Of a stretch of DNA of 32,224 bases, positions 1 to 32,224 are shown one piece after another. The position numbers and the translations under genes are program-made. The stretch's first letter is position 1, and each line of letters starts with the position of its first letter. This stretch comes from a virus. The notes under the pieces are model-generated. The model made no database searches. It was not told the origin of the DNA and saw only the letters and a program-made list of their open reading frames with translations. The stretch is taken from IMG/VR virus record IMGVR_UViG_3300047548_001345, positions 1 through 32,224 of that record; one strand, given 5' to 3'.

Positions 1-8
1 GAGTTTAC

Positions 9-3000
9 ATGGCAGACAACAGCATCTTTGGTGAAATAAAAAAGCGGCTCAACCTGGTGGATATCGTGAAGGAAGACCATCGGCTGCGCGGTCATGGCAC
101 ACAGTTTCGTGGTGATAGCGAGGATACATCCAGCCTGGTGGTGATCCGCAGCGGTAAAAGCGGCGAATGGTACTACTACTGGAATCACTACAACCGAGGC
201 GGCGATGTTTTCAATTACCTGCAGAATGAACGCGGGATGGATCCAAAATCCGCGCTGGAATATGCGGCTCAAAAGGCGAACGTGACGCTGCCTGAGTGGA
301 CCAATAAAGAGACGAAGTCCTGGTTGAAGGTGCGGGCAACCGAGGATCTCTTTTCAGTGGTGACGCGGGTGTTCGAGCGTTGGATGCAAAACCACCCAGC
401 CGCGATGGATTATTGCCGTGGTCGTGGCTGGACTGATGAAACGATCAAAGCTGCACGCCTGGGTTTCAGCGGTTTTGCTACTGCTGCTGAGTTCAATGAA
501 ATGCGCGAGACCATCGCCATGAACAATATCGACCCCGAGAGTCCTGCTGCTGTGGCTATCCTCGGGTTTCGTGGCGATGTGGCGAAGCTGCGCGAGAAAT
601 GGGAGCGCGAATTTGAGTTGACGGATGCCATCAGCAATGACGATGTGCTGAATGGGTACATCCCTGGCTTCATGAGCAAGCCGAGGTTGATCTATCCGCA
701 TTTGTATTTTCAAAAAGTGACCTATATCAGCACGCGTAACTTGATGAAGACTGATGATGGGAAGTTGGTCAACGATCCTGGCAAGAATAAATCATTCAAC
801 CCGCGTGTGTCGTTTGTTGGAGAGCGCCAGCCCTATTTTTCATGGAACTATCGGGCGGATTCGCGCGAGATCGCCATCGTTGAAGGTCCTGCCGATGTGA
901 TCACACTCACCCAATGGGGCGTGAATACATTTGGAATGATCGGCACTTCATTGGATGAGTATTGGGCGCATGAGCTTCGCGATCGCCATGCGAGCATTTA
1001 CCACGCCACAGACTCAGATGGTGCTGGGCGCAAGGCTGCGGTCGGTGCGAATGGGGAATATCCGGTTGCGGACCAATTGGGGGCGTTGTGCCAGGTTGTG
1101 ACCTGGGCGGCGAAGGATGCGAATGATGTGCGCAAATGGCTTTTGAAGCGCGGCATTCCAGAAGATAAGCAGATCGAAATCATCCGCAAGAGATTGAATC
1201 GCTCACCTACTGCTGCTGAATTGGCTGCGCGTGAGGCGGCGAAACGCCAGAAGAGCAACTTCCTCTCTGTGCAGGAAAAGAACGCGGTGATGATGCGAGC
1301 CTACGACATCATCGCGCAGATCAAACGCGATAAGCAACTGAATGCTGAAATGATCGCCATCTTCCTGCGCGCATTTGGCGGCATTCCGATGACCGTGTTC
1401 AACCGTAATTTGAAGATGGCGTTGGGTGACCGGAGCGAAGAGACTACGGATGATAGCAAGCCAAAGGAAATCAAGTTCATCTTTGGCGGGTGGTTTCCCC
1501 TCGAGGAGGGCAGCACCAAGGGTTGGTTGGTTGATTATTTATGGCAGTCAGATCTCAAGAAGGCAATGTTCGCCTATCGGGATCCTGAAGGACGTATCGG
1601 GAAGGCGCCGTATTTGGACATCAAGGGCATTCGGTATTACCCGAAGGTTGACGCCAATGTTGAGGTTGGGACCGTGATGTTTGCCTCAGATCTTGGACCT
1701 GAAAAAACGACGCGCGAACTGCTGGCATGGAATGACCTTTATATGAAGCGGTCGTTCCTACTGGATAACCCGCTGGATTACAAGCTGGCTTCGTATTATG
1801 CACAGTTCACCTGGCTGTATGACTGCTTTGATGAGCTTTCCTACTTCCGTGCGCAGGGTGAGAGTGACTCGGGTAAGAGTGCCATCGCTTTGAGGTTGGG
1901 ATATGTCTGCTATCGCCTGACCAAGAGCTCGGGCGTTGGAACCGCTTCATCCTTCAAGCACATGCAAAACATTTACCGGGGCACGATGTTCTTTGATGAA
2001 GTCAAGGATGACCTGGATGAATTCGACGATCGCGTGGTAATGCTCAACATCGGGGCGATGAAAGAGCAAGCGTGGGCACCAATGACGACCGCATTCAAGG
2101 ATGCAAATGGAAACACTGAATTTGAGGTCGTGAATTATTGCGTGTATGGTCCGAAGATCGTGACAATGTATGGTCGGTTTCCGCAGGATGCCACTGAGAG
2201 CCGCTTTTTGACGATCAAGACCATCAAGCATGAGCTCGAGGAACTGGTCCACAAGAATATTCCGCGCCGCTGGAACGATGAGATGCGCGCCCAAGCGCTT
2301 TACAAACGCAATATGGATATGACGTGGCGCTTGAGAAACTGGCAGCCACGCCTGCAGCCGCCTGATTCACTTGAGGATCTGCGGGTTTCGACGCGCGTGA
2401 ATCAAGTGACGGTACCGATCAAGTACATCATCACGATGGATAAGGATAACGAATCGGCGACCAAAAAGGCACTTGAGGATGTCAGCCAAGTGATCAAGAA
2501 CTTGTATGAAGACCAGAAGGCTGAGAAGGCAACCAAGACTGAAGCGCGCATTATTGAAGCCATCGATGCGGTGTTGAACGATCCGGCTTTCACCATCCTG
2601 AATCTTGTTCAGGTCACTGAGCTCGAGGAATGGGGAACATGCAAATACATTCGTCATTCAGATCTTTCGCGTGTCGTGAATTATTTGATCGACGAAATGA
2701 ATTTGGGAACTGGCAAGGCACCTGCGGATGTGCTCAAACCTGGCGCGGATGAAGAGGACGGGGATGCACCACGTAAGGGCAAGAAAAAATACCAGGCGGC
2801 TGGCGTGACATCCTCCACGATCGGGCGCAAGTGCAAAGAGATGAGGCTTCCCACCCATCGGATGGGGCGTGGGTTTGTGGTGATCATCCACAGTGATGCG
2901 CAGCCTGACTCGGTCCAAGAACGGATCCAACTGCTGAAGGTTCGTTATGGGCTGGAGGATCTGAAATACGACGAGGCGAAGCCTGCACAAACGCCTTTCA

Positions 3001-3089
3001 AGGCGCGCGTAAACCAGCCAGTTGTGGAGCCTATTGCCCCTCCAGAGCCGGATGAGCCCGAATATGGGCAGGAAGAGTTGCTTCGATGA
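9..3089 (+). CDS. Phage DNA primase-helicase (TOPRIM plus P-loop ATPase)
   Basis: This is probably the replication primase-helicase: it would make RNA primers and unwind phage DNA. Residues 1-95 resemble the DnaG CHC2 domain in layout (IKKRLNLVDIV, then a GGDVFNYLQNERG block), but no cysteine occurs before residue 136, so the zinc site is lost. A TOPRIM domain follows at about 287-380, with the catalytic glutamate in VEGPAD (291-296) and the acidic motif DSDGAG (335-340). The C-terminal half has a Walker A motif, GESDSGKS (617-624), and a Walker B motif, TMFFDE (659-664), as in helicase-like P-loop ATPases. The last 100 residues look like a winged helix. The 1026-residue length suits a fused primase-helicase. 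The start lies 9 bases into the window, so its ribosome-binding site cannot be judged. The ATPase subfamily is not assigned. Confidence 0.85.
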   Translation: MADNSIFGEIKKRLNLVDIVKEDHRLRGHGTQFRGDSEDTSSLVVIRSGKSGEWYYYWNHYNRGGDVFNYLQNERGMDPKSALEYAAQKANVTLPEWTNKETKSWLKVRATEDLFSVVTRVFERWMQNHPAAMDYCRGRGWTDETIKAARLGFSGFATAAEFNEMRETIAMNNIDPESPAAVAILGFRGDVAKLREKWEREFELTDAISNDDVLNGYIPGFMSKPRLIYPHLYFQKVTYISTRNLMKTDDGKLVNDPGKNKSFNPRVSFVGERQPYFSWNYRADSREIAIVEGPADVITLTQWGVNTFGMIGTSLDEYWAHELRDRHASIYHATDSDGAGRKAAVGANGEYPVADQLGALCQVVTWAAKDANDVRKWLLKRGIPEDKQIEIIRKRLNRSPTAAELAAREAAKRQKSNFLSVQEKNAVMMRAYDIIAQIKRDKQLNAEMIAIFLRAFGGIPMTVFNRNLKMALGDRSEETTDDSKPKEIKFIFGGWFPLEEGSTKGWLVDYLWQSDLKKAMFAYRDPEGRIGKAPYLDIKGIRYYPKVDANVEVGTVMFASDLGPEKTTRELLAWNDLYMKRSFLLDNPLDYKLASYYAQFTWLYDCFDELSYFRAQGESDSGKSAIALRLGYVCYRLTKSSGVGTASSFKHMQNIYRGTMFFDEVKDDLDEFDDRVVMLNIGAMKEQAWAPMTTAFKDANGNTEFEVVNYCVYGPKIVTMYGRFPQDATESRFLTIKTIKHELEELVHKNIPRRWNDEMRAQALYKRNMDMTWRLRNWQPRLQPPDSLEDLRVSTRVNQVTVPIKYIITMDKDNESATKKALEDVSQVIKNLYEDQKAEKATKTEARIIEAIDAVLNDPAFTILNLVQVTELEEWGTCKYIRHSDLSRVVNYLIDEMNLGTGKAPADVLKPGADEEDGDAPRKGKKKYQAAGVTSSTIGRKCKEMRLPTHRMGRGFVVIIHSDAQPDSVQERIQLLKVRYGLEDLKYDEAKPAQTPFKARVNQPVVEPIAPPEPDEPEYGQEELLR

Positions 3090-3377
3090 ACCAAATGAAC
3101 CTGATGAACCTTTTACAAGCTCTATGTCATGAAAAAAATATTTTTTGCCTGCTGGGGTGCCTTTTGGCTGGAATTTGGTGCATCGAGGTTCATCGACCCA
3201 TGGTTTTGGCTGTTTTTGGCTCATTTTTCTATATTTTCTTCATTTTAGTAGTTACTAGGATGAACCAAATGTATATGGATGAACCTTTAAGCAAATTTAA
3301 GCGTTTTTTCGCCTTTTGGAATTTGACCGATGAACCTTTGACCAGTGGTGATTTTCATCGAGGTTCATTTGGTTCAT
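3086..3377. repeat. Cluster of nine ATGAACC/GGTTCAT heptamers (possible iteron origin or operator)
   Basis: The 305-bp gap between the primase-helicase and the lipoprotein gene holds ATGAACC at 3086, 3095, 3104, 3260, 3279 and 3330, and its reverse complement GGTTCAT at 3187, 3362 and 3371. The first three copies are exactly 9 bp apart, as are the last two inverted copies. The outer groups form an inverted pair: ATGAACCAAATGAACC at 3086-3101 against GGTTCATTTGGTTCAT at 3362-3377. A 13-bp direct repeat, CATCGAGGTTCAT, occurs at 3181-3193 and 3356-3368. The middle of the gap is T-rich. Iterons beside replication genes often bind an initiator, and such sites can also be operators or centromeres. 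Which applies here is inference. An open frame runs through the gap, but the strong ribosome-binding site lies just before 3395. Confidence 0.75.
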
Positions 3378-3394
3378 TAAGAAATGGAGGAACG

Positions 3395-4456
3395 ATGAGT
3401 AAGAAGGTCTTGATCGTTTTTCTGGCGCTGTTGAGCTGGGCAATTGCTGGCTGTGGCAGCCCAATGGCTGTGCAGGCTGCGCCTCTTGGCACCCCTGAGG
3501 CGAAGCGCAGCGCAACGCCTGCTATCACGGCAACGGCGACGCTTTCTCCTACCCCTACTGTTGATTGGCAGGGGACTGCGATCGTGGCACAGGCGACGGC
3601 GGATGAAGCGCGGCGATTGGATACGCAGGCCACCGCCCAAGAGAAGGATCGCATTCAGGAGCAACTCGCCTGGACCGCTGAGGCGAACCAGTGGACCGCT
3701 CAGGCGGATCAGTGGACTGCCACTGCAGCATTGACATCGGTGCCATTGACGGCGACCCAGCAGGCTGTTGTGAATACGCAAGTACCGATTGACCAAGCAT
3801 TGATGTCTGGGCAGTTGACGGCAACGAAGGAGGCTCCGACTCAGATCGTGGCGATGATCGATGCTAAGAATTATGAAACGTATGGAGCGACCGATTATGT
3901 GGTGCGTTTGTTCGTGCTGGGGGCATTAGGTGTGTTCCTGCTGGGCATTGGTTTGTTTGCATTATCTGCACGCAATAAAGAGGATGTGAAGCCTCGAAGC
4001 GCTGTACCTTCTCAGGCTGTGCGCGAGCCGGATCTTATCCAATTGAAGCCTGAAACGATCGTGAATGCAAAAACCGATTATGGAAAGGGCTATGGAATTG
4101 ACCAGGTTTACAAGGTGCCATGCTCGCGTGAGCAATTGAGTGAATTGGCTGAGCGTGTGATCGTGAAGGGTGAGACTTTGGGTGTGAATAACTTCGAAGG
4201 GAGCGGCACACTCTTTACGCGTAGCGTTTTTATGCGAGTGCGGAACTTTTTGCAGGCGAACTTTATGGCAAAGAGTGCTGGTGCCGGATCAGGAAGCATG
4301 ATCTTGACTGATAAGGGCGAGGCGTTCCTGCGTGGGTGGCTGGAACGCAATGAGCTCCCCCATTCATATTCGTTCGACCAAAAAAATTACGAAGTGCCTT
4401 TGGTCATGAGTCATGAACATGATGCTCATGCCGTTGCTCATGGGGGAGGGGCATGA
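3395..4456 (+). CDS. Lipoprotein with membrane segment and putative C-terminal winged helix
   Basis: No family was recognised for this 353-residue protein. Residues 1-20 form a lipoprotein signal peptide ending in the lipobox IAGC (Cys20). Residues 21-160 are rich in Thr, Ala and Pro, with repeated QWTAQA-like units and probable coiled coil. Residues about 168-190 form a hydrophobic membrane segment followed by a basic stretch. Residues 235-318 (VYKVPCSREQLSELAERVI to FLRGWL) look like a winged-helix domain, and the tail is His-rich (SHEHDAHAVAH). The predicted layout is an outer lipid anchor, one membrane crossing and a cytoplasmic DNA-binding tail. This start is chosen because GGAGG lies just upstream and the signal peptide begins here; an in-frame extension to 3086 would cross the heptamer repeats. 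It sits just before parM-parR, so a membrane-linked role in segregation is possible but unproven. Confidence 0.7.
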   Translation: MSKKVLIVFLALLSWAIAGCGSPMAVQAAPLGTPEAKRSATPAITATATLSPTPTVDWQGTAIVAQATADEARRLDTQATAQEKDRIQEQLAWTAEANQWTAQADQWTATAALTSVPLTATQQAVVNTQVPIDQALMSGQLTATKEAPTQIVAMIDAKNYETYGATDYVVRLFVLGALGVFLLGIGLFALSARNKEDVKPRSAVPSQAVREPDLIQLKPETIVNAKTDYGKGYGIDQVYKVPCSREQLSELAERVIVKGETLGVNNFEGSGTLFTRSVFMRVRNFLQANFMAKSAGAGSGSMILTDKGEAFLRGWLERNELPHSYSFDQKNYEVPLVMSHEHDAHAVAHGGGA

Positions 4457-4460
4457 ATTA

Positions 4461-4507
4461 TTAACCGCCAAAAACTATTGATCGATATTTAACCGTCAAA
4501 AACTATT
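4461..4507. repeat. 19-bp direct repeat upstream of parM-like gene
   Basis: TTAACCGCCAAAAACTATT (4461-4479) and TTAACCGTCAAAAACTATT (4489-4507) differ at one position and start 28 bp apart. They fill most of the gap before the actin-like partition gene. In type II partition systems ParR binds direct repeats (parC) upstream of parM and represses the operon. These repeats fit that position, but two copies are few for a centromere. They may be a promoter operator, with further sites in the heptamer cluster upstream. Confidence 0.6.
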
Positions 4508-4530
4508 TCAAATATCACAGGAGATAAATC

Positions 4531-5553
4531 ATGAATAACAAAATCTATTTCGGCGCAGATCTGGGTATGGGTGCTTTCAAGGGATGGGGTCCTAAAGGCG
4601 GTGCTCAGGTATTGAGCCTTGTTTCTTCGAATGGTGCGCAGCGCCTGGAAGAGTCTTTTGGATCTTCGAGCAAGCGGGCACGACCCATCGAAGTGAGCAG
4701 CGAGTATGGCTCGTATTTCGTCGGTGACAATGCGCATGATTATGGCGTGCCGATCCAGAACATGGCGTTTGACCGCCTGGCTGGGACTTCAGAGATCCGC
4801 TCGATCTTTTATGCGGGTCTGCACCAGTATCAAAAGCAGCATGGCGTTTTTGACCGCCCACTTTCGCTGATGGTTGGTTTGCCGTTCCAGATGTTGATGG
4901 GATCGATGTCGAAGGAATACAAGGCAGCTGTGAAGAAGTGGATGGTGGGCACGCATGAGTTCAGCGCAGATGGCACTCACTATAAGGTTGAAGTTGCTGA
5001 TGCGGTGTTGAAACCACAGGCAATGGGGATCTTGTTCGATTACACCTACGATGAGAACGGAATTTTGGACCCGAGCAAGGCGAACCTGTGGGTGGAAGAA
5101 ACTGCAGGGCTTTCGTTCGGTCGGAAGACGATCGAGTTCATGCTGACGCGTGAGAACGATGATGTGGACCGCTTCACTGGTGGTGTGGATATGGGCGTGA
5201 CGCGTTTGCTCGAAGGAATCAATCGGCAGTATGAAATCACCCTGGGGATGGAACGCCCATATACCTTGGGCGAGCTGGATATGAAACTGCGCAATCGCAA
5301 GGTGGATAAAGAAGTGATGAGGCGTGCGATGGAAGATTGGATCCAGCAGATCTCTGGCGCGATCGATGAGCGTTGGGGTCAGTATTACCGGCGTTTTTCG
5401 GCTGTGATCGTGGTGGGTGGCGGCGCTGAGCTTTTGCGCCCGCATATTCATACGCTGTTGCGCGGGAATGTGATCGTGCCGGATAACGCAGTGGAAGCAA
5501 TCTCGCGCGGCATGTACAAGATGGCGCTGAAATACGCCTCGAAGAGGGCGTGA
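4531..5553 (+). CDS. ParM-like actin-family segregation ATPase
   Basis: This is a probable actin-like ATPase that polymerises into filaments and moves phage or plasmid DNA copies apart. The 340-residue length is typical of the ParM/StbA/Alp group. The N-terminal motif GADLGMGAFKG (8-18) matches the phosphate-1 loop of actin-fold proteins. VVGGGAELL (294-302) matches the adenosine loop, and the C-terminal segment PDNAVEAISRGMYKMAL resembles the end of ParM homologues. The phosphate-2 region (GGVDMGVTRLLEG) is divergent. CAGGAG (4518-4523) lies 7 bases before the ATG. The next gene overlaps its stop codon by one base and encodes a small ParR-like protein, which supports a partition operon. Partition operons suggest a stage of extrachromosomal maintenance. 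An actin used for phage DNA positioning during lytic growth is an alternative. Confidence 0.82.
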   Translation: MNNKIYFGADLGMGAFKGWGPKGGAQVLSLVSSNGAQRLEESFGSSSKRARPIEVSSEYGSYFVGDNAHDYGVPIQNMAFDRLAGTSEIRSIFYAGLHQYQKQHGVFDRPLSLMVGLPFQMLMGSMSKEYKAAVKKWMVGTHEFSADGTHYKVEVADAVLKPQAMGILFDYTYDENGILDPSKANLWVEETAGLSFGRKTIEFMLTRENDDVDRFTGGVDMGVTRLLEGINRQYEITLGMERPYTLGELDMKLRNRKVDKEVMRRAMEDWIQQISGAIDERWGQYYRRFSAVIVVGGGAELLRPHIHTLLRGNVIVPDNAVEAISRGMYKMALKYASKRA

Positions 5554-5810
5554 TGGGTAGACCCAAGAATGCCAGGAAAAAGATTCGAGTGCGTTTGGAT
5601 GGGTATCTGGATCCAGACGACGAGATTTTGAAGTGGCTGCAGTCGCTCCCTCCCCGTTCGAAGTTCCCTTCGGTGATCAAACGGTTGAAGATGGGTGCTG
5701 CGCTTTCGAGTGTGACCGCTGAGACACCAGATGATGAGGTCCTGCGGATGGTGCGTGAAGCTGAAGCTGCAGCGGATGCTTTCTTCGACAAGTACGAAGA
5801 TGACGAGTAG
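5553..5810 (+). CDS. ParR-like ribbon-helix-helix partition adaptor
   Basis: This small protein of 85 residues probably binds the centromere and links it to ParM filaments. Residues 10-50 (RKKIRVRLDG, DEILKWLQSLPPRSKFPSVIKRLKMG) have the strand-helix-helix pattern of ParR/StbB ribbon-helix-helix proteins. The rest is acidic, as in adaptor tails that touch the filament. The ATG at 5553 overlaps the parM stop codon (TGATG), so the two are translationally coupled; an in-frame GTG three bases earlier is less likely. The identification rests mainly on fold pattern and on the neighbouring actin gene, because ParR proteins vary greatly in sequence. A different RHH regulator is possible. Confidence 0.65.
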   Translation: MGRPKNARKKIRVRLDGYLDPDDEILKWLQSLPPRSKFPSVIKRLKMGAALSSVTAETPDDEVLRMVREAEAAADAFFDKYEDDE

Positions 5811-5818
5811 GAGTTGTT

Positions 5819-6274
5819 ATGGATGATGTGATCGAGTTGGAGAATGGCATCAACGTAGATGGATTTCGTGTGCTGCGGTTGATGGCGAATGTTGAGATCG
5901 ATGAGGCTACTCTACGGAAATATGGCGTACCGGTTGGGACGCCAGTAGAGACCAAGCGAGAAGCGGGCGCCTTTTATCTGACTGCAACCTGGGCAGTGTG
6001 CGGTGTAGTGGAGATCCGCTGTGAAGGATGGGTCGAAGCCAAGCGATTTGTGATGTGGCATTTTTCGCTGTGTGGATCAGTACGGCAGACAATTTATCAA
6101 GCGGGTAAATGCTACGAAGAATTATTTGGCGAGCAACCAAGATATGCATTTATACACAAACTGCCGAAAGACTCTGGCAATGGAGTAGTGAATGGTTTTG
6201 AAGTTGGAAACTTGATGCTTTTCGAAGCGGAGTGGATGACTATCAATAAGTGCGTGGCGGTTGGGATCGCATAA
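5819..6274 (+). CDS. Hypothetical phage protein
   Basis: The family is not recognised. The 151-residue product has no signal peptide or membrane segment. It is a mixed alpha/beta sequence with several aromatic patches (WHFSL, FEAEWMT) and scattered cysteines without a metal-binding pattern. The start is supported by TAGGAG at 5808-5813, which overlaps the stop codon of the ParR-like gene, so it belongs to the same operon. It may be an accessory early protein. Nothing in the sequence indicates more. Confidence 0.6.
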   Translation: MDDVIELENGINVDGFRVLRLMANVEIDEATLRKYGVPVGTPVETKREAGAFYLTATWAVCGVVEIRCEGWVEAKRFVMWHFSLCGSVRQTIYQAGKCYEELFGEQPRYAFIHKLPKDSGNGVVNGFEVGNLMLFEAEWMTINKCVAVGIA

Positions 6275-6283
6275 GGAGTGATT

Positions 6284-6625
6284 ATGGACGGTAAATTGGA
6301 CGGTGATCGCCTGGGCGAAATGAAACGCTGGAAGTGTAAGAACGGTCATGTGATGGGTGTTTTTGATCGCGCAGAGGCTTATGTAACGATCGATAAGAAG
6401 CCGGTGCGATATCACACTGTGAAGCTGATCATCTTCCGGCAGGCTATCGATATGGAACTGGACCGGCTGGAGGATGTGGATGCGGCTGGAACGATCTATG
6501 GTCGGATGCTGCTGGGTTTCAGCTGGCGATGTTCGGTGCCAGGCTGCGGATGCATTCGGGAATGGAACCCGGATGATGAAGCGCTGGATTGGTTGAAGAA
6601 ACGATTTACAGGGAGCAAAACATGA
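6284..6625 (+). CDS. Hypothetical zinc-ribbon-like small protein
   Basis: The product is 113 residues. An N-terminal WKCKNGHVMG segment (C-x3-H) and a later WRCSVPGCGCIREW segment (C-x4-C-x-C) look like the two knuckles of a zinc ribbon, so a metal-binding, nucleic-acid-associated role is plausible. The ATG at 6284 is preferred over an in-frame GTG at 6278, because AAGGAG (6273-6278) lies 5 bases upstream and includes that GTG. The gene ends in an ATGA overlap with the J-domain gene, so the two are probably coupled. No named family was recognised. Confidence 0.6.
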   Translation: MDGKLDGDRLGEMKRWKCKNGHVMGVFDRAEAYVTIDKKPVRYHTVKLIIFRQAIDMELDRLEDVDAAGTIYGRMLLGFSWRCSVPGCGCIREWNPDDEALDWLKKRFTGSKT

Positions 6626-7248
6626 ACGATGAAATCACTACTTTTCCACTTTCGTATCCGGTGAATCAACCGAGGACGAAGGCATCTGAGCGAAAGGATG
6701 CGCGCTTTACTACCCGCTCACGTGGCTATGGTTATGGATCTTCACGCAGACATTCTGTGCATGAGAGTGCCAGCGAGCTTGAGGCGGAGATCAAGCGTAT
6801 GGGCGGGAAGGACATGATCATCTCCTCGAACCTGCGGGTGAAGGCGAATGGTCTGCCTTATTCGGGTCAACGCCAGCCGGATGACCCTGGTGTGGCTGTG
6901 TATTTCAAATGGCAGAAACGGGATCTGGTCTTTGCGTGCGACAAGTGGACAACGGTTGAGGATAACTTGTGGGCAATCGTTAAGCATATTGAAGCGCTGC
7001 GTGGGCAGGAACGCTGGGGTGTGGGGTCCCTTGACCAGGCATTTGCTGGTTACATGGCGTTGCCTGATCCTGAACAGCGCCAGTGGTGGGAGGTGCTGCA
7101 TGTGGCACCTACGGCGAGCAACGATGAAATCCGCCATGCGTATTTGCGCCTGGCGAAACAGCATCACCCAGATGCGGGCGGGGACCCTGTGATGTTTGAC
7201 CAAGTGCAGAAGGCTTTTGACTTGGCTACTGGAAAGAGAGGTGCGTGA
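6622..7248 (+). CDS. Phage J-domain (DnaJ-like) protein
   Basis: This is a probable DnaJ-type co-chaperone that would stimulate host DnaK, perhaps to remodel a replication complex or help folding of virion proteins. Residues 155-205 form a J domain (WWEVLHVAPTASNDEIRHAY) with the key HPD motif at 182-184, here HHPDAGGD. The N-terminal part (85-150) has the pattern GVAVYFKWQKRDLVFACDKW...DNLWAIVKHIEALR...WGVGSLDQAF. I recall this pattern from other phage and mobile-element J-domain proteins, where its role is unknown. Residues 1-50 are polar and probably disordered. The start at 6622 follows AGGGAGC and overlaps the upstream stop. The 208-residue protein lacks the Gly/Phe and zinc regions of full DnaJ. 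Confidence 0.78.
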   Translation: MNDEITTFPLSYPVNQPRTKASERKDARFTTRSRGYGYGSSRRHSVHESASELEAEIKRMGGKDMIISSNLRVKANGLPYSGQRQPDDPGVAVYFKWQKRDLVFACDKWTTVEDNLWAIVKHIEALRGQERWGVGSLDQAFAGYMALPDPEQRQWWEVLHVAPTASNDEIRHAYLRLAKQHHPDAGGDPVMFDQVQKAFDLATGKRGA

Positions 7249-7475
7249 TGGCAAATGGAATGTCTCCGATGAAGCGTGCGCGGTTCTTGGTAAATGGATC
7301 TGTTGGAGACCTTGTCTCTGGCTTGCCTCATTACAATGTTGAAGATATTGATGTGATCAAGCTTGGCATTCGAATATGTAAGAGGCGCAATGAAAAAACC
7401 AAGATTGGTCATCTTCAGCGCAAGTTGAAAAAGCTGGGTGAAGAATTGAAGGCGGTGCGTGATGCCAGCTTATAA
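7248..7475 (+). CDS. Hypothetical small basic protein
   Basis: The product has 75 residues and is not recognised. The C-terminal half (ICKRRNEKTKIGHLQRKLKKLGEELKAV) is a basic, probably helical segment that could be coiled coil. The ATG at 7248 overlaps the stop of the J-domain gene (TGATG), with AGAGAGG upstream. The gene overlaps the next one by 14 bp. It shares a start-junction motif (GGTGCGTGATG) with its downstream neighbour. Confidence 0.5.
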   Translation: MANGMSPMKRARFLVNGSVGDLVSGLPHYNVEDIDVIKLGIRICKRRNEKTKIGHLQRKLKKLGEELKAVRDASL

Positions 7476-7875
7476 CTTTCAAAAGCAGTTTGTGCCGTTA
7501 ATTATTGGCGGTCAGAAACCGCATACGATCCGCAAGCGGCGCAAGCATCCCACCAAGGTTGGGGATCACCTTGTGTTTTATACAGGCATGAGAACAAGGT
7601 ATTGTCGTTGGTTTGCTGAAGCGCGTTGCATTGGCGTTGAACCAATCGTTCTCAAGCCATTTGAAAAAACCATTATTTGCTTTACGGATTTTGACATTGA
7701 AAACCTTGCGGTAAATGACGGATTTACTTCATGGGATGAGTTTTTTGAGTTCTTTTGTGAAACTTATCGCGCTGAAGTTTTGGAAGATTTCGAGATCATA
7801 AGATGGGATCCTAAAGCTTTGAATTGTGATCCGAAAGTGGCACTGAAAGAATTAGAGGTGCGCAATGCCAGCTAA
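7462..7875 (+). CDS. ASCH-domain-like protein
   Basis: The 137-residue product begins YNFQKQFVPLIIGGQKPHTIRKRRK, then VGDHLVFYTGMRTRYCRWFAEARC. This is the layout of ASCH-type beta-barrel domains: a G-x-K-x-x-T-x-R motif (GGQKPHTIR), then a GD-h-h-h-Y strand. ASCH proteins are thought to bind RNA or modified nucleotides, and several are found in phages. The start at 7462 sits inside the end of the preceding gene, and the end overlaps the DUF5131 gene by 11 bp, so the three are translated from one message. The specific substrate cannot be inferred. Confidence 0.62.
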   Translation: MPAYNFQKQFVPLIIGGQKPHTIRKRRKHPTKVGDHLVFYTGMRTRYCRWFAEARCIGVEPIVLKPFEKTIICFTDFDIENLAVNDGFTSWDEFFEFFCETYRAEVLEDFEIIRWDPKALNCDPKVALKELEVRNAS

Positions 7876-8818
7876 AACGAAGATCGAGTGGGCTGATTAC
7901 ATTAGTAATCCCATCAAGGCGCGGCGTGTGGCGGGTCCGTATGTTCTCAATGGAGGGCATACGGTCACGAAGCAGGGACATGCATGCATCAAAATCTCGG
8001 AGGGATGCGAGAACTGCTGGGCGAGTTCGTTCAATGTCCGTTTGGGGACGGGTCTGCCTTACACGGTGGCGAACATGCAGGCGGGTGTGACTGAAATCTA
8101 CCTGGATGAAGCCGAGATGAAGCGCATTGGCAAGTTCAAGCCGCGCTTACCCAAAGGTGAAGCCACGTTCAAGAATGGCAGGTCAAGACCGATTGCCTTT
8201 CCGTGCGATATGACAGATTTATTCGGTTCGTGGGTAAGCGTGGAGTGGCTGGATCGCATCTTTGAGGCAATGTCGATGTGCCAGGATGTGGATTGGCTGG
8301 TTTTGACGAAACGCACCCACCGGATGTTCACCTATATCGTTGACAAGCACAATGCCAAGAAAATCCCATTGAATAATATCTATCTTGGATGCACGGTTGA
8401 AAACCAGAAACGTGCCAACGAACGCAAGGATGACATGGCAGCCATTGCAGAGATGGGTTGGAAGACCTGGGTGAGCTTCGAGCCTGCTTTAGAGATTGTG
8501 AATTGGGATGGCTGGCAGTTCTTGAATGGGTTGGTGTGTGGTGGTGAGAGCGGTGTGAACGCGAGACCGATGCCACCTGAAGCTGCGCGTGAGGCACGGA
8601 ATTATTGTGAACATCGTAACATTCCGTTTTTCTTCAAGCAGTGGGGTGAGTGGCTACCGCTCGATCATTTGGCTTGGGTGAACGATGAGACGACGTTCAA
8701 GCACAAGCCAGTGGATGTCAACGGTACGATGATGGTCCGCGTTGGGAAGGGGCTGGCTGGGCGAAAGTTAGATTGCGTAGAAGATAATCTTTCGCCGATG
8801 GCACCGTTTTATAAGTAA
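7865..8818 (+). CDS. Phage Gp37/Gp68 family protein (DUF5131)
   Basis: The N-terminus TKIEWADYISNP, the cysteine cluster C-x6-C-x2-C (Cys41, Cys48, Cys51 in CIKISEGCENCWA) and the block DWLVLTKRTHRM are hallmarks of the phage Gp37/Gp68 family. Later blocks (LGCTVENQKRANER, WVSFEPALE, LVCGGESGVNARPM) also fit, as does the length of 317 residues. The family is widespread in phages and mobile elements. The Cys cluster and barrel-like layout suggest a relationship to radical-SAM enzymes, but no reaction is established that I know of. The ATG at 7865 is preceded by AGAGG and overlaps the ASCH-like gene. The TcmP gene that often accompanies this family is not seen. Confidence 0.82.
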   Translation: MPAKTKIEWADYISNPIKARRVAGPYVLNGGHTVTKQGHACIKISEGCENCWASSFNVRLGTGLPYTVANMQAGVTEIYLDEAEMKRIGKFKPRLPKGEATFKNGRSRPIAFPCDMTDLFGSWVSVEWLDRIFEAMSMCQDVDWLVLTKRTHRMFTYIVDKHNAKKIPLNNIYLGCTVENQKRANERKDDMAAIAEMGWKTWVSFEPALEIVNWDGWQFLNGLVCGGESGVNARPMPPEAAREARNYCEHRNIPFFFKQWGEWLPLDHLAWVNDETTFKHKPVDVNGTMMVRVGKGLAGRKLDCVEDNLSPMAPFYK

Positions 8819-8827
8819 AATCGAGCC

Positions 8828-9067
8828 ATGAAACAGATCTGTGAGAATTGCAACTACTTTCGAGGTCCTGGGCAGATGGATGCGGGAATCCCTGGGCATG
8901 GGCATTGGTGCTCGAATTCGCAGTCGAAGAAGTTCCGTTTGCGCGTGCTTGGGGTTGGCACCTGCGATCAATTCCAGGCGCGCGGGAAGATGGCAGGGCT
9001 GGGTCTGCGGCTGAAGGTGAAGGGGATGGGGTTGGTCAATAAGGTGATCAAAAAAAATAAATCATAA
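8828..9067 (+). CDS. Hypothetical Cys-rich metal-binding small protein
   Basis: The product has 79 residues. Cysteines and histidines are arranged as CENCNYF, HGHWCSNSQS and GTCDQF, which resembles a compact zinc- or iron-binding fold found in many small phage proteins. The C-terminal third is strongly basic (LRLKVKGMGLVNKVIKKNK), so nucleic-acid contact is possible. It is the last gene before the 9.07-kb promoter and therefore ends the leftward accessory block. No family name was recognised. Confidence 0.55.
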   Translation: MKQICENCNYFRGPGQMDAGIPGHGHWCSNSQSKKFRLRVLGVGTCDQFQARGKMAGLGLRLKVKGMGLVNKVIKKNKS

Positions 9068-9071
9068 TCTC

Positions 9072-9100
9072 TTGACAATATAGAACGCACGTTCTACAAT
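9072..9100 (+). promoter_or_regulatory. Strong sigma70-type promoter (P1)
   Basis: A perfect -35 box TTGACA (9072-9077) and a near-perfect -10 box TACAAT (9095-9100) are separated by the optimal 17 bp. Transcription should start near 9107 and read into the terminase-small-like and methyltransferase genes. The spacer holds a palindromic operator, and the transcript would begin at the left arm of a stem-loop. Confidence 0.8.
9081..9096. promoter_or_regulatory. LexA-like palindromic operator inside P1
   Basis: TAGAACGCACGTTCTA has perfect 7-bp arms and a 2-bp centre. It contains GAAC-N4-GTTC, the core of the LexA (SOS) box of Firmicutes and Actinobacteria. It lies between the -35 and -10 boxes and overlaps the -10 by two bases, so a bound repressor would block RNA polymerase. 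A phage repressor with a similar site is an alternative. Confidence 0.6.
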
Positions 9101-9104
9101 AAAC

Positions 9105-9151
9105 CGAACAGTCAGTATATGGGCGCCCATTGTCCGTGTACTGGCTGTTCG
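9105..9151 (+). other. 5' leader stem-loop of the P1 transcript
   Basis: Arms 9105-9117 (CGAACAGTCAGTA) and 9139-9151 (TACTGGCTGTTCG) pair over 13 bp with one U-G wobble. The loop contains the 12-bp palindrome ATGGGCGCCCAT (9119-9130). The left arm starts at about the predicted transcription start. The helix block GUCAG/CUGGC (9111-9115 with 9141-9145) recurs in the P2 leader. There is no T-tract, so it is not an intrinsic terminator. The AAGGAG of the next gene (9158-9163) lies just outside. Confidence 0.65.
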
Positions 9152-9169
9152 CTATTTAAGGAGTGCGTT

Positions 9170-9763
9170 ATGCCTATTCCACAACTTACATATCAATTGC
9201 CGCTCGATCTGGATCTGCCAGAGGCGGAAGAAGATCTGGCTGAGGGGCAAGCAAAAAGCGAACTTGCAAAGAAAGCTTTGGAGGGAATGTTTGGTAAGAG
9301 CGGCGCTCCACGTTGGTTGGATGATTATCTTGAACTGGTGCGCGGTGGCTGGCATTGGCGCGTGGCAGCGTATATCGCTTGGGCATCGAGCCCACGTGTA
9401 GCACGGGAGCCAAAGACTCAGGATGAGCTGGCTAGGATCCATTTGGGCTTGACCAGCGATCGGGCTATTAGCACCTGGCGCAAACGTAACCCTGCCATCG
9501 ATGAGGTGGTGAGGATGATGCAAGCGGGTCCGCTATTCAAACATCGCGCAGAGATCTTTACTGCTTTGGTGGCTGTGGCTGTAAAGCCTGATTACAAAGG
9601 TCATGCCGATCGGAAGCTTGCTTTGGAATTGATGGGGGACTACACCCCCATTCGCAAGGTTCTGGCTGAGCTGCGAAAGAAAAGCGGTGGTGATGCTGGT
9701 GACTTGAGCGAGAATGATCTGGACGAACTGGCAAGCGCCCTGGAGGAAGAAAGCAATGACTGA
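9170..9763 (+). CDS. Terminase small subunit-like protein, copy A
   Basis: The 197-residue product is a probable DNA-recognition protein of the packaging machine, or a regulator derived from one. Residues 59-110 (GGWHWRVAAYIAWAS, then PKTQDELARIHLGLTSDRAISTWRKRNPAID) look like a helix-turn-helix region of phage terminase small subunits. The same block recurs in the gene directly before the terminase large subunit, so the two are paralogues. The start at 9170 follows AAGGAG (9158-9163); an in-frame ATG at 9119 falls inside the leader stem-loop and is rejected. The C-terminus is acidic. It overlaps the methyltransferase gene by 8 bp. It lies 3 kb from the large subunit, so it may have a separate role, for example recognising a different site. 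Confidence 0.65.
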   Translation: MPIPQLTYQLPLDLDLPEAEEDLAEGQAKSELAKKALEGMFGKSGAPRWLDDYLELVRGGWHWRVAAYIAWASSPRVAREPKTQDELARIHLGLTSDRAISTWRKRNPAIDEVVRMMQAGPLFKHRAEIFTALVAVAVKPDYKGHADRKLALELMGDYTPIRKVLAELRKKSGGDAGDLSENDLDELASALEEESND

Positions 9764-11105
9764 CATCAAGCCTGATACGCATAATGCCAATAAGGGAACA
9801 AAGCGTGGAAAGGACCTATTGCGAAAGTCCCTTCAGGAGTTGGGCGGTGGAAGGTCCATATTGTTGGATAAGGATGGGAATATTATTGCTGGCAATAAGA
9901 CCTTCGAAGGCGCACAAGACGTTGGATTGAAGGTGCGCGTGGTAAAGGCTGGGCGAGATGAAATCGTTGCGGTTCAGCGTGAGGATCTGGATCTCATGGA
10001 CCCAAGCGGCGAAGCTCGCAGGCTGGCATATATGGACAACCGTGTGGCTGAACTGGATCTGGATTGGGATGCAGATCAGCTTGCTGAAGACCTGGCATTG
10101 GGGATCGATCTGGATTCCCTGGGATTTGGTGCCAATGAGCTTTACTTGATCATTGGCGATATGGGCGACAAGGATGTAGATGCGGAGCCGAAACTTGATA
10201 AGGCAGATGAGCTGTGCATTCAATGGGGAACCGTTCCGGGGCAACTTTGGAAGCTTGGAAACCATTATCTTTTATGCGGAGATTGCACAAACGAACAGCA
10301 TGTGAGCGCTTTGTTGAATGGGCTGCAATTCGATCTGCTGTGTACGGACCCGCCTTATGGAGTGAATATCAAGGGCGGTGATGGTGGTGAGATGACCATT
10401 GCGAACGATAATGCCAAGGATCTACCCGCCTTGTTGAATGGGTCTTTTTCCCTGGCGAAACAGCAGGCAGCTAAAAAAGCTGCGTTCTATATTGCTGGTC
10501 CACACGGAGCGCAGTTCTATGAATTCGCCAGAGCGATCATCAGCGTTGGAATGATCTGGAAGCAGACACTTGTTTGGGCAAAGAACAATCTGGTATTTGG
10601 GCGAAGCGATTATCAACCAAAGCATGAAGTTATTTTTTATGGAAACTTTGGAAACGGGCGCATGTGGAATGGCGGGAGAAAACAAACCACTGTTATTGAA
10701 GAGACCATGCAGCGTTTATCCTTTTTGAACGAAAAGGAGATTCAGGTCAATTTTGGCGATCAAGTGTATATCGTCCGCGGTGATAACCTTGAGGCATTTG
10801 AGGCAGAGAGTGATCTGCTTCAGGTTGAGAAACCGCAAAAGAATGAACTGCATCCGACCATCAAGCCTACCAAGTTGATCAAGCGATTAGTGCGGAACAG
10901 TTCGAACGAAGGCGATGTTGTGTACGATCCATTTAGCGGAGCTGGCACGACCATTTTGGCTTGTGAAAATACAAAGCGAATCTGTTATGCGATGGAGCTG
11001 CTGCCAAAGTTCGTGGCTGTTGATCTTCAGCGCTGGCAGGATGCGACCGGGCAAGCTCCAATGTTGCTCAAAAATATATTGACATCGGAATCGAAATCTG
11101 TATAA
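9756..11105 (+). CDS. ParB-like domain fused to DNA (N4/N6) methyltransferase
   Basis: This is a probable DNA adenine-N6 or cytosine-N4 methyltransferase that could protect phage DNA from restriction or mark it for packaging. Residues 13-125 form a ParB/sulfiredoxin-like domain (GGGRSILLDKDGNIIAGNKTF). The catalytic motif DPPY lies at 198-201 (CTDPPYGV), and the SAM-binding motif DPFSGAGTT at 391-399. The DPPY motif comes before the SAM motif, with a variable target-recognition region between, which is the beta-class order. The start at 9756 follows TGGAGGAAG. No matching restriction enzyme is nearby, so it acts alone. The 449-residue length is usual for this phage fusion. Its 3' end contains promoter P2. 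Confidence 0.85.
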   Translation: MTDIKPDTHNANKGTKRGKDLLRKSLQELGGGRSILLDKDGNIIAGNKTFEGAQDVGLKVRVVKAGRDEIVAVQREDLDLMDPSGEARRLAYMDNRVAELDLDWDADQLAEDLALGIDLDSLGFGANELYLIIGDMGDKDVDAEPKLDKADELCIQWGTVPGQLWKLGNHYLLCGDCTNEQHVSALLNGLQFDLLCTDPPYGVNIKGGDGGEMTIANDNAKDLPALLNGSFSLAKQQAAKKAAFYIAGPHGAQFYEFARAIISVGMIWKQTLVWAKNNLVFGRSDYQPKHEVIFYGNFGNGRMWNGGRKQTTVIEETMQRLSFLNEKEIQVNFGDQVYIVRGDNLEAFEAESDLLQVEKPQKNELHPTIKPTKLIKRLVRNSSNEGDVVYDPFSGAGTTILACENTKRICYAMELLPKFVAVDLQRWQDATGQAPMLLKNILTSESKSV

Positions 11106-11106
11106 T
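11079..11106 (+). promoter_or_regulatory. Strong sigma70-type promoter (P2)
   Basis: TTGACA (11079-11084) and TATAAT (11101-11106) are both perfect consensus boxes, 16 bp apart. The promoter overlaps the stop codon of the methyltransferase gene. The predicted start near 11113 lies just before a 15-bp stem-loop, and the first intrinsic terminator is about 200 bases further on. Confidence 0.8.
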
Positions 11107-11114
11107 TTGAATTG

Positions 11115-11151
11115 TTGACCGTCAGGGTGCCCCCCTCACCCTGGCGGTCAA
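11115..11151 (+). other. 5' leader stem-loop of the P2 transcript
   Basis: TTGACCGTCAGGGTG (11115-11129) pairs with CACCCTGGCGGTCAA (11137-11151) over 15 bp with one U-G wobble and a 7-base C-rich loop. The sequence after it (TGCTTTAATTT) lacks a run of T, so it is not a typical terminator. The block GUCAG/CUGGC (11121-11125 with 11141-11145) is the same as in the P1 leader, with the wobble at the same pair. Confidence 0.7.
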
Positions 11152-11186
11152 TGCTTTAATTTACATTAGAATCTCTGTTCTGACTC

Positions 11187-11215
11187 TTGTTAAATTATTT
11201 AATTCGTGTTAAATT
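11187..11215 (+). promoter_or_regulatory. Possible weak promoter (P3)
   Basis: TTGTTA (11187-11192), a 17-bp spacer and TAAATT (11210-11215) make a moderate sigma70 match in an A/T-rich stretch. Just upstream, AGAATCTCTGTTCT (11168-11181) is an imperfect palindrome similar to the P1 operator. Any transcript would still meet the terminator at 11279-11315. The A/T-richness makes a chance match possible. Confidence 0.3.
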
Positions 11216-11278
11216 GAGATAGTCAATTGAATATTCCGCAGCCCCCAATCTTGGTGTGGGGCACCTTCGAAGAGATGA

Positions 11279-11315
11279 GCGCCTTCGCGACGTAATGTCG
11301 CGGAGGCGCTTTTTT
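11279..11315 (+). terminator. Intrinsic terminator before the late gene block
   Basis: GCGCCTTCGCGAC (11279-11291) pairs with GTCGCGGAGGCGC (11297-11309) over 13 bp with one wobble and a 5-base loop, followed by six T (11310-11315). It lies 51 bases before the next gene. Genes downstream therefore need read-through or another promoter. Confidence 0.88.
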
Positions 11316-11366
11316 GTTTCCACTTTCTCCCTGGGCGGAACAGGGCAAAACATAAGGAGAAGTTCC

Positions 11367-11813
11367 ATGAAAAAATTTTTGTTCGTTTTGTTATCAGTGA
11401 TCGCTTTGGCGGCATTGATGGTGTCGCCAGTGTTCGCCTTGCAAGGCGAGACCGGCGATGTGACCGACCCGGTTCAATTGTTCTTGATCGGTTTGATCGC
11501 CTCCGTGATCGTGTACGTCATCAAATTGATCAGTTCACGGATGCCAAACGTTTCGATCAAGCGCGAATGGCTGACAATCTTTCTCTATAGTATCGCCCTG
11601 GGACTTTCTGCTTTGTGGCAAGGCATCCTCCTTCCGACCTTCCCCGTATTTACAGACCCTGTGACTTTCACGAGCGGCTTGCTCCGCTGGCTGGCAGACA
11701 TATTGGTTGCCATTGGTCCATCTGTGGGATTTGCGACGTTGATCTACAACGTTTTGCTGGCACGCGTCCTTGATGGTTTGGCTACCAAGGCTGGTTGGAT
11801 CGCGTCTGGGTAG
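11367..11813 (+). CDS. Small membrane protein with signal peptide (holin-like candidate)
   Basis: The 148-residue product starts with a signal peptide (MKKFLFVLLSVIALAALMVS, likely cut after PVFA near residue 24). Three hydrophobic segments follow at about 35-56, 68-90 and 107-133. The start at 11367 follows ATAAGGAGAAG, and frames extending upstream would cross the terminator. No family was recognised. Its size, multiple membrane segments and place ahead of the packaging genes fit a holin or another phage membrane protein, but no endolysin lies next to it, so lysis is only a guess. Confidence 0.55.
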   Translation: MKKFLFVLLSVIALAALMVSPVFALQGETGDVTDPVQLFLIGLIASVIVYVIKLISSRMPNVSIKREWLTIFLYSIALGLSALWQGILLPTFPVFTDPVTFTSGLLRWLADILVAIGPSVGFATLIYNVLLARVLDGLATKAGWIASG

Positions 11814-11828
11814 TTTTGTGATTCGAGC

Positions 11829-11852
11829 AGGCAGGGATGAAAGTCCCTGCCT
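11829..11852 (+). other. Perfect 9-bp hairpin between two small membrane genes
   Basis: AGGCAGGGA (11829-11837) pairs with TCCCTGCCT (11844-11852) around the 6-base loop TGAAAG. No T-run follows. An in-frame ATG at 11837 lies inside the hairpin, with no properly spaced ribosome-binding site, which favours a later start for the next gene. It may modulate translation or RNA stability. Confidence 0.55.
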
Positions 11853-11863
11853 ATTACGAGCCT

Positions 11864-12160
11864 ATGAGTGACATGGCAACTGAAGACACCGGAAGAACCA
11901 TTGAGGCGGCTTTGCTGGATCAGTACAGCAAGAGCATTGATGCAATGCTCGAAGGCAAGTCGATCTCAAAGAATAACCGCATGATCCTTGAGACACAGCG
12001 GTTGTTCGTGATGTTCATGCGGGCATATCAGGAAGATCGTGGAAAGACCAACATTATGTGGCGGACGTACAAGGTTGGTTATAGGTTGCTGTGGATATTA
12101 ATCCCACTATTTTTGACGGACATTTTTGTCCGATTGTGGTCGCTGTTGTATCCTCTATAG
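11864..12160 (+). CDS. Hypothetical protein with C-terminal membrane segment
   Basis: The product has about 98 residues. The N-terminal two thirds are helical and charged (MSDMATEDTGRTIEAALLDQ). A C-terminal hydrophobic segment (LLWILIPLFLTDIFVRLW) would anchor it in the membrane. The start is uncertain: ATG occurs at 11837 (in a hairpin), 11864 and 11873. I prefer 11864, with ACGAG just upstream. It lies between the holin-like gene and the second terminase-small-like gene. The pair of small membrane proteins could be a lysis module or superinfection factors. No family was recognised. Confidence 0.45.
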   Translation: MSDMATEDTGRTIEAALLDQYSKSIDAMLEGKSISKNNRMILETQRLFVMFMRAYQEDRGKTNIMWRTYKVGYRLLWILIPLFLTDIFVRLWSLLYPL

Positions 12161-12173
12161 ATCGGATTTTGTA

Positions 12174-12848
12174 ATGCCTATTCCACGACCGAAATTTACG
12201 ATTTCACAGGATGTAGCCCAGCTGGCATTGGAGTTGGACCTGCCTGAAGTTGAAGATGGGATGCCTGTTGATCAGGCTCGTCTGCGTTCTGAGTCCTGTC
12301 GTTCTGCCTTCTTAGGAATGAAAGGCAAGCCAGAACAGCCAACCTGGTTTGGACGCTTTGAAGCTTTGTTGGAGGGCGGCTGGGCATGGCGGCAAGCCTG
12401 CTACATCGCTTGGGCATCGATGCCTATAGATGGACGTACACCCAAGACTCAGGAAGAGCTGGCGAAGATCCATTTGGGATTGACCAGCGATCGAGCGATC
12501 AGCACCTGGCGCAAGAAGAACCCTGCCATCGATACGATGGTTGCATTGTTGCAATCTGCTGAGTTGTGGGATCACAGGGCTGATTCTTTCAAGAACTTGA
12601 TCGACGGCATGAAGAAAGCCGGATCAGACTACAAGTTCTTCAACCATCTGAAATTATTCCTTGAAATGACCGGCGATTATGTTCCGCTGAACCAGATCGC
12701 AGCTGTTGTGAAGCGCAAAGCAGATAGCGGCGCTCATGACATGGATGAAGAGACATTGGATGATCTCGCTGAGGGCGCTGCAGAGTTGGAAAAGGATTTT
12801 GTTAGCGATCCAGAACAAACCGAGATCGATGAGGAGATGGACGAGTAA
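12174..12848 (+). CDS. Terminase small subunit-like protein, copy B
   Basis: The 224-residue product is the likely small terminase subunit, because its stop overlaps the start of the large subunit (TAATG). It shares the MPIP start and the core PKTQEELAKIHLGLTSDR...STWRKKNPAID with copy A at 9170. The DNA of this core (12441-12533) matches 9410-9502 at about 81 of 93 bases by eye count. This region probably holds a helix-turn-helix that recognises the packaging site. The C-terminus is acidic, as expected for contact with the large subunit. No good ribosome-binding site is visible before 12174, which suggests coupling or leaderless-like initiation. Confidence 0.7.
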   Translation: MPIPRPKFTISQDVAQLALELDLPEVEDGMPVDQARLRSESCRSAFLGMKGKPEQPTWFGRFEALLEGGWAWRQACYIAWASMPIDGRTPKTQEELAKIHLGLTSDRAISTWRKKNPAIDTMVALLQSAELWDHRADSFKNLIDGMKKAGSDYKFFNHLKLFLEMTGDYVPLNQIAAVVKRKADSGAHDMDEETLDDLAEGAAELEKDFVSDPEQTEIDEEMDE

Positions 12849-14449
12849 TGCTTCCCGGACTTGCCCCTGCCACGATCAGCCCACGTGAGGCACATAACGA
12901 AAAGCAACTGCGCAAATCTGCACGGAAGAATTTCCTTGCATATTGCCAGTATGTGGACCCTCGTTATGAAACGCCTCCGCATGTGAAGCTATTGGCTGCC
13001 AAACTGCAGCAGGTGGCTTTGTATATTGCGAGCGGCGGTAAGCGTGGCATTGGTCGTTTGATGATCTTCATGCCTCCACAACATGGGAAGAGCCAGATCG
13101 CATCGAGAAACTTTCCCGCCTGGCTGTTGGGCATCATGCCGGATAGCCACATCATTTTGACTTCTTACGGTGACAGCCTGGCAACCAGGCATAGCCGTTT
13201 TATTCGGGATCAGATCATAGCGCCAGAATACCAGGCGATCTTCGGAACAAAGAGCAACAAGATCATGCCGGTGGAGTTGAGCAGTGACTCGCGCTCGACC
13301 GAGAATTGGGATCTGGCGAGACCATATCGAGGCGGCGTAAAAGCTGCCGGTGTGGGCGGCGGTATTACGGGTTTGCCTGCGCACTTATTCATTATTGATG
13401 ATCCATTCAAAAACCGCGAAGAGGCTGAAAGTGAATCGCGACGTGAACTGGTGGACGATTGGTTCAAGAGCGCAGCTCGCACTCGTTTGCGCCCGAATGC
13501 AGCGGTGGTGATCTTCCATACTCGCTGGCACCCTGATGACCTGGCTGGTCGATTGATGCAGCGCATGGTGCAGGATCCGCTGGCTTCTCAGTGGGAGATC
13601 GTGTGTATGCCAGGACTGGCTTTGGAAAAATACCCAGAGACAGTAATAGAGCAGCGCAAGAAAATGCGCGAAGGCGTTTTCCTGCCACTGAAGGATCCAC
13701 TTGGGAGAAAGCCTGGCACAGCGTTGTGTCCGGAGTGGTATGACGAAACCTTTTTGAGATCGACCAAAGCAGATCTTGGTCTTTATGACTTTGAGTCACT
13801 GTATCAGCAATCGCCGTATGCACGTGAAGGCACGATGTTCAAGCGGGATTGGTTCGAGGAAGTGCCCAATGGACCTGGCAACAACGTGTATGCACGATTG
13901 AGCGCCTGGGATAAAGCTGCAACCTCTGGGGGCGGTGCGCGATCCTCACGAGTTGTTATTTCGTGGGGACGTGACGATTACATCTACATCGAGCATGTGT
14001 GGAAGGATCAAGTTTCCTCCGCTACGCGTGAAGCGAAAATGATCGAGCTGGGCAAGGAAGATTACCAGACCTATGGTCCGCACATGATCGTACATCCGCA
14101 GGACCCTGGCAGCGCTGGTGTGGATAGCGCTCAGGCGACGAATTCAAACCTGGCTGATAACGGTCTGTATGGCTTTTATGAGCAGGTGACCGGTGACAAG
14201 GAAACGAATGCGGGTCCGTTTGCGAGCAAGGCGCAGGCTGGGCGTGTGCGGTTGGTGAGCGGCGGCTGGGTTGAAAAGTATTTGGATGAACTGGCAGCAT
14301 TCCCCAAGTCACGCTTCAAGGATCAGACCGATGCAAGCAGCACCGGCTTTAACAAACTTCGAGCCATCGTTGAGGCGATCAAAGAAGCCGAGCAGGACGA
14401 AGAAGATAACATTGTTTATGAGGAGCGGGTGAAGATCTCACCTGTGTGA
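12848..14449 (+). CDS. terL: Terminase large subunit
   Basis: This is the ATP-driven motor and nuclease that packs DNA into the prohead. Walker A is MPPQHGKSQ (about 75-83) and Walker B is LFIIDDP (180-186), with the following acidic and basic residues of the ATPase domain. The segment VVIFHTRWHPDDLAGRL fits the coupling region of this family. The C-terminal nuclease domain starts near SAWDKAATSGGG, whose first aspartate is the usual metal ligand. The 533-residue length is normal. It overlaps the terminase-small-like copy B and is followed at once by the portal gene. Confidence 0.93.
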   Translation: MLPGLAPATISPREAHNEKQLRKSARKNFLAYCQYVDPRYETPPHVKLLAAKLQQVALYIASGGKRGIGRLMIFMPPQHGKSQIASRNFPAWLLGIMPDSHIILTSYGDSLATRHSRFIRDQIIAPEYQAIFGTKSNKIMPVELSSDSRSTENWDLARPYRGGVKAAGVGGGITGLPAHLFIIDDPFKNREEAESESRRELVDDWFKSAARTRLRPNAAVVIFHTRWHPDDLAGRLMQRMVQDPLASQWEIVCMPGLALEKYPETVIEQRKKMREGVFLPLKDPLGRKPGTALCPEWYDETFLRSTKADLGLYDFESLYQQSPYAREGTMFKRDWFEEVPNGPGNNVYARLSAWDKAATSGGGARSSRVVISWGRDDYIYIEHVWKDQVSSATREAKMIELGKEDYQTYGPHMIVHPQDPGSAGVDSAQATNSNLADNGLYGFYEQVTGDKETNAGPFASKAQAGRVRLVSGGWVEKYLDELAAFPKSRFKDQTDASSTGFNKLRAIVEAIKEAEQDEEDNIVYEERVKISPV

Positions 14450-14453
14450 ATCT

Positions 14454-16085
14454 ATGACCGGACGTGTAACAAAGGCGCAACTGTTCGAGATGAATGAGGC
14501 AATGCTTCAGGAATTGCGACAAAGCAATTTCACAAATGAAGTATTGACTGAACACATGGCAGATCTTGAGCTTGCGCTTGAGGACGCCAATTGGATGCGC
14601 ATGATACTGGATGGGTCCCAGGAGTTCAGCCGCGATGGACTGCGGAAGATCTCTGAATTAGCGCGGATGATGTACATCAAGAATCCGATCATCAAGCGCG
14701 GCGTGATGGTGAAGGCACTGTACGTCTGGGCGCAGGGCATCAGTGTGAAATACAAGAACCCTGAGTTGAACAAGGTGTTGCAGTCGTTTTGGGACGATGA
14801 GAAAAACCGTGCTGAGTTGACCGGTCACCAGGCACAGATGATGAAGCAGGTGGATCTGGAAGTCGATTCCAACATTTTCTTTGCTTTCTTCCCCCGTCCC
14901 ACTGATGGACGTGTTCGCGTGCGAACGCTGCCATTTGATGAAATCACTGAAATCATCAGCGATCCGCAGGATGCCAAGACGCCCTGGTTTTACGTGCGCC
15001 AGTGGAACGAGAAAGGCATCACCAGTGATGGCAGGCGCATCCACAAAACTCACAAGGCTTGTTACCCGGATTGGAAATACAAGCCAACCAAAAAGCTGCC
15101 AAAGATCAGCGGGATGGAAGTGATGTGGGACGCTCCCGTGTATCACGTGAAGATCGGCGGGATGTCGAATTGGAAGTTCGGTGTCTCTCGCATTTATGCA
15201 GCTATCGATTGGGCACGTGCTTATAAGGAGTTCCTCGAGGATGTTGCCTCGTTGATGCGAGCGTACAGCCGTTTTGCCTGGAAGCGCGTGACCAAAGGTG
15301 GCAAGAAAGCCATTGCTGCAGAACGTGCGAGGATGGCTACCACGTTGGCAAATAGCGGCGGCGCTGGAACTGAGACAAACCCAGCACCTGTGACTGGCGC
15401 AATGGCAATCATGGGAGAGGGCACTGACTTACAGCCGATGCAATTACGTGGTGCGGCGATCTCTGCTGAAGATGGACGGCGCTTCTTATTGATGGCTGCA
15501 GCGGGTCTTGACCTACCTGAGACATATTTTGGCGATGTGAGTGTAGGAACGTTTGCCACGGCGAAAACGATGGACCGACCTACCGAGCTGGGCATGAAGG
15601 AAGGACAGACGTTCTGGACCGATGTGTTCCGACAGATCTTTGACTATCTCATGCTGTGGCAATTCAAAGCCAGTGAAGATAACGAAGTTAAGAAACTTGG
15701 AACGCTGAAGACGATTGAGGATAACGGCGAGAAGGAAGAGAAGATCGAGTGGAACAATCCCTTGACGGCGTACCTTGATATCGACTTCCCACCCATCCTT
15801 GAGAAGGATGTTCAAACTGCGGTGCAGGCAGTGATCACGGCGTTGACGTTGAACGGTCAGGAATTGCGTTTGTTGGATGAAGAGATCGCCACACGGTTGA
15901 TCCTCAAAGCAATGGGCGAAGATGATGTGGACGAGATCATGATGACTTTGTTCCCTGATGGCGATGTGCCAATGGCGAATGAGTCTGTGAGTGATACCCG
16001 TGTAAAGGCAGCGGCTCGCAGACTGGCTGAGGCAATCATTGAAGCGAAGAAGACCGGTGTATTGGAGAAGGCGCTCCATGAATAA
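14454..16085 (+). CDS. Portal protein
   Basis: The 543-residue product lies between terminase and MuF, where tailed phages keep the portal. It would form the dodecameric ring through which DNA enters and leaves the head. Features seen are an N-terminal helical part, a central beta-rich stem/wing region (FFPRPTDGRVRVRTLPFDEI), the SVGTFATAKTMDRPTELGM stretch seen in many portals, and a long helical C-terminus (RVKAAARRLAEAIIEAKK). It overlaps the MuF gene by 8 bp. No strong ribosome-binding site precedes the ATG, so translation may be coupled to terL. Confidence 0.85.
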   Translation: MTGRVTKAQLFEMNEAMLQELRQSNFTNEVLTEHMADLELALEDANWMRMILDGSQEFSRDGLRKISELARMMYIKNPIIKRGVMVKALYVWAQGISVKYKNPELNKVLQSFWDDEKNRAELTGHQAQMMKQVDLEVDSNIFFAFFPRPTDGRVRVRTLPFDEITEIISDPQDAKTPWFYVRQWNEKGITSDGRRIHKTHKACYPDWKYKPTKKLPKISGMEVMWDAPVYHVKIGGMSNWKFGVSRIYAAIDWARAYKEFLEDVASLMRAYSRFAWKRVTKGGKKAIAAERARMATTLANSGGAGTETNPAPVTGAMAIMGEGTDLQPMQLRGAAISAEDGRRFLLMAAAGLDLPETYFGDVSVGTFATAKTMDRPTELGMKEGQTFWTDVFRQIFDYLMLWQFKASEDNEVKKLGTLKTIEDNGEKEEKIEWNNPLTAYLDIDFPPILEKDVQTAVQAVITALTLNGQELRLLDEEIATRLILKAMGEDDVDEIMMTLFPDGDVPMANESVSDTRVKAAARRLAEAIIEAKKTGVLEKALHE

Positions 16086-16935
16086 AGTGTTGCTCGACGC
16101 TCTTGATGAATTTGGGGAAGCCATTACGCGTGGGAACCAGCGCAAGAAGATGGAGCGGTTGATCCGCCCGTTGGAGATCGCCATGCGCAAGGGATTCCGT
16201 GAGCAAGGTAGTTTGTTGGCTCGTAAGCTGCGCCAGGTGAAGCGCTATTTTTCCGAAGGCAGTGACCCGTTCAAGCAGCATGATGCGTGGTTGAACATGA
16301 AATTCAACGAAGCTCTGCCTCCGAGTGAGTTCACCAAGATCTGGGCAGAAGTGACGCTTGAAACCGCGAAGGTTTTCTCAGCCCCGATCGATGCAGCGGT
16401 TGCCAAGGCTTTGGAATATGGCGGCATGGCGATGATCGCCGAGCTGGGTATGAAGCTTAAATGGGATCTGAAGAATCCGCGAGCTGTGCAGTACTTGAAG
16501 GATTATGGAGCTGCCCAAGTAACGAACATCAACGAGACCACACGCAATTATTTGCAGACGTTGATCACCCAGGCTGCGGAGGAAGGCTGGTCGTACAAGC
16601 GAACGGCTGAGGCAATCATTGAACGCTTTGAGGAGTTCGCCGTTGGCAAACCGCAGGCACATATTGACAGCCGCGCGCATTTGATCGCTGTGACCGAGAC
16701 CGGTAATGCTTACGAAGAAGGCAACCGAATCATTGCCAAGGATCTGCAGGATGCTGGCATTGAGATGGAGAAGTATTGGAGCACGGTCAAGGATGACAAG
16801 GTAAGCGAGGGATGCGTTGAGAACGAAGCGGCTGGTTGGATCAAGATCGATCAGGAATTTCCGAGCGGGCACCAGCGACCCTTGCGATTTCCTGGCTGCC
16901 GGTGTGAGTGTCGATATCGAAGGAAAAAGGAGTAA
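16078..16935 (+). CDS. MuF-type minor head (head morphogenesis) protein
   Basis: The product is 285 residues. The C-terminal part carries the MuF signature: HLIAVTETGNAYEEGNR, then WSTVKDDKVSEGC and a closing RPLRFPGCRCECRYRRK with clustered cysteines. MuF proteins bind the portal and are injected or help head assembly. The start at 16078 lies after GGAGAAGG and overlaps the portal stop codon. The N-terminal 190 residues are helical. The last codons (AAG GAG TAA) act as the ribosome-binding site for the next gene. No toxin domain is attached, unlike some MuF proteins. Confidence 0.85.
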   Translation: MNKVLLDALDEFGEAITRGNQRKKMERLIRPLEIAMRKGFREQGSLLARKLRQVKRYFSEGSDPFKQHDAWLNMKFNEALPPSEFTKIWAEVTLETAKVFSAPIDAAVAKALEYGGMAMIAELGMKLKWDLKNPRAVQYLKDYGAAQVTNINETTRNYLQTLITQAAEEGWSYKRTAEAIIERFEEFAVGKPQAHIDSRAHLIAVTETGNAYEEGNRIIAKDLQDAGIEMEKYWSTVKDDKVSEGCVENEAAGWIKIDQEFPSGHQRPLRFPGCRCECRYRRKKE

Positions 16936-16941
16936 GGCATG
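16925..16941 (+). repeat. Left copy of 17-bp repeat flanking the Acb2-like cassette
   Basis: AAAAGGAGTAAGGCATG covers the last codons and stop of the MuF gene, the ribosome-binding site and the start codon of the next gene. The same 17 bases recur at 17285-17301, exactly 360 bp away. Confidence 0.85.
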
Positions 16942-17295
16942 CAAAAACTAATTGAAGCGGCTGAAAAATATCGTCTGTTGCATTCTGCAAGTGAAGCATC
17001 TGGAAATAGAGAAGGTCTTAACGATGCTTATGCCGAATTTATACAGGCACTCGATGAAGCAAAAAAGATTGATGATGCCAATGTAGAAAAGGATCTCAAC
17101 AATCGTTTTACTTATCACGCACCCATGCCGAATCAAATTGGAAAGTTTGAAAACATCCGTAAGAACGCACGTTGGATGGTGGCATTGTTCACTCAGATGT
17201 GCCCGAAAAGCCGCGAGCTATCTCTTGCAATCACAAAGATCGAAGAGGCTGTATTTTGGGCAAATGCAGCGATCGCTCGAAATGAAAAGGAGTAA
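16939..17295 (+). CDS. Acb2/Tad1-hairpin-like anti-CBASS/anti-Thoeris sponge candidate
   Basis: The 118-residue product probably sequesters the cyclic nucleotide signals of host defence. Residues 56-118 match the pattern I know from the Acb2/Tad1 hairpin domain: RFTYHAPMPNQIGKFENIR, then CPKSRELSLAITKIEEAV, then FWANAAIARN. Acb2 binds cyclic di- and trinucleotides made in CBASS defence, and Tad1 binds Thoeris signals and some of the same ligands. The N-terminal 50 residues form an added helical segment. The gene sits between MuF and the protease, an odd place for an anti-defence gene, and looks more A/T-rich than its neighbours (by eye). Its flanking 17-bp repeats suggest insertion as a unit. 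The ligand cannot be read from sequence alone. Confidence 0.75.
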   Translation: MQKLIEAAEKYRLLHSASEASGNREGLNDAYAEFIQALDEAKKIDDANVEKDLNNRFTYHAPMPNQIGKFENIRKNARWMVALFTQMCPKSRELSLAITKIEEAVFWANAAIARNEKE

Positions 17296-17301
17296 GGCAT
17301 G
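17285..17301 (+). repeat. Right copy of 17-bp repeat flanking the Acb2-like cassette
   Basis: This copy of AAAAGGAGTAAGGCATG covers the end of the Acb2-like gene and the start of the protease-scaffold gene. It is identical to 16925-16941. Recombination between the copies would remove the cassette and leave the MuF and protease genes intact. Confidence 0.85.
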
Positions 17302-18663
17302 AATAAAAAGAAAAATACATTGCAACAATTTTTGAGTTTATTCGAGGGTTGGAAGCCCAGCGATGATGTGCCTTTGAGCGAGAAGAGCAATCTGGCTGAG
17401 TGGCTGGAAGCCCGTGTGCATACATGGATGACGCAGATTGCTGACGATATGTTCGGCAATGGCAACGTCAACCGCAATGAGCGCAAGGTGATCAGTGGCG
17501 CGGTCGGTGCTGCGCTCGATGCGTATCACCAGTTCATTGTTGAGAATGCTCCGCAATTGTTGCAGCGCCGCCCCTGGGAAGATGCGCCTGCTGAAGATAC
17601 AAGCGCGGTCAGTGAATCAACTGGTGATGATGGCGCTGAATTAGTCGAAAGCGGATCTGGCTCGATGTTCGTGCCATTGATGGAGCGAGCTGTGCGCAGT
17701 GATGGAACGATCCCTGTGAAGATCATTCAGCCTGGCTGGGGATCGAGCGGGTATTACCCGGCTGAAGTGCTCGAGCGGGATGGTCCGAAGATCTTCACTA
17801 AGGGAACGAAGATGTATTGGAACCATCAGACTGCCACTGAAGAAGCAGAACGCCCAGAAGGCGACTTGAATCACCTTGCAGCTGAGCTTGTGTCTGATGC
17901 GCGGTACCAGGCGAACGGTCCAGCTGGAGCCGGTTTGTATGCGGATGCAAAGGTGTTCGAGAAGTACAAGGCACCGATTGATGATCTTGCACCCCATATC
18001 GGTGTGAGCATTCGAGCATACGGCAAGGCGTCCCAGGGCACGATCGAAGGGCGCGAAGGACCTATCGTTCAAGAATTGACCAAGAGACGCAGCATCGACT
18101 TTGTGACCGCACCTGGTGCGGGAGGTCAGATCCTATCTTTGTTCGAAGCAGCGCGCGGCGCTGATAAGAAGACCACGACTACAACTGCGAGCGTGGACCA
18201 TAAACCTGTAAAGGAGAACAGCACGATGGACGAAAAAGATTTGCAAGCATTGAAAGAGTCCGTTGCCACGCTCCAGACCAATCTGGGCGCGGTGCAGGAC
18301 GAAAACGCCAGGCTGAAGGAAGGCTTGGCAATGCGGGATGCAAAGGACCTGGTGCGCAACGCGCTTGCCGGGTATGAGCTCCCTGAACCGACCAAGGCAC
18401 GGCTTTTGGAAAGCCTGCCGAAGCTTGTGACGCTGAAAGATGGCGCGTTGGATGTGGAAACCTTCAACGGCAAGATCAAGGAAGCGATCAAAGCTGAGGT
18501 GCAGTATCTGACGCAGGTGGGCGGGCTGGGCAAGATCAAGAGCCTGGGCGAATCTGCTGACGATGAAGAATCCGAAGCTGAACCTGAAGGCACGCTCGAA
18601 GAAGCGTTTGTCGATCTGGGTCTGAGCGAGAAGGGCGCGAAGATCGCAGCGGCTGGTCGTTAG
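17299..18663 (+). CDS. Prohead protease fused to scaffold
   Basis: The 454-residue product probably assembles and then matures the prohead. Residues about 120-285 look like a phage prohead serine protease, with a likely catalytic histidine in YWNHQ (His176), a serine in HIGVSIRAYG (Ser237) and a closing RRSIDFVTAPGAGG. These catalytic residues are inferred from position. Residues 290-454 are rich in Lys, Glu and Ala, with coiled coil (LKESVATLQTNLG), typical of scaffolding protein. An internal ribosome-binding site and ATG lie at the domain boundary. The N-terminal 115 residues are helical. The gene lies directly before the decoration and capsid genes. Confidence 0.75.
   Translation: MNKKKNTLQQFLSLFEGWKPSDDVPLSEKSNLAEWLEARVHTWMTQIADDMFGNGNVNRNERKVISGAVGAALDAYHQFIVENAPQLLQRRPWEDAPAEDTSAVSESTGDDGAELVESGSGSMFVPLMERAVRSDGTIPVKIIQPGWGSSGYYPAEVLERDGPKIFTKGTKMYWNHQTATEEAERPEGDLNHLAAELVSDARYQANGPAGAGLYADAKVFEKYKAPIDDLAPHIGVSIRAYGKASQGTIEGREGPIVQELTKRRSIDFVTAPGAGGQILSLFEAARGADKKTTTTTASVDHKPVKENSTMDEKDLQALKESVATLQTNLGAVQDENARLKEGLAMRDAKDLVRNALAGYELPEPTKARLLESLPKLVTLKDGALDVETFNGKIKEAIKAEVQYLTQVGGLGKIKSLGESADDEESEAEPEGTLEEAFVDLGLSEKGAKIAAAGR
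18226..18663 (+). CDS. Internal in-frame scaffold protein start
   Basis: Inside the protease-scaffold gene, AAGGAG (18211-18216) lies 9 bases before an in-frame ATG at 18226 (Met310 of the long form). Translation from here gives a 145-residue protein made only of the coiled-coil scaffold region (MDEKDLQALKESVATL). Phage lambda uses the same design for Nu3 inside gene C. More scaffold than protease would then be made from one message. Confidence 0.7.
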   Translation: MDEKDLQALKESVATLQTNLGAVQDENARLKEGLAMRDAKDLVRNALAGYELPEPTKARLLESLPKLVTLKDGALDVETFNGKIKEAIKAEVQYLTQVGGLGKIKSLGESADDEESEAEPEGTLEEAFVDLGLSEKGAKIAAAGR

Positions 18664-18678
18664 ATCTGGACCAATGTT

Positions 18679-18702
18679 CAGTAATCCGTAATCAGTAATC
18701 AG
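18679..18702. repeat. Short heptamer-like tandem repeat
   Basis: GTAATC occurs at 18681, 18688 and 18695, exactly 7 bp apart, in the short gap before the decoration gene. It resembles heptameric tandem repeats found between genes in some bacteria. A related CAGTAACCAGTGATCAG string lies inside the gene at 22115. Confidence 0.5.
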
Positions 18703-18720
18703 AAAACCTGTGAGGTAGAT

Positions 18721-19083
18721 ATGGCAAAGAATTTGATCTATGGTGAAGCAAAGGGATTGGCGGTGGTTTGTTCGGACCCCACCACCCCTGCATCTGGTGA
18801 CCCGGTGCGCTACGGTGAGATGACCGGCGTTGCGTTGGTCGATGAGAACGACGATGGTGAGACCAGCGTTGATTTCACCCCTGGCAACGTTTGGGAACTC
18901 TCTGTGAAGGGTGTTGACGGCAGCGGTAACAGTGCTGTGGCTGCAGGCGACAAGCTCTACTATGTAGACGCTGATTCCCCCAAGCTCAGCAAGAAGACCG
19001 CTGGTCGTTTCTTCGGTTTCGCAAAGGGAACCGTTGGAAGCGGTCAGACTGCGACGATCGAAGTGGTGAAGGTGCTGGCGTAA
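18721..19083 (+). CDS. Capsid decoration (cement) protein, DUF2190-like
   Basis: The 120-residue product fits small head decoration proteins with a beta-barrel fold. The pattern PASGDPVRYGEMTGVALVDE...GDKLYYVDADSPKLSKK...FGFAKGTVGSGQTATIEVV is typical of DUF2190 proteins. These stabilise the expanded capsid. It lies between the scaffold and the major capsid gene, the usual place. The ribosome-binding site is GTGAGG, about 7 bases upstream. Confidence 0.8.
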   Translation: MAKNLIYGEAKGLAVVCSDPTTPASGDPVRYGEMTGVALVDENDDGETSVDFTPGNVWELSVKGVDGSGNSAVAAGDKLYYVDADSPKLSKKTAGRFFGFAKGTVGSGQTATIEVVKVLA

Positions 19084-19100
19084 GCCACCCCTCCCCTTAC

Positions 19101-19135
19101 CCACTCTCCACCAGAAGATCACTGATGGAGAGTGG
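19101..19135 (+). other. Stem-loop between decoration and capsid genes
   Basis: CCACTCTCCA (19101-19110) pairs perfectly with TGGAGAGTGG (19126-19135) around a 15-base loop. No T-run follows. It could protect the abundant capsid message or set the ratio of the two proteins. Confidence 0.55.
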
Positions 19136-19167
19136 AGATAACTTATTCAAATATAAGGAGAAATATT

Positions 19168-20325
19168 ATGGACTTCCTTGATCTAGTTGAAACCCTGCGG
19201 GCTGAAGAAGCCACTGCAGAACGCCTTTTCAAAGGCGAAGGCATGGGCGCGCGCAAGATGGCGTTGAAGCGCAGTGCGAACTATTCGAAACGCCTGGCAG
19301 AAGCCGCGAAGTTGATCGCTGATGTGGCGAAGGGACGCGTGCCGTCTTTCCGTTTGCAGGAAGCGATGACCACCAGCGACTTCCCGTACCTGTTCGGCGA
19401 TGTGTTGGACCGTCAGGTCTTAGCTGCTTACCGCGAAGCTCCCTCCACCTGGAGCAATTTTGCGAAGCGCACCACGGTGCGTGACTTCCGCGAAGTAAAA
19501 CGCTTCAGCATTTATGGTGCTGACCAAGTGCTGCCCGAGGTGAAAGAGCGAGCGCAGTACAAGAAGGAAGAGATCAACGAAAATGCGCCCTACACCTATG
19601 CGGTGAAGAAATATGGTCGCCGCCTTGATTTCTCTTTTGAGACCATCGTGAATGATGATCTCGATGCTTTGACCGATGGTCCGATCCGCCTGGGACGCGC
19701 TGCGCGCCGCAGTGAGCAGAAGTTCGTGACCGGCTTGTATGTCAACACCACTGGTCCACATTCATCCCTTTATACGGGCGGTACGAATCAGTTGACCGGC
19801 AACCCGGCACTCTCGTTGACCGCGCTTCAAACCGCGTTGGAACTGCTCTCGAAGCAGAAGGATGAAAACAATGAGCCGATCTTCATCGAGACGGTCGAGC
19901 TTGTTGTACCGCCTGCTTTGGAAGTGACTGCGCTGAACATCATGAATGCGCTGCAGATCGAATTGACCGAGAAGGGCGGCACCAGCAATACCAAGCTGGT
20001 AACCCAGAACTGGATGAAGACCCGCTTCCGCGTGAATGTGGATTACTACATCCCGATCGTGGCGAGCTCTTCGAACGGTCATACCAGCTGGTTCTTGTTT
20101 GCGAACCCAGATAATGGTCGCCCGGCGCTTGAGGTTGGTTTCCTGCGTGGGCATGAAGAGCCGGAAGTGTTCATGAAGCTTCCGAACTCTGTGCGCGTGG
20201 GCGGTGGTGGAGCCGATGAATTCGACTTCGATACCGATAGCCGCGAGTACAAGGTCCGCCATATCTTTGGTGGTACGCGCATGGATCCGAAGATGACCGT
20301 TTCGAGCAACGGCAGCGGATCGTAA
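19168..20325 (+). CDS. Major capsid protein (HK97 fold)
   Basis: The 385-residue product would form the head shell. The order decoration, capsid, connectors is typical. Segments such as DFPYLFGDVLDRQVLAAYRE, AQYKKEEINENAPYTYAVKKYGRR and FETIVNDDLDAL match the Mu-like/HK97-fold major capsid proteins. The start at 19168 follows AAGGAG (19155-19160); an in-frame earlier ATG at 19132 lies within the stem-loop. The N-terminal 65 residues are charged and helical, possibly a removable scaffold-like segment cut by the protease. Confidence 0.85.
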   Translation: MDFLDLVETLRAEEATAERLFKGEGMGARKMALKRSANYSKRLAEAAKLIADVAKGRVPSFRLQEAMTTSDFPYLFGDVLDRQVLAAYREAPSTWSNFAKRTTVRDFREVKRFSIYGADQVLPEVKERAQYKKEEINENAPYTYAVKKYGRRLDFSFETIVNDDLDALTDGPIRLGRAARRSEQKFVTGLYVNTTGPHSSLYTGGTNQLTGNPALSLTALQTALELLSKQKDENNEPIFIETVELVVPPALEVTALNIMNALQIELTEKGGTSNTKLVTQNWMKTRFRVNVDYYIPIVASSSNGHTSWFLFANPDNGRPALEVGFLRGHEEPEVFMKLPNSVRVGGGGADEFDFDTDSREYKVRHIFGGTRMDPKMTVSSNGSGS

Positions 20326-20352
20326 GAGCTGTAGCAAGCAATTAGTAATGAG

Positions 20353-20381
20353 TCCCTCTCCCGTGATGAACGGGAGAGGGG
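20353..20381 (+). other. Stem-loop after the capsid gene
   Basis: TCCCTCTCCCGT (20353-20364) pairs with ACGGGAGAGGGG (20370-20381): 11 Watson-Crick pairs plus a terminal wobble, with a 5-base loop. It is very stable but is followed by ATTGG rather than T. It could be a processing or RNA-protection site, or a weak terminator lowering expression of the connector genes. Confidence 0.6.
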
Positions 20382-20393
20382 ATTGGATCAAAG

Positions 20394-20786
20394 ATGACTT
20401 TTACCTACCAACCCACCACTGAGATTGGAAAAGTGCGAATGCTCATTCCGGATCGTGTTGAAGAGAATGCGGTCTTTTCGGATGAGGAACTGCAGGCTTA
20501 TTTGAATATGAACGATTCCAATATGCGCAGGGCTGCAGCAGAGGCATTGGAAACCATTGCCAGTGATGAGGCAATGACGTTGAAGGTCATCACCACGTTG
20601 GATATCAGTACCAATGGCGCAAGTACTTCGGATGCGATCTTGAGGCGAGCTGCGCTGTTGCGCCAGCAAGCTGAAGACGCTGATGCCGGTGAAGAAGGCG
20701 GCATGTTCGATTATGCGGAGATGGCTCCGAATGCGTTTACCCGACGTGAACGTGTTTGGAAGCAAGCACAGAGAGATAGCGAGTAG
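20394..20786 (+). CDS. Head-tail connector protein
   Basis: The 130-residue product lies right after the major capsid gene, where connector (gp6-like) proteins are found. It is mostly helical (FSDEELQAYLNMNDSNMRRAAAEALETIASD), as in the HK97 gp6 and SPP1 gp15 group, which form a ring below the portal. The upstream signal is weak (GGATC). The assignment is from helical pattern, size and position. Confidence 0.68.
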   Translation: MTFTYQPTTEIGKVRMLIPDRVEENAVFSDEELQAYLNMNDSNMRRAAAEALETIASDEAMTLKVITTLDISTNGASTSDAILRRAALLRQQAEDADAGEEGGMFDYAEMAPNAFTRRERVWKQAQRDSE

Positions 20787-20792
20787 TGAACC

Positions 20793-21176
20793 GTGAACAG
20801 CTCATTGATCCATCCGCGAATGTTGGAAAAACTTGAAAAGAATTTTTATCCTCAACGTTGTGCTTTGAAGCAACCCGTGAAAACACAGAATAGCACCGGG
20901 CAGGAGATCAGCACGTACAGCGTGCATGTTGGCTATGAATCCATTCCCTGCCGAGTTGGTGTGGCGGGTGGAGGTCAACGGCGCGGAAATCAGATGACGT
21001 ATTTGGAAGCTACTCACCGAATCGTGCTATCCGGTCAGTACCCGGATCTGCCAGATGCCTGGCTGGATGGTGAAGAGTGGATCGCCGAGGTGGATGGCGT
21101 GGAATACAAGATCTTGATGGTTGGCAAGAGCGCTGAAGAAGTGACCACGCGGCTTGAGACAAGGATCATTGCGTAA
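20793..21176 (+). CDS. Head-tail adaptor/stopper protein
   Basis: The 127-residue product is beta-rich (CALKQPVKTQNSTGQEISTYS, HRIVLSGQYPDLP, DGVEYKILMVGK) and lies between the connector and HK97 gp10-like genes, so it is probably the head-closure (stopper) component. The GTG start at 20793 is used here; an ATG at 20820 is an alternative giving 118 residues. The stop overlaps the next start by one base (TAATGG). Confidence 0.6.
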   Translation: MNSSLIHPRMLEKLEKNFYPQRCALKQPVKTQNSTGQEISTYSVHVGYESIPCRVGVAGGGQRRGNQMTYLEATHRIVLSGQYPDLPDAWLDGEEWIAEVDGVEYKILMVGKSAEEVTTRLETRIIA

Positions 21177-21727
21177 TGGCTGAGAATGTTGTGATCGGCA
21201 AAGATGAACTGTTGCGGAAGTTTCGCTCGATGGGTGAGGCTGTGCAAGGTGCATCGTTGGGACGGGTTGTAATGGTTGGCGGTTGGGTAATCCGCGATGC
21301 TGCACGTGACAACCTGAAGGACCAAGGGTTGATCCGCACGCGTACTTTGAGCCGATCTCTTGATGCAGAAATCTCCGAACAGTCTGCCACTCGAGCAGCT
21401 GTGGATGTTGGCACCAATTTGGAGTATGGAGCCATTCATGAATTTGGCGGCACGATCAAGCCAAAGCAAGCACGTTACCTTGCCATTCCTGTTGGTGGTC
21501 GAACCGGAAGCCCGTTGAAGTATTCGGATCTGAAAGTCAGGAAGACGGGAAGAGGAACGTTGGTCTTGGTCGATCCGAGCGGTGCTGTGCAGTACGTGTT
21601 GAAAGCCAGTGTTGAGATCCCAGCGAGACCGTATCTGCGACCGGCATTGGACGAGAAAGGCGAAGAAGCCCAGAGTGAAATGGGCAGGGCATTTAAGGAT
21701 GTCGTAATAAAGGCGGCAACATCATGA
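21176..21727 (+). CDS. HK97 gp10-like tail completion protein
   Basis: The 183-residue product matches the HK97 gp10 / virion morphogenesis group. It has an N-terminal helix region (LLRKFRSMGEAVQG), a central VDVGTNLEYGAIHEFGGTIKPKQARYLAIPV block and a C-terminal IPARPYLRPALDEK motif. The EYGAIHEFG...RPYLRPAL pair is the strongest mark. It joins tail to head. The next gene overlaps by 4 bp. Confidence 0.85.
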   Translation: MAENVVIGKDELLRKFRSMGEAVQGASLGRVVMVGGWVIRDAARDNLKDQGLIRTRTLSRSLDAEISEQSATRAAVDVGTNLEYGAIHEFGGTIKPKQARYLAIPVGGRTGSPLKYSDLKVRKTGRGTLVLVDPSGAVQYVLKASVEIPARPYLRPALDEKGEEAQSEMGRAFKDVVIKAATS

Positions 21728-22113
21728 CCGAATTTGTTGAGGAATTATTTTCTTTTTTATCTGATTCAGGCACAGATGCCGGTGGAAGAATCTATCCGAA
21801 CACTTTGCCGCAGCCAGTGACCTTACCTGCATGTCGTTATTTCCGTGTGACGAACCCTGGTGATCATAGTCACTCTGGCGTGAGTTCTTTGAAGCGACCG
21901 AGGTTCCAGATCGATTGTTATGCAAATCTGTATTTGGATGCGGTGAAGTTGGCGACCCAGATCGAATCAAATCTGGATGGCTTTCGTGGCGCGATGGGGG
22001 CTTATGAAGTCCAGGCATCGTTTATGGAAGAAGCTGGCAAGGATGATTTTGATCCCGAGACCGGCAGACACAAGGTAAGCGTTGATGTTGTGATATGGCA
22101 TCGAAGGAGTTGA
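21724..22113 (+). CDS. Tail terminator-like protein (DUF3168-like)
   Basis: The 129-residue product has the small alpha/beta layout of tail terminator proteins: RIYPNTLPQPVTLPACRYFRV, PRFQIDCYANLYLDAVKLATQIE and a closing KVSVDVVIWHR strand. These cap the tail tube and stop its growth. Its place before the tail tube gene agrees. The start overlaps the upstream stop (ATGA). Confidence 0.72.
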   Translation: MTEFVEELFSFLSDSGTDAGGRIYPNTLPQPVTLPACRYFRVTNPGDHSHSGVSSLKRPRFQIDCYANLYLDAVKLATQIESNLDGFRGAMGAYEVQASFMEEAGKDDFDPETGRHKVSVDVVIWHRRS

Positions 22114-22114
22114 T

Positions 22115-22498
22115 ATGAGCAAAAAGAAAAGTAATTCGTTACCAGTAACCAGTGATCAGCCTGTGGTCAGTGATGAACCGTTGTATCAGGTGAAGTCCTG
22201 GAAAGGCAAGGCTATGTATGTGTGTCCGCTTTGCGGCATGGATACATTTGAAAAAATGACAATGCTGCGCCATTTGGTTTGCAAGCATAACTCAGAGCTA
22301 GCACTGGTGGAATTGGTGGAGTTGGAGGGGAAGAACCCCACCCCCTCTGCGCTGCGGGCATCTCCCCAAAATTCGGAGAGCACGAATGCAGGGGAGAAAA
22401 AACTTGGTGATGTGTTTGAAGTGGAGTTGGTTGGAACCGGCTCTGCTGTGGATGCTCAGGGTAATGAGCATAAGACTTTTACGATAAAGGAGCAATGA
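22115..22498 (+). CDS. Hypothetical C2H2-type zinc-finger protein
   Basis: The 127-residue product carries CPLCGMDTFEKMTMLRHLV then CKH, giving Cys37-x2-Cys40-x12-His53-x4-His58, a classic C2H2 finger spacing. Such a finger is unusual among tail genes. Residues 9-22 (LPVTSDQPVVSDEP) and about 73-95 look low-complexity and derive from repeat-like DNA, so the reading frame may have absorbed intergenic repeats. The ATG at 22115 has AAGGAG about 5 bases upstream. The role is unknown; a tail-associated DNA-binding or regulatory factor is possible. Confidence 0.6.
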   Translation: MSKKKSNSLPVTSDQPVVSDEPLYQVKSWKGKAMYVCPLCGMDTFEKMTMLRHLVCKHNSELALVELVELEGKNPTPSALRASPQNSESTNAGEKKLGDVFEVELVGTGSAVDAQGNEHKTFTIKEQ

Positions 22499-22499
22499 T

Positions 22500-22856
22500 A
22501 TGGCAAGACAAACTTTGAGCAAGCAGACACCCAAGGGACCTTATCCTACTCTGCCGGTTTCCGCCAATGCATTGGATATTTCTTGGACCGCTGCAGACGC
22601 AACCAACAAGGAGCAGTTTGTTCCTGGGAATGACACGTTGGTATTGGTGAAAAATGATGCGGTAGCTGCGAAGACCGTGACGTTCACTTCAAAGGCAGAT
22701 GATAAGAACCGCACGGGTGATGTGAGCGCGTATTCCTTGGGCGCTGGCGAGATCGCGATGTTCCGTTTCAAGAAAGCGGGCTGGATGCAGAGCGATGGCA
22801 AGATCTATATGGAGGCTGAGTCCTCCGACATCAAGTATGCAGTGATCCAACTGTAA
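22500..22856 (+). CDS. Hypothetical beta-rich virion protein
   Basis: The 118-residue product is beta-rich and polar (TLVLVKNDAVAAKTVTFTSKADDK, YSLGAGEIAMFRFKKAGW) with no signal peptide. The pattern resembles small structural or decoration proteins of phages. It lies between the zinc-finger gene and the tail tube gene, so a tail-associated structural role is likely. AAAGGAG precedes the start. Confidence 0.6.
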   Translation: MARQTLSKQTPKGPYPTLPVSANALDISWTAADATNKEQFVPGNDTLVLVKNDAVAAKTVTFTSKADDKNRTGDVSAYSLGAGEIAMFRFKKAGWMQSDGKIYMEAESSDIKYAVIQL

Positions 22857-22866
22857 GGAGAATCAT

Positions 22867-23298
22867 ATGAACGAACTTTCGAGCTTTGGAACTCAATTAA
22901 AAATTGGCGATGGGGGCACGCCTGAAACGTTTGCCAGCGTTTTGAACGTTGGTGATATTGACGGTCCTGACATGAGCCTAGATACGGAAGAGACCACGCA
23001 TCATGGCAGTGTTGATGGATGGTCTGAATTCATCGGCACGATCTTGAATGGCGGTGAGGTAAGTACCAAAGTTTGGTATGTACCTGGTGAAGCCACTCAT
23101 GATATGGAAACCGGTTTACAGGCTGACATGATCAATCGTGTGAAGCGCAATTTTCAACTTGTTTATCCGGACGCAGGCGAGAATGGTTATGCGTTTGCTG
23201 CTCTGGTGACCGGTTGGAAGGTCGGAGCGCCTGTGAAGGGCGTGTTAACTGCGGACCTGAAATTGAAGATCTCTGGTCCTGTCACTGAGTTGCCTTAA
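22867..23298 (+). CDS. Major tail tube protein
   Basis: The 143-residue product would stack as hexameric rings to form the tail tube. The text TQLKIGDGGTPETFASVLNV, MSLDTEETTHHGSVDGWSEF and a closing LTADLKLKISGPV match the siphovirus tail tube group. It precedes the chaperone genes, the usual order. The start follows AAGGAG. Confidence 0.85.
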   Translation: MNELSSFGTQLKIGDGGTPETFASVLNVGDIDGPDMSLDTEETTHHGSVDGWSEFIGTILNGGEVSTKVWYVPGEATHDMETGLQADMINRVKRNFQLVYPDAGENGYAFAALVTGWKVGAPVKGVLTADLKLKISGPVTELP

Positions 23299-23307
23299 GG
23301 TGAAGCC

Positions 23308-23706
23308 ATGACCAACTATCTGACAAAAGAAAACATCCTGACTGCCAATGATATCAAGCGCGAAGAGGTGCAGGTGCCTGAATGGGGCGGCGTTGTACTG
23401 GTGCAAGGCTTGAGTGGCAGGGATCGGGATCAGCTCGAAGCGAGCATGATTCAGGGTAAGGGCAAGGACACGAAGGTGTCACTGGATAATCTGCGAGCAA
23501 AGGTCGTGGCGAGATCCATTGTTGATGAAAACGGGAACCGCATTTTTTCTGATGCGGATATCCCAGCCCTGGCGAAGAAAAGCGCCCTAGCTTTGAACCG
23601 TGTGTATGAAGTTGCGCAACGTTTGAGCGGCATCAGCCAGGAAGATGTGGATGAGCTAACAAAAAACTCCGAGACCGCCCCGAGCGACGATTCTGGTTCG
23701 AGCTAG
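23308..23706 (+). CDS. Tail assembly chaperone, G part
   Basis: The 132-residue product corresponds to lambda gpG, which binds the tape measure during tail assembly. It lies between tail tube and tape measure genes. Near its end, codons ACA AAA AAC contain the slippery heptamer AAAAAAC, so a fraction of ribosomes would shift by -1 and continue into the next frame. AAGGTG precedes the start. Confidence 0.82.
   Translation: MTNYLTKENILTANDIKREEVQVPEWGGVVLVQGLSGRDRDQLEASMIQGKGKDTKVSLDNLRAKVVARSIVDENGNRIFSDADIPALAKKSALALNRVYEVAQRLSGISQEDVDELTKNSETAPSDDSGSS
23661..23667 (+). promoter_or_regulatory. Canonical -1 ribosomal frameshift site AAAAAAC
   Basis: The heptamer lies in the proper register (A AAA AAC) of the G frame. 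Seven bases later CCGCCC (23675-23680) can pair with GGGCGG (23717-23722), a possible stimulating structure at the usual distance. Slippage joins G to the T frame and yields a 252-residue GT fusion. Confidence 0.85.
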
Positions 23707-24065
23707 CTCTTGCCCTGGGCGGGCGCACGGTGGCTGAGTGGCAGGATGCCATGAGCAGCCATGAGTTTTCGGAATGGATGGCTTTCCTTCAGCTTCAACC
23801 ATTCGGCGAGTGGCGTGATGATTTCCGAATGGCTACGCTGGCTGCGGTAATCGTCAATGTGATGACGAGGACAAAGGAAAGCGACAAGATCCATACCGCG
23901 CAAGACTTTATGCCAGATTTTGAAAAGGCACTCGACGAAGCCAAAGCACAAGAAGATATCAGTGATCAGGAACGCACCTGGCAAAAGGTGAAAACGATCT
24001 TTGGTGGTTTGGCGAAGGCAAGCAAAAAGAAAAACGTACCCCCCTCCCCATCAAAGAAACGTTGA
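23667..24065 (+). CDS. Tail assembly chaperone, T part (expressed by -1 frameshift)
   Basis: This part is read in the -1 frame after the slippery site. The sequence runs FWFELALALGGRTVAEWQDA then EFSEWMAFLQLQPFG, which is the typical T-domain text of lambda-type GT chaperones. It adds about 132 residues to the shifted G protein. A separate start is not needed; an in-frame GTG at 23730 exists but has no good ribosome-binding site. Its end overlaps a hairpin before the tape measure gene. Confidence 0.82.
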   Translation, partial: LRDRPERRFWFELALALGGRTVAEWQDAMSSHEFSEWMAFLQLQPFGEWRDDFRMATLAAVIVNVMTRTKESDKIHTAQDFMPDFEKALDEAKAQEDISDQERTWQKVKTIFGGLAKASKKKNVPPSPSKKR

Positions 24066-24073
24066 TGGGGAGG
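24043..24073 (+). other. Perfect 12-bp stem-loop before the tape measure gene
   Basis: CCTCCCCATCAA (24043-24054) pairs with TTGATGGGGAGG (24062-24073) around a 7-base loop. The right arm holds part of the AGGAAGG ribosome-binding region of the tape measure gene, so folding could limit its translation. The stop of the T frame lies in the same arm. Confidence 0.6.
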
Positions 24074-24085
24074 AAGGAATTGTAG

Positions 24086-25735
24086 ATGACAACAATCGCA
24101 ACTTTGGCAGTTAAGTTGATCGCAGACGCAGCTGGTTTTATTGGCGTTATGGATCAGGCTGAGAAGAAGACTCAGACCTGGTCTTCTAACGTCTCTCAAA
24201 ATCTTAAGAACGTGGGCGGGGATATTACAAATCTTGGAAGCCGAGCTTCTACGTATTTGACATTGCCACTCCTTGCGGCAGGGACTGCAGCAGTAAATTA
24301 TGCAAGCGACCTTGAGGAAACAAAATCAAAAGCGAGCGTCATCTTTGGAGAAATGGCAGAGGATCTTTTTAAGTGGAGCAATACTTCTGCCACGACTTTT
24401 GGTCAATCTCAAAAACAGGCTTTGGATGGCGCAAGTAACTTCGCAATATTTGGTCGTGCTGCTAATCTATCAAATGACGACTTGTTAAATTTTGCAAAAA
24501 CGAATACGGAGCTGGCATCTGATCTGGCGTCGTTTTTCAACACGTCACCTGAAGAAGCGATCACTGCACTTGGCGCTGCTTATCGTGGCGAGAGTGAACC
24601 AATCCGTAAGTATGGCGTGCTTTTGAATGAGGCAGCATTACAACAGCAAGCCTTAACAATGGGTTTGATCAGTGAGATTGGTCCGTTGACACAACAGCAA
24701 CGCATCATGGCGGCATATGAATTGATCATGAAGCAGACCGCTGTAGCGCAAGGTGACTTTGCCAGGACTGCTGAGGGTGTGGCGAATCAGACAAGGATTG
24801 CACGTGCTCAATTTGAGGATGCGGCGGCGGCGCTAGGCGTGCAGCTTTTGCCCTATGCCTTGCAGTTGATCCAATGGATCAGCAAAGCCATCACATGGTT
24901 CGAAGCGCTGACCCCACAACAGCAGAAATGGGTAATCGGTTTCCTTGCGATCGCAGCTGCGGTGGGTCCGTTGTTGGTGGTGATTGGGTCATTGATCACG
25001 GCGGTGGGTGCGATTGTAGGTGTGATCGGTGCCATCACTACACCGGTCTTAATCGTGATCGGTGTGATCGCGGCATTGATTGCCATTGGGGTGCTGTTAT
25101 ATCAGGCTTGGCAGAACAACTGGCTTGGTATTCGACAGGTGGTGGATTGGGTCTTGACCTATATCAAGACGATTGTGGCTGCCTGGCAAGCGGCTTTCAG
25201 TGGTGATTGGTACCGGTTTGGTCAACTTTTGCGGCAGGCATGGGACATGTTGTGGAAGGTGATCGCCGGTGCAGTGAGCAATGCTGGCAGTGCAATCAAA
25301 GCCGCATTGAGCACTGCAATGACCAATGCCATGACGGCGTTGAAGAATTTTAATTGGGCTGATGCTGGCAAGAACATTGTGCTTGGTATTCGGAATGGCA
25401 TTCTCGGGAATGTACGCTTTGCAGTAAATGCTGTGATCGCAATGGGTGAAGCTGTAATGGCTGCCATCAAAGGCTTCTTTGGCATTGCCTCGCCCGCGAA
25501 ACTACTTCAGAAGGAAGTTGCACCGTGGCTGGTAAAAGGTGCATTCGATTGGACGCCATTCGTAAACCGTTCACTGTTCCAACCAGCTTTTGCACGCGTA
25601 CCTGGCATCACTGCGGGATTGATGCGTGAGAGCACTGCAAAGAGTGCTGAAGGCATTAATTTGTTGAATTACGGCGTGATTATGATGCCTGAAGGTGGCG
25701 ATGTAAGTAATAGCCTATTAAGGCAGTTAGGATAA
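24086..25735 (+). CDS. Tail tape measure protein
   Basis: The 549-residue product sets tail length. It has the typical N-terminus (LAVKLIADAAGFIGVMDQAE, then QNLKNVGGDITNLGSRAS), a helical body (NYASDLEETKSKASVIFGEM) and a strongly hydrophobic region at about 282-345. The C-terminus has a conserved-looking GFFGIASPAKLLQKEVAPWL motif, common in tape measures. At about 1.5 angstrom per residue it would give a tail of about 80 nm, on the short side. No lytic domain was seen. Confidence 0.9.
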   Translation: MTTIATLAVKLIADAAGFIGVMDQAEKKTQTWSSNVSQNLKNVGGDITNLGSRASTYLTLPLLAAGTAAVNYASDLEETKSKASVIFGEMAEDLFKWSNTSATTFGQSQKQALDGASNFAIFGRAANLSNDDLLNFAKTNTELASDLASFFNTSPEEAITALGAAYRGESEPIRKYGVLLNEAALQQQALTMGLISEIGPLTQQQRIMAAYELIMKQTAVAQGDFARTAEGVANQTRIARAQFEDAAAALGVQLLPYALQLIQWISKAITWFEALTPQQQKWVIGFLAIAAAVGPLLVVIGSLITAVGAIVGVIGAITTPVLIVIGVIAALIAIGVLLYQAWQNNWLGIRQVVDWVLTYIKTIVAAWQAAFSGDWYRFGQLLRQAWDMLWKVIAGAVSNAGSAIKAALSTAMTNAMTALKNFNWADAGKNIVLGIRNGILGNVRFAVNAVIAMGEAVMAAIKGFFGIASPAKLLQKEVAPWLVKGAFDWTPFVNRSLFQPAFARVPGITAGLMRESTAKSAEGINLLNYGVIMMPEGGDVSNSLLRQLG

Positions 25736-25737
25736 CC

Positions 25738-27696
25738 ATGAATATTCAGGATCTTGAATTAGTTTCTTTCGATGGTCATGTTTTGAACGATGCCACATAT
25801 GGGGCGGAGATCCCCATTGATGTGCCACCCCAGGCTGAGGCAGGTATTGTGGCGGTGCCGCGTGCTGGGACGTTCCCGAAATATGCCGGGTTCACACTGG
25901 ATGGTCGCACGTTGCCAATCCATATTTATTCGAAAGATGGAAGCGGGGTGGGCAATCTAATCGAGTGGTTTCCTATCGATGAAAAAGACCTGAAGGTGTT
26001 GGTGGTTCGTAATAAAACCGATGACTCTCTTTGGTATTGGAACGCCAGAGTTAAGAGCACGCCAAGATTGAAGTACAACAAGTTGGAAGTTATTTTTTGG
26101 ACAGATGACCCAATCTGGCGATCTGACACGATGAACAGTGTAAGCTGGAATATCACTGGCACGGGGCAGACCAATGATTTTACGGTTGGTGGAAACCGAT
26201 TTGCCCGCCCGATTTTTCGAGTTGGTCCAACATCTCCACGCACTGGAGGATTTGGATACGTGCGATATGTGGCATTAGCAAACCGAATTAAATCCACCTA
26301 CATTGATTCGCTCAACCTTGCTGATGGGGATTGGAATACGGCTGCCCTGGTCTCTGGCGGAAAGATGCTCAGTAGCGGGAACGACCTGCGAATATTTAGT
26401 GATGTCAGCGGGCAGGAAGTGTATCGATGGTTTGGCGGTGGTGGAATCAATTCCACCACTACGAGACCCGTTGTTAATGTCACTCTGCCCACGATGATCT
26501 ATCTTACATTATCAGGATCCATTGCAAGCAGTGGCGCGGTTTCTACCATTTCTGTAAAAAATACATCTGACAATAAGGCGGCATTAGCCGCCCTGGCTAA
26601 GCAACCTTATAAAGTTCTTGCCATTGATCTGGGTAATGGGCAACAGGAAATATTTACGTACACCGATGTTAACTTGAATGCCCTGCAGATCACTGGCGTG
26701 ACACGAGCTCAAAAGCTATCTGCAATGAAGAGCCACAGTGATGGCGCAGCCATACGACATGTGACCGGCTATTGGGTGATGTATGGAAATTCCAGCATGG
26801 ATGCACCGGGCGCTGGAGATGATTATCTGCCAATGTATGTACTGTCATCGTTTGCGAATGCTTCCCGTTCACTGACGAGTTTTTATGCACCCCTTCAGCC
26901 CGAACGCCTTGGACAATTCTTTCCTAAAATCATCAAGAATGTTGGTGAGCAATCTCATGTCTATACGGCAGACCACGTATCTTATGCCGATGTAGCTACC
27001 GAGATGGGCATGGCAATTCGAGCATTCCTATCCGGCACCAGTTGGAAGGCGCCCACTGCAACGTTGGCATGGGACTTCTATCATCCTGCAGGCATGACCA
27101 ATGTGAGCATGGATGGCGAGAAGTATCGAAAATCGACAGGGTTTCCAATCGTGGCATCGTTGAAGAAAAGCACCAATGGCTCTACATACAGTTCGGTGGC
27201 AAATGAAGCAGCACCTGCAACTGCCAATGTCTGGACGGCATTGGCTACCTTGACCGGTTCGAAGAGCCTGAGTGGAACGTTTTCTTATATTCGCTTTGAG
27301 TTTGGCGGGACTGTGGCTGCTGGTATTGCAGAGAATTATGCAGCCATCGAACTGGATAATTTGGTCTTGACCCTTGATAGCGCAAATTTGCCTTTGATCT
27401 GGTTTGGAAGTGAGAACAACAATAACTATGAAGATTTCCGAATCACCAACAACACGAATGGGCATTGGCTTGAAGTCTCTTATCCTGTCCCTGTGAACGA
27501 TGCGATCATCATTGATACAGAGAATCTTGAGGCATATCGCGAAAGCGATGGAAGTGCAATCCCCATCCGACTGGATGATGAGAACCGGGTGGAGTGGCTG
27601 CCGTTTGAGCCCGGTGTGGTAAATACCCTGCAGTATGACGAAACGGGTGCGAATGCGTTGACCATTGATACTGAGTGGGAGGATCGGAATCAATGA
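25738..27696 (+). CDS. Distal tail protein-like structural protein
   Basis: The 652-residue product follows the tape measure, the place of distal tail (Dit) proteins. Residues 1-130 have the Dit-like text DVPPQAEAGIVAVPRAGTF, KVLVVRNKTDDSLWYWNARV and FWTDDPIWRS. A middle region and a jelly-roll-like part at about 450-550 may be extra carbohydrate-binding modules. The long length is compatible with an evolved Dit carrying such insertions, which is inference. It overlaps the hub gene by 4 bp. Confidence 0.7.
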   Translation: MNIQDLELVSFDGHVLNDATYGAEIPIDVPPQAEAGIVAVPRAGTFPKYAGFTLDGRTLPIHIYSKDGSGVGNLIEWFPIDEKDLKVLVVRNKTDDSLWYWNARVKSTPRLKYNKLEVIFWTDDPIWRSDTMNSVSWNITGTGQTNDFTVGGNRFARPIFRVGPTSPRTGGFGYVRYVALANRIKSTYIDSLNLADGDWNTAALVSGGKMLSSGNDLRIFSDVSGQEVYRWFGGGGINSTTTRPVVNVTLPTMIYLTLSGSIASSGAVSTISVKNTSDNKAALAALAKQPYKVLAIDLGNGQQEIFTYTDVNLNALQITGVTRAQKLSAMKSHSDGAAIRHVTGYWVMYGNSSMDAPGAGDDYLPMYVLSSFANASRSLTSFYAPLQPERLGQFFPKIIKNVGEQSHVYTADHVSYADVATEMGMAIRAFLSGTSWKAPTATLAWDFYHPAGMTNVSMDGEKYRKSTGFPIVASLKKSTNGSTYSSVANEAAPATANVWTALATLTGSKSLSGTFSYIRFEFGGTVAAGIAENYAAIELDNLVLTLDSANLPLIWFGSENNNNYEDFRITNNTNGHWLEVSYPVPVNDAIIIDTENLEAYRESDGSAIPIRLDDENRVEWLPFEPGVVNTLQYDETGANALTIDTEWEDRNQ

Positions 27697-28721
27697 GCCG
27701 TGTGACTGCTTTCAATAAACATGGCATCATGGTTGGTGACCTGCGTGCGCAAACCAAACGCACCTACACACTTGCCAGCACGGGTGTGATCGGGCAGTGT
27801 GATTTTGATATCTCAACCTTTGATTCTCATGCGAGGCTGAAGTTCCTGGAATATGGAAACTTTGTTTTAGTACGCCAGGACAATCTGCCTGATTGGCTTG
27901 GGATTATTTACCCTCCACGAGGGAGGCGGTTTGGGTCTGTCTCTGTCAGGGCGTATCAGATCGAGAACCTTTTGTATTGGAGAACAACCCCCACCCAAAA
28001 ATACACCGGGTCTGCAGGATCGATCTTTCAACAGATCCTGACATGGACAAATTCTGCCAGAAACAACGAGAAGTTGATCAAGCCTGGGATCATTTATAGC
28101 GATGGAAATTCCAGAGAAGAAACGACAGGCAATGATGCGCTTTCGCATCTTGTGTCCGTTGCGAAACGCAGCGGGCAGGATTTTGATATCAAATATTCCA
28201 TCGATAGCGGCAAGCTGGTGCTTACGGGCAATTGGTATGAAATGAAGGGGATCGATACCGGGAAGTATTTCCGTGAAGGTCATAACATTGAAGCAAAAGA
28301 TAATGTGATGGAAGACAACGGGGAGATTTACAACGATCTTACCGGAATTAGCGATGCCTCAACGCCTAATACCCGGATGACATCGAATCTCTATTCTGAT
28401 GCGTCCATTGATCGCTATGGTCTGTATCAGAAAAATATTGTTTATAGCGGCGTAACCCAGCAGGCAACGTTGAACAGCAACGTGCTGGAGCAATTGATAC
28501 GAACTATGGAGCCCGAAAAGGTTTTTGACCTTGTGGCGTTGAACGTGGGTGATACCTATCAGTATCTTGATACAGGCAATATATGGAATGTTGACATGAA
28601 TTATGTGTGGCTGCAGGACGAGAAGTTCGTGACCCAACCCAAGGTGCGCATTCTGGGCATGGAAGTGGACGATGCCATTGAAAAGGTACGAATCATTTCG
28701 GAGATCGCATATGTCAGTTAA
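27693..28721 (+). CDS. Tail hub protein, siphovirus Gp37-like
   Basis: The 342-residue product matches the pattern of the siphovirus ReqiPepy6 Gp37-like family: FVLVRQDNLPDWLGIIYPPR, VRAYQIENLLYWR, then GNDALSHLVSVAKRSGQDFD and a long beta-rich C-terminus. These proteins are thought to form the baseplate hub. The ATG at 27693 follows GGGAGG (27677-27682) and overlaps the stop of the Dit-like gene. It overlaps the fibre gene by 11 bp. Confidence 0.78.
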   Translation: MSRVTAFNKHGIMVGDLRAQTKRTYTLASTGVIGQCDFDISTFDSHARLKFLEYGNFVLVRQDNLPDWLGIIYPPRGRRFGSVSVRAYQIENLLYWRTTPTQKYTGSAGSIFQQILTWTNSARNNEKLIKPGIIYSDGNSREETTGNDALSHLVSVAKRSGQDFDIKYSIDSGKLVLTGNWYEMKGIDTGKYFREGHNIEAKDNVMEDNGEIYNDLTGISDASTPNTRMTSNLYSDASIDRYGLYQKNIVYSGVTQQATLNSNVLEQLIRTMEPEKVFDLVALNVGDTYQYLDTGNIWNVDMNYVWLQDEKFVTQPKVRILGMEVDDAIEKVRIISEIAYVS

Positions 28722-30522
28722 CCCTTTGGAAGATCTCAAATATGGTCGCCGAACTTTAAACGTTGCGCGTTTCCGCGAAGTTGATCATGACCTTTACATG
28801 GCGAAGATCAAGAACGTGACAGGCGAAAGCCTGGATGAAATGGCACCAGAGATCGGGCAGCTTGCGCTTAATGCTACTGACGAAAACGGTGTGCCTGTGG
28901 TCATTATTAGCGCAATCAATTTGCTGAATGAATATGGGGTTGACGCCCATTTTATAGGTTTCGACCCTGAGACTGGCGTTGCTCAGGTGTGGATCAATGC
29001 CGCCACTGGCAAGATCACTGCGGGTGCTGGTTCTGCCACGATGGGTGCTGATGGCATTGTGGTCAATGGGCTGGACCGGCTCCTGAAGTTTGTGGCAACC
29101 AACAGCGGCAACACCGGCACTGGTTACATCCGCATGCGTGTGCATACGGGCAGTGGTAAACCTGTACTATCCATTTCAACAGAGGAAACTATGACAATCA
29201 CAAATCTTGTACCTGATAATTCGTTCGAAAGCGGAGCCTTCTCACCTGACTGGAGTGCTCACGCTGATTTCAGCGTTGTGCAGGCACCCACCCCAAGCGG
29301 GGTGAGCCTTGCGCCTTATGACGGCTCGAAGATGGTGGAATTTGATGCCAACAGCCTCACAGGACGCAGCCTGAACATTGCAAGCCGTCTTGCCGTTACG
29401 GAGGGGCTGCAATATATTGCCTCGGCGCGTTGGGCAAGTAATGGTGTTGGTTCTGCCGGAAGCCAATTGGCGTGTCAATTGAAACTTGAATGGTATGACG
29501 CTGCCAGTGGTGGAAATTTGCTGCGCACTGACCTTGCAGATATGGGGCTTTCAAGCGGTGTGGTTGCCTGGCGAGAGCTTGCCGGTTCCACAAATGCTCC
29601 AGTTGGGGCGACCCATGTCAGTATTATTTTGTTTGTTGACGCACAGGTCGTTGGAGATTATGCCTGGATCGATGACGTGCAATTTTACGAGTACGTACCG
29701 ATTGCAGAGATGCTTTTCTCGCAGGATGCTATACTGCGCGGAGGTCCGTTGCTGCATGATCCAATTGGTTACGAGCCAGATGTGCCAAGCGCTGGAGCGC
29801 GGTCGTGGGCTGATTTTTATAGCGGTCTGCTCAAAACAAAGAGCCATTTTGACGGTCACCCGGCGCTTGTGGCAGGATTTGCCCGCCCATCTGAGCGCCG
29901 TGGTTTTGGTGTTGGTGTTATTGGGTCCGGCATATATCAGGGGTTGGATATCGATATGACTGTGATGGGCACACCATCATTTGGAAATTTGAGTGGGCGT
30001 GCATTTGGTCTATATCGTCAAATGACCGGTACTGCCAATTTTGGTTATAATTTCCCAAATCAGAATATCAACTGGGCAACACAAACCAATATCTATTTTG
30101 CCATTGCATTTACCCATTGGGGCACGTTGTCCGATTCGTACCTGAATTTTGGGTTGGCAACTGCGACACCAGCAGCATTCCCGCCTGGATCAGGCACATA
30201 TTGTGTAATCGGTAAAGACGGATCGGGTGCGTTGCAAGGCAGATCCAATATTGGCAGCAGTACTGTCGTTACATCCACACTGCCTACGTTGGTTTATGGA
30301 CATGATTATCTTCTGAGTTGGGTTCTCAATGTCGCTAATAAGACAGTGCTATTTAACGTATATGACAGGACAGCTGATGAGCATTATTCGGAAGAAATCA
30401 CGCTGACTGGCACAATCCTTGCACCAGCATCTCGCTTTTATGTGCAGTTTGGGCGCAAGAGTGGCACACTACAGGTTGATTTCTACCACACCTATGTTGA
30501 ACTGTTCGACGATAAGCTTTAA
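28711..30522 (+). CDS. Tail fibre / receptor-binding protein
   Basis: The 603-residue product is the last tail gene. The N-terminal 150 residues probably attach it to the baseplate. Residues about 163-328 (NLVPDNSFESGAFSPDW to YAWIDDVQFYE) look like a carbohydrate-binding jelly-roll module. The C-terminal part (about 370-603) is beta-rich and resembles a concanavalin/LamG-like lectin fold. Both suit binding to host surface sugars. The start at 28711 follows GGAG (28700-28703). A strong terminator lies 33 bases after its stop. The domain names come from pattern only. Confidence 0.75.
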   Translation: MSVNPLEDLKYGRRTLNVARFREVDHDLYMAKIKNVTGESLDEMAPEIGQLALNATDENGVPVVIISAINLLNEYGVDAHFIGFDPETGVAQVWINAATGKITAGAGSATMGADGIVVNGLDRLLKFVATNSGNTGTGYIRMRVHTGSGKPVLSISTEETMTITNLVPDNSFESGAFSPDWSAHADFSVVQAPTPSGVSLAPYDGSKMVEFDANSLTGRSLNIASRLAVTEGLQYIASARWASNGVGSAGSQLACQLKLEWYDAASGGNLLRTDLADMGLSSGVVAWRELAGSTNAPVGATHVSIILFVDAQVVGDYAWIDDVQFYEYVPIAEMLFSQDAILRGGPLLHDPIGYEPDVPSAGARSWADFYSGLLKTKSHFDGHPALVAGFARPSERRGFGVGVIGSGIYQGLDIDMTVMGTPSFGNLSGRAFGLYRQMTGTANFGYNFPNQNINWATQTNIYFAIAFTHWGTLSDSYLNFGLATATPAAFPPGSGTYCVIGKDGSGALQGRSNIGSSTVVTSTLPTLVYGHDYLLSWVLNVANKTVLFNVYDRTADEHYSEEITLTGTILAPASRFYVQFGRKSGTLQVDFYHTYVELFDDKL

Positions 30523-30555
30523 CTGATAGTATTGCGCTGTGGAAATAACAAAAAG

Positions 30556-30583
30556 ACCGCGCTGGTTAGCGCGGTTTTTTTTT
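30556..30583. terminator. Bidirectional intrinsic terminator between tail and recombinase genes
   Basis: ACCGCGCT (30556-30563) and AGCGCGGT (30568-30575) form an 8-bp stem with a GGTT loop and nine T (30575-30583). Five A lie just before the stem at 30550-30554 (broken by one G), so the minus-strand transcript also gets a T-run. It ends both converging operons. The recombinase stop codon sits in the loop and right arm. Confidence 0.9.
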
Positions 30584-32224
30584 GAATGAAATTGGATGTT
30601 GGAAATGTTGCCTTAAGAGAGGTGCCCCCACGGGGGCGGGTCTTTTAGGCGACATTATTTTTTCCGTGGGGGCGGAATCAAAAGGGGGCGGATCGTCCGG
30701 TGGGCGGAGTAGGTCTGCGAGGGGCGGTAGGAAGTAACTGAGGGATCCAACGAATTGCTTCTCTTCTTTTTTGACGGTTACTTTGTGGATGAAGGATTGC
30801 AGGACCGGCTTCATTGCTTCGACCGGGAGGTTGCCGCTGAGGAGATCTTCGGTGAGGATGCGGGAGGCTTCGAAGATTTCTTCCTGGGTCATGGGTGGTG
30901 TGGCTTCGAAGCGGGTCTTGGTCAGTTCGGTGATCTCTTTGAGGATGGTGGCACGTTCGGTTTCGAGCTGGGTGAGTTTGTCGAGCAGGGTTGGACTGCC
31001 ACCACGATTGGCGATGGCCGCGGCTGTGTTGGCTATCTGAGCGGAGAGGCGTTTTTTGTCGCTTTCGAGGGCGGTGAGGCGGTCTTTGCGGCGGGTTTCC
31101 CTGTGGTCTGTACTATGTCGTTCGACTTCGATCATGGCGGCGAGGCTATCGGGCAGGAGGATCTGTTCGCGCAGGGTGCCGATGACAGCTTCTTCGAGGG
31201 CGTAGCGCGGGATGCGGGAGGCGGTGCAGCCTGCTTTGCGTTTGGCGCGTGAGCAGCGGTAGGATTCGTCTCTGTTGCCGGTGATGTGGGTGCGGGTGGT
31301 GGTGGCTCCGCTCATGGGGGCACCACAAATGCCGCAGTAAACAAGACCCGATAAGAGGTAGGGTGAGGCGAGGCGTTTTGGATGTCGCTCGCTGGTGCGG
31401 ACCTGAGCGTATTCGCGAATCATTTCCTGGACTTTGTTCCAGGTCTGGATGTCTATGATGGGTTCGCAGTAATCTTCAACGACGAGATCTCCAAATTCAA
31501 GAATGCCGATGAAGATCTTGTTTGCGAAGAAGGTTTTGTATGAGTTGATGGATGTAAAGATGCGGGTTTCTGTGTGGATCTGTGCGAGGGAGGAACCGGC
31601 TGCGCGCATGGTGAAGGCGCGTTTGATGCGGGGGATGATGTTGGGATCGGGGACCCAGCGATTGGCGATGTGGGGAGAGCCATCGCGCCGGGTGCCGATG
31701 GTGACGGGTTCGCGTTTGAATCCGACAGGCGGGGTGCCTGGTACGCAGCGGTGCTTAAGGACGAGATCACGCAGACCGCGTTTGGCATCTTCGGAGGTTT
31801 GGCGTCGTTTTTCTTCGTTGCTGATGTCGATGAAGAATTCGATGATGCGTCCGTATTGCCCTTCGGGGATGGGGTCGGTGAGGGAGTGGACGATGATATT
31901 GCGATTGCGCAGGAGGGCTTTGTAGTAGATGGCATCGTCGAGATCTCGCGCGAAGCGGGCGTAGTTCCAGAGCAAGATGCCGTTGGGACGGTCCTCGAGG
32001 CGGCGGGTGGTGTCGATTAGTTTGTTGAAGTCATCGCGGGTGACAGTGGATCCGCCTGATTTGGCGACGTCTACGAATTTGTGACGCAGGGTGAGACCGT
32101 GCTGTTGGCAGTAGGCTTGGATCTCTGTGAGCTGCTGATCGGTGGAGGCGTCCTGGCGCGGTCCCCCACTGTCACGGACGTAGGCGTCTACGATGGAGCC
32201 TGGGGGGAGGGTTGAGGGTGGTGG
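30566..32224 (-). CDS. Large serine recombinase (integrase), 5' end outside window
   Basis: This is a probable site-specific integrase that inserts the phage by attP x attB recombination. The open frame continues to the window edge with no stop, so the start codon lies beyond it. The visible N-terminus reads AYVRDSGGPRQDASTDQQ, with the likely nucleophile Ser in YVRDS and further catalytic Arg in YARFARDLDDA. A recombinase domain follows, then a zinc ribbon (YCGICGAPM, YRCSRAKRKAGC) and a long coiled coil, as in large serine integrases. At least 552 residues are present. The C-terminal tail is Pro-rich and unlike common relatives. It converges with the tail operon. Confidence 0.88.
   Translation of the reverse strand, partial: PPPSTLPPGSIVDAYVRDSGGPRQDASTDQQLTEIQAYCQQHGLTLRHKFVDVAKSGGSTVTRDDFNKLIDTTRRLEDRPNGILLWNYARFARDLDDAIYYKALLRNRNIIVHSLTDPIPEGQYGRIIEFFIDISNEEKRRQTSEDAKRGLRDLVLKHRCVPGTPPVGFKREPVTIGTRRDGSPHIANRWVPDPNIIPRIKRAFTMRAAGSSLAQIHTETRIFTSINSYKTFFANKIFIGILEFGDLVVEDYCEPIIDIQTWNKVQEMIREYAQVRTSERHPKRLASPYLLSGLVYCGICGAPMSGATTTRTHITGNRDESYRCSRAKRKAGCTASRIPRYALEEAVIGTLREQILLPDSLAAMIEVERHSTDHRETRRKDRLTALESDKKRLSAQIANTAAAIANRGGSPTLLDKLTQLETERATILKEITELTKTRFEATPPMTQEEIFEASRILTEDLLSGNLPVEAMKPVLQSFIHKVTVKKEEKQFVGSLSYFLPPLADLLRPPDDPPPFDSAPTEKIMSPKRPAPVGAPLLRQHFQHPISFKKKPR

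Follow-up and report, generated by a model that had tools for sequence, protein, structure and literature searches.

The window, i.e., the whole stretch of DNA analyzed here, covers positions 1-32,224 (32,224 bp) of the IMG/VR virus record IMGVR_UViG_3300047548_001345 and encodes tailed-phage proteins, namely a primase, methyltransferase, terminase, portal, head proteins, tape measure and Dit. The locus of interest comes after the primase gene and consists, on the plus strand, of a gene for a membrane protein (3395-4456), a pair of direct repeats, a gene for an actin-like ATPase family protein, ParM (340 aa; 4531-5553), and a gene for a small ParR-like adaptor (85 aa; 5553-5810). The initial annotation presented the interval 3395-5810 as a type II (ParM-ParR) partition locus. 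The parM-parR part of this interval stands, but position 3395 is the ATG of the separate membrane-protein gene, the reading frame of which is open from 3086; furthermore, that reading did not include the altered active site of ParM, the membrane-protein gene as a part of the locus, or the second DNA element of the relatives, all described below. The parM and parR genes overlap by a single base, exactly as had been noted (stop codon TGA at 5551-5553, start codon ATG at 5553-5555); an alternative GTG start at 5550 would yield an adaptor of 86 aa.

Several other genes in the window deserve mention in their own right. A protein with an Acb2/Tad1 hairpin domain (16939-17295; Pfam 2.6e-17) is encoded between the head genes and is a possible anti-CBASS/anti-Thoeris sponge. 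In addition, a ParB-like N-terminal region is fused to a DNA methyltransferase (9714-11105; phrog_498 and phrog_8071), and a phage protein (6589-7248; phrog_9210) has a C-terminal DnaJ domain (Pfam 2e-10).

The identification of ParM as an actin-like ATPase is borne out by Pfam matches (ALP_N, 6.7e-13; MreB-like_C, 4.2e-12), a match to phrog_691, 'partition protein' (9.4e-34), and a confident AlphaFold2 model (pLDDT 91.4, pTM 0.90) that matches ParM structures in Foldseek, the best match being pCBH ParM (6izr; E 2e-19). A ParM search with a three-row alignment yielded 7 loci, and one with a twenty-row alignment yielded 44 viral loci. One relative detected in ParM searches (L002) has a ParM 66% identical to that of the window; another family member is Virus Rctr41k (KX853513.1), with a ParM that is about 40-42% identical and genes annotated as hypothetical. 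Phage terminase (phrog_38) is present in 38 of the 46 family records. A literature search in one open-access library found no paper on this ParM family.

A single scan of genome contigs produced 10 loci, all from contigs titled as Chloroflexota MAGs (nine Anaerolineae, Anaerolinea or Thermoflexales, and one 'Chloroflexi bacterium'). Given these titles, the hosts of the virus family as a group are probably Anaerolineae. ParM relatives are found in 33 of 298 genomes of the class Anaerolineae.

The active site of the family ParMs is altered. In the window, the phosphate-2 Asp is replaced by Ser195, so that ISVGFNT is aligned by the profile with IDVGFKT of pCBH ParM; the Asp is also present in CorM and pSK41 ParM. 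Across 45 family members, this residue is Ser in 41, Trp in two, Asn in one and Gly in one, and is never Asp; in the MAG loci L036-L041 and L088-L099, the position is occupied by S, N, G or T. By contrast, the Asp is found in all nine outside relatives, which come from two Bacillus phages, one Bosea plasmid and six Anaerolineae-class genome loci. The phosphate-1 Asp and the equivalent of the conserved Gln, which we take to correspond to actin Q137, are kept in all readable family rows. A glutamate, E190, found in 50 of the 51 family rows that could be read, was considered as a stand-in for the lost Asp but was rejected as a simple swap because it lies five residues from the Asp position along the chain. 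Judging by the motif, the phosphate-2 Asp presumably is the equivalent of D170 of R1 ParM. A change of the phosphate-2 Asp in R1 ParM is reported to increase plasmid loss about 100-fold (PMC5500522) or to leave static filaments (PMC5539076). Because the Asp is replaced throughout the family, hydrolysis of ATP is expected to be slower or differently coupled, and the filaments to be more persistent, than in the case of R1 ParM. Six divergent ParM relatives in Anaerolineae-class genomes (L105-L110) keep the Asp; at least one of these, from a contig of 1.5 Mb, is possibly chromosomal.

The ParR-like adaptor has a basic N-terminus, an acidic tail and, in the monomer model (pLDDT 77), helices at residues 24-31, 37-52 and 60-82, with no strand called before them. 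This fold was not recognized in Pfam, PDB sequence, Foldseek or VIA-align searches, and the best match of the ParR profile against PDB (E 0.014), an unrelated small protein, was discarded. Of the proposed ribbon-helix-helix adaptor, the small gene coupled to parM and the predicted helices are seen, the N-terminal strand is not, and the ribbon-helix-helix fold is plausible judging by the sequence. Within the family, the profile misses ParR in 4 of 52 loci, and DG-type, IDPY-type and GDGN/GDLN-type ParRs can be named by sequence.

The 19-bp direct repeat reported just ahead of parM is indeed there. Putative ParR site 1 (TTAACCGCCAAAAACTATT, 4461-4479) and site 2 (TTAACCGTCAAAAACTATT, 4489-4507), both on the plus strand, are identical in 18 of 19 positions, start 28 bp apart and lie in the 74-bp gap ahead of parM. 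Nowhere else in the window is the core TTAACCG found; a shuffled window would be expected to contain 0.56 matches to the 16-bp degenerate form, with up to 3 mismatches tolerated, compared with two exact copies 28 bp apart in the actual one. The same core is found exactly twice, on the parM strand, in the whole window and in the stretches of 21 and 22 kb from L002 and Rctr41k, respectively, with a spacing of 28, 27 and 27 bp; the pair precedes parM in the window and follows parR in L002 and in Rctr41k (2899/2926).

This geometry recurs across the family. A pattern-only scan of viral_contigs for such pairs returned 23 stretches, of which 17 lie at parMR or parR: 15 have both ParM and ParR, one (L027) has a ParR-like gene at the contig edge, and one (L022) is on the record of L078. 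The remaining six (L019, L021, L024, L028, L029 and L032), several of which are tandem repeats, show no ParM or ParR in the piece examined. Of the 44 viral loci that were identified through ParM only, 22 contain exact pairs of TTAACCG, spaced by 27 bp in 14 loci and by 28 bp in 8, with none at other spacings within 24-32 bp or on the opposite strand; 3 of these pairs are upstream and 19 downstream of parM. None of the 10 MAG loci has an exact pair. A motif-free test, in which the best 16-bp self-match at offsets 15-60 near parMR was taken in 48 loci (threshold, at least 12/16), was passed by 43 loci, with offset 27 taking 15.2 and offset 28 taking 11.0, that is, together 26.2 of 43 versus 6.3% in control regions. 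In a wider search, direct pairs were accepted in 32 of 46 loci, leaving out L037, where the direct match was removed as an AAACC-rich repeat and where there is an inverted candidate. An inverted repeat (at least 10/12, within 120 bp after parR) is present in 13 of the 15 loci without a direct pair; by the same criterion, such a repeat is found in 7 of 150 control regions and in 8 of the 33 loci that do have a direct pair. Several inverted-class loci have half-sites of related sequence, and some of these repeats could be terminators. L049 and L076 have no convincing site pair, and in L072, which encodes an IDPY-type ParR, the TTAACCGTCA sites are exceptionally 18 bp apart. By eye, L047 (4040-4110) may have a third site, again with a step of 27 bp. 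In the 298 Anaerolineae-class genomes, the site-pair pattern gave 2 matches, both tandem simple repeats.

The sequences of the adaptor, ParM and the sites vary in a modular fashion. Mantel tests on 32 loci, in which shared ancestry is only partly controlled, link the last 18 residues of ParR to ParM (r 0.77; 0.74 given the N-domain), whereas the value for the ParR N-domain and ParM, given the tail, is -0.01. Conversely, the site sequence correlates, albeit modestly, with the ParR strand segment (r 0.30, p 0.002; 0.31 given ParM; 0.24 in a 23-locus subset) and not with ParM (r 0.00, 32 loci); the association of the site with the ParR tail is weak (0.22) and is not significant given the N-domain (0.11, p 0.13). 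At the level of individual positions, T is found at position 9 of both sites in five of six loci with IDPY-type ParRs versus none of the 20 DG-type loci (p 9e-5). In the five GDGN/GDLN-type loci, site positions 7-11 are GCGAG, GCGCG or GGAGR, compared with mostly GYCAR or GCTAR in other loci. L072, which is outside both the co-variation and the IDPY/DG comparison sets, breaks both rules with its spacing of 18 and lack of T. A tail that tracks ParM and an N-domain that tracks the DNA site are what a modular adaptor should show. Hence the 19-bp repeat, proposed from the start as the binding site of ParR, very probably serves as such, considering that the same geometry is found in relatives and that the site co-varies with ParR.

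The upstream gene encodes a protein with a lipoprotein-like N-terminus, a transmembrane stretch and a possible, winged-helix-like C-terminus that, by eye, resembles the L003/L072/L062 type. The window protein is 68% identical to its L080 counterpart and has no Pfam match, and no consistent Pfam or PDB match was obtained for this protein. In 32 of 45 loci, a transmembrane stretch is predicted for the product of the gene that precedes parM; among the other ORFs of 150-500 aa that share the strand of parM in these loci, this is the case for 43 of 185 (p 5e-9). The site sequence does not co-vary with the upstream membrane protein (r 0.10, p 0.26, 23 loci). Possibly, this protein anchors the complex at the membrane.

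The relatives also share a second DNA element. All 26 loci with a downstream pair contain a GCGTGCG-like element no more than 130 bp past site 2 (background 5.9%), at a distance of 16-18 bp in 13 loci, 28-31 bp in five and 39-42 bp in eight, so that the clusters are about one helical turn apart. In 24 of these 26 loci, a G-rich block lies 43-45 bp past the element, and in L047 and L058 the distance is 39 bp; in L046 (7593-7691) and the 25 other downstream loci, the element reads TGCGTGCGCT(C/G)GGACAGG and is followed by a TGGGGGAGGGG-like block. The window lacks the GCGTGCG element and instead, like L080, has two arms of an inverted repeat just before the sites: a left arm, CTCCCCCAT (4355-4363), inside the upstream gene, which is the only place on the plus strand of the window where CTCCCCC occurs, and a right arm or G-rich block, ATGGGGGAGGGG (4440-4451), immediately preceding site 1, whereas in most relatives this block follows the sites. 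Nine sources including the window gave no Rfam match at the gathering score, so the downstream element is not explained by any known RNA family; moreover, an RNA stem is not required, given that the left arm CTCCCC is present after site 2 in only 10 of the 26 downstream loci. As a candidate element of the host chromosome, GCGTGCGCT was dropped, with one match in eight genomes. We suspect that the second element acts jointly with the ParR complex as a protein-DNA element.

The window also encodes a large serine recombinase (integrase) on the minus strand (30566-32224), open at the record end, that matches phrog_95 (1.3e-53) and PF00239 (8e-20, at 31766-32185), in agreement with the initial annotation. 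Counted per record, and records may be fragments, PF00239 is found in 20 of the 46 family records, PF00589 in 31, both in 19 and at least one in 32; Rctr41k has two tyrosine recombinases and no PF00239 match. The combination of a partition locus with an integrase is the rule in this family. The original notion of a ParM-ParR-parC-like locus in an integrase-bearing phage is supported; as was also suggested there, the phage might persist as a plasmid for part of its life or use the filaments to place its DNA ahead of integration or packaging.

The most similar known systems are the ParMRC loci of plasmids R1, pSK41 and pCBH, in which an actin-like ParM gene is likewise followed by a small adaptor gene, with repeats at the locus, before parM as in the window; pCBH and pSK41 ParM are also the closest folds to the window ParM. 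The R1 centromere contains about ten iterons and that of pSK41 about four, so that the centromere proposed here, which has only a pair of sites in direct or apparently inverted orientation, would be unusual; two sites is far fewer than in known centromeres. Additional differences from plasmid ParMRC are the missing phosphate-2 Asp, the mostly downstream location of the pair relative to parR, the upstream membrane-protein gene and an adaptor outside Pfam. Rctr41k shares ParM, ParR and the site pair with the window and differs in the location of the pair.

Partition loci accompanied by integrases are also described for the SXT/R391 elements and prophage CGP3 of Corynebacterium. The AlpC/AlpA/alpS system of this integrating phage is actin-like, is needed for efficient replication and involves binding of AlpA to alpS, with 24 repeats and a consensus, TTAAnnG, that resembles the family TTAACCG (PMC4446434); PMC5539076 describes AlpA as lacking homology to ParR and AlpC as hydrolyzing ATP. 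In CGP3, however, the adaptor gene comes first, whereas the window has the order parM-parR and two sites instead of many TTAAnnG repeats. SrpMRC of the SXT/R391 integrative elements is a ParMRC-like locus with an SrpR that is reported to have no homology to known ParR (PMC4489591); these elements, compared here by description, are not phages. In the Bacillus phages B83, Eldridge and BM15, too, ParM is phage-encoded and a small gene lies downstream. B83, compared by description, is reported to have XerC/D-type recombinases and iterons before parM (PMC6669507); the ParMs of Eldridge and BM15 keep the Asp and are 23-25% identical to the window ParM.

Taken together, the actin-like fold of ParM and the centromere-like repeats apparently matched to the adaptor by presence and co-variation are features of type II (ParMRC) systems; the adaptor gene is adjacent and its tail co-varies with ParM, as it would if the adaptor bound ParM via its C-terminus. 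The catalytic phosphate-2 Asp is missing, and therefore the locus is filed as a divergent ParMRC-like variant rather than a canonical member. We consider it likely, with good confidence, that this is a phage-borne ParMRC-like module for DNA segregation or positioning. The ParR N-terminal domain would bind the site pair (4461-4507 in the window) and the C-terminal tail would dock ParM, such that a ParM filament could grow from, or be capped by, phage DNA. Its substrate would be the phage genome outside the chromosome, circular or replicating, once infection or excision has taken place, with the integrase and the par locus serving different phases. Gene order, the conserved fixed-geometry site pair and the modular co-variation back this scheme at the sequence level; from these, we infer ParR binding, filament growth and DNA movement. 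In linking DNA to filaments, the system very probably works like ParMRC. A dynamic motor entirely like that of R1 is disfavored by the changed active site. One can also envisage an actin system of four parts linked to the membrane, in which ParM without the catalytic Asp would form persistent filaments that hydrolyze ATP slowly or not at all; capped by a two-site ParR complex, these would hold phage DNA at the membrane as a tether or track rather than push copies apart by dynamic instability. This reading is rather unlikely.

Other functions of the same parts have to be weighed against segregation. The module might position or organize lytic replication of phage DNA in the manner of AlpC/AlpA, rather than partition a plasmid-prophage. 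This is a sub-reading of the scheme preferred here, so that the confidences overlap, and its chances appear to be somewhat short of even: CGP3 AlpAC is the closest experimental precedent, most family records have integrases, and the window locus follows the primase gene, but AlpAC differs in both gene order and adaptor. ParR-type proteins often repress their own promoters, and the location of the window pair directly before parM would fit a main role as an operator through which the small protein represses its own parM operon, segregation being of secondary importance or lacking. This appears quite improbable given that 19 of the 22 exact pairs are downstream of parM, always in the same orientation, that an autorepressor need not carry a tail tracking an actin-like protein, and that a crude scan found no sigma-70-like promoter at the window pair. 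Finally, the pair together with the downstream GCGTGCGCTCGGACAGG and G-rich elements could be a replication origin or a recombination site, with ParMR adjacent by layout only. The composite structure with fixed internal spacing (the first element in 26/26 loci, the G-rich block at 43-45 bp in 24/26) and the two recombinase types that often occur on one record are compatible with this idea; however, the site sequence co-varies with the ParR N-domain, and the window keeps the pair on the other side of parMR without the GCGTGCG element, so an origin or recombination site is improbable as well.

Under the segregation or positioning reading, this family bears on a central aspect of the ParM mechanism. 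Dynamic ATP hydrolysis is held to underlie ParM-driven DNA segregation; a natural ParM family in which the Asp is replaced while the module is kept with co-varying parts would allow a direct test of the need for hydrolysis. The loci also represent a natural specificity series of ParR strand versus DNA site and, in phages whose bacterial hosts are largely uncultured, point to a centromere that is very small and strictly spaced.
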